From the NCBI GenBank assembly GCA_029263795.1, contig JAJUFI010000005.1, positions 1 through 47,410 on the forward strand: a stretch of 47,410 nucleotides of DNA, read 5' to 3'. Shown here piece by piece: positions 1 to 47,410 of the stretch. The DNA comes from Alcaligenaceae bacterium. GTDB taxonomy: Bacteria > Pseudomonadota > Gammaproteobacteria > Burkholderiales > Burkholderiaceae_B. A program made the translations under genes and the position numbers. Position 1 is the first letter of the stretch, and each line of letters starts with the position of its first letter. The notes beneath the pieces were generated by a model. The model did not search any database and was not told the origin of the DNA. It worked only from the letters and a program-made list of their open reading frames with translations.

Positions 1-3
1 CCA

Positions 4-924
4 TCACTCAATATTCTGCGCCTGCTCACGCATCTGCTCGATCAGAAGCTTCAGGTCGATGGCCGCGCGGGTCATGCTGATGGCACCGGCCTTGGACCCC
101 AGGGTATTCGCCTCGCGGTTCATTTCCTGGAAGAGGAAGTCCAGCCGCTTGCCGGCGCTGCCGGCCTTGCGTGACCCGCCAGACTGGCCACCAGGGGTTC
201 CGGACAGAATGTGTTCCAGCTCTGCAATGTGGGAACGAAGTCGAGCCAGTTCTTCGGCGACATCGATGCGCAAGGAAAATAAAGAAGTTTCCTGAGCAAT
301 GCGGGCGGAAAGCTCTGCGCCGGTAATCATGGCAAAGCCGTCGGGGTTGGCGGCGGCCAAGGCATCGCGCAGGCGTTGCGCCAGTTTTTGCTGATGGTCT
401 GCCAGGATGACGGGAAGCTCGTCTTCCACGTGTTGAATGATGGTCTTCATGCCCGCTGCGCATTGCTGCATGATTTCGGCCAGACGCTGCCCTTCGCGTT
501 CTCGGGCTGCATGCAGGTCGGCCAGGGCGCGGGTGCAGGCGGCAGTAGCCATCGGCGTCCAAACTTCCGGATCCAGCCCTTCGTTGGCGCCGGCCAGCAG
601 TTCGCTCAGGCGTGGTGCGGGAACATCAGGAATGACTTCCCGGGCCGTTTTGAGCAGGGCGGCAATGCGATGCAGTGCTTCGGTGTCCAGCACGGCTGAC
701 TCGGCCGTGAACTTGCGCGCGAAGTTGGCGCGGACCTCGATTTTTCCCCGGGCAATCTCCCGGGTGAGCATTTCGCGCAAGGGCGCTTCGACCATGCGCA
801 AGTCGTCGGGAAGGCGGAAATTCAGGTCAAGATAACGGCTGTTGACACTGCGGATCTCGACGGTTAAGGAACCAAATTCGTTTTCAGCCTTTGCCGAACC
901 AAAGGCTGTCATGCTGCGTATCAT
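4..924 (-). CDS. yicC: YicC family protein (endoribonuclease/stress-induced family)
   Basis: ORF with N-terminal [11 protein letters not shown] and C-terminal [15 protein letters not shown] typical of YicC; the longer ORF start at 951 is probably upstream of the true start. Confidence 0.93.
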
Positions 925-1026
925 TTGCGGATGTCCTGGAGTCAACGGCACAAGGGCCGTAGTGGCTCAACATTGTACGACCGGCATGAGAGAATGGCCC
1001 ATTCAAAAATCACTCAGGGAGCTCAA

Positions 1027-1785
1027 GTGTCCACCACCCCCACATCATTTACCAGTACCGAATTCCTTCGTGCCTCCGGCCGTGCCGCCGATGCACTCAG
1101 GCCCATCGACATCCAGGTCGGCTACACGCGTTACGCCGAAGGCTCGGTCCTCATTTCCATGGGCGAAACGCGCGTTCTTTGCAACGCCAGTGTGCTGGAG
1201 AAGGTGCCGCCTTTTCTGAAGGGGCAGGGAAAAGGGTGGGTCACGGCGGAATATGGCATGTTGCCGCGTTCTACTCATACCCGCAGTGATCGCGAAGCAG
1301 CTCGTGGAAAGCAGAGTGGTCGCACTCAGGAAATTCAGCGTCTAATTGGGCGCAGCCTGCGGGCTGTTTTCGATCTCGAAGCCCTGGGCGAGCGTACCTT
1401 GCAGCTGGACTGCGATGTCATCCAGGCGGATGGCGGAACACGCTGTGCCAGCATCACCGGGGCATGGGTGGCTGCTGCGCTGGCAGTGCGCAAACTTTTG
1501 CAGACGGGAGTATTGGCTCAGGACCCGGTACTCGATCACGTGGCCGCAGTATCGGTGGGGTTGGTCAATCGGGCCTGCCTGCTGGACCTTGACTATATTG
1601 AGGATTCAGGCTGTGGCGCCGATGTGAATGTCGTGATGACGGGGGCGGGCTCCATGGTTGAGATCCAGGGTACGGCAGAAGGTCAGACCTTCGACCGTGT
1701 CACCCTGAATACCTTGCTCGATCTGGCTGAAAGTGGCATTGCCCGCCTCGTGCAAGAACAGAAGCGGGCACTCGAATCAGCCTGA
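1027..1785 (+). CDS. rph: Ribonuclease PH
   Basis: [39 protein letters not shown]...[20 protein letters not shown] start at 1027 preceded by GGGAG; ATG at 994 is an alternative start. Confidence 0.93.
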
Positions 1786-1791
1786 ACGCCG

Positions 1792-3165
1792 TCAGGCGCT
1801 CGCGTCCTGCACGAAGGGGCCGACAAGTTCGGCCTCGGCCAGTGCCCACACCTTGCCGATGATTGCCCGCACCGTTTCTTCGCTCGCTGCGTTGCGATAA
1901 GTGCCGAGGCGCAGCACCTTGTCTTCGATTTCCGCACGGCTCAAAGTATTGCCCGGGTCGCCCTTGGGCTCGTCCACCCGCGCAGCAAGCTTGCGACCAT
2001 CGCGTGTGTGCACGGTAACCTTACCGATCCAGCGGGCAGGGTAGGCACCATCCACTTCCGCGTCGAGTTCCATGCTGACTTTTTCACGGAATTCGGCGAC
2101 TTTGGTGTCGCCAAGCGCTGCGTCGAACTCGGCCAGGCCTGCGCGGCCGTGCAGGGCGATGAGGGCCAGCACCGTACCCATGGAAAACTTCGACTGGTGT
2201 ACGGTAACCGGGTTCACCACGGGGCCTAGCACATCAATGGCACCCTGATGGACGTGAGTTTCGACCCGCACAATGTCGTCCGCCGTGAGCTGGTTGTCCT
2301 GCATGGCCTTGAGCAGGGCGTCGGCTGCCGGGTGTGTATGGCGGCAGGAAGCGTGGAACTTGAAGGAAGTCTCGAGAACGGTCCAGCGGCTGCCAAGGCC
2401 GTCAGTGAGTTTGGCAGGGTCGGCGTCGGTTGACATGCCGGCCGCCATGCCCTGGGCCCCTTCTAGAATCTGCCGGGCACCCGTGAAATTGTCGCGGGCA
2501 ATCCAGGCGGCCATGAGACCGTTGGCCGAAGCGCGCGCGGTATGAAGCTGTTTGGAGTCTGCGGCGTCTTTGAGGAATTCCCACAGGCCCGCAGCCTGAG
2601 TACCGGCGGAACCGAATGCGTTGAGCATTTGTTCACTGTCCAGGCGAAGGAGGTTGCCCACCGCTGCGGCGGCGGCCAGCGCGCCTGCTGTGCCAGTGGT
2701 ATGGAAGATGCGGTAGTGCGAGCGGCCCAGGAATTCACCCACCCGGATGCCGACTTCGTAGCCGGCCACACAGGCGGCGAGCAGCTCCTTGCCCGAGCGG
2801 CCCAGAGCCTGCGCCACGGCAATCGCGGGGGGAAACACGACGGCGGCAGGGTGGAAGACGGCACCGTTGTGAACATCGTCCTGTTCAACCATGTGGGCGG
2901 CAGCAGCGTTGGCCATCGCGGCGAACACGGGCGAGGTGCCACGCCCCGACACCAGATTCTCGCTAGGACCACTGGCAGGACCCATGGCATCCGCATAGTC
3001 GGCGATGGTACGCACTGCGCGGGCGCTGGAGCCGGCAAGAATGGAGCCGAGCGTGTCCAGCATGAGGTCTTCCGTGCGCCGCACAACGGCAGCAGGAATG
3101 GTGTCGTAACTCAGTGATGCAGCGAAATCTGCCAGCACAGCGCTGGGATGTGAGGGAGTGTTCAT
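1792..3165 (-). CDS. MmgE/PrpD family protein (2-methylcitrate dehydratase-like)
   Basis: Full-length 457 aa ORF with MmgE/PrpD family character (DTLGSILAGSSARAVR, HAAAAHMVEQDDVHNGAVFHPAAVVFPPAIA-like motifs). Confidence 0.88.
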   Translation of the reverse strand: MNTPSHPSAVLADFAASLSYDTIPAAVVRRTEDLMLDTLGSILAGSSARAVRTIADYADAMGPASGPSENLVSGRGTSPVFAAMANAAAAHMVEQDDVHNGAVFHPAAVVFPPAIAVAQALGRSGKELLAACVAGYEVGIRVGEFLGRSHYRIFHTTGTAGALAAAAAVGNLLRLDSEQMLNAFGSAGTQAAGLWEFLKDAADSKQLHTARASANGLMAAWIARDNFTGARQILEGAQGMAAGMSTDADPAKLTDGLGSRWTVLETSFKFHASCRHTHPAADALLKAMQDNQLTADDIVRVETHVHQGAIDVLGPVVNPVTVHQSKFSMGTVLALIALHGRAGLAEFDAALGDTKVAEFREKVSMELDAEVDGAYPARWIGKVTVHTRDGRKLAARVDEPKGDPGNTLSRAEIEDKVLRLGTYRNAASEETVRAIIGKVWALAEAELVGPFVQDASA

Positions 3166-3285
3166 TTTACGAGAACCCCGTTCGTTACAATGGATGGTTA
3201 ATCTTCCTACTTTGCCTCAGCTCTCGAGAGCTGCCAATTCTCGCTTTCTGAAGCGGGCCTTTGGCGTTTTGAAAGAGAAACCCTC

Positions 3286-4248
3286 ATGACGATGCATTTT
3301 GACTTCACTGACCTGCAGCTTGTGGTCAATGTAGCCACCGCCCGCAGTATGACGAAGGGCGCCGAAAGGAGTTTCCTTTCCCTTCCGGCAGCCAGCGGCA
3401 GGGTGAAGAACCTTGAGCAGCGGCTGGGTACACCCATCTTCTTTCGTAGCAGTCAGGGCGTCACGCTCACCCCTGCGGGAGATGCCTTTCTGCGCCACGC
3501 CCGTATAGTGATGCGGCAGCTTGAACATCTGCGCGGGGAAATGCAGGAGTTTGCCAGTGGGATCAAAGGGCTGGTGAAAGTATGCGCCAACACGACGGCC
3601 ATGAACGAATTCATGCCAAACATTCTGGCGCGCTACCTGGCTGCGCACGCAGACGTCAATATAGAACTGCACGAGCGCCTGAGCCACCAAGTGGTGAAGG
3701 CGGTGCTCGACGGTGCTGCCGATATCGGCATTACCGCTGCCCCGGCACAAGACCGTGGTCTGGAGTTCCTGCCATATAGAAGCGACCGTCTGGTTCTGGT
3801 GACTCGCGAAGACCATCCTCTCGCCAATGAGAAAAGTGTCGATTTTGAAGAAACATTGGAATATGGGTTCATTGGTCTGTCGGAATCCAGTGCCATTCAC
3901 GCATTCCTGGTGCAGGCTGCCGAAGAGCTTGGACGCGCTCTGCGTTTCCGGGTTGAAGTGAGCAACTTCGAAGCCGTTTGCCGCATGATTGCCGCAGGTG
4001 TCGGGTTGGGGGTGATTCCTCGCACGGCGGCACTGCGCTACGTGAAAGACCTTCCCATCCGCATCATTGATCTGAACAACTCCTGGGCAGTCCGGCGTCT
4101 ACACATCTGTGTGCGTGAACTGGGGCGCCTGCCCGTATTTGCTCAGCAGCTGGTGCAATTGATGCAGGAGGATGCGGCCGAAGCAGATGATGCCTGCGGG
4201 CGTAAAAAGTCCCTCATGGAAAATTCAGATAACGGAGAAACTCTATGA
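3286..4248 (+). CDS. LysR family transcriptional regulator
   Basis: N-terminal HTH (FTDLQLVVNVATARSMTKGAERSFLSLPAASGRVKNLEQRLGTPIFFRSSQGVTLTPAG) and LysR substrate-binding domain; divergent from the MmgE/PrpD gene. Confidence 0.93.
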   Translation: MTMHFDFTDLQLVVNVATARSMTKGAERSFLSLPAASGRVKNLEQRLGTPIFFRSSQGVTLTPAGDAFLRHARIVMRQLEHLRGEMQEFASGIKGLVKVCANTTAMNEFMPNILARYLAAHADVNIELHERLSHQVVKAVLDGAADIGITAAPAQDRGLEFLPYRSDRLVLVTREDHPLANEKSVDFEETLEYGFIGLSESSAIHAFLVQAAEELGRALRFRVEVSNFEAVCRMIAAGVGLGVIPRTAALRYVKDLPIRIIDLNNSWAVRRLHICVRELGRLPVFAQQLVQLMQEDAAEADDACGRKKSLMENSDNGETL

Positions 4249-4868
4249 AGTCAGGTGCCCTGCGCGAAGTGGTACTTGCTTCCGGAAATGCGGGCAAGCT
4301 GCGTGAGTTTTCGGCCATTTTGCAGCAGGCCGGCATTCGCATGATTGCGCAGAACGAGCTGGGTGTTCCCGAAGCAGAAGAACCACACGCCACTTTTGTG
4401 GAGAACGCCATTGCCAAGGCGCGCCACGCCAGCCTGCATACTGGTAGGCCGGCCCTGGCCGACGACTCCGGCCTTTGTGTACCTGCCTTGGGCGGCGCAC
4501 CTGGCGTATACTCGGCTCGCTATGCCAGCCTCATCGGGGGGGAAAAATCCGATCAGGCGAACAATCAGCGCCTGGTCAGCGAGCTTCTCACTGTTGAGGA
4601 CCACAGCGCCTTCTATATTGCCGTTCTCGTCTACATGAATTCCCCCGACGATCCGTGTCCACTGGTGGCCGAAGGGCGCTGGCATGGGCGGATCGTCTCC
4701 GCTCCCCAGGGCAAGAATGGTTTTGGTTACGACCCCCATTTCTGGCTTCCTGAATATGGCTGCACCGTGGCTGAGCTGGACCCGGCGGAAAAGAACCGGG
4801 TGAGTCATCGGGGCAGGGCATTGGCCCGCCTGCTCGAACAGTTGAGCGGAACTGGAACGCCGACATGA
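4245..4868 (+). CDS. rdgB: RdgB/HAM1 family non-canonical purine NTP pyrophosphatase
   Basis: VLASGNAGKLREFSAIL...ADDSGLCVPALGGAPGVYSARYA...GKNGFGYDPHFWLPEYGCTVAEL. Confidence 0.95.
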   Translation: MKSGALREVVLASGNAGKLREFSAILQQAGIRMIAQNELGVPEAEEPHATFVENAIAKARHASLHTGRPALADDSGLCVPALGGAPGVYSARYASLIGGEKSDQANNQRLVSELLTVEDHSAFYIAVLVYMNSPDDPCPLVAEGRWHGRIVSAPQGKNGFGYDPHFWLPEYGCTVAELDPAEKNRVSHRGRALARLLEQLSGTGTPT

Positions 4869-6145
4869 GCACTGGGGAAGACATTTCCAGACCGGGACGC
4901 CGCGCCCTCGCCGCAGGCAATTTGGGAGATGCCCCCAGTTCCGTGGAAGTAGACTCAGTGCCGCGTGTGCGTCCAGCTGCCGGTCACGGTCTGGGTCATC
5001 GGCCCCTGCCACCGTTGTCGCTGTACGTGCATGTGCCCTGGTGTGTGCGCAAATGTCCATATTGCGACTTCAATTCGCATGAAACCCACGGGAGCTTGCC
5101 AGAACAGGCGTATCTTGAAGCATTGCAGGCCGATCTGGAACAGGCTCTTCCGCTAATCTGGGGCAGGCAGGTTGTTTCGATTTTCATTGGCGGTGGCACA
5201 CCCAGCCTGCTTTCCGCCAAAGCTGTCGACACCATGTTGGCCAGCTTCAGGGCATGCCTGAATTTGTTGCCGGACGCGGAAATTACTTTGGAGGCCAACC
5301 CGGGGACGGCGGAAGCGGGGCGGTTTCGCGATTACGCAGCCAGTGGGGTCAACCGGCTGTCTCTCGGGGTGCAGAGCTTCAATGACGACGCGCTGCGGGC
5401 GCTGGGGCGTATCCACGATGCCCGACAGGCCCGCGAAGCAATAGAGATGGCGCAAAACGCGGTAGACAGGGTCAATCTGGACCTGATGTACGCGCTGCCG
5501 GGGCAATCGCTCCATGCATGCAGGCAGGATCTCGAAGCAGCGATGTCATTTCAAACAGGGCATCTGTCGCTGTACCACCTCACCCTGGAACCGAACACGG
5601 TTTTTGCCAAGTACCCCCCGCCGCTACCCGACGAAGACTTGGCAGCTACCATGCACGAGTTCATTCTCGAAGCGACTGCGGCCGCCGGCTGGGAACAATA
5701 CGAAGTGTCGGCTTACGCGCGCAGCGTGGCGGACCGCAGCTTGCACAATCAGAATTACTGGACCTTCGGCGATTATCTCGGCATTGGGCCCGGTGCGCAC
5801 GGCAAGCTGTCCTTCCACGACCGCATTCTTCGTCAGGCCCGGCACCGGATGCCGGATAGCTGGATGTCGCGCTGCTTGCAGCGGGACGGCAGTCAGATGG
5901 CGGAATCGCGCATACTCATGCCGCAAGAGCTGCCCTTTGAATTCATGCTTAATGCTTTGCGTCTCAAGAACGGGGTGGAAGCCGGCTTGTTTACCGCGCA
6001 TACGGGTCTGCCCATCACGGCGATTCTTCCTACGGTGAAACGGCTGGAAGAAAAGGGGCTGCTCAGTGTGCAGGGCGGGCGGCTGCGCACCACCGATCTG
6101 GGCTGGAAGTATTTGAATGACGTGCTTGCTGAATTTCTGGAATAG
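4865..6145 (+). CDS. hemW: Radical SAM family heme chaperone HemW
   Basis: LYVHVPWCVRKCPYCDFNSHE (CxxxCxxC), FIGGGTPSLL, NRLSLGVQSFNDDALRALGRIHDARQA; ATGA overlap with rdgB. Confidence 0.94.
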   Translation: MSTGEDISRPGRRALAAGNLGDAPSSVEVDSVPRVRPAAGHGLGHRPLPPLSLYVHVPWCVRKCPYCDFNSHETHGSLPEQAYLEALQADLEQALPLIWGRQVVSIFIGGGTPSLLSAKAVDTMLASFRACLNLLPDAEITLEANPGTAEAGRFRDYAASGVNRLSLGVQSFNDDALRALGRIHDARQAREAIEMAQNAVDRVNLDLMYALPGQSLHACRQDLEAAMSFQTGHLSLYHLTLEPNTVFAKYPPPLPDEDLAATMHEFILEATAAAGWEQYEVSAYARSVADRSLHNQNYWTFGDYLGIGPGAHGKLSFHDRILRQARHRMPDSWMSRCLQRDGSQMAESRILMPQELPFEFMLNALRLKNGVEAGLFTAHTGLPITAILPTVKRLEEKGLLSVQGGRLRTTDLGWKYLNDVLAEFLE

Positions 6146-6165
6146 GGCGGCTGTGCACTAAAATA

Positions 6166-6201
6166 TGCACTGATATGGTGCGTCATGCACTCTTTTGGTG
6201 A
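6166..6201 (+). promoter_or_regulatory. Candidate tandem NtrC binding sites upstream of glnA
   Basis: GCACTGATATGGTGC (6167-6181, GCAC-N7-GTGC) and GCACTCTTTTGGTGA (6187-6201, one mismatch), centres 20 bp apart; a weaker GCAC half site lies at 6155. Confidence 0.75.
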
Positions 6202-6251
6202 GCAGGCATCATTCGAGCGCGGGGCTGTTGGATAAATTTGTGCGAAAGAAT

Positions 6252-6266
6252 TGGCACGGTCCTTGC
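6252..6266 (+). promoter_or_regulatory. Sigma54 (RpoN) -24/-12 promoter of glnA
   Basis: TGGCACggtccTTGC, an exact match to the TGGCAC-N5-TTGC consensus, about 45 bp upstream of the glnA ATG. Confidence 0.88.
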
Positions 6267-6309
6267 GTCTACTCCATCGTCATTTCAGCAAACTAGGTCA
6301 GGAGCCTAT

Positions 6310-7722
6310 ATGTCCGCCCCCGAAGACGTCCTCAAAATGATTGCCGACAACGAAGTCGCTTTCGTCGATTTCCGTTTTACCGATACCCTTGGCAAGGAGC
6401 ATCACCTCACTCTTCCGGCCCACACCTGCGATGAAGAAAAGCTCGAGAACGGCATCATGTTCGACGGTTCGTCGATTGCCGGCTGGAAGGGCATTGAAGC
6501 ATCTGACATGGTGTTGGCTCCGGACGCCAGCACAGCGCGGCTTGACCCCTTCCGCGAGGAAACCACGCTGATTCTGACCTGTGACGTGCTTGAGCCCTCC
6601 GATATGAAGGGCTACGATCGAGATCCCCGCTCGATTGCCAAGCGCGCAGAGGCCTACCTGAAGTCCAGCGGCCTGGGCGACACGGCCTACTTTGGTCCTG
6701 AGCCCGAATTTTTCGTATTCGACGGCGTGAGCTGGGACGACGGCCCCTCCGGCTGCTTCGTGAAGATCCACTCCGAAGAAGGCGTGTGGTCGCGCGGCCT
6801 GGATATGGATGGCTCCAATCTGGGGCATCGCCCGGGCGTCAAGGGCGGCTATGTGCCTGTCTCGCCTGTCGACAGCTTTGCAGACATGCGCTCGGAAATG
6901 TGCCTGCTGCTTGAGCAACAAGGCGTACCCGTTGAAGTGCACCACCACGAAGTGGCCGGCCCCGGCCAGTTGGAAATCGGCACCCGTTTCAGCACACTCG
7001 TGCAACGTGCCGACTGGAATCAGGTGCTGAAGTACACCGTGCGCAACGTCGCTCATGTGTACGGCAAGACGGCCACCTTCATGCCAAAGCCCATCGTGGG
7101 TGACAACGGCTCGGGCATGCACGTTCACCAGTCGATCTGGAAAGACGGCCAGAACCTGTTCGCCGGCAATGGTTATGCGGGCCTCTCCGAGTTCGCGCTG
7201 TATTACATCGGTGGCATCATCAAGCACGCCCGTGCGCTGAACGCCATCACCAATCCGTCAACCAATTCCTACAAGCGTCTGGTTCCACACTTTGAAGCAC
7301 CGGTCAAGCTCGCCTACTCGGCACGCAACCGTTCCGCGTCGATCCGTATCCCCTTCGTGGGCAGCCCGAAGGCACGTCGCGTCGAAGCCCGCTTCCCGGA
7401 CCCCATGGCCAACCCCTACCTGGCTTTTGCTGCCCTGATGATGGCTGGCCTGGACGGTGTGCAGAACAAGATTCACCCCGGCGACCCCGCAGACAAGAAC
7501 CTGTACGACCTCCCGCCGGAAGAGGACGCACAAATCCCGACCGTTTGCTCCTCGCTCGAGCAGGCAGTGGACGCTCTGGACCAGGACCGCGAATTCCTCA
7601 CTCGCGGCGGTGTGTTCAGCAATGAAATGCTGGACGCTTACATCGAACTTAAGCGCGCGGAAATCACCCGTCTGCGCATGACCACACATCCGGTCGAGTT
7701 CGATATGTACTACAGCCTGTAA
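6310..7722 (+). CDS. glnA: Type I glutamine synthetase
   Basis: [32 protein letters not shown]...[18 protein letters not shown]...[34 protein letters not shown]; start moved downstream because the ORF start at 6238 precedes the sigma54 promoter. Confidence 0.97.
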
Positions 7723-7740
7723 TCGCTATCTGATCCATCC

Positions 7741-7762
7741 GCCGGGCCTGCTCGGGCCCGGC
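7741..7762 (+). terminator. Hairpin between glnA and glnL (partial terminator/attenuator candidate)
   Basis: GCCGGGC-ctgctcgg-GCCCGGC inverted repeat; no T-tract. Confidence 0.45.
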
Positions 7763-7782
7763 ATCACAACCGGGAAATCATC

Positions 7783-8832
7783 ATGGATGTCGCCGCCTAC
7801 GATCTGTTGTCGACGGCGGTGTTGTTATTGGACGCTGACGGCCGCATTGAATATGTGAATACGGCTGCAGAAGAGCTCTTCGGCATTTCGCAACGCCATC
7901 TTGCTGGCCAAAATGCAGCAGACCTGCTGGGTGATGACGACAGTCTTCGGACGCGCTTCATGGACGCCGTTCAAGGCAAGTTCGGAGTACTGCGGCAACC
8001 ATTGAAAGTCAGGCGTGGCGACGGGATTGTGCCGGTCAGTGTCGCGCTGGTGCCACTACGCAACGAGGCCTGGGCAGCACTGATGGAGGTGCGGGTGGTC
8101 GAACACCACGCACTGCTTGATCGGCATCAGCAGTTGGGCAAGGAAGTTGCCGCACAACGCGAAACTTTGCGCAATCTTGCTCACGAGGTAAAGAACCCTC
8201 TTGGAGGCATAAGGGCGGCCGCCCAACTGCTTGAGGGGGAACTGGTGGAACCGGGGTTGCGCGAATACACCAGCGTGATCATTGCTGAGGCGGATCGCCT
8301 GGCGCATCTGGTGGACCGCTTGATCGCGCCCCAGGGCGACAGTCTGCACAAAACGCCGTTGAATATTCACGAGGTCTGTGAACGGGTGCGCATGCTGGTC
8401 GGGCCGGAGTTTTCTGCGATCAGAATCACTCGTGACTATGACGCCTCGCTACCGGAGTTTCTGGGTGACTTCCCGCGTCTGTTGCAGGCGGTGCTGAATA
8501 TTGCGCGCAATGCGGCGCAGGCGATGACGGAGAACCCATCACAAGAAGACCCGCATCTCATCTTCCGCACCCGTGTGGCTCGCCAGGTGTTGTTGTGCGA
8601 TCAGCCGGCTTCACTGGCGATTGTGCTGTCCATCATCGATAACGGGCCGGGAGTACCACCCGAGATCATGGACAAGGTGTTTCACCCTCTGGTCACTGGC
8701 CGTGCCGAAGGCACAGGGTTGGGCCTGAGCCTGGCGCAGGAGTTCGTGCTGCAACACGGCGGCGTTCTGGAATGTGATTCCCGCCCCGGACGCACGGAAT
8801 TCCGTATGATTTTGCCACTGGAGCTGCGATGA
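7783..8832 (+). CDS. glnL: Nitrogen regulation sensor histidine kinase NtrB
   Basis: PAS domain, NLAHEVKNPLGGIRAAAQLLEGEL H-box, IIDNGPGVPPEIMDKVFHPLVTGRAEGTGLGLSLAQ. Confidence 0.95.
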   Translation: MDVAAYDLLSTAVLLLDADGRIEYVNTAAEELFGISQRHLAGQNAADLLGDDDSLRTRFMDAVQGKFGVLRQPLKVRRGDGIVPVSVALVPLRNEAWAALMEVRVVEHHALLDRHQQLGKEVAAQRETLRNLAHEVKNPLGGIRAAAQLLEGELVEPGLREYTSVIIAEADRLAHLVDRLIAPQGDSLHKTPLNIHEVCERVRMLVGPEFSAIRITRDYDASLPEFLGDFPRLLQAVLNIARNAAQAMTENPSQEDPHLIFRTRVARQVLLCDQPASLAIVLSIIDNGPGVPPEIMDKVFHPLVTGRAEGTGLGLSLAQEFVLQHGGVLECDSRPGRTEFRMILPLELR

Positions 8833-10310
8833 AACCTATCTGGATCGTGGACGATGACCAAAGCATCCGCTGGGTGCTGGAAAAGGCACTGGAACGGGCG
8901 GGTCTGAGCGCCCGTAGCTTTCCCGGCGGTGCGGAAATGCTTGAGGCACTTGAGGAAAGCCAGCCAGCAGTTCTGGTAACTGATGTGCGTATGCCCGGCA
9001 TAGATGGCTTGTCGCTGCTGCACAAAGTAAAGGATCTGCATCCGGATCTGCCTGTCATCGTGATGACTGCCTTCACGGATTTGAGCAGCACGGTGGAAGC
9101 CTTCCAGAAGGGTGCTTTCGATTATTTGCCCAAGCCCTTCGACATCAACGCAGCCTTAGGCCTGATACAGCGGGCGGCGCAAAAAGACGCGGTGGCGCCG
9201 GAAAACGGTCGCGACAAGGAATTCGGGCAGGAGCGGGTGATGATGCAATCATCCGCGCCTGCCATGCAGGAGGTATTCCGCGCCATCGGCCGCCTGGCAG
9301 CCTCGAACGTCACAGTGCTGGTGACCGGTGAGTCGGGAACAGGCAAGGAACTGATTGCCCGGGCCTTGCATGAGCACGGTCGGCGAGCTGGCATGCCGTT
9401 CGTAGCTTTGAACGCTGCCGCCATTCCCAAAGACCTGCTTGAGGCCGAGCTGTTTGGCCACGAGCGGGGCGCCTTCACCGGCGCTACCCAGCAGCGCCGT
9501 GGCCGCTTTGAGGAAGCGCGCGGAGGCACCCTATTCCTGGACGAAATCGGTGACATGCCTTTCGACCTGCAAACGCGGCTGTTGCGGGTCCTGGCAGAGG
9601 GCAGCTTCTACAGGGTGGGCGGCTCCCAGGCTATTCGGGCGGACGTGCGCATCATTGCGGCCACCCACCAGCCGCTGGAGCAGCGCGTTCTGGAAGGGCG
9701 CTTCCGTGAGGATCTTTTCCATCGCCTTAACGTCATCCGGCTGCGCCTACCGCCCCTGCGTGAGCGCAAGGAAGATATTCCGGAGCTCGCCAGGCTGTTT
9801 CTGAGGAACAGTGCGCGTGACCTGAACGTGCCCGAGCGCAAGCTGACCCCCGAGGCGCTGGAAGCCCTCATGGCGTTCGACTATCCGGGCAATATTCGTC
9901 AGCTCGAGAATTTCTGCCAATGGCTGACAGTGATGTCATCAAGCCGTCTGGTGGAAGTGAAGGACCTGCCACCTGAAGTATTGGGCGGGAAAGGTGACAG
10001 CTACGGTGTTGAAAGTGTGGTCACACCAGGCGGGGCACCAAGCCCCAGTGCGCTTCTGGACACAGCGCCCAAACAGGATCCCTCCGAGCACTGGCAGGCG
10101 AGCCTCCGCAAGGATGTGCTGCAACGGCTGCGTGAGAACGAACCGGCCATCATGGCCACGCTCACCCGCCAGTTTGAGGAAATTCTGATCACCACTGCGT
10201 TGGACCATTGCCGTGGCAGACGGGTGGAGGCAGCCCTGCGACTGGGGATTGGCCGCAACACCCTGACCCGAAAGTGCAACGAGCTGGGCGTGGGCGAAGA
10301 CCGGGAATAG
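8829..10310 (+). CDS. glnG: Nitrogen regulation response regulator NtrC (sigma54 activator)
   Basis: Receiver domain (VTDVRMPGIDG), AAA+ GESGTGKELIARALHEHG, GAFTGA loop, C-terminal Fis-type HTH. Confidence 0.96.
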   Translation: MKPIWIVDDDQSIRWVLEKALERAGLSARSFPGGAEMLEALEESQPAVLVTDVRMPGIDGLSLLHKVKDLHPDLPVIVMTAFTDLSSTVEAFQKGAFDYLPKPFDINAALGLIQRAAQKDAVAPENGRDKEFGQERVMMQSSAPAMQEVFRAIGRLAASNVTVLVTGESGTGKELIARALHEHGRRAGMPFVALNAAAIPKDLLEAELFGHERGAFTGATQQRRGRFEEARGGTLFLDEIGDMPFDLQTRLLRVLAEGSFYRVGGSQAIRADVRIIAATHQPLEQRVLEGRFREDLFHRLNVIRLRLPPLRERKEDIPELARLFLRNSARDLNVPERKLTPEALEALMAFDYPGNIRQLENFCQWLTVMSSSRLVEVKDLPPEVLGGKGDSYGVESVVTPGGAPSPSALLDTAPKQDPSEHWQASLRKDVLQRLRENEPAIMATLTRQFEEILITTALDHCRGRRVEAALRLGIGRNTLTRKCNELGVGEDRE

Positions 10311-10314
10311 GCGC

Positions 10315-11100
10315 CTATTCCGCCGCCAGGCCTCGCTGGTAGGCCTGGGCGCGCTGGGCCATCAGCACTTCACGTTTGATGAAATCCGCCACAAAGGGTG
10401 AAGCCGGCGCATTGTGCAAAGCATATGGTGTGTCCCACTGCAGGATGCTGCCCTTGTCCATGACGCCTATTCGGTCGGCGATGGCGAAGGCTTCCGCCTG
10501 GTTGTGCGTGACGAGCAGCGCCGTGTGGCCCGTTTTTTTGAGAATGTCGCGCAGTTCGAAGGCGAGGCGCTCCCGGGTGTCGACATCCAGATTGGAAAAG
10601 GGTTCGTCCAGCAGAAGCAGCTCCGGCTCCGGTGCAAGGGCACGAGCCAGGGCCACGCGTTGTTGCTGACCTCCCGAGAGTTCATGCGGGTAGCGCTTGC
10701 GCGCATCCGTCAGGCCGACCAGCTCCAGCATCTCGTTGACGCGCATCTGACGTCTGGTCTTGGTCAGCTTCCGCAGACCGAATGCCACGTTCTCTTCGAC
10801 GTTCAGGTGGGGAAACAAGGCATAGTCCTGGAACATCATGCCGACTTGCCGGTCTTGCGGCTCTATTGCATCGCCCGGTGTGCTCAGCACACGCCCCGCC
10901 AAGCGGATCTCTCCCGCGCGCAGAGGTTCGAAGCCGGCAATCGCGCGGAGTATCGTGGTCTTTCCGCAGCCTGAGGAGCCCAGCAGGCAGCCAATATGCC
11001 CTTTGCGCAGCCCCAGACTGAGGTCATTGACCACCGGCACCACACCATCGGGCGTGTCGTAGGCTAGAGAAATATGGTCGAGTTCCAGCAAATCGGGCAT
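10315..11100 (-). CDS. fbpC: Ferric iron ABC transporter ATP-binding protein
   Basis: Walker A GSSGCGKTTILRAIAG, LSGGQQQRVALARALAPEPELLLLDEPFSNLD; adjacent to FbpB/FbpA. Confidence 0.88.
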   Translation of the reverse strand: MPDLLELDHISLAYDTPDGVVPVVNDLSLGLRKGHIGCLLGSSGCGKTTILRAIAGFEPLRAGEIRLAGRVLSTPGDAIEPQDRQVGMMFQDYALFPHLNVEENVAFGLRKLTKTRRQMRVNEMLELVGLTDARKRYPHELSGGQQQRVALARALAPEPELLLLDEPFSNLDVDTRERLAFELRDILKKTGHTALLVTHNQAEAFAIADRIGVMDKGSILQWDTPYALHNAPASPFVADFIKREVLMAQRAQAYQRGLAAE

Positions 11101-11101
11101 G

Positions 11102-12838
11102 TCAGTAAACGGGCTTCAACTGGCTGCGCGCCAGCAATACAACCGGCACGAGGCCGGCCAGAACAATGGCCAGGGCGGCCACAGCACCTTCTTCGTATGT
11201 ACCCCGGGCGGCTTCGGCATATAGCCAGGTTGCGAGGGTTTCGAAACCTGCCGGCCGCAATAGCAGGGTGGCGGGCAGTTCCTTCATGGCATCCACAAAC
11301 ACCAGCAGACCAGCCGCCCCGATTGCCGGGCGCAGTAGCGGCAGATGAACGCGACGCAAAGTACCGGCGGGAGATTCGCCCAGAAGACGGGCCGCCTGCT
11401 CGAGCGAGGGGGGAATGCGCGCCAGACCGCTTTCCATGCCGCCGACGGATATGGCCAGAAAGCGGATGACATAGGCGCAGACCAGTGCGCCCATGGAACC
11501 CATCAACCATAGGGAGGGTTCTGCGCCCATGACGAGGCCGGCCACATGAGACAGCAGACCATCGAAGGCGATTAGAGGAGTGAGCAGCCCAATGGCCAAT
11601 ACGGTGCCCGGAATGGCATAACCCGTGGTCGAGATGCGGGCGCAGATCCGGGCGAGAGGAGGTTGCTGGGAGTGACGCACAGCGCGCGCTGCCCAGGCCA
11701 CCATTAGGCCGGCCAGCACCGTGAAGAATGTGGCCACAAGGGCAACAGTCAGCGTATTCCCTGCGCTCGCCAGCAGCTGATCGGATACGGAGCCGGCTAA
11801 CGCCAGATGGTTGATGGTTTCACTGAGCAAATAGATGGCTGGTGCCACAAAGCCGATGATGACCGGGGCCCAGCCCAACGCGCTGGCGACCAGAGCGCGG
11901 GTGCCGTGAAGTTGAAGCGGCTGCACCGGCCGGGCCCGCAGATTCGAGGCGTAACGCTGACGACGCCTGCCACGGCGTTCAAGCAGTACGAGAATCGCCA
12001 CCACGCACAACATGGCCAGTGCGATTTGCGCAGCACCTGCCAGGTCGTTGCGGGTTACCCACGTGGTGTACACCGACACTGTCAGCGTCTGTACACCCAG
12101 GAATTCCGAGGCACCAATATCATTCAGTGCTTCCAGCAGAGCCAGGCTCACCCCGATGGCGATGGCGGGGCGGGCCATCGGCAGGGCCACACGCAGGAAC
12201 ACGCCGCGCCCTGTCTCACCCAGTATGCGGGCGGCTTCCAGCAGGCTGGCCGCCTGGGTGGCGAACATGATGCGTGTGCTCAGATAAACATAGGGGTACA
12301 GGACAAAGCCCAGTAAAACGATTGCGCCGGGCAGGGAGCGCAGGTCTGGCAGCCGGAACTGGCGCGGGCTGGTGTAACCCAGTAGTTCGCGAATCCAGGT
12401 CTGTATGGGGCCGATCGGGTGGAGGATGTCCAGGTAGGCGAAAGCAACAATATAGGTGGGTACAGCCAGAGGCAGCAGCAGCGCCCAGGAAAGTATCGAC
12501 CGCCCCGGGAACTGATAAGCCGTGATCAGCCAGGCAGCGCCGACGCCCAACGCAGTGACTAGTACTGCAACACCTGCCAGGAGCAGGGTAGTGTTCAGAA
12601 AGGCTTGTGGAAGAACGTGATCGAAAAGGTGAGCCCAATGCTCGAACGAGCCACTGCTGGCATGCCAGACTAGTGTGGCTAGAGGCGCAAGCACACCCAG
12701 CGCGATCAGCACGGCGCCAAGCAGCCAGACGGACCCGGCTTCAGAGCCAAGAAAACGTCTGCCCCCGCTCACGGGCGGAGCGGGGTCGTGTGACGCTGCC
12801 CTGGGGCGCAGCGAAGACGGTTCAATTGTTGAAGCCAA
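11102..12838 (-). CDS. fbpB: Ferric iron ABC transporter permease (fused double-domain)
   Basis: 578 aa membrane protein with two BPD_transp_1-type domains (PLAVPTYIVAFAYLD; EALNDIGASEFLGVQTLTVSVYTTW). Confidence 0.88.
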   Translation of the reverse strand: MASTIEPSSLRPRAASHDPAPPVSGGRRFLGSEAGSVWLLGAVLIALGVLAPLATLVWHASSGSFEHWAHLFDHVLPQAFLNTTLLLAGVAVLVTALGVGAAWLITAYQFPGRSILSWALLLPLAVPTYIVAFAYLDILHPIGPIQTWIRELLGYTSPRQFRLPDLRSLPGAIVLLGFVLYPYVYLSTRIMFATQAASLLEAARILGETGRGVFLRVALPMARPAIAIGVSLALLEALNDIGASEFLGVQTLTVSVYTTWVTRNDLAGAAQIALAMLCVVAILVLLERRGRRRQRYASNLRARPVQPLQLHGTRALVASALGWAPVIIGFVAPAIYLLSETINHLALAGSVSDQLLASAGNTLTVALVATFFTVLAGLMVAWAARAVRHSQQPPLARICARISTTGYAIPGTVLAIGLLTPLIAFDGLLSHVAGLVMGAEPSLWLMGSMGALVCAYVIRFLAISVGGMESGLARIPPSLEQAARLLGESPAGTLRRVHLPLLRPAIGAAGLLVFVDAMKELPATLLLRPAGFETLATWLYAEAARGTYEEGAVAALAIVLAGLVPVVLLARSQLKPVY

Positions 12839-13865
12839 CCTTGTCCACCAATTCGCTTGCTTCGCGCCGGTGCTTGGCGATTTCAGTCAGGGGCAGGGTG
12901 TCGATTTTGAGTTCGCCAAAGCTGGCTACAACTGGATCGAGTTCCACGCCTGCCTTGACGGGGTATTCATAGTTAGCCTTGGCATACATACTCTGTGCTT
13001 TGTCGGAGACCAGATACTCCAGCAACTGCACAGCCTGCTCGCGATTCGGGGAGTGTTTGGCTATGGCCGCCCCGGAAATGTTCACATGGGTGCCCCGGCT
13101 CTTCTCGAAAGTTGGCCGCACCACCTTAATGGCGTCGCCCCATTTGCGGGCATCACTGCCGGGCTCCGAGTTCTTCATGCGGCCCACGTAGTAGGCGTTG
13201 GCAATACCGATATCGCAGATGCCGCCAAGAATGTCACGCGCGACATCACGGTCTCCGCCGGCCGCCTTGCGACCGAGGTTGTTCTTTACGTTGCGCAGCC
13301 AGTCTTCCGTCGCCTGCAGCCCATTGTGAGCGATCATGGCGGCGATCAGGGCGGTGTTATACGGGTGCTGGCCAGAACGGATGCAAACCTTGCCCTTCCA
13401 GCGGGGGTCGGCGAAGGCTTCGTAGGTAATGGCGCCCAGTTCGAGGTCAGTCGACACATACGCCACGCGGTCACGCAAGGACAGCGTGAACCACCGGTTG
13501 TCTGCACCACGCAGATGCGCCGGTATGACTTCCTGAAGGACTTTGGAGTCGACGGGTTGGGTTACGCCTGCTTCGACAAGGTCAAGCAGGTTACCGATAT
13601 CCACCGTCATGAGCACATCTGCCGGAGATTTTTCGCCTTCTGCCTTCACCCGTTCGATCAGGCCATCTTTTACGAAAACGGTTGTGACCTTCACGCCAGT
13701 GTCTTTGGTGAATTCGTCCAGCAAGGGCTGAATGAGTCGCGGCTCGCGGGTGGTGTACAGGTTGACTTCCTGAGCGAGCGCTGCCTGGCCTACGCTGGAC
13801 AGAAGCAGGGCGGCCAACAGACCGGAGCGCAGCAGAGATCGCCGTGCGGGCTTGGAATTCATCAA
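12822..13865 (-). CDS. fbpA: Ferric iron ABC transporter substrate-binding protein
   Basis: Signal peptide, EVNLYTTREPRLIQPLLDEFTKDTGVKVTTVFVKDGLIERVKAEGEKSPADVLMTVDIG...IRSGQHPYNTALIAAMI. Confidence 0.92.
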   Translation of the reverse strand: MMNSKPARRSLLRSGLLAALLLSSVGQAALAQEVNLYTTREPRLIQPLLDEFTKDTGVKVTTVFVKDGLIERVKAEGEKSPADVLMTVDIGNLLDLVEAGVTQPVDSKVLQEVIPAHLRGADNRWFTLSLRDRVAYVSTDLELGAITYEAFADPRWKGKVCIRSGQHPYNTALIAAMIAHNGLQATEDWLRNVKNNLGRKAAGGDRDVARDILGGICDIGIANAYYVGRMKNSEPGSDARKWGDAIKVVRPTFEKSRGTHVNISGAAIAKHSPNREQAVQLLEYLVSDKAQSMYAKANYEYPVKAGVELDPVVASFGELKIDTLPLTEIAKHRREASELVDKVGFNN

Positions 13866-13936
13866 AGCATCTCCTTGTGATTGATGACCCGGATTGGAAG
13901 ACGTAGCTAACGACCGGGCAAGTGTTTGAATTGTAT

Positions 13937-13955
13937 AATAATAATAATGATTCTC
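13937..13955 (-). promoter_or_regulatory. Candidate Fur box upstream of fbpABC
   Basis: aATAATaATAATgATTcTC matches 15/19 of GATAATGATAATCATTATC; about 70 bp upstream of the fbpA start. Confidence 0.8.
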
Positions 13956-14166
13956 AAGTAGAATACTACGTTTTCAGGCGGTCAAATGTGCAATTTCCGC
14001 AGATGTTTTGCGCAAAGTTTGATCAATCTTAAGAAACCGCCACTCCCGGCCCTCGCATGGCGTTGTGAAGGGCTTATATTCCCAAGGGAAATAAGGCTCG
14101 ACCAATTCGGTCTTAGCAGTCCCGTAGAATCTGGCCACTACCGCCAATCTTCTTTCTCACAGGCTC

Positions 14167-14943
14167 ATGGCAGCATTCAATACAGAAAAAGTCCTCAGCG
14201 TACACCACTGGAACGACACGCTTTTTTCCTTCACCACCACGCGCGACGCTTCCCTGCGTTTCCACAACGGTCATTTCGTCATGATTGGCCTGGAGGTCGC
14301 AGGCAAGCCGCTAATGCGTGCCTACAGTATTGCCAGCGCCAATTACGAAGATCAGCTCGAATTCCTGAGCATCAAGGTTCCTGATGGCCCACTGACTTCA
14401 CGTCTGCAGCACCTGAAGGTTGGCGACGAGGTGCTGGTGAGCCGCAAGCCCGTCGGCACCCTGGTGGTAGACGATCTGCTTCCGGGTAAGAATCTTTACC
14501 TGTTCGCCACAGGCACCGGCTTGGCCCCTTTCATGAGCATCATCAAAGACCCTGACGTCTATGAGCGCTTCGAAAAGGTCGTGCTGATACATGGCGTACG
14601 CTATAAGAGCGAGCTCGCCTATCACGACTACATCCTGAACGAACTGCCTGCCAATGAATACTTCGGCGAAATGGTTCGTGAAAAACTCATCTATTACCCG
14701 ACGGTGACCAGAGAGCCTTTCCGCAATGAAGGGCGTATCACGCAGTTGGTTGAAACCGGCAAGCTATTTGAAGACATCGGGTTGCCGCCGCTGAACCCGG
14801 AAACCGATCGCGCCATGATCTGCGGCAGCCAGGCGATGTTGAGCGATATTTCCGCCATGCTCGACAAGCGCGGCTTCAAGGTTTCCGCCGGGGTGGGGCA
14901 GCCCGGCGACTATGTTATCGAGCGCGCCTTTGTCGAGAAGTAA
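14167..14943 (+). CDS. fpr: Ferredoxin--NADP reductase
   Basis: MRAYSIASANYEDQLEFLSIKVPDGPLTSRLQHLKVGDEVLVSRKPVGTL...LFATGTGLAPFMSIIKDP...MICGSQAMLSDI. Confidence 0.93.
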   Translation: MAAFNTEKVLSVHHWNDTLFSFTTTRDASLRFHNGHFVMIGLEVAGKPLMRAYSIASANYEDQLEFLSIKVPDGPLTSRLQHLKVGDEVLVSRKPVGTLVVDDLLPGKNLYLFATGTGLAPFMSIIKDPDVYERFEKVVLIHGVRYKSELAYHDYILNELPANEYFGEMVREKLIYYPTVTREPFRNEGRITQLVETGKLFEDIGLPPLNPETDRAMICGSQAMLSDISAMLDKRGFKVSAGVGQPGDYVIERAFVEK

Positions 14944-15028
14944 GCCCTGACGAACTGAGACTTGTTGATTCTGGCTATAGCCGCTTAAACTTCGATAGAA
15001 GTCATCAACAACTCAGGGGTTACTGATC

Positions 15029-15415
15029 ATGGCTAAGGAGATTGTTCATACCGACGCAGCACCGGCGGCAGTGGGTCCATATTCGCAGGCTACCGCCGTC
15101 ACCGGCGGTCGCACAGTTTATCTGTCCGGTCAGATCGGGCTGGAGCCGGGTACTGGCGAACTGGTGTCGGAGAATTTCGAAGGCCAGGTTCGTCAGGCGT
15201 TTGCCAATCTGAAGGCGGTAATCGAGGCCGCCGGCGGTACGCTGGATGACATCGTCAAACTTACACTGTTTCTCACCGACCTGAGCAAATTCGCAAGCGT
15301 GAACGCCATCATGGCCGACATCATTCCCCAGCCATTCCCGGCACGTTCCACCATTGGCGTAGCCAGCCTGCCCAAGGGGGCGCAGTTCGAGGTTGAGGCA
15401 ATCATCGTGGTGTAA
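15029..15415 (+). CDS. ridA: RidA family enamine/imine deaminase
   Basis: VGPYSQATAVTGGRTVYLSGQIGLEPGTGELV...RSTIGVASLPKGAQFEVEAIIVV. Confidence 0.93.
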   Translation: MAKEIVHTDAAPAAVGPYSQATAVTGGRTVYLSGQIGLEPGTGELVSENFEGQVRQAFANLKAVIEAAGGTLDDIVKLTLFLTDLSKFASVNAIMADIIPQPFPARSTIGVASLPKGAQFEVEAIIVV

Positions 15416-15435
15416 GGGGCTTGGCCCATTTCACC

Positions 15436-17511
15436 ATGGCGCAGGAACCTGCCGCCCAACGCGGTCGTGACGACACTGCGGGCAGCCAGCTCGAACGGAA
15501 ACTTCAGCGGCTCGGCCTGCGGGAACCATCTGATTTCGTCGTCCATCTGCCCATTCGATATGAGGACGAAACCCGCATACACAGTATCGGCGCCGCCTTG
15601 CCGGGCCGAACTGTGCAGCTTGAAGCAGAGGTTCTGTTCAGCGAGGTGCAGCTCAGGCCGCGCCGCCAACTGGTGGCTGCGATTTCTGATGGTACTGGGC
15701 GCATGTACCTGCGATGGCTGCATTTCTACCCGAATCAAAGGCGCCAGGTTGAGGCCGGCAAGCGTATACGTGTACGCGGCGAAGTCCGGCAGGGCTTCAA
15801 CGGCCCTGAGATCGTGCATCCACGCATTAGCAAAGCGGGTGAGCCTTTGCCCGACGCCCTGACACCCGTCTACCCGACTACGGACGGCGTATCCCAGCCT
15901 GTACTGCGCAAGCGCGTACAGCAGGCACTGACCCAAGCTGATCTTTCTGAATCTTTGCCGCCCGAATTGTGCCATCGCCTCGGTTTGCCGCCATTCGCAG
16001 AGGCCATACGCACATTGCATGCACCGCCCGCCGGCATGTCGGAGCAGGCACTGCTTGAAAGAGAGCATCCGGCGTGGCGGCGCATTAAGTTCGACGAGCT
16101 GCTGGCGCAGCAGCTTTCACTGGCACTGGCGCGTCGCCGGCGCCGTTCACAACGGGCTCAGCCACTCGTGGCCCGTGACACTGAGCTGTTGAAGCGCCTG
16201 CGTGATGCGCTGCCGTTTCCCCTGACTGGCGCACAGGAGCGCGTCATTGAGGAAATTTCTGCCGATCTGGCTAGGACGTTTCCCATGCACCGCCTGTTGC
16301 AGGGCGATGTTGGCAGCGGCAAGACGGTGGTGGCCGCCTTTGCGGCGGCTCAGGCAGTAGCCAGTGGCCACCAGGTGGCCATCATGGCCCCCACGGAGAT
16401 TCTCGCAGAACAGCATTTCAATAAGCTATCTGGCTGGTTGGTACCACTGGGTGTCCGAATCGTGTGGTTGACTGGCAGTCTGACCCCGAAGCAGCGGCGC
16501 CAGGCTCTGGAAAGCATTGCGGCGGGTGAGGCAGATCTTGTAGTCGGCACCCAGGCGCTGATCCAGGACAAGGTGCAGTTCCCGCGTCTGGGTTTGGTGA
16601 TTCTGGATGAACAGCACCGTTTTGGTGTTGCCCAGCGGCTTGAGCTCAACCGCAAGGGAGACCGCGTGGAAGGGGAAGGCGAGCACTGTGTGCCCCATCA
16701 GCTCAACATGAGTGCCACCCCAATTCCGCGCACCCTGGCCATGACTTTTTTCGCCGACTTGGATGTTTCCTTGATCGACGAGCTGCCTCCCGGGCGCAGC
16801 CCGGTGATTACAAAACTTGTATCCGAAGCCAGGCGTGAGGAAGTGCTCGCATTGGTGCATCGAGAGGTGCTCGCGGGGCGTCAGGCATACTGGGTGTGCC
16901 CTCTGGTGGAGGAGAGTGAGGCACTGCAGCTCCAGACGGCGGTCGACACGCAGCAATGGCTGGTGGATGCTTTTCCCGATATGAAAGTCGGGTTGCTGCA
17001 TGGCCGCATGACGCCCGCCGAAAAACAGCAGGTGATGGAGGGCTTTCGCCTCGGTAGTGTGCAGCTGCTGGTGGCAACGACAGTCATCGAAGTGGGAGTG
17101 GACGTTCCCAATGCATGTCTGATGGTCATTGAACATGCGGAACGTTTCGGTCTGGCCCAGTTGCACCAGTTGCGGGGTCGAGTGGGGCGGGGCAGCGGGC
17201 AATCCGTATGTGTGCTTCTGTACCAGGGCCCTCTGAGCATGGTGGCTCGCGAGCGCTTGCGAGCCATGTACGAGACCACTGACGGGTTCGAGATCGCGCG
17301 TCGCGACTTGGAACAGCGCGGCCCTGGGGAATTCCTTGGGATGCGGCAGTCTGGTCAGGAATTGCTGCGCTATGCGGATCTTCAGTCAGACAGCGCCATC
17401 GTGGAAGAAGCACGTGAGGCCGCCGCCTGGATGATGCAGAACCACCCGGATTCTGTACGCAAGCATCTGCAACGCTGGATGCGTGGGCGTGAGGACCTGC
17501 TTAGAAGTTGA
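15436..17511 (+). CDS. recG: ATP-dependent DNA helicase RecG
   Basis: MHRLLQGDVGSGKTVVAAFAAAQAV, DEQHRFGVAQR, MSATPIPRTLAMTFFADLDVSLIDELPPGR, TTVIEVGVDVPNA, RRDLEQRGPGEFLGMRQSG. Confidence 0.96.
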   Translation: MAQEPAAQRGRDDTAGSQLERKLQRLGLREPSDFVVHLPIRYEDETRIHSIGAALPGRTVQLEAEVLFSEVQLRPRRQLVAAISDGTGRMYLRWLHFYPNQRRQVEAGKRIRVRGEVRQGFNGPEIVHPRISKAGEPLPDALTPVYPTTDGVSQPVLRKRVQQALTQADLSESLPPELCHRLGLPPFAEAIRTLHAPPAGMSEQALLEREHPAWRRIKFDELLAQQLSLALARRRRRSQRAQPLVARDTELLKRLRDALPFPLTGAQERVIEEISADLARTFPMHRLLQGDVGSGKTVVAAFAAAQAVASGHQVAIMAPTEILAEQHFNKLSGWLVPLGVRIVWLTGSLTPKQRRQALESIAAGEADLVVGTQALIQDKVQFPRLGLVILDEQHRFGVAQRLELNRKGDRVEGEGEHCVPHQLNMSATPIPRTLAMTFFADLDVSLIDELPPGRSPVITKLVSEARREEVLALVHREVLAGRQAYWVCPLVEESEALQLQTAVDTQQWLVDAFPDMKVGLLHGRMTPAEKQQVMEGFRLGSVQLLVATTVIEVGVDVPNACLMVIEHAERFGLAQLHQLRGRVGRGSGQSVCVLLYQGPLSMVARERLRAMYETTDGFEIARRDLEQRGPGEFLGMRQSGQELLRYADLQSDSAIVEEAREAAAWMMQNHPDSVRKHLQRWMRGREDLLRS

Positions 17512-17548
17512 ACAATAAAAGGGACACCAAAGGCCAGGAAGAGGAATC

Positions 17549-18502
17549 ATGACTCTGACCGAACTCAAATATATAGTTGCCGTTGCCCGCGAGCGCCATT
17601 TCGGCCGGGCGGCGGAAGCCTGCTTCGTCAGTCAGCCGACGCTATCGGTGGCCATTCGCAAGCTTGAGGAAGAGTTGGGAGTGGTATTGTTCGAGCGCGG
17701 CGGCGCCGAAGTCAGTGTCACCGATGTCGGCCTGAGAGTCATTGCACAGGCCCAGAAGGTGCTCGAGGAAGCCGCCATGGTCAAGGAAATTGCACGGCAG
17801 GGTGAAGACCCGCTGGCAGGCCCTTTACGCGTGGGCATCATTTACACCATCGCCCCCTATCTCCTTCCCCACCTGGTGCCCACACAGGTTAAACAGACAC
17901 CTCAGATGCCGCTGGTCCTTCAGGAAAATTACACCAATCGCCTGCTGGAACTGCTGCGACAGGGTGAACTCGACTGCGCCATCGTTGCGCTGCCCATTCC
18001 CGATTCTGGTCTTGTGGTGGAGCCTCTTTACGATGAACCCTTTCTGGTGGCCGTTCCCGCAAACCATCCTTGGGCGCAGCGCGAGCGTATCAACCCGGAT
18101 GAACTCAAGCAGGAAACCATGCTGCTGTTAGGCAGCGGCCATTGCTTCCGGGACCAGGTGCTGGAAGTGTGCCCTGAGTTCGCCCGCTATTCGGCGTCCA
18201 GTGAAGGAATTCAGCGAAGCTTCGAAGGTTCGTCACTGGAAACCATCCGGCACATGGTGGCGGCCGGGCTCGGCGTCACCGTCATGCCGGCCAGTTCCCT
18301 GAGTGCTCCCGGCGTGGCCGAAGGCCCCGAGGGGCGGCTGCTGCGCTACATTCCCTTTGAAAAACCAGTACCCGACCGGCGCGTGGTGCTGATCTGGCGC
18401 AAGAGTTTCCCACGCCCAGCCGCGATGAAGGCGCTTGCCACCAGCATTCGCGACTGCGGGCTGCCCGGGGTTCAATATCTACCGGCTCAAGATTTTGCCT
18501 GA
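17549..18502 (+). CDS. oxyR: LysR family hydrogen peroxide sensor OxyR
   Basis: MTLTELKYIVAVARERHFGRAAEACFVSQPTLSVAIRKLEEELG plus redox cysteine motif GHCFRDQVLEVC; directly downstream of recG. Confidence 0.92.
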   Translation: MTLTELKYIVAVARERHFGRAAEACFVSQPTLSVAIRKLEEELGVVLFERGGAEVSVTDVGLRVIAQAQKVLEEAAMVKEIARQGEDPLAGPLRVGIIYTIAPYLLPHLVPTQVKQTPQMPLVLQENYTNRLLELLRQGELDCAIVALPIPDSGLVVEPLYDEPFLVAVPANHPWAQRERINPDELKQETMLLLGSGHCFRDQVLEVCPEFARYSASSEGIQRSFEGSSLETIRHMVAAGLGVTVMPASSLSAPGVAEGPEGRLLRYIPFEKPVPDRRVVLIWRKSFPRPAAMKALATSIRDCGLPGVQYLPAQDFA

Positions 18503-18505
18503 GGC

Positions 18506-18527
18506 CCTAGGGTTTACCCCTAAGTGA
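18506..18527 (+). promoter_or_regulatory. Motif shared with the second livJ upstream region (copy 1)
   Basis: CCTAGGGTTTACCCCTAAGTGA, with GGGT-TT-ACCC core dyad; close match at 25165-25185. Confidence 0.6.
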
Positions 18528-18592
18528 AGTGCGGCCCGCCTTTCAGCGTGTTGCCGCGGTGTATGCTAAACGGCGAACTTTCTGGAGGATTT

Positions 18593-19714
18593 ATGAAAGC
18601 AAAATTCAAACCCTTGGTGGCAGCGCTGGGTCTTGCGGCCGGCATGACGCTGTCCGCCGTGGCATATGCCGACACAATCAAAATCGCCATTGCCGGCCCC
18701 TTCACAGGTTCAGTAACCCAGTACGGCGCCATGGTCAAGGAAGGCGTGGATACCGCCGTGGAAATGATCAATGCATCCGGCGGGGTTCTGGGCAAGCAGC
18801 TGGAAGTTGTGGTCATGGACGACGGTTGTGAACCCAAGCAGGGTCCGGTGGTTGCCAACCGCGTGGTGAATGACGGCATCAAGTACGTTGTGGGCCATGT
18901 GTGTTCTGGTGCCACCATCGCCGCAACCAATATTTATGACAGCGAAGGCGTTCTCATGATTTCGCCCTCGGCCACCGCACCTGCGGTGACTGACGGCAAG
19001 AATTATGAAATGATCTTCCGCACCATCGGTCGCGATGACCAGCAAGGCCCGGCGGCTGCCAAGTTCATCATCGAAACCATCAAGCCACAGGCCGTCGCCG
19101 TTCTGCACGACAAGCAGTCTTACGGCCAGGGCATTGCCGGCGCGGTGCGCGACGAGCTGGAAAAAGCCGGCGTGAAGGTCGTCATGTTTGAAGGCATCAA
19201 CGCCGGTGATAGCGATTATTCCGCCGTCATCACCAAGATCCGCAGCAGCGGCGCGGACTTCGTCTATTACGGTGGCTACCACCCTGAAATGGGTCTGCTT
19301 CTGCGCCAGGGTGCGGAACAGGGCCTCAAGGTGAAGTTCATGGGCCCGGAAGGGGTTGGCAACCCTGACATCAACGCCATTGCCGGCAATGCTGTCGAAG
19401 GTATGCTTCTGACCCTCCCTGCAGACTTCACTCAGGATCCGGCCAACGCCGACATCGTCAAGGCTTTTGAAGAGAAGAAGCGCAACGCTGGCGGCGCCTT
19501 CCAGCTGACGGCATACTCGGCCACTGCCGCGATTGCCGAAGGCATCAAGGGGGCGGGGGAAGACGACCCGGTGAAGGTGGCCAAGTGGCTGCGCGCAAAT
19601 TCGGTGAAGACCCCGATTGGCGAGCTTTCCTGGGACGACCAGGGTGACCTCAAGCAGTTCCGCTTCGACGTCTTCACCTGGAAGGCCGACGGCAGCAAGG
19701 AAGTCTACAAATAA
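18593..19714 (+). CDS. livJ: Branched-chain amino acid ABC transporter substrate-binding protein (orphan paralog)
   Basis: MKAKFKPLVAALGLAAGMTLSAVAYADTIKIAIAGPFTGSVTQYGAMVKEG...MDDGCEPKQGPVVANRVV; SD GGAGG upstream of 18593. Confidence 0.93.
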   Translation: MKAKFKPLVAALGLAAGMTLSAVAYADTIKIAIAGPFTGSVTQYGAMVKEGVDTAVEMINASGGVLGKQLEVVVMDDGCEPKQGPVVANRVVNDGIKYVVGHVCSGATIAATNIYDSEGVLMISPSATAPAVTDGKNYEMIFRTIGRDDQQGPAAAKFIIETIKPQAVAVLHDKQSYGQGIAGAVRDELEKAGVKVVMFEGINAGDSDYSAVITKIRSSGADFVYYGGYHPEMGLLLRQGAEQGLKVKFMGPEGVGNPDINAIAGNAVEGMLLTLPADFTQDPANADIVKAFEEKKRNAGGAFQLTAYSATAAIAEGIKGAGEDDPVKVAKWLRANSVKTPIGELSWDDQGDLKQFRFDVFTWKADGSKEVYK

Positions 19715-19752
19715 GGAATAAAAAAGAACGGGCTTGAGCCCGCTTCAGATTG

Positions 19753-19780
19753 CCCTGGCAGCGTCTCGACACTGCCAGGG
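19753..19780. terminator. Bidirectional hairpin between convergent livJ and ugpC
   Basis: CCCTGGCAG-cgtctcgaca-CTGCCAGGG, perfect 9-bp stem; a second hairpin CGGGCttgaGCCCG is at 19729-19742. Confidence 0.7.
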
Positions 19781-19790
19781 TTCCACCCAT

Positions 19791-20879
19791 TCACTCGGCT
19801 TCTATGCGCTTGCCCGTAGTGCGGTCGAACCAGTGCAAGGGGTGAATGCCGTCATCACCCACTTCGATGATTTCCCCTATCTGCAGCGGATTCTTCGCAG
19901 TTTCATTCACCGGACAGCGGACGACCATGGTGGTGTCGCCGTGACGACCGTGCACCAGCTGTTCCGAACCCAGGATCTCGACCATTTCCACTTCCATGGG
20001 AATGCCCGGTGTGTACAACCGCATGTGCTCGGGCCGAATTCCCAGAATGCAGTCCCTGTCCTGCATATGAGCGGGTACTAGCCGACCGGGCACATTCAAG
20101 CCCGCGCCCTTTTCGTCACGCACCCGGCCCAGCGTGTCGACACGCACCGGAATCAGATTCATTGGCGGGGAGCCAATGAAGGCGGCCACAAAGGTTGAGG
20201 CAGGTTTATCGAAAACTTCAGCAGGGGTGCCTATCTGCTCAGCAACTCCGGCATTCATGACGATCATGCGCTGCGCAAGCGTCATGGCTTCAACCTGGTC
20301 GTGAGTCACGTAAAGGCTCGTAGTACCCAGCCGCCTGTGAAGCTTCTGGATTTCCAGACGCATCTGTACCCGTAGCTTCGCGTCAAGGTTGGACAAGGGT
20401 TCGTCGAACAGGAATACCTTGGGTTCCCGCACGATGGCGCGCCCCATGGCCACACGCTGGCGTTGACCGCCCGACAGTTGACGTGGCCGGCGGTCCAGCA
20501 AATGGCTCAATTCCAGGATCTCGGCTGCCACTTGTACACGGCTTTGAATGTCACTCTTCGACAGGCCCCGGATTTTGAGGCCATAGGCCATGTTCTCGTA
20601 TACCGACATATGGGGATAGAGCGCATAGTTTTGGAACACCATGGCAATGTCGCGTTCCGCCGGCTCCAGGTTGTTCACCATTTTCCCGTCGATGAGGATC
20701 TCGCCTTCCGTAACGGTTTCCAACCCGGCAACCATCCGCATCAGAGTCGATTTGCCGCAGCCCGAAGGGCCAACAATGACGATGAATTCGCCATCTTTCA
20801 CTTCTGCGTCCAGGCCATGGATGACGGCCACGCCGCCCGGATAGGTTTTCTTGACCTCTTTGAAGCTCAAGGTTGACAT
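19791..20879 (-). CDS. ugpC: sn-glycerol-3-phosphate ABC transporter ATP-binding protein
   Basis: [54 protein letters not shown]...[19 protein letters not shown]; ugp gene order. Confidence 0.93.
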
Positions 20880-20906
20880 AATTATTTCTGCCGCTTTGCT
20901 GCAGCC

Positions 20907-21746
20907 CTATTTTTCGGAGTCGATGAGTCCCTTGACGAACCATTTCTGCATCAGAAGCACAATGAGCGCCGGGGGCAGCATGGCGAGCAGGGCAGTCGCC
21001 ATGACCAGGTTCCACTCGGTGACAGCGTCACCGCCGGCAATCATGCGTTTGATGCCCACCACGATGGGATACATCTCTTCGCGGGTGGTCATGATCAAGG
21101 GCCAGAGGTATTGATTCCAGCCGTAAATGAACTGGATCACGAAAAGTGCCGCAATACTCGTCTTGGAAAGCGGCAGGAGAATGTCCTTGAAGAACCTCAT
21201 GGGGCCCGCGCCGTCAATGCGCGCGGCTTCCACCAGTTCGTCCGGCACTGTCAGGAAGAACTGACGGAAAAGGAAGGTGGCCGTCGCCGACGCGATCAGG
21301 GGCAGGGTCAGCCCCGCATAGCTGTCCAGCATGCCCAGGCCGGCCACCACCTCGTACGTTGGCGTGATTCGCACTTCCACGGGCAGCATCAGGGTGACGA
21401 AGATCATCCAGAAGAAGAACATGCGCAGCCTGAAGCGGAAATACACCACGGCAAAGGCCGACAGCATGGATATGGCGATTTTGCCGACGGCAATGACCAA
21501 CGCCATGACGGAGCTCACCCACATCATGCGGGCGACGTCGGGTGCCCCGCCAGTTCCGGTGAGCACTGCCTTGTAGTTGTTGAAAAACTGGTCGCCCGGC
21601 AGCAGGGACATCGGTGCCTGGGCCACTTCCTGCGCCGTCTGGGTGGAGGCAATCAGGGCGACATACAAGGGAAAGGCGATGATCGCCACACCCAGAATCA
21701 GGATGAGGTGGGAGAAGAAATCGAGCCAGGGGCGCCGCTCTATCAT
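20907..21746 (-). CDS. ugpE: sn-glycerol-3-phosphate ABC transporter permease
   Basis: [35 protein letters not shown]...[45 protein letters not shown]. Confidence 0.93.
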
Positions 21747-21767
21747 GATGTTCTACCTGCTGACGGC

Positions 21768-22649
21768 TCAGTAATTGACCTTGCGGTCGATATATCGGAA
21801 CTGCACCACCGTCAGCAAAACGACGATGAGCATGAGGATTACCGACTGCGCGGCCGAGGAACCGATGTCCAGGCCCTTGAAGCCGGTGGTGTAAACCTTG
21901 TAGACAAGAATGGCGGTTGAAGTGCCGGGACCACCCTGCGTCATGATGTCGATGATCGCGAAAGTGTCGAAGAACGCGTAGATGACGTTAACCACCAGCA
22001 GGAAGAAGGTGGTGGGCGACAGCAGTGGGAATACTATCGACCAGAAGCGCCGCACCGGGCCTGCGCCATCAATGGCTGCGGCTTCCAGCAGCGAGCGCGG
22101 AATGGCCTGAAGGCCTGCCAGGAAGAACACGAAGTTGTAGGAAATCTGCTTCCACACGGCAGCCAGCACGACCAGTATCATGGCGTGGTCAGGTTGCAGG
22201 CGTGGGTTCCATGCCAGGCCGGCTTCCATCAGATAGACGGCCAGAATCCCTACGGAAGGGGAGAACAGGAACAGCCACAACACGCCTGCCACCGCAGTTG
22301 CCACGGCATAGGGCCAGATCAGCATGTTCCGGTAGATGCTGGAAGCACGGATGACACGGTTGGCCAGCACGGCAAGCAGCAGCGAAACGCTCAGACCAAG
22401 TACGGCAACCAGTGCCGAGAATATGGCTGTGACCTTGAATGAGTTCAGATAATCGCTGTTGCGCAGCAGTTCCTGGAAATTCTGCAGACCGACGAACTCG
22501 GAAGAAAGACCAAAGGGGTCTTCCAGATGAAATGCCTGCCACAGTGCCTGCCCAGCTGGTAAGAAAAAGAAGACCACAGTGATCAGCAACTGCGGAGCAA
22601 CCAGCAGATAGGGCAGAAACTTGTGATTGAATACGACGCGCTTTTCCAT
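21768..22649 (-). CDS. ugpA: sn-glycerol-3-phosphate ABC transporter permease
   Basis: [58 protein letters not shown]. Confidence 0.93.
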
Positions 22650-22777
22650 GGCAGGCCTAACTTTTGGTCAGGGGAAGGGCACCGGCAGTAAGGCGGATTA
22701 CCCCTCCCGGCAGACTGGTTGGGCAAATTGTAGGAGCAACTTTCGGCGTGATTTGCCGGAAGTCGCCCCTCAAAAGC

Positions 22778-24085
22778 TTACTTAACGCTGGATTCAAAGC
22801 GTTGCAGCAGCTCATTGCCGCGTTCAGCCACGCGCTTCAGGCCGGCTTCGGCCGTGACCTCACCAGAGAAGATCTTCTCCATTTCGCCATCGGCAACTTC
22901 ACGGATTTGCGGCAGGAAGCCCAGGCGCACACCACGCGAATTACTTGTGGTGTCAGCATCAAGCTGGCGCACGGCAATGTCCGAGCCAGGGTTCTTTTCG
23001 TAGAAACCGGCCTGCTTGGTGACTTCATAGCCCGCCTTGGTTACGGGAACATAACCCGTCTGCTGATGCCACTTGGCAGCAAGCTCGGGGCTGGAAATGT
23101 ACTTGAAGAACTTGGTCACACCCTTGTAGGTTTCCGGTGATTTCTTTGCAAATACCCACAGCGAGGCGCCACCGATGATGGTGTTCTGAGGAGCGCCGTC
23201 AATGTCATCGTGGTAGGGCAGGAAGGCCGTGCCAAACTTGAATTTCGCGTTGCGTTCGATGTTGGCCCGCGCGCCGCTCGAGCCCGTGAACATGCCGCAT
23301 TTGCCAGAGGTGAACAGCGCGTTGGGAGCGTCACCGCGGCCACCGTAAGTGAAGGAACCGTTCTTGGCCATTTGAGCCAGGAAATCGAAATGCTTCACAA
23401 AGGCGGGCTGGTCGACGCTCAGACGTGCGTCCAGACCGTCGAAACCATTGTTCTTCGTGGCGTAGGGAACGTTATGCCAGGCGGCGAACGTTTCAAGCTG
23501 AATCCAGGACGGCCAGCCGGTGGTGTAACCGCACTCCATGCCGGATTCGCGCAACTTCTTGCCGGCTGCATCCACTTCCTTCCACGTCTTGGGCGGGTTT
23601 TCAGGATCCAGCCCGGCCTTCTCGAAGGCGTCCTTGTTGTAGTACATGACGGGGGTGGAACTATTGAAGGGCATGGAGATCAGCTTGCCTTCACCCGAGG
23701 AATAATAGCTGGCCACGGCTCCGAGGAATTGAGAGGGGTCAATGGGGTCACCCACTTCTTCCGACATTTCCTGTATGGGTTTGATAGCGCCCTTGGCATG
23801 CATCATGGTGGCGGTGCCCACCTCGAATACTTGCAGGATATCCGGCGCATTGCCGGCCCGGAAAGCCGCAATGCCGGCGTTCATGGATTCCCCATAGCTG
23901 CCCTTGTAGATTGCATTGACTTTGTAGTCGGACTGGCTCTTGTTGAAACCCTCGACGAGTTCATTGACCCTGTCGCCCAGTGCGCCCTCCATGGAATGCC
24001 AGAAGGTGATTTCAGTGGCAGCATGGGCTGTTCCCAGGCTGGCCATCAGACCGGCCAGGGACAAGGCGAAGAACTTGACTTTCAT
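22778..24085 (-). CDS. ugpB: sn-glycerol-3-phosphate ABC transporter substrate-binding protein
   Basis: Signal peptide MKVKFFALSLAGLMASLGTAHA then TEITFWHSMEGALGDRVNELVEGFNKSQSDYKVNAIYKGSYGESMNAGIAAFRAGNAPDILQVFEVGTATMM. Confidence 0.94.
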   Translation of the reverse strand: MKVKFFALSLAGLMASLGTAHAATEITFWHSMEGALGDRVNELVEGFNKSQSDYKVNAIYKGSYGESMNAGIAAFRAGNAPDILQVFEVGTATMMHAKGAIKPIQEMSEEVGDPIDPSQFLGAVASYYSSGEGKLISMPFNSSTPVMYYNKDAFEKAGLDPENPPKTWKEVDAAGKKLRESGMECGYTTGWPSWIQLETFAAWHNVPYATKNNGFDGLDARLSVDQPAFVKHFDFLAQMAKNGSFTYGGRGDAPNALFTSGKCGMFTGSSGARANIERNAKFKFGTAFLPYHDDIDGAPQNTIIGGASLWVFAKKSPETYKGVTKFFKYISSPELAAKWHQQTGYVPVTKAGYEVTKQAGFYEKNPGSDIAVRQLDADTTSNSRGVRLGFLPQIREVADGEMEKIFSGEVTAEAGLKRVAERGNELLQRFESSVK

Positions 24086-24173
24086 GAGTGAGTCTCCTGT
24101 GAGAAGTGTCTGCCGGCACAGCCCTTTCGCCATGCCGGTTTCGGTGCGAACCGAGGCACTCTATTACACGTTT

Positions 24174-24191
24174 CTGACATGCACATGACAG
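24174..24191 (-). promoter_or_regulatory. Candidate Pho box upstream of ugpB
   Basis: Minus strand CTGTCAT-gtgc-ATGTCAG; 12/14 heptamer positions match CTGTCAT-N4-CTGTCAT; about 90 bp upstream of the ugpB ATG. Confidence 0.6.
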
Positions 24192-24320
24192 TGCGCGCCA
24201 AAGGCGCTTCAATGTAGCCACATTCGTCTGCAGGCGTCAACGATGCAGTACCATGCACAAAGCGCAACTTATATCAGAATGTTTATCTGATCCTGATCCC
24301 CCAAACCAAAGAATCACAGC

Positions 24321-25151
24321 ATGAATCACGAACTTTCCATTGCATTCATCGGTGGCGGCAATATGGCCACCGCTCTGGGCTCCGGCCTGATCGGCAAGCG
24401 GTGTGGCGCTCATGATGTCCATGTCATCGACATCAACCCGGCGGCGCTGCAACCGTGGGCGGAGCAGGGCTGCAGCACTGCCACAGCTCCCGACGCAATG
24501 CTTTCCACCCGGCGCATCTGGGTATTGGCAGTCAAGCCTCAGTTCATGAAAGAAACGGTTACAGGTCTCCGCGAATATCTGCGCGACGATACGCTGGTCG
24601 TGAGCATAGCTGCGGGGATATCCGCGGAAGCACTGGGCCAGTGGCTCGGCAGTACCGGCAAACCCTGGACCCGGCTGGTGCGCTGCATGCCCAATACTCC
24701 GGCACTCATTGCTGCAGGTGCCACCGGTCTGATGGCCGGGGCAGGGGTGAACGAAGCTGAACGGGCGCAAGTAGAAATGCTCTTCAAGGCGGTCGGAGAA
24801 GTGGTGTGGGTGGAAGATGACCACGCCATAGACGTGGTGACATCACTGTCTGGAAGCGGCCCTGCCTATGTATTCCTGTTCCTGGAGTCTATGATCGCCG
24901 CTGCAGTGGAGCAGGGCATGGCGCCCGAGACGGCCCGCCGCCTGGCTCTGGCAACGGTCAATGGCGCTACACAGCTGGCAGCCCTGTCACATGAGGACCT
25001 AGCCACCTTGCGTGATCGGGTCACCTCCAAGGGTGGAACAACTGCGGCTGCTCTCGATGTGCTGCGCGAGAGGGGTTTCCCGGCTGCGGTGAAGGAGGCA
25101 ATGCTCGCTGCCTCCCGTCGTGCAGCTGAACTTTCACGCGATTTTTCCTGA
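24321..25151 (+). CDS. proC: Pyrroline-5-carboxylate reductase
   Basis: IAFIGGGNMATALGSGLIGK...VRCMPNTPALIAAGATGLMAG...SLSGSGPAYVFLFLESMIAAAVEQGM...RDRVTSKGGTTAAAL. Confidence 0.95.
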   Translation: MNHELSIAFIGGGNMATALGSGLIGKRCGAHDVHVIDINPAALQPWAEQGCSTATAPDAMLSTRRIWVLAVKPQFMKETVTGLREYLRDDTLVVSIAAGISAEALGQWLGSTGKPWTRLVRCMPNTPALIAAGATGLMAGAGVNEAERAQVEMLFKAVGEVVWVEDDHAIDVVTSLSGSGPAYVFLFLESMIAAAVEQGMAPETARRLALATVNGATQLAALSHEDLATLRDRVTSKGGTTAAALDVLRERGFPAAVKEAMLAASRRAAELSRDFS

Positions 25152-25164
25152 GCATTGATTGGCG

Positions 25165-25185
25165 CCTAGGGCATACCCGTAGTGA
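25165..25185 (+). promoter_or_regulatory. Motif shared with the first livJ upstream region (copy 2)
   Basis: CCTAGGGCATACCCGTAGTGA, aligns with copy 1 at 18506-18527. Confidence 0.6.
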
Positions 25186-25302
25186 CAGCGCGCAGGGGCT
25201 CCCCGGAGAATATGCGGGCCACATCGTCGAATTTTCGCAGTGGTAACCATTCTAGTCAGAACATGACGAGTCGCTCAGGCGATCATTTGGAGATCCGCAG
25301 GC

Positions 25303-26421
25303 ATGAAGTCATTTATTCGAGTGAAGCCCCTCGCCATGGCCCTGGGCGCCTTGGCATTTGCAGGTAGCGTTTACGCCGATACCATCAAGATCGGCATTCC
25401 CCAGCCCATGACAGGTCCCGCCACCCAATACGGTGACCAGATTCAGGCCGGTGCCCTGACCGCCATAGATGCCTTCAATGCTGCAGGTGGCGTCAACGGC
25501 AAGAAGCTCGAACCGCTGCTGATTGACGATGGTTGCGAACCCAAGCAGGCTGTTCCCGCAGCCAACCGGGTTGTGAACTCCGGTGCCAAGTTCGCTGTGG
25601 CACACGCCTGCTCCGGCACTACGGTGCCGGCTGTGAACGTTTACGAGAACGAAGGCATCGTGGCGATCACGCCGGGAGCCACCTCACCGCTGGTCACCGA
25701 TACCATCAAGCCGCATTTCTTCTTCCGTACCATCGGTCGTGACGACCAGCAGGGCCCCTTTGCGGCTGAATACATTGCCAAGGAGCTCAAGCCCAAGAAT
25801 GTCGCCATCCTGCACGACAAGCAGACCTATGGCAGCGGTCTGGCTGGTCAGGTGCGTGATGCGCTTGCCAAGCACGGCGTTGAAGTCGCCATGTACGAAG
25901 GCATCAACGTTGGTGACAGCGATTATTCGGCGGTCATCACAAAGCTGAAGTCACTTGGCCCGGGCCTGATCTACTTTGGTGGTTACCATGCCGAACTGGG
26001 TCTGCTGCTGCGCCAGGCGCGCGAGCAAGGTCTGAAGACGCAGTTCATGGGCCCCGAAGGCGTGGCCAACGCTGACCTGGTCGCAATTGCCGGCCCCGCT
26101 TCAGAAGGGCTGCTGGTCACGCTGCCTGCAGACTTCACCAAACTTGAGGGCAACCAGCAGATCCTGGAGAACTTCAAGACCTACAAGCGCAGCCCAGACG
26201 GCGCCTTCGCTATGCCGGCCTACGCTGCCGTGCAGATCCTGGTGGAAAGCATCAAGGCTGTGGGCGAAGACCCTGCCAAGGTGGCCGACCATATGCACAA
26301 GGCAACTTTCAACACGGCCATCGGTAAGGTTGAGTACGATGAAAAAGGCGACCTGAAGGAATTCGAGTTCGCCGTTTACAAAGTCGACGGCAAGGGCAAC
26401 ATCGTCCAGCTGGAGAAGTAA
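25303..26421 (+). CDS. livJ: Branched-chain amino acid ABC transporter substrate-binding protein
   Basis: MKSFIRVKPLAMALGALAFAGSVYADTIKIGIPQPMTGPATQYGDQIQAGALTAIDAFNAAGGVNGKKLEPLLIDDGCEPKQAVPAANRVV; heads the liv operon. Confidence 0.94.
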   Translation: MKSFIRVKPLAMALGALAFAGSVYADTIKIGIPQPMTGPATQYGDQIQAGALTAIDAFNAAGGVNGKKLEPLLIDDGCEPKQAVPAANRVVNSGAKFAVAHACSGTTVPAVNVYENEGIVAITPGATSPLVTDTIKPHFFFRTIGRDDQQGPFAAEYIAKELKPKNVAILHDKQTYGSGLAGQVRDALAKHGVEVAMYEGINVGDSDYSAVITKLKSLGPGLIYFGGYHAELGLLLRQAREQGLKTQFMGPEGVANADLVAIAGPASEGLLVTLPADFTKLEGNQQILENFKTYKRSPDGAFAMPAYAAVQILVESIKAVGEDPAKVADHMHKATFNTAIGKVEYDEKGDLKEFEFAVYKVDGKGNIVQLEK

Positions 26422-26434
26422 ACTGCCAATACTT

Positions 26435-26503
26435 GGGGGTGTCCTGTTCATTCCGGGGCACTCCCGGTGCTCCAGTCGCCGGGCGGCTGGGGCCTTTCTT
26501 TTT
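26435..26503 (+). terminator. Tandem hairpins with U-tract between livJ and livH (attenuator/terminator)
   Basis: Hairpin 1 GGGGGTGTCC/GGGCACTCCC (26435-26465); hairpin 2 GCTCCAGTCG-ccggg-CGGCTGGGGC (26469-26493, 10 bp with G-T pairs) followed by CTTTCTTTTT. Confidence 0.72.
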
Positions 26504-26550
26504 CCTGGCCGGTCGATCCTCGGCAGGTCGGCGTCGCGGAATCCTGTTTT

Positions 26551-27474
26551 ATGTCCGAACTTATACCCCAACTATTGCAGCAGCTCTTCAACGGGCTGTC
26601 GCTCGGCGCCATTTATGCGCTGATAGCCATCGGCTACACAATGGTCTATGGCATCATCGGGATGATCAACTTCGCTCACGGCGAAATCTACATGATCGGT
26701 GCCTACGTCGGGCTGGTCACTCTGTCGGCAATTGGCGTGGGCAGCGGCCTTCCGGTAGCCCTGATCATTCTGCTCATGCTGATCGTGGCCGTGTTGGTCA
26801 CGGCAGTCTACGGCTTTGCCGTTGAAAAAGTTGCATACGCACCATTGCGCGGAGGGCCCCGACTGGTGCCTTTGATATCCGCCATCGGTATGTCAATCTT
26901 TCTGCAGAACTGGGTTGCCATTGGTCAAGGTGCCCGCGACCAGGCTGTTCCGGCGCTCGTCACAGGGGCTGCACAATTTGACATCGGTGGCTATGTCATT
27001 ACTGCTCCGTATTCCCGCATCATGATCATTCTTGTGACGGTCGTGCTGATGATCATGCTGCATTTGTACATCAAGCATTCCCGTCTGGGCCGTGCATCCC
27101 GTGCATGCTCACAAGATCTGCGCATGGCCAATCTGCTGGGCATAGATACGAACAAGATCATTTCCTTCACCTTCGTCATTGGCGCCATGCTGGCAGCCGT
27201 GGGCGGGGTGCTGATCGCGCTGGCCATCGGCAAGCTCAACCCCTTCATCGGCTTTCTTGCAGGCATCAAGGCTTTTACCGCCGCGGTTCTGGGAGGCATC
27301 GGCAGCATTCCGGGTGCCATGCTTGGTGGTGTGCTGCTGGGCTTGGCCGAAACCTTCGCCGCCGCGTACATCTCGTCCCAGTACAAGGACATCGTCGCGT
27401 TCAGCCTGCTGGTGCTGATCCTGCTGTTCCGTCCTACAGGGCTGCTTGGTAAACCGGAAGTGGAAAAAGTGTAA
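26551..27474 (+). CDS. livH: Branched-chain amino acid ABC transporter permease LivH
   Basis: [52 protein letters not shown] start at 26467 lies in the hairpin and is rejected. Confidence 0.95.
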
Positions 27475-28703
27475 TGGCGAGTCATATCAAGAATGCATTC
27501 ATAGCAGCCATCATGGCCGGGGTCATCATCGCCCCGGTATATGGGCTGCAGATCGTGCGCAGCGGAATGCAGACGCACATCGAGCCTCAGTGGAATCTGG
27601 TACTGCTGGGCATGGCCATCGTCTTTGTGTTCCAGGCGTTCATACGGCCTGTGTTTGCAAAGGCCATCGCGGGTCGCACCAGTGGCATCCGCCTGCCAGT
27701 TTTGAACGATACGGCCCGCAGGGCATCCATCACACTGCTGATTGCTGTTGCGCTGGTCTGGCCCTTCTTCACCGGTCGCGCAGAAGTCGATATTGCAACC
27801 CTGGTTCTCATTTACGTGATGCTCGGGCTCGGCCTGAACATTGTGGTCGGCTTTGCAGGCCTGCTGGACCTCGGCTTCGTCGGCTTCTATGCGGTAGGTG
27901 CCTACACCTATGCATTGCTTTATCACTGGGCAGGCTGGGGTTTCTGGGAGGCCCTGCCGCTGGCAGGGGTTATGGCAGGCATTTTCGGTTACCTGCTGGG
28001 CTTTCCGGTCTTGCGTCTCCGTGGTGACTATCTGGCTATCGTGACGCTGGGGTTCGGCGAAATCATCCGGCTGCTGCTTATTAACCTCTATGAATTCACC
28101 GGTGGCCCGGACGGAATCTCGGGCATTCCGAAACCAACGGTGTTCGGTATGCCCATGGTGCGTCGGGCACCCGAAGGGCAGACGACCTTCCATGACTTCA
28201 TGGGGTGGCAGTTCGACAATATGGACGTCGTCATTTACTTGTATCTGATGGCGCTGGCACTGGCGCTCATCACGCTTTTTGTTTCCAACCGCGTGATTCG
28301 CATGCCGGTTGGCCGTGCCTGGGAAGCCTTGCGGGAAGACGAAATCGCCTGCCGATCCCTGGGTCTGAATCCCACCAACATCAAGCTTTCGGCCTTCACC
28401 ATGGGTGCCGTTTTCGCTGGCTTTGGCGGGGCATTCTTTGCTGCAAGGCAGGGCCTGGTGAATCCGGAATCCTTCACCTTCCTGGAGTCGGCGCTGATTC
28501 TTGCCATCGTGGTGCTGGGCGGCATGGGCTCCCAGGTGGGCGTCATCCTCGCGGCGATCATCCTTACAGTTCTGCCGGAAGTGGCGCGTGAATTCGCCGA
28601 GTACCGGATGATGATATTCGGTCTGGTCATGGTTCTGATGATGATGTGGCGTCCCCAAGGCCTGCTGCCCATGACGCGTCCGCACGTGGAGTTGAAGAAA
28701 TGA
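27474..28703 (+). CDS. livM: Branched-chain amino acid ABC transporter permease LivM
   Basis: [39 protein letters not shown]...[47 protein letters not shown]. Confidence 0.95.
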
Positions 28704-29467
28704 GCAAGGCCCTGCTGCAAGTTTCAAATCTGAGCATGCGTTTCGGGGGCCTGTTGGCGGTTGATGGCGTGGCCTTCGACGTCCGGTCCGATGAAGTATT
28801 TGCCATCATCGGCCCCAACGGGGCGGGCAAGACCACCGTCTTCAACTGCGTAGGCGGTTTTTACAAACCCACCACCGGTGTCATTGTCATGGACGGCAAG
28901 CCTATTCATGGCATGCCCAGCCACAAAGTGGCCCGCGAAGGCTTGGTGCGCACCTTTCAGAACGTACGCCTCTTCAAGAATCTCACCGTACTGGAGAACC
29001 TGCTGGTGGCCCAGCACCAGCACATCAACACCAATTTGTTTTCCGGGCTGTTTAAGACTCCGGCCTATCGAAAGTCTGAAAGTCAGGCCTTGGACAATGC
29101 CGCGAAATGGCTGGACTTCATGGGCATCAAGGAATATGCCAACCGCGAAGCGGGCAACCTCGCATACGGCCACCAGCGCCGCCTGGAGATCGCACGCTGC
29201 ATGATCACCAAGCCACGCTTGCTCATGCTGGACGAGCCGGCTGCGGGCCTGAACCCTCAGGAAAAACGTGACCTGCAGCTGTTGATTGACCAGTTGCGCA
29301 GAGAGTTCGGAGTTGCCGTCCTGCTCATCGAGCATGACATGAGCCTGGTGATGGGTGTGTCCGACCGGATCATGGTCATGGAACATGGCAAGCCCATCGC
29401 CACCGGCGTTCCCGAAGAGGTCCGGACGGACCCTCGCGTCATCAAGGCATACCTGGGGGAAGAGTAG
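28700..29467 (+). CDS. livG: Branched-chain amino acid ABC transporter ATP-binding protein LivG
   Basis: [57 protein letters not shown] overlap with livM. Confidence 0.95.
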
Positions 29468-30168
29468 TGCTCAAGCTGCAAAACATAAACACGTTCTACG
29501 GGGCCATCCAGGCTTTGAGCGACGTCTCCGTCGAAGTCAACAAGGGCGAGATCGTCACCCTCATCGGGGCCAATGGTGCTGGCAAGACTACACTGCTCAT
29601 GACCGTTTGCGGTTCGCCGCGCGCTCGCAGCGGTTCCGTCATCTTCGAGGGTCAGGACATCACTCAGGAGCCGACCCACCTCATCATGCAGCGTGGCATC
29701 GCCATTTCGCCGGAAGGGCGACGCGTATTTCCGGACCTCACGGTCACGGAAAACCTGCAGATGGGCGGTTTTTTCCTAACCAAGGCCGAGATTCAGGAAA
29801 GCCTCGAACGGGTCTACGATTTATTCCCGCGTCTGCGGGAGCGCGCGTCGCAGCGCGCCGGGACGATGTCCGGTGGTGAGCAGCAGATGCTGGCTATCGG
29901 CCGGGCATTGATGACGCGGCCGACACTGCTGCTGCTGGACGAGCCCACTCTGGGGCTGGCACCACTCATCATTGCGCAGATCTTCGAGATCATCCAGACC
30001 ATCCGCGAGCAGGGGGTTACCGTCTTCCTGGTCGAGCAGAACGCCAACAAGGCGCTGCAGGTGGCAGACCGTGGTTATGTGCTGGAAACCGGGAAGGTGG
30101 TGCTGGCCGATACCGGCCCCAACCTGCTCGCCAATGACGAGGTCCGCAAGGCCTACCTTGGCGCCTGA
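29467..30168 (+). CDS. livF: Branched-chain amino acid ABC transporter ATP-binding protein LivF
   Basis: MLKLQNINTFYGAIQALSDVSVEVNKGEIVTLIGANGAGKTTLLMTVCG...MSGGEQQMLAIGRALMTRPTLLLLDEPTLGLAPLI; GTG start. Confidence 0.95.
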   Translation: MLKLQNINTFYGAIQALSDVSVEVNKGEIVTLIGANGAGKTTLLMTVCGSPRARSGSVIFEGQDITQEPTHLIMQRGIAISPEGRRVFPDLTVTENLQMGGFFLTKAEIQESLERVYDLFPRLRERASQRAGTMSGGEQQMLAIGRALMTRPTLLLLDEPTLGLAPLIIAQIFEIIQTIREQGVTVFLVEQNANKALQVADRGYVLETGKVVLADTGPNLLANDEVRKAYLGA

Positions 30169-30182
30169 GCCACTATCACGGT

Positions 30183-30216
30183 GCCCCGGAGTAAACCACT
30201 TCCGGGGCCCTTTCTT
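30183..30216 (+). terminator. Intrinsic terminator downstream of livF
   Basis: GCCCCGGA-gtaaaccact-TCCGGGGC followed by CCTTTCTTT. Confidence 0.8.
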
Positions 30217-30236
30217 TGCTGCAGCCGAACCAGAGC

Positions 30237-30851
30237 TTATTGCAGGCCTTCAGCCTTCAACGCGGCTTGCACACCGGGGTCTGCATTCATGCGTTCGAAG
30301 AAGGCCAGCAGGCTGGGGAAGCCGGACAAATCCATCTTCACGGCGTGTGCCCAGCGTGTCACCGTGTAAAGGTAGGGGTCGACCACCGAGCGCGCCCCAG
30401 TCACCCATTGCTTGCCCTCAAGCTGCTTGTCAATGATGGCAAAGAGCTGTGCAGCCTTGGCTTTTCCGCCTTCCGCAAGCTGTTCCTGGCAGGAAGCCTC
30501 GTTCACAAACGACGCTTTTCCGAAAACCACACCAAACGCCTTGTGCAAATCGGCGTTCACAAAACCCAGCCAGCGTCGGGTCTCTGCGCGGCCCGCAAGC
30601 GTGTCCGGCATCAGATTGGCCTCAGGATATTTCTCTGCCAGGTACTCCAGAATGGCAGCGCTTTGTGTAAGGACCAGATCGCCGTCGGTGAAGACAGGAA
30701 CAGACCCGACAGGATTCAGGGCGAGGAATTCCGGTTGTTTGAGCTTGTCGCGCGGAACGGCTTCCGTTTCATAGGGCTGGCCTATCCATTCCAGCACGAT
30801 GTGGGTGGCAAGCGGACAGGCGCCCGGCATGTAATACAACTTCATTCTCAT
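30237..30851 (-). CDS. Glutathione S-transferase family protein
   Basis: MKLYYMPGACPLATHIVLEWIGQPYETEAVPRDKLKQPEFLALNPVGSVPVFTDGDLVLTQSAAILEYLAEKYP (thioredoxin-fold N-terminal domain). Confidence 0.92.
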   Translation of the reverse strand: MRMKLYYMPGACPLATHIVLEWIGQPYETEAVPRDKLKQPEFLALNPVGSVPVFTDGDLVLTQSAAILEYLAEKYPEANLMPDTLAGRAETRRWLGFVNADLHKAFGVVFGKASFVNEASCQEQLAEGGKAKAAQLFAIIDKQLEGKQWVTGARSVVDPYLYTVTRWAHAVKMDLSGFPSLLAFFERMNADPGVQAALKAEGLQ

Positions 30852-30878
30852 GCTCCAGTGTTGACGTTGTTTTTCAGC

Positions 30879-32753
30879 TCACTCTCCGGCGGTATGGGCC
30901 GCCTTCAAGTGCTGGCTAAGAAAGGCTTCCATTCGCTCGTAGAACTCGAATTTGTTCTCGTCATTGTGAAAACCATGGCCTTCGTTTTCCTTGACCATGT
31001 ATTCAACCACCACACCGCGTGACCGCAGTGCTGCGACTATCTGATCGCTTTCTGCCTTATTGACCCTTGGGTCATTGGCCCCCTGAGCAATGAACAGGGG
31101 AGTGCGAATGCGCTCGGCATTCAGGGCGGGGGAGGTGGCGACGAGACGTTCCCGGTCTTTTTCCGGATGACCGACCATGGAGTACATTTTCTCCAGCAGC
31201 GGCTTCCAATAGGGTGGAATCGTGTTCATGAAAGTCAGAAGGTTTGACACGCCCACGAAATCAACTGCTGCAGCGTAGAGTTCCGGGGTGCGCACGATGC
31301 CGGCAAGTGTCGCGTACCCACCGTAGCTGCCACCATAAATGGCGATGCGGTTGCGGTCGGCAATGCCCTGTTCCACCAGCCACTGCACACCGTCGGTGAT
31401 GTCGTCCTGCATGGCCAGCCCCCATTGGCCGAAGCCGGCTTCCCAGAATTTGCGGCCGTAGCCGGTAGAACCGCGGAAATTCATCTGAAGGACGCAATAA
31501 CCTCGATTCGCGAGAAACTGGGCTTCTGGGTTGAAGCCCCAGCTATCACGTGCCCACGGGCCGCCATGCGGGTTCACCACGCAAGGCAGATTCCTCGCTT
31601 CACGCCCCCTGGGCAAAGTCAGGTAGCCGTGTATGACCAGACCGTCTCTCGCCGTGTACCGTATGGGTCGCACTTCGGCCATGTCTTCTTCCGGCAGTGC
31701 CGGGTTGATGTCTGCAAGCTTGCTGAGCTCACCTGTTTCATCGTCGTAAATATAGCGCGAGCCGGGAGTACGGTCGTTATAGGCAGCCACGATGTATTTG
31801 CGTTCATCTCGTGTGCTGCTCTGCATGGCAATCTCATAGCCAGGCAGGGCGTCGGAAACACGCAGATGCCGTTCCGCAGCCTGCTGGTCGAAAAAGTGAT
31901 ACTTGACACGATCAGTCTGGTAGATGGCCGCGGTCAGCACATGACGCAGCTTGGAATAGCCGACCCCATCAAGGTCGACGCCGTCGGCTTCGTAGACCAC
32001 CTGCTCCACGTCAGGTGACTGAGGGTCGATGATGACGAGCGCCAGACAGTCACGCCCTCGGTTACTCAGCGCATAGAGACGCCGGTTGTCGAAAGTGAAC
32101 AGTTCCGGGCTGACCGTGCTGCGAAAATCCGTGGTGATCAGCGGGCGGAATTCATCCTCTTCGGAATCGCGATACAGCAGGGTGGTCATGAGCCCGTCGC
32201 TGGCCGTCGCGGCCCGGAGGCAGCCGTGATGATCGGTGTGCCACGCCACGATATTTCCGGGGTTCTCTGCGATCAGCGTTTCATCGCCCGTATGGATGTT
32301 GACGCGATACATATCGAACGACTGCGGGTCACGGTGGTTGTGTGCGACTAGAATATGATCCGGGTCGTCGTAGAGATCATCTGCGATGCCAGCACGTGTC
32401 TCGGGATAAGGGGTGAGGTCCGTCACCGATCCGTTGTGAATGTTCACGGCCACGACATGGAAGTTTTCATCGCCCTCGAAATCTTTCGCGTAGAGCAGAG
32501 TATCCGAACCCTTCCAGAAATACTCCGCGACGTCTCTGTCCGTTTCCCTCGTGAGGCAGCGCGCTTCGCCGACCGGTTTGCTGCCTTCCAGTTCCTGCAC
32601 GAAGATGTTCATTCGCGCAGGACCGTCGTCAAAGGAAACGGGCTCCATGAAGGACAGCCAGCGCCCGTCATCGGAAAGCCTGAAGAAACCGCGGGCAGGG
32701 TTGCGGAAAAAATCCTTCAACGGGTACAGAGGGGGAGGGCTTTCATGGCTCAT
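30879..32753 (-). CDS. S9 family peptidase (prolyl oligopeptidase-like)
   Basis: GGSYGGYATLAGIVRTPELYAAAVDFVGVSN nucleophile elbow and C-terminal ENEGHGF catalytic His; likely start MSHESPPPLYPLKDFF. Confidence 0.92.
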   Translation of the reverse strand: MSHESPPPLYPLKDFFRNPARGFFRLSDDGRWLSFMEPVSFDDGPARMNIFVQELEGSKPVGEARCLTRETDRDVAEYFWKGSDTLLYAKDFEGDENFHVVAVNIHNGSVTDLTPYPETRAGIADDLYDDPDHILVAHNHRDPQSFDMYRVNIHTGDETLIAENPGNIVAWHTDHHGCLRAATASDGLMTTLLYRDSEEDEFRPLITTDFRSTVSPELFTFDNRRLYALSNRGRDCLALVIIDPQSPDVEQVVYEADGVDLDGVGYSKLRHVLTAAIYQTDRVKYHFFDQQAAERHLRVSDALPGYEIAMQSSTRDERKYIVAAYNDRTPGSRYIYDDETGELSKLADINPALPEEDMAEVRPIRYTARDGLVIHGYLTLPRGREARNLPCVVNPHGGPWARDSWGFNPEAQFLANRGYCVLQMNFRGSTGYGRKFWEAGFGQWGLAMQDDITDGVQWLVEQGIADRNRIAIYGGSYGGYATLAGIVRTPELYAAAVDFVGVSNLLTFMNTIPPYWKPLLEKMYSMVGHPEKDRERLVATSPALNAERIRTPLFIAQGANDPRVNKAESDQIVAALRSRGVVVEYMVKENEGHGFHNDENKFEFYERMEAFLSQHLKAAHTAGE

Positions 32754-32901
32754 CAGCAAGTGTTCCGTATACGGCGATTGGGGTAGGCGGCCCTGGTGCG
32801 AGCGACCGTCGAAAGACATTACTATATCGGATTGGCATCAGCGCCACAGCAGGTTCCTTCGGCAGGAGGCCCTGCCAACGAACGACAATAAAGAGGAAGA
32901 C

Positions 32902-33912
32902 ATGGCACCAACGTCAACTCCCCTGAAAGTGGTCTTTCTGGATCGCGACACCATCTCTCCGCAGACGGTTCTGAGACCACTTTCATTCCCCCACACGCTC
33001 CAAACTCATGGGCGAACCCGCCCCGATGAAGTTGCTGCACGTATTGCGGACGCCGATATTGTTATCGTGAACAAGGTCAAACTTGGTGCGCAAGAAATCG
33101 CGGCTGCACCACGGCTGCGCATGGTTGCGGTGGCAGCCACTGGCAGCGATAACATTGATCTGACAGTTTGCAGGGAACGTGGCATTGTCGTTTCGAACAT
33201 TCGTGGCTATGCCAAGACCACCGTGCCTGAACACGTTTTCGCACTCATATTTGCTCTGCGTCGCAGCATTGTGGCTTATCACCAGTCCGTCAAGGCGGGA
33301 CGCTGGCAGGAAGCGGCACAGTTCTGTTATTTCGATTACCCCATACGCGATTTGGCCGGCTCCACTCTGGGCGTGATCGGCGCGGGCACTCTGGGGCAGG
33401 CGGTGGGTCAGATCGGCCGCGCCCTGGGTATGAGGGTGCTGTATGCAGCTCACAAAGGGCGCACCGGCATGGGCGCGCTTTACACACCGTTTGAAAAAGT
33501 GCTCGCGGAAAGCGATATCCTCACCCTGCATTGCCCATTGAATGAACATACGCATCACCTGTTAGGCGAAGCAGAGTTTGCAGCCATGGCGCGCAAGCCG
33601 CTACTCATCAATACAGCACGGGGAGCGCTCATCGACGACCACGCCCTGGCCGCCGCGCTGCGCTCAGGCCAGATCAGTGGTGCTGGCCTGGATGTCACCG
33701 TGCCGGAGCCGCCCCCCATCGATCACCCACTGATGGCGCTGCTGGATCTTCCGAACTTCATACTCACACCCCACGTGGCGTGGGCCAGCCAGGAGGCAAT
33801 CCAGGCCCTGGCAGACCAGCTCATTGAAAACATCGAGGCCTTCGTGAAAGGTGAGCCTCGCAATGTACTGGTTGGGGCACAGGACGGTTCCAGCACGAAG
33901 GGGAAAAATTGA
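32902..33912 (+). CDS. D-2-hydroxyacid dehydrogenase (hydroxypyruvate reductase/glycerate dehydrogenase-like)
   Basis: VAATGSDNIDLTVCRERGIVVSNIRGYAKTTVPEHVFALIFALRRSI...GSTLGVIGAGTLGQAVGQI...LLINTARGALIDDHALAAAL; SD AGAGGAAG. Confidence 0.93.
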   Translation: MAPTSTPLKVVFLDRDTISPQTVLRPLSFPHTLQTHGRTRPDEVAARIADADIVIVNKVKLGAQEIAAAPRLRMVAVAATGSDNIDLTVCRERGIVVSNIRGYAKTTVPEHVFALIFALRRSIVAYHQSVKAGRWQEAAQFCYFDYPIRDLAGSTLGVIGAGTLGQAVGQIGRALGMRVLYAAHKGRTGMGALYTPFEKVLAESDILTLHCPLNEHTHHLLGEAEFAAMARKPLLINTARGALIDDHALAAALRSGQISGAGLDVTVPEPPPIDHPLMALLDLPNFILTPHVAWASQEAIQALADQLIENIEAFVKGEPRNVLVGAQDGSSTKGKN

Positions 33913-35063
33913 TGGCGCAAGAAGTACGGCAGTGGCGCGTGGTGGTGGCGCCCGATTCCTTCAAGGAAAGTCTGTCGGCAGCGCATGTGGCAGAAGCCAT
34001 TGCGAAAGGGGTGCGGGAGGCTGCTCCATCTGCCCAGCTTGCATGCATTCCCATGGCGGACGGGGGTGAGGGTTCTCTGGACGCTGTTCTCGCGGCAACG
34101 GGCGGTTCTCGGCGCCAGGACACGGTTTTCGATGCCAATGGCAGGCCTTGTGAAGCGTCCTGGGGCTACCTTGAAGGGGACACTGCCTTTATCGAGATGG
34201 CTGAGGCTGCAGGGCTTGAGCGCATTCCGCCGTCTGAAAGAAGGGCTCTGCATGCCGGCACCTACGGCGTCGGCCAGCTGGTGCTGAAAGCTCTGGATGC
34301 TGGTGCTCGTCGCATTGTGCTTGGTCTGGGCGGGAGCGCCACCACAGATGGTGGGGCTGGGCTTTTTCAAGCGCTGGGTGCCCGTCTGCTGAATGACAGG
34401 GGGGAAGACCTGCCGCCGGGTGGCGCGGCATTGAATCAGCTCGCGCGCCTGGATCTGTCCGGGCTTGATCCCCGCTTGCATGATGTGCAATTTGAAATCG
34501 CGGTAGACGTGGATAACCCGCTCTGCGGTGAGAGGGGTGCCGCCGCCATTTTTGGGCCACAAAAGGGCGCATCACCGGAGGATGTGCGCACCCTTGATAA
34601 GGGTTTGGCACGATTTGCGCAAATCTGTCGCGAGGCGAGCGGGCGAGACGAATCCACAACGCCGGGGACAGGGGCTGCGGGCGGTCTGGGGTTTGTCGTC
34701 AAGAGCTTTTTCTCCGCTACGTTCCGGCCAGGTGTTGAATTGATTGCTGAACTCACTGGTCTGGAACAAGCCCTGGAGGGGGCAGACCTGGTCTTTACGG
34801 GGGAAGGGCGCATGGATCGTCAGACCCTGCTGGGCAAGACGCCTGCCGGCGTGGCGCGGTACGCCAAGCGGCATGGTGCTCCTGTAATCGCCCTGGCCGG
34901 GTCTCTGGGGGAGGGCTATGAAGCGCTCTACGACGTTGGCATTACTGCAGCGTTCAGCGTGGTGTCTGGCCCCATGACGCTGGAGCAGGCCTGCCAGGAT
35001 GCATCAAGACTTCTGCAGGAGCGGGCATGCGACAGCATGCGGCTGTGGGTCGCCGGGCGCTGA
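33912..35063 (+). CDS. Glycerate kinase
   Basis: VVVAPDSFKESLSAAHVAEAIAKGVREA...PMADGGEGSLDAVLAATGG...VLGLGGSATTDGGAGLFQALGARLL. Confidence 0.94.
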   Translation: MAQEVRQWRVVVAPDSFKESLSAAHVAEAIAKGVREAAPSAQLACIPMADGGEGSLDAVLAATGGSRRQDTVFDANGRPCEASWGYLEGDTAFIEMAEAAGLERIPPSERRALHAGTYGVGQLVLKALDAGARRIVLGLGGSATTDGGAGLFQALGARLLNDRGEDLPPGGAALNQLARLDLSGLDPRLHDVQFEIAVDVDNPLCGERGAAAIFGPQKGASPEDVRTLDKGLARFAQICREASGRDESTTPGTGAAGGLGFVVKSFFSATFRPGVELIAELTGLEQALEGADLVFTGEGRMDRQTLLGKTPAGVARYAKRHGAPVIALAGSLGEGYEALYDVGITAAFSVVSGPMTLEQACQDASRLLQERACDSMRLWVAGR

Positions 35064-35236
35064 TTCGGTAAACTAGCGGTTTTTAGGGCTGCTGGTTGCG
35101 CGTTCTTCTTTCGGAATTCCGGTTCATCTCCCACCGACAAACCTGAGCGAGGCGGGTGACACAGCGTTTGCTTTGAAGAATTGTCCGTGACACGCGCTCC
35201 GGACATCATCGAGATCTTTCACGAAGTGGAAACAAC

Positions 35237-35779
35237 ATGCGATGCCGAACCTCCTCCCGTGCCCCTATTGCCTCCCTTTGTGCAGCATTGCTGCTTGGTG
35301 CACCGCTGTGTGCCCAGGAACTCTACCAGGACCCCAGCATCAGTGTCAGGGCCGGCGTGGGTGACCACTACACGCGTCTCGAACTGGCCTGGGAATCACC
35401 TACGCTCTGGACTTACCGTTTTGAGGGCGGAAGCCGCCTGGATCTTGTCGGTGAGTTGGGCGCAGCCTATTGGGACGCCAATGGTTCACGTTCCCCCGGC
35501 AGTGTGTGGCAGGCGAGTGCCACTCCGTTCCTGCGTTGGACCTGGGCCGACCGCTATTACCTGGAGGCCGGCATTGGGGCCACGGTGTTTTCAAGTACGC
35601 GCTTCGCGGGCAAGGAAATGAGCACGGCCTTCCAGTTTGGTGACCATTTCGGGGTCGGTATGCATCTTACTGAGCGCAGCCGGCTGACCCTCCGGTATTC
35701 GCATTATTCCAATGCTGGCATCAAGCGGCCCAACCCGGGGCTCAATCTCATACAGCTGAATTACAGCTACCAATATTGA
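35237..35779 (+). CDS. Acyloxyacyl hydrolase / lipid A 3-O-deacylase (PagL-like)
   Basis: Signal peptide, beta-barrel-like alternation, and C-terminal RYSHYSNAGIKRPNPGLNLIQLNYSYQY, the PagL catalytic His-Ser region ending in aromatic residues. Confidence 0.88.
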   Translation: MRCRTSSRAPIASLCAALLLGAPLCAQELYQDPSISVRAGVGDHYTRLELAWESPTLWTYRFEGGSRLDLVGELGAAYWDANGSRSPGSVWQASATPFLRWTWADRYYLEAGIGATVFSSTRFAGKEMSTAFQFGDHFGVGMHLTERSRLTLRYSHYSNAGIKRPNPGLNLIQLNYSYQY

Positions 35780-35825
35780 TGGCGTATCATGTGTTGGCAC
35801 ACTGTTTCAAGCCTGTATCCAACAC

Positions 35826-36908
35826 ATGACTGCTACAACTGGCGTACTTTCCGCTACTTCTGCTCCGCTACGCATCGCCATTAACGGTTACGGCCGTATT
35901 GGGCGATGTGTGCTGCGCGCCATACATGAATCATCGCTGCAGAATCACATCCAGGTCGTGGCCATCAACGAGCCCTCCGATCTGGCCTCCATGGTCTATC
36001 TGACTCAGTTCGACTCCACGCATGGAGTTTTTCCAGGCAAGGTCGAACTGGGTAAAGAGGCCCTGCGCATCAATGGGCGTGATATCCAAGTCAGCCATGC
36101 CAGTGAACCTGAAGCAATCAATTGGGCGGAATTCGGCATAGACATGCTGCTGGAATGTTCCGGCCGGTACGGGACGCGCGAACAGTTCGAGCGATTTCTT
36201 AAAGTAGGTTGCCCGCGGCTGCTGGTGTCGCACCCGGGTGAAAGTGCAGACGATGTCGACTACACCCTGGTTTATGGCATCAATGAGGAAAGCATCCCGG
36301 CCGAAGCACGGGTGCTGTCCAACGCTTCGTGTACCACCAACGCAAGCGTTCCGGTACTGGCGGCCCTTCATGAGCGTTTCGGCGTGGAGTACGCCTATCT
36401 CACGACCCTGCATTCGGTGATGAACGACCAGCCACTCATCGACGGCTATCATCACAAGGATTTGCGTCGGACACGTTCTGCCATGCAGTCCATCGTGCCA
36501 GTATCAACTGGCCTCGCGCAAGGGGTGGAGCGTCTGCTGCCGGCGCTTGGCGGCAAAGTGCAGGCCAAGGCCATACGTGTGCCCATTCACAATGTGTCAG
36601 CCATCGACCTCATGCTTAAGCTGGGGCATGATGTAGATGTCGCGACATTGAACGCCATGCTGGATGAACTGGCCCGCCGGTCTCCCGGGCTCATTGCCTA
36701 TTCTGATCATCCTCATGCGTCGATTGATTTCAACCACAATCCGCATTCGGTCATCATCGATGGTAGCCAGACACGAACCAACGGAGACGGCTTTGCCAAT
36801 GTGTTCCTGTGGTTTGATAATGAATGGGGTTTCGCCAATCGCATGGTGGACGCCATTTGTGCGTGGGCCGGAATCTTTCAGGCAGCCGAGCATACTGAAC
36901 CGGGCTGA
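35826..36908 (+). CDS. Erythrose-4-phosphate dehydrogenase-like / GAPDH family protein
   Basis: INGYGRIGRCVLRAIHES...VLSNASCTTNASVPVL...HSVMNDQPLIDGYHHKDLRRTRSAMQSIVPVSTG...DNEWGFANRMVDAI; closer in motif style to Epd (SHPGESADDVDYTLVYG) than to GapA. Confidence 0.85.
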   Translation: MTATTGVLSATSAPLRIAINGYGRIGRCVLRAIHESSLQNHIQVVAINEPSDLASMVYLTQFDSTHGVFPGKVELGKEALRINGRDIQVSHASEPEAINWAEFGIDMLLECSGRYGTREQFERFLKVGCPRLLVSHPGESADDVDYTLVYGINEESIPAEARVLSNASCTTNASVPVLAALHERFGVEYAYLTTLHSVMNDQPLIDGYHHKDLRRTRSAMQSIVPVSTGLAQGVERLLPALGGKVQAKAIRVPIHNVSAIDLMLKLGHDVDVATLNAMLDELARRSPGLIAYSDHPHASIDFNHNPHSVIIDGSQTRTNGDGFANVFLWFDNEWGFANRMVDAICAWAGIFQAAEHTEPG

Positions 36909-37022
36909 CCACTACAGCACCGAGCCGGGCAAGCAACGTATGGCTGCCGGTCGTCGGGACAACACCGACGGTTGAATGCTTCCACGTTTTTCTTGGGTTG
37001 GATCAAGTAAGGGGGTGAAGCC

Positions 37023-38435
37023 ATGGCCGACATGCGCATAGAAACTGATTCCATGGGGGAAATCGAAGTTCCCGCCGAGCGCTACTGGGGCGCTCAGACA
37101 CAGCGTTCGATTCAGAATTTTCCCATCGGTGTGGAGCGTTTCCGCTGGCAGGCACCGATCATCACTTCCCTGGGAATTCTGAAAAAAGCCGCTGCAATGG
37201 CGAACAGGGAACTGGGCGAGCTACCCGCCGACGTGGCCGAACTCATCATTCGCGCTGCCGATGAGGTCGTTGAAGGCAAGCTGAATGATGAATTCCCTCT
37301 GGTGGTATTTCAAACCGGGTCCGGCACTCAGTCGAACATGAATGTCAACGAGGTCATCTCCAACCGGGCCATCGAGTTGGCGGGTGGCCGCAGGGGCAGC
37401 AAGACGCCGGTTCACCCCAATGATCACGTGAATAGGGGGCAGTCCTCCAATGACACATTTCCAACGGCCATGCACATTGCCGTGGGGCGGGAGTTGCACC
37501 GGCATCTTTTTCCTGCAGTGAAACGCCTGCGCGACACCCTGGCAGCCAAAGCAAACCAGTATCAGCATGTGGTGAAGACGGGGCGCACCCATTTGCAGGA
37601 TGCCACCCCCATCACGCTGGGCCAGGAAATAGGCGGCTGGGTGGCACAAATCGATTTTGGGTTGAAGGCGGTGGAAGCCGCCTTGCCCGGGATTTACGAG
37701 TTGGCGATCGGAGGCACTGCGGTAGGCACGGGCCTCAATGCCCATCCTGAATTCGGGCAGCGGGCTGCTGCCCATATTGCCGATATCACCGGGCTGCCGT
37801 TTCGTTCTGCAGAAAATAAGTTCTTCGCATTGTCCGCTCACGACGGTTTGGTGAACCTGTCGGCTGCACTGCGTACGCTGGCCGGCGGCCTGATGAAAAT
37901 GGCCAACGACGTTCGCTGGCTGGCCAGTGGGCCGCGTTGCGGCATAGGCGAGTTGCTGATTCCTGATAATGAACCAGGGTCTTCCATCATGCCCGGCAAG
38001 GTCAACCCCACCCAATGTGAAGCCATGACCATGGTGTGTGTGCAGGTCTTTGGCAACGACGCCGCCGTGGCCTTTGCCGGTACCCAGGGCAACTTCCAGT
38101 TGAACGTCTACAAGCCGGTGATGGTACACAATGTGCTGGAAAGCGTGGAACTGCTTGGCGATGCCTGTCTTGCCTTCAATGACCGTTGCGCTGCCGGCAT
38201 TGAGCCGAACTTGCCACGCATCGCCGAAAATCTTGAGAAGAACCTGATGTTGGTGACTGCGCTGAACAGGCATATCGGCTATGACAAGGCAGCTGCCATT
38301 GCCAAGAAAGCGCAGAAAGAGGGCATCACCCTGCGCGAGGCCGCACTGGAGCTTGGCCACGTCTCCGCAGAGGACTATGACCGCTGGATAGTGCCAATGG
38401 AAATGACCAGGAGCCTGCCCTCGGGCAAGGAATAA
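37023..38435 (+). CDS. fumC: Class II fumarate hydratase
   Basis: [32 protein letters not shown]...[21 protein letters not shown]. Confidence 0.96.
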
Positions 38436-38437
38436 CC

Positions 38438-38791
38438 ATGCAGGTGGCCATACGCAGAGTCTACGATCCGCCTGGAGACGACGAAGGCTATCGCGTGTTG
38501 GTGGACCGACTCTGGCCGCGCGGCATACGCAAGGTGGCGCTGGCGTACGACGTCTGGGCGAAGGAGATAGCGCCTTCTGCGGAACTGCGGAAATGGTTTG
38601 CACATTCACCCCAACGATGGGCGGAATTTCAAGAACGATATGTCCAGGAGCTTGCCAAGCCGGATGTTCAGGAACGGCTGCGGGCCATCGCCGACGAAGC
38701 CGGCAATAGAAAGCTCACCTTGCTCTATGGTGCGCGTAATTCTGAACAAAACCATGCCCTGATTCTGGCGGAAGCCTTCAGAAAGCTCTGA
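38438..38791 (+). CDS. DUF488 family protein
   Basis: IRRVYDPPGDDEGYRVLVDRLWPRGIRKVALAYDVWAKEIAPSAELRKWFAHSPQRWAEFQERY. Confidence 0.92.
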   Translation: MQVAIRRVYDPPGDDEGYRVLVDRLWPRGIRKVALAYDVWAKEIAPSAELRKWFAHSPQRWAEFQERYVQELAKPDVQERLRAIADEAGNRKLTLLYGARNSEQNHALILAEAFRKL

Positions 38792-38829
38792 TTCTCCCGG
38801 GCTACACAGGGCCAATGCAGGAGGCCGAC

Positions 38830-40224
38830 ATGGTGAAGTGTTTGATGTTCTGCCTGTCTTGGTTATTGATGGTGCTGGCATTGCCCGTACAGGCGCAGCC
38901 CCAGGCCCCGGCCATCGTCCGTGTGCTTGAGGTGCAGGGGGCAATCAGTCCGGCGACGGCTGATTTCATCACAGCTGGCATCGCGGATGCGGAAGCCGCC
39001 GGTGCACATGTCCTCATTCTGGAACTTGATACACCGGGGGGCCTGGATGCTTCAATGCGCACCATCATCCGCCGCATGCTGTCTTCCCAGCTGCCCATAG
39101 TGGTTTATGTGGCCCCCGACGGCGCACGCGCAGCAAGCGCCGGCACGTTTATCCTGTACGCTAGCCACATTGCCGCCATGACGCCCGCCAGCAATCTGGG
39201 CGCGGCTTCACCTGTAGCAGTCGGTGCGGGTCTGCCAGGGCAGAAGCCTGAGGAACGGTCGGGAAAGAAGGGGGCAGAGGACGAAGCTGGCCGGCCAAGG
39301 GACACGATGGAGGCCAAGGTGACCAATGACGCGGCCGCCTATATTCGCAGTCTGGCGGAATTGCGTGGTCGTGACGCAGATTTCGCGGAAGCGGCGGTAC
39401 GGGAGGCGCGTTCCCTGTCTGCGGGGGAAGCCTTGAAGGCAGGTGTCGTTGAAATCATCGCACCCAGCTTAAACGCATTGCTCTCTGAACTGGATGGACG
39501 CGAGGTCACCTTGGCCAGTGGCCAGACCATCACGCTCGCCATCGGCAACGCGCAAGTGGAACGCATCGGCCCCGATTGGCGCCACCGTGTACTTGCTTTC
39601 CTGGCCAATCCACAGCTGGCCGTGATCCTTCTGATGCTGGGAATTTACGGGCTATTTTTCGAAATGATGAGCCCGGGGGCCGCTCTGCCCGGCGTGGCCG
39701 GCCTGATATGCCTCCTGCTGGGACTCTATGGCCTGCACATGTTGCCGGTCAACTGGGCCGGCGTGGCCTTGCTGTGCCTGGGCCTGCTCATGATGATTGG
39801 GGAAGTATTCCTGCCTTCGTTCGGGGCCCTTGGGGTAGGCGGTCTCCTGGCTTTCGTGCTGGGCGGTCTGTTCATGACTGGCCCGAATGTCCCAAACTAT
39901 TATGAACTTTCCATCCCATTCCTCGTTTCTGTCGGCTTGGCCAGCGCCGTCATCATCATAGGAGCGGGCACGGTCGCCATACGCAGCCGGCGCAATAAAT
40001 CCGTCATTGGTCGGGAAGCCATGGTGGGCGAAAGGGGGCGGGTGGTCGGCATGGAGGGCAGGGTTGTCTATGCAGAAATCCGTGGCGAGAACTGGCGCGT
40101 GATCTGCGGTGAACCTTTGCAGCTGGGAGATGAAGTCATCGTCACAGCGGCCCAGGACCTCAAATTGCGGGTAGAGAAGGTTGTGAAAGCGGATGCGGGC
40201 ACCACCAGGCCGCAGTCAGCCTGA
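38830..40224 (+). CDS. NfeD family protein (ClpP-class serine protease domain plus NfeD)
   Basis: VLEVQGAISPATADFITAGIADAEAAGAHVLILELDTPGGLDASMRTIIRRMLSSQLPIVVYVAPDGARAASAGTFILYASHIAAMTPASNLGAA, TM segments, C-terminal OB-fold region; SD AGGAGG. Confidence 0.93.
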   Translation: MVKCLMFCLSWLLMVLALPVQAQPQAPAIVRVLEVQGAISPATADFITAGIADAEAAGAHVLILELDTPGGLDASMRTIIRRMLSSQLPIVVYVAPDGARAASAGTFILYASHIAAMTPASNLGAASPVAVGAGLPGQKPEERSGKKGAEDEAGRPRDTMEAKVTNDAAAYIRSLAELRGRDADFAEAAVREARSLSAGEALKAGVVEIIAPSLNALLSELDGREVTLASGQTITLAIGNAQVERIGPDWRHRVLAFLANPQLAVILLMLGIYGLFFEMMSPGAALPGVAGLICLLLGLYGLHMLPVNWAGVALLCLGLLMMIGEVFLPSFGALGVGGLLAFVLGGLFMTGPNVPNYYELSIPFLVSVGLASAVIIIGAGTVAIRSRRNKSVIGREAMVGERGRVVGMEGRVVYAEIRGENWRVICGEPLQLGDEVIVTAAQDLKLRVEKVVKADAGTTRPQSA

Positions 40225-40254
40225 GTTTCAGTCTCAAGAAGTGGAGAAATACCC

Positions 40255-41031
40255 ATGTTTTATGAGTTCAATATCGGCCTTACCGTGCTGCTGGTGATCA
40301 TCGTGGTCGTTGCAGCAAACGCACTGCGCATCCTGCGGGAGTATCAGCGCGGCGTTGTCTTCACCCTTGGCCGCTTCAGTAGTGTGAAGGGGCCGGGGCT
40401 GATTTTCGTGATTCCAGTCCTGCAGCAGATGGTGAAGGTGGATCTGCGCACAGTCACCATGGACGTTCCCAGTCAGGACGTGATCTCCCGAGACAACGTT
40501 TCGGTGAAGGTCAGTGCGGTTCTGTATTTCCGGGTGGTCGAACCGGACAAGGCAATCATCCAGGTTGAGCGTTATCTGGAAGCCACCAGCCAGCTGGCAC
40601 AGACCACCTTGCGCGCGGTGCTCGGCAAACACGATCTGGACGAGATGCTTTCCGAACGAGAGAAACTTAACATTGACATTCAGAAGATTCTCGACGCCCA
40701 GACGGAAAGCTGGGGAGTGAAGGTGACCAACGTTGAAATCAAGCATATTGATCTGAATGAGAGCATGGTCAGAGCCATCGCTCGTCAGGCGGAAGCCGAA
40801 CGTGAAAGGCGCGCCAAGGTCATCCACGCCGAAGGGGAGCGCCAGGCAGCGCAGGCGCTTTCGGAAGCGGCTCAGGTGCTTTCCGAGCAGCCCGCCGCCC
40901 TGCAGCTTCGATACCTGCAGACTCTCACCCAGGTTGCGGGTGACAAGACATCAACCTTGGTGTTTCCAGTGCCCGTCGACATCATTGATCGCATCCTCAA
41001 GCCGGGTGCCAACAAGGAAAAGGAAAGCTGA
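40255..41031 (+). CDS. Slipin family SPFH/band 7 protein
   Basis: [73 protein letters not shown]. Confidence 0.95.
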
Positions 41032-42083
41032 TGCAGGTAGGAATGGTCGGACTTGGGCGCATGGGCGGCAATATGGTGCAACGGCTGATGGCTGCTGGTC
41101 ACGAATGCGTTGTTTATGACGTGAATGCGGGTGCGCGTGAACATATGGCAGCGCTGGGAGCCACCGCGTGTCAAACGTTGGAAGATTTGGTCAATGCGCT
41201 CGAAGCACCGCGCGTTGTGTGGCTAATGTTGCCAGTTCCCGTCGTTGACACAACGCTGGCTGAATTGCGCCCCTTGCTGGCCGGGGGCGATATCGTCATT
41301 GATGGTGGCAACTCTCTGTGGCGTGACAGTGTGCGTCGTGCTGCAGAAATGACCGCCCACGAGCTGGTCTTCATGGACGTGGGAACCAGCGGGGGGGTGC
41401 GCGGCCTGCAAAGGGGTTATTGCCTGATGGTTGGCGGCCCGAAAACTGGGTTTGACCGCATTGAACCTTTGTTGGTGGCGCTGGCCCCGGGCAGCGCTGC
41501 TGCAGCGCCGACTCCCGGTCGAAGTACAGGCGGTACCGCAGAGCAGGGGTATCTTCATTGCGGGCCTCCCGGAGCCGGCCATTTCGTCAAGATGGTGCAC
41601 AATGCCATCGAATACGGAATCATGGCCGCCTATGCGGAAGGCTTCAACCTATTGCACCAGGCAGGCCAGGGCATAGAAGGCAGCGAAGGGCGCGGCAAAT
41701 TCGCTTCACCCCCACAGCCGGAACACTATCAGTACGAGTTCGATCTGCCCGAGGTTGCGGAATTGTGGCGGCGTGGCAGCGTCATCGGCTCATGGTTGCT
41801 GGACCTGACTGCCCAGGCTCTTCATGCAGACCCGACCCTTGAGCGCTATGCAGGCCGGGTGTCTGATTCCGGAGAGGGCCGTTGGGCCTTGGGTGCAGCT
41901 GTCGAGCTCGGGGTTCCGGCGCCGGTGCTTTCTGCCGCTCTGTTCAGCCGGTTTGCCTCGCGCGATGGTGAAATGTTTGCGATGAAGACCCTGTCCGCCA
42001 TGCGCGAGCAGTTTGGCGGGCACCTAGAAACCGTGGTCGCGCCGCTACCCGCGAAATCGTACCCCACGACAGGTGAAGCATGA
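41031..42083 (+). CDS. gnd: 6-phosphogluconate dehydrogenase (decarboxylating), short GndA-type
   Basis: [30 protein letters not shown]...[13 protein letters not shown]...[33 protein letters not shown]. Confidence 0.94.
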
Positions 42084-43477
42084 CGGTTTTTTCCGATTCT
42101 GATCAGAGCGCCGATGCTCTGGTGCTGTTCGGCATGACAGGAGATCTGGCGCACAAAAAGATATTCCCCGCGCTGTACGGCATGGCCCGTCGCGGAGCTT
42201 TGCGGGCGCGCGTGGTGGGAGTCGCTTCCTCACGCCTCGACACACAGCAGTTGCACGAACGCATAAGGCAAAGCATCAGGGACTCCGGCAAACCACACGA
42301 TGAAGCGGCCCTCACCACCTTGCTTGAGCGGGTGAGCTATGTCAGCGGAGACTACAACGATGCATCCGTCTTTCAGCGTCTGCAGGAAGCCTTGCGCGGT
42401 TGCGAACGCCCGGTGCATTACCTGGCCATACCCCCCGGTTTGTTTGAAACCGTGATCAGCGGCCTGGCCAACGTTGGCCTGAACAAGCAAGGGCGGGTCA
42501 TTCTTGAAAAGCCCTTCGGGCGGGACCTGGCTTCTGCAAGGCAGCTCAACCGCATAGCGTGTGCAGTTTTCACCGAAGATTCCATTTATCGGATTGATCA
42601 CTTCCTGGGCAAGGAAGCGATCATGAATATTCTGTATTTCAGATTTGCCAATGCCTTTCTGGAACCCATCTGGAATCGCAATTATGTCAGCAGTGTGCAG
42701 ATCACTTTGGCAGAATCCTTCGGCGTGGAGGGTAGGGGAGCCTTTTACGAAAGTGCGGGATGCTTGCGGGATGTCATCCAGAACCATTTGTTTCAAGTGG
42801 TGGGTTTGCTGGCGATGGAGCCACCAGCTTGGCGTGCCTATGAGGCGGTACAACTGGAAAAGACCAAAGTCTTCCGCGCCATGCGCCAACTGGGGCGGGA
42901 TGACCTCGTGCGGGGGCAGTATCGGGGCTACCGTGAGGAAGCTCATGTGAACCCGAATTCGGACGTGGAAACCTTTTGCGCGCTACGTCTGTTCATTGAC
43001 TCTTGGCGTTGGGAAGGAGTGCCCTGGTTCGTGCGCTCCGGCAAATGTCTGGCGAACACGGCGGCGGAAGTATTGGTGCAGTTGAAGGCACCGCCTCAAC
43101 AGCTGTTTCTTGATTCAAACCCTGGCGCGGGGCAGGGAAACTACTTCCGTTTCCGGTTTGCACCTCGTGCTGAAGTAGCGCTAGCAGCGCGCGTCAAACG
43201 TCCCGGAAAGCAGTATGTTGGCGACCAGCACGAACTGCTTCTGTTCAATTCTGCGGCCGACTCTGACTCACCCTATGAGCGTCTGTTGGGTGACGCCTTG
43301 GCCGGAGACCGGTCCCTGTTTGCCGGCCAGGATGCGGTGGAGGCCTCCTGGGCCGTGCTGGACACGGTTCTGGAAGACCATGAAAAAGCCCTTCCGTATG
43401 AGAAGGGCTCTTGGGGGCCGGAAGAGGCAAATACCTTGTTGGGGCCTTATGGACCGTGGCACAACCCTTGCCTGTAA
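42080..43477 (+). CDS. zwf: Glucose-6-phosphate 1-dehydrogenase
   Basis: [26 protein letters not shown]...[18 protein letters not shown]...[35 protein letters not shown]. Confidence 0.95.
43382..43409 (-). terminator. Minus-strand intrinsic terminator of usp, inside the 3' end of zwf
   Basis: Minus strand AGCCCTTC-tcatacg-GAAGGGCT then TTTTC; 8-bp perfect stem with T-tract in usp orientation. Confidence 0.75.
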
Positions 43478-43498
43478 CCGCCCATGCGAAGCAGCAGT

Positions 43499-43927
43499 TT
43501 ACTTGACCAGAAGAACGGGGATATCCACCAGGCTGAGCACTTTGGTGGTGACGGAACCAAGCAGCATACCTGCTACGGTGCCGAGCCCGCGCGTACCCAT
43601 GACGATGGTGTCCGCGTTGTGCTTCTTGGCGTAATCCGCGATGGTCTGGGCCACCGGGCCGACCAGAACTTCACTTTCGTAAGCAACACCGGCGGCATCC
43701 AGCACTGCTCTGGCAGGCGTGAGCGCTTTCTGGCCTTCTTCCTGGTAGTAAGCCTGAATCTCTTCTGCGGAGAAGAATCGCTTCACGTTACCGGAAACGA
43801 TGGGCGGCACTGCTGTGACGACCAGCAGCTTGGTGTCGGCGGATTCCTCTTTGGAAATCTCGATTGCGCGTTGAACAGCGCGAACGGAGTTCTCGGAACC
43901 GTCGACCGGAAGAAGTATCGTTGTCAT
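43499..43927 (-). CDS. Universal stress protein (UspA family)
   Basis: MTTILLPVDGSENSVRAVQRAIEIS...ADYAKKHNADTIVMGTRGLGTVAGMLLGSVTTKVLSLVDIPVLLVK. Confidence 0.95.
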   Translation of the reverse strand: MTTILLPVDGSENSVRAVQRAIEISKEESADTKLLVVTAVPPIVSGNVKRFFSAEEIQAYYQEEGQKALTPARAVLDAAGVAYESEVLVGPVAQTIADYAKKHNADTIVMGTRGLGTVAGMLLGSVTTKVLSLVDIPVLLVK

Positions 43928-44027
43928 TATTGCCCCTAGTGAAATGAATGAACCTGACATGGGCTGACGCTAAACGCCATAACCCCATGTTGCTGCCTCC
44001 ATGGTACGAAAAATCCAGGAGTGCGGG

Positions 44028-44041
44028 CTGATTTTAATCAA
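44028..44041. promoter_or_regulatory. Candidate FNR/Anr-type box in the usp-GH15 divergent region
   Basis: CTGAT-ttta-ATCAA, 9/10 match to TTGAT-N4-ATCAA; a weak -10-like TACCAT for usp follows on the minus strand at 44007-44002. Confidence 0.6.
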
Positions 44042-44055
44042 AAGGATCCGGATAG

Positions 44056-45855
44056 ATGACCACACGTATAGAAGACTATGCCATGCTGGGGAATTGCCGG
44101 ACGGCGGCGCTGGTCTCTCGTGAGGGCTCAATCGACTGGCTTTGCTTTCCCAGGTTCGACTCTGCAGCGTGCTTTGCTGCACTGCTGGGCACCCCGGAAA
44201 ATGGCTGCTGGAAGATCTTCCCCAGTTCGCCCGTTCGCAATATCAAACGGGCGTATGAAGACGGCACACTGATTCTCGAAACCATATTTGAAACTGATAC
44301 CGGGGTTGCGAAGCTGATTGACTTCATGCCGACCTCGGCCTCGCACTCGAGCGTGGCGCGTATGGTGGTAGGTCTGCATGGCCACGTGGACTTCAGCATG
44401 AACCTGATCATCCGCTTTGGCTACGGGCGTGTGGTTCCGTGGCTAGAGCGCCATGGCGAAGGGTGCTACACGGCGGTGGCTGGGCCGGACATGCTGGTAT
44501 TGCGGACGAGTGTTCCGCTCGAATCCAAGGACCAGCACACCACGGCCAGTTTCACAGTCCATGCAGGTCAGCGCAAGGTGTTCACGCTCTCGCACCAACC
44601 ATCCCATGAGCATGTGGTCGATGGCTATGACCTTGGTGCGGCTTTGGCCAGCACCAATTATTTCTGGCGGGAATTTTCCGACCGCTGCCCGGATGTCGGG
44701 CCGTGGACATCCGTCGTCAAACGTTCCCTCATCACACTGAAGGCGCTCACCTATCAGCCTACGGGAGGAATAGTTGCGGCACCGACCACTTCTCTGCCGG
44801 AACAGCTTGGAGGCAAACGCAACTGGGATTACCGCTACTGCTGGCTGCGGGACGCAACCATGACGTTGCTGGCATTCATGAGCCTGGGCTACTTCGAGGA
44901 GGCCTCTGCCTGGCGCACCTGGCTGACGCGTTCGGTGGCGGGCAGCCCCGATCAGATGCAGATCATGTATGGTCTGGCCGGGGAGCGCCATCTGCCGGAA
45001 TTTGAGCTTCCTTGGCTGTGTGGCTACGAGGGCTCACAGCCCGTGCGCATAGGAAATGCCGCTGCCACACAAAGGCAGCTGGACATCTATGGTGAAGTTG
45101 CCGACGCCATGGCCCAGGCGATCAAGGGCCATCTGCCGCCACACCCGCGTATCGAAGCGATTGCCGCCGTGATCGTTCCCTTTTTGGAAAAAGCCTGGCG
45201 GGAACCGGACGAGGGTATCTGGGAGATACGCGCGGAGCCTCAGCATTTCGTACATTCCAAGGTCATGGCATGGGTCGCCTTCGACCGGGTGGCCACAGTG
45301 GCGGAAACCATGAACAATGGCCGTCGTTTCGCGCAGAACTGCCGCCGCATTGCCAACGAAATTCACAAGGAGGTATGCGAAAAAGGCTTCAACCCCGAGC
45401 TCAACAGCTTTGTTCAGCATTATGGTTCCAACGCTCTGGATGCAAGCCTGCTGCACATTGTGCTGACCGGTTTTCTGCCACCCCACGACCCCCGCGTGAT
45501 CGGTACGGTGAGGGCGATAGAACAGCGTCTGACGCGCGACGGGTTACTATTGCGTTATGAAACCGAAACCGGGGTGGACGGCCTTCCGCCCGGCGAAGGG
45601 GTATTCCTCGCATGCTCGTTCTGGCTGGCCGACGTTTACGTTCTGCAGGGTCGCTATGCTGAAGCGGAAGCTCTTTTTCGACACCTGATCGGGTTGTGCA
45701 ATGACGTCGGGCTGTTGTCGGAACAATATGACCCTCGTCTGAAGCGCATGCTGGGCAATTTTCCCCAGGCTTTCAGCCATGTGGGCATCATCGATACGGC
45801 GCTCAATCTCTACAGGCGGGGCCAGGCGCCGGCTGTAGATCGGGCACACACTTGA
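44056..45855 (+). CDS. Glycoside hydrolase family 15 protein
   Basis: RIEDYAMLGNCRTAALVSREGSIDWLCFPRFDSAACFAALLG...RNWDYRYCWLRDATMTLLAFMSLGYFEEASAWRTWL...GEGVFLACSFWLADVYVLQGR. Confidence 0.94.
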   Translation: MTTRIEDYAMLGNCRTAALVSREGSIDWLCFPRFDSAACFAALLGTPENGCWKIFPSSPVRNIKRAYEDGTLILETIFETDTGVAKLIDFMPTSASHSSVARMVVGLHGHVDFSMNLIIRFGYGRVVPWLERHGEGCYTAVAGPDMLVLRTSVPLESKDQHTTASFTVHAGQRKVFTLSHQPSHEHVVDGYDLGAALASTNYFWREFSDRCPDVGPWTSVVKRSLITLKALTYQPTGGIVAAPTTSLPEQLGGKRNWDYRYCWLRDATMTLLAFMSLGYFEEASAWRTWLTRSVAGSPDQMQIMYGLAGERHLPEFELPWLCGYEGSQPVRIGNAAATQRQLDIYGEVADAMAQAIKGHLPPHPRIEAIAAVIVPFLEKAWREPDEGIWEIRAEPQHFVHSKVMAWVAFDRVATVAETMNNGRRFAQNCRRIANEIHKEVCEKGFNPELNSFVQHYGSNALDASLLHIVLTGFLPPHDPRVIGTVRAIEQRLTRDGLLLRYETETGVDGLPPGEGVFLACSFWLADVYVLQGRYAEAEALFRHLIGLCNDVGLLSEQYDPRLKRMLGNFPQAFSHVGIIDTALNLYRRGQAPAVDRAHT

Positions 45856-45960
45856 TTGGCTGCCAAGATACTGGCGCGGCCGCACTTGATCGTGCTGCCC
45901 CAATACATCTGAAGACCGCGCACCAGGCCAAGTCGTGGTCATGAATCATTAACCTGAAAT

Positions 45961-46257
45961 ATGAAGACACTGGCTTCCAACTTCGATGTAGAAACTTTGC
46001 GGGTATTGGTTCGCGGGAAAGTTCAGGGGGTGGGCTTCCGCATGAGCACGGTGCGTCAGGCACATAGTCTGGGAGTGACCGGCTGGGTGCGCAACCTCGA
46101 CGACGGTTCTGTGGAAGCCCTGATTCAGGGTCCCCACGATCGCATCGACCAGATGTTGTCCTGGTTGAGGGTAGGGCCCCGAACCGCTCGAGTCGACGAT
46201 CTTGAAAGTCATGAAGTGCAGGAAGGCCGGCACTACGATCGCTTCGAACAGATTTGA
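45961..46257 (+). CDS. Acylphosphatase
   Basis: VLVRGKVQGVGFRMSTVRQAHSLGVTGWVRNLDDGSVEALIQGP (catalytic GVGFR and GWVRNLDDGSVE). Confidence 0.93.
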   Translation: MKTLASNFDVETLRVLVRGKVQGVGFRMSTVRQAHSLGVTGWVRNLDDGSVEALIQGPHDRIDQMLSWLRVGPRTARVDDLESHEVQEGRHYDRFEQI

Positions 46258-46700
46258 TTGAGATGGATGTGATGAAGATGACACTGCTGGCTCTTGCCTT
46301 GTGGGCAATTGCGGGCGCCGGCGCACAAGCTGCAGTTGCCGCCACGCACAGCATTACCATGCATCAGGACCCTAACTGCGGCTGTTGTTCCGGTTGGGCT
46401 CAGCACATGCGCGACAACGGCTTTGAGGTCAAGGTCGTGCTCACCGACGATATGTACCGTGTTAAGCAGCAGCGTGGGGTTCCTATGGCGCTCGCCTCCT
46501 GCCACACCGCCAGGGTGGATGCCACGGGGCAGATCGTGGAGGGCCATGTGCCGGCCAACGCCGTGCGCAAGATGCTTCTCGCGCCAGAGGTGAAGGGTGT
46601 GGCAGCGCCAGGAATGCCCGTGAATTCGCCGGGCATGGGGCCCATGGATGGCAACCTCATCACCGTAGATTTTGACGGCCGCCCGTTTTCCCGCGATTGA
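46254..46700 (+). CDS. DUF411 domain-containing metal-binding protein (secreted)
   Basis: Signal peptide then HQDPNCGCCSGWAQHMRDNGFEVKVVLTDDMYRVKQQRGVPMALASCHTARVDATGQIVEGHVPANAVRKML...GVAAPGMPVNSPGM; start may be 46263 or 46272. Confidence 0.92.
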   Translation: MIEMDVMKMTLLALALWAIAGAGAQAAVAATHSITMHQDPNCGCCSGWAQHMRDNGFEVKVVLTDDMYRVKQQRGVPMALASCHTARVDATGQIVEGHVPANAVRKMLLAPEVKGVAAPGMPVNSPGMGPMDGNLITVDFDGRPFSRD

Positions 46701-46756
46701 TACCACTGTTACCGAGCTGGGCCCTGCAAAGGGACGCCGCAGTCATTGCCAAGGCA

Positions 46757-46786
46757 AAGAAAAAGCCCCGGGCCGTGGCGCGGAGC
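46757..46786 (-). terminator. Intrinsic terminator downstream of the cupin gene (minus strand)
   Basis: Minus strand GCTCCGcGCcacgGCcCGGGGC followed by TTTTTCTTT. Confidence 0.6.
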
Positions 46787-46874
46787 TCTGAGATTTGCAA
46801 CCTTGGATCGGGCGAACCGGCTGCTGCGCTCTACGGGATGCGCAGCTGGTGGCCCGACAAGCCAGAGGTTTAAT

Positions 46875-47264
46875 TCATTCGCTTGTACGACCGTCGAAAT
46901 GCTCTTCGGATTCGTCAGCCTTGGTGGGGTGAATGACGCCATCGCGATGCTCGGGCGGGCCGTACAGCGTGTAAAGGCGCAACGGTTCGTCACCGGTGTT
47001 GATCACGTTATGACGCGCGCCGGCCGGGACGATGACGGCGTCATCATCTTCGACATCATAGGTATTGTCGTCAATGACGACCTTGCCTTTGCCTTCCTCG
47101 ATACGGAAGAACTGGTCGTGCGTTTCGTGCACTTCGGCGCCAATTTCCTCCCCAACCTGAAGGGTCATGAGCACCAGCTGCAAATGCTTGCCGGTGTAGA
47201 GCACCTTCCGGAAATTGTCGTTCTCTTTGGTGAGTTTTTCGATATCCTCTACGAAACCTTTCAC
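46875..47264 (-). CDS. Cupin domain-containing protein
   Basis: ETHDQFFRIEEGKGKVVIDDNTYDVEDDDAVIVPAGARHNVINTGDEPLRLYTLYGPPEH; probable GTG start at 47264 (VKGFVEDIEKLTKEN). Confidence 0.88.
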   Translation of the reverse strand: MKGFVEDIEKLTKENDNFRKVLYTGKHLQLVLMTLQVGEEIGAEVHETHDQFFRIEEGKGKVVIDDNTYDVEDDDAVIVPAGARHNVINTGDEPLRLYTLYGPPEHRDGVIHPTKADESEEHFDGRTSE

Positions 47265-47410
47265 GCTGATACTCCTGTTCGAGACTATGGGGAACCTTGC
47301 TCCAGCTTGCGGCTCGATGGGCCGCTCGGCCAGCACAACGCTTCTTTCTTAAGCATGATAACACTGCTAAACGCAACAGCTACAGCAACCCTCATGCCTG
47401 TGGTGAGGCC

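Follow-up and report, generated by a model that had tools for sequence, protein, structure and literature searches.

A putative family-restricted operator upstream of two livJ genes in an Alcaligenaceae bacterium

NarL sites consist of TACYYMT heptamers, which are usually arranged as TACYYMT-N2-AKRRGTA; the boxes of FNR and CRP read TTGAT-N4-ATCAA and TGTGA-N6-TCACA, respectively, and the Lrp/AsnC feast-famine regulators have the consensus YAG-N9-CTR. Acetate utilisation in Pseudomonas is under the control of CrbR, a LuxR-type response regulator with the ACTU motif (e.g. TACTACCATCGTCGAAT), an inverted repeat required for activation (PMC5715377). The palindromic motif analysed here, which we named motif B, shares traits with several of these systems. 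At livJ genes it resembles ACTU in being an inverted repeat directly 5' of a -35 hexamer and in its association with nutrient-use genes, but the sequence is a different one, and ACTU is read by a LuxR-type response regulator. With FNR boxes motif B has in common a 5-4-5 palindrome, and with FNR/CRP systems more generally the layout of putative activator sites upstream of, and putative repressor sites over, the core promoter, as well as the occurrence of a site at a CRP-like gene itself; its half-site, however, is TAGGG and not TTGAT or TGTGA. Similar targets (liv, gdhA and a glycine-cleavage gene), phased multiple sites and TAG...CTA ends are reminiscent of Lrp/AsnC, although the spacer of motif B is 8 rather than 9 bases long and the motif is G+C-rich. 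The analogy to Lrp is suggestive only, and the Lrp/AsnC genes inspected carry no motif-B site, hence no sign of autoregulation.

The window (the whole analysed stretch of 47,410 nucleotides) contains two copies of the motif, which, like all features described below for the window, lie on the forward strand. Copy 1, CCTAGGGTTTACCCCTAAGTGA (18506-18527), starts 3 bp past the stop codon (18500-18502) of an OxyR-like LysR regulator gene (17549-18502; best NCBIfam match OxyR, at 281 bits and under the cut-off of 329) and is separated by 65 bp from the downstream ATG (18593) of an orphan livJ (18593-19714). Copy 2, CCTAGGGCATACCCGTAGTGA (25165-25185), precedes by 117 bp the ATG (25303) of the livJ heading the liv operon (25303-26421), which continues with livH, livM, livG and livF (26551-30168; NCBIfam matches). 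The orphan livJ codes for a branched-chain amino acid binding protein of 373 aa and the operon livJ for one of 372 aa, both matching the NCBIfam PRK15404 subfamily above its cut-off. The gene calls (an oxyR-like LysR regulator, two livJ-type binding proteins, proC and livH/M/G/F) hold, and both copies are found, as exact matches, where the original prediction had placed them. When the window was scanned with CCTAGGGNNTACCC at up to two mismatches, the two copies were the sole matches, both exact, against a chance expectation of 1.8 matches at this threshold. The exact core CTAGGGNNTACCC occurs at 3 sites in the 2.73-Mb genome (reversed control, 0), namely copy 1, copy 2 and a site beside rlmL (C22:1743), where it is present as a tandem pair directly 5' of a small ORF of about 60 codons, read by eye, that adjoins rlmL. 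The motif had also been proposed to include a GTGA tail. While the core is common to both copies, the tails are out of register by one base (CTAA-GTGA in copy 1, GTA-GTGA in copy 2), so that copy 1 has one base more than the consensus as first written allows.

The core CTAGGGNNTACCC belongs to a wider palindrome, YTAGGGTWWACCCTAR, which is motif B. One of its exact forms, TAGGGTTTACCCTA, has 70 matches against 1 for the reversed control in 121 genomes of the family (places counted by hand), and motif B yields 37 against 1 in seven genomes and 13 against 2 in the genome under study; two patterns, being palindromic, were counted on a single strand, and the counts are not independent, as the compared sequences are related by descent. 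The genomic distribution is accordingly not random but enriched over reversed controls. Outside the family, about 38 sites stand against 29 controls in 145 order-level genomes (hand count), and motif B is therefore essentially limited to Alcaligenaceae. Most exact matches extend over a -10 (..CCCTATAAT) and are frequently preceded, at a distance of 23 or 24 bases, by another site whose end falls on the -35. Across 33 distinct pairs the spacings fall into clusters of 17-19, 23-24 and 34-35 bases. Downstream of these exact matches lie genes for proteins of 58-99 residues, many of which have an LSDSLER-like stretch close to the N-terminus and, often, a EARARDARFSGSQW-like C-terminus; those tested matched no family in Pfam or NCBIfam. 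Loci of this small-protein family with paired motif-B sites over the -35 and -10 are L168, L204, L205 and L209-L234. Other neighbours of the motif are TctC receptors beside a TctE-like sensor kinase, SBP_5 and SBP_6, a third liv-type binding protein, gdhA, chemoreceptors and the glycine-cleavage T protein, and hfq adjoins a site in one same-genus genome checked. Genome G020 has a AGGGGTTATCCGAAGTGACA element on the minus strand (L109, around position 1500). Searches of the open-access literature with motif strings and keywords returned nothing relevant, subscription papers falling mostly outside this scope; motif B is apparently an undescribed operator in a known kind of system, and an earlier description is possible.

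At the liv operon, copy 2 overlaps a conserved element, AGGGCATACCCGTAGTGACA (25168-25187), and its GTGA tail falls within the -35 hexamer GTGACA (25182-25187), which overlaps the end of the copy and is followed, after a spacer of 18, by the -10 hexamer GAGAAT (25206-25211; promoter scan). The palindrome centre lies 32.5 bases ahead of the -10, near -44 from the predicted transcription start. We compared 80 relatives of the operon livJ, nearly all the named ones being Alcaligenaceae. Among the five closest same-genus genomes that retain the upstream region, CCTAGGGCATACCCGTAGTGACA is invariant while its flanks diverge; more distant relatives carry TAAGGGCTTATCCGTAGTGACA, AGGGATTAACCGTAGTGACA or GGGGATTACACGCAGTGACA, and then, 17 or 18 bases on, a -10 (e.g. 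CAGAAT or GAGAAT). By a strict rule the element is present in the window and in 76 of the 80 relatives; it keeps the motif-B register throughout, and GGG and AGTGAC are invariant or nearly so; the overlapping -35 is likewise kept in 76/80. Outside the genus of the window the element is asymmetric, with TCCG, ACCG or CACG as its right arm and moderate matrix scores. Judged from these alignments, copy 2 is an asymmetric relative of motif B with one strong arm, abutting the -35. In L033-L042 the leader of the operon livJ has complementary arms (e.g. GGCTTGCCG...CGGCAAGCC) between promoter and start, which seem to covary between species and are not obvious in the genus of the window; they may form a leader RNA hairpin.

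Copy 1 encompasses a 16-bp palindrome core, CTAGGGTTTACCCCTA (18507-18522). Its orthologous sites form a GGGTTTWCCCC palindrome within the genus and mostly read CTAGNGWAAACCCTGA, or a near variant, in other genera. The genes 5' of these sites vary among genomes, and the site thus travels with livJ. The putative -10 of the orphan livJ promoter, TATGCT (18562-18567), lies 47.5 bp past the centre of copy 1, and GGTGTATGCT is kept 5' of the orphan livJ orthologs, its distance to the site being fixed. The ortholog centre is 41.5-42.5 or 47.5-48.5 bp from a conserved -10 (e.g. TATGCT) in 29 of 37 sequences, which puts the centres near -54 or -60; no sigma-70 -35/-10 pair at the orphan livJ promoter passed a simple scanner. 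The GTGA tail is not conserved in the orthologs and is, by this comparison, incidental in copy 1, which as a full palindrome classifies as a full motif-B member. The site is found 5' of livJ orthologs in relatives; in Achromobacter and Bordetella, most genomes are without a recognisable motif-B site at a second livJ.

Membership of both copies in motif B was assessed with a matrix derived from 15 upstream members of the small-protein site pairs and from no livJ site. These 15 are partners of exact motif matches and were chosen by eye, which makes the matrix independent of livJ and not of the motif. Within the window it ranks copy 1 first (21.9) and copy 2 second (11.25). Nowhere in 1.27 Mb of DNA from relatives is the score of copy 1 equalled, and that of copy 2 is reached at 17 positions; livJ upstream sites account for many of the top scorers. 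Read in the motif-B register, nearly all variants of the copy 2 element rank among the best-scoring 0.05% of positions. Both copies match the palindrome YTAGGGTWWACCCTAR above background, copy 2 more weakly, and both occupy a conserved position relative to the promoter. The proposal of a common operator made in the original prediction is thus supported, at the level of sequence, by positional conservation and by a matrix from small-protein promoters that places both livJ sites on top.

Our preferred reading, to which we assign a probability of roughly 55%, is that both copies are putative sites of one family-restricted regulator recognising YTAGGGTWWACCCTAR. At the livJ promoters the site precedes the polymerase contacts (copy 2 abutting the -35 with its centre at about -44, copy 1 at about -60, both placements resting on predicted transcription starts), so that the regulator would most likely activate branched-chain amino acid uptake there. 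Repression would be most likely at the small-protein promoters, whose -35 and -10 both lie under paired sites. The sites, with their conservation, spacing, enrichment and neighbouring genes, are observed; a single protein binding all of them, the sign of its regulation and a role in the nutrient response are inferred. A point against a single regulator is that the promoter positions of copies 1 and 2 differ by about 15 bp, a distance that does not correspond to full turns of the helix and would be unusual for one activator.

Alternatively, two different regulators could be involved, copy 1 being a true motif-B site and copy 2 the site of an activator specific to the liv operon, resembling motif B by chance in this genus. 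We consider this rather unlikely. The copy 2 element is indeed asymmetric across the family, with few or no other copies per genome, and the Achromobacter/Bordetella form, GGGGATTACACGCAG, has lost its right arm in genera where the second livJ mostly has no recognisable site; against this, all but a few of its variants score in the top 0.05% in the motif-B register, and in this genus only one motif-B match in 47 kb scores higher than copy 2. It is hardly credible that copy 1 is instead part of the oxyR transcription terminator and resembles copy 2 by chance. Such a role would suit a G+C-rich inverted repeat 3 bp past the oxyR stop, but copy 1 has no T-run and no terminator-like prediction, and the site stays with livJ under different upstream genes at a fixed distance to the -10, by which the terminator reading is largely refuted.

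The identity of the reader raises further alternatives. The original prediction had considered plausible a two-component regulator of amino or organic acid use, of the NarL/LuxR type and acting on TACYYMT-like heptamers in both copies. TACCCCT and TACCCGT do resemble the NarL heptamer, and a site just 5' of the -35 suits such activators, as in the case of CrbR (PMC5715377). In family alignments and matrix sites, however, the T of TACCC is unconserved, being only W in the family motif, and the arms (AGGG...CCCT) stand in the reverse of the NarL order. By eye, the ACTU sequences listed for CrbR, such as TACTACCATCGTCGAAT, do not match motif B either (PMC5715377). A NarL/LuxR-type reader is thus very unlikely: the original prediction had seen something real and of the right general nature, and the regulator class that it named is not supported. 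Improbable as well, if less so, is that motif B is read by P0001, a CRP/FNR-family protein with the recognition helix SRQRANQALR. The TAGGG-N4-CCCTA layout matches the 5-4-5 layout of the FNR box, nearly all of 30 P0001 orthologs have a CTAGGGTWWATCC-type site at the start codon of their own gene, and the genome under study has a motif-B site between the P0001 gene and gdhA. Yet the genomes G013, G058 and G068 are without a P0001 ortholog, their one strong CRP/FNR match carrying an FNR-type helix, and keep motif-B sites before small proteins, and the P0001 promoter has a separate TGTCR-N6-YGACA dyad that would better suit autoregulation. Since motif-bearing genomes do without it, P0001 was rejected as the sole reader; it is a target of motif B or, at the most, shares the reading with other proteins, and is thus at best a partial candidate. 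In the genomes compared, no member of the CRP/FNR family is strictly tied to the occurrence of motif B. The local GntR, LysR and sensor-kinase genes that adjoin some motif-B sites were rejected as a common reader because different families are found at different loci. The P0001 gene (G000:C137; L239 1554-2228; L280-L309) is divergent from an acyl-CoA-ligase-like gene, and its upstream region, which combines the conserved TGTCR-N6-YGACA dyad with a motif-B-like site at the start codon and has no clear ribosome-binding site, suggests a leaderless and autoregulated transcript.

Extending the preferred reading of one regulator at both livJ genes, motif B could tentatively mark an undescribed, Alcaligenaceae-wide nutrient regulon, although we hold this at somewhat less than even odds; its one regulator would activate amino- and organic-acid uptake and chemotaxis, repress the small proteins and touch hfq and the CRP-like gene. 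The operator provides direct bait for its reader and a rule for predicting targets, and the predicted targets include small proteins that, in the tested cases, are without a Pfam or NCBIfam family. If one regulator reads all of the sites, it would be a candidate global nutrient regulator of a family to which Achromobacter, Bordetella and Alcaligenes belong.
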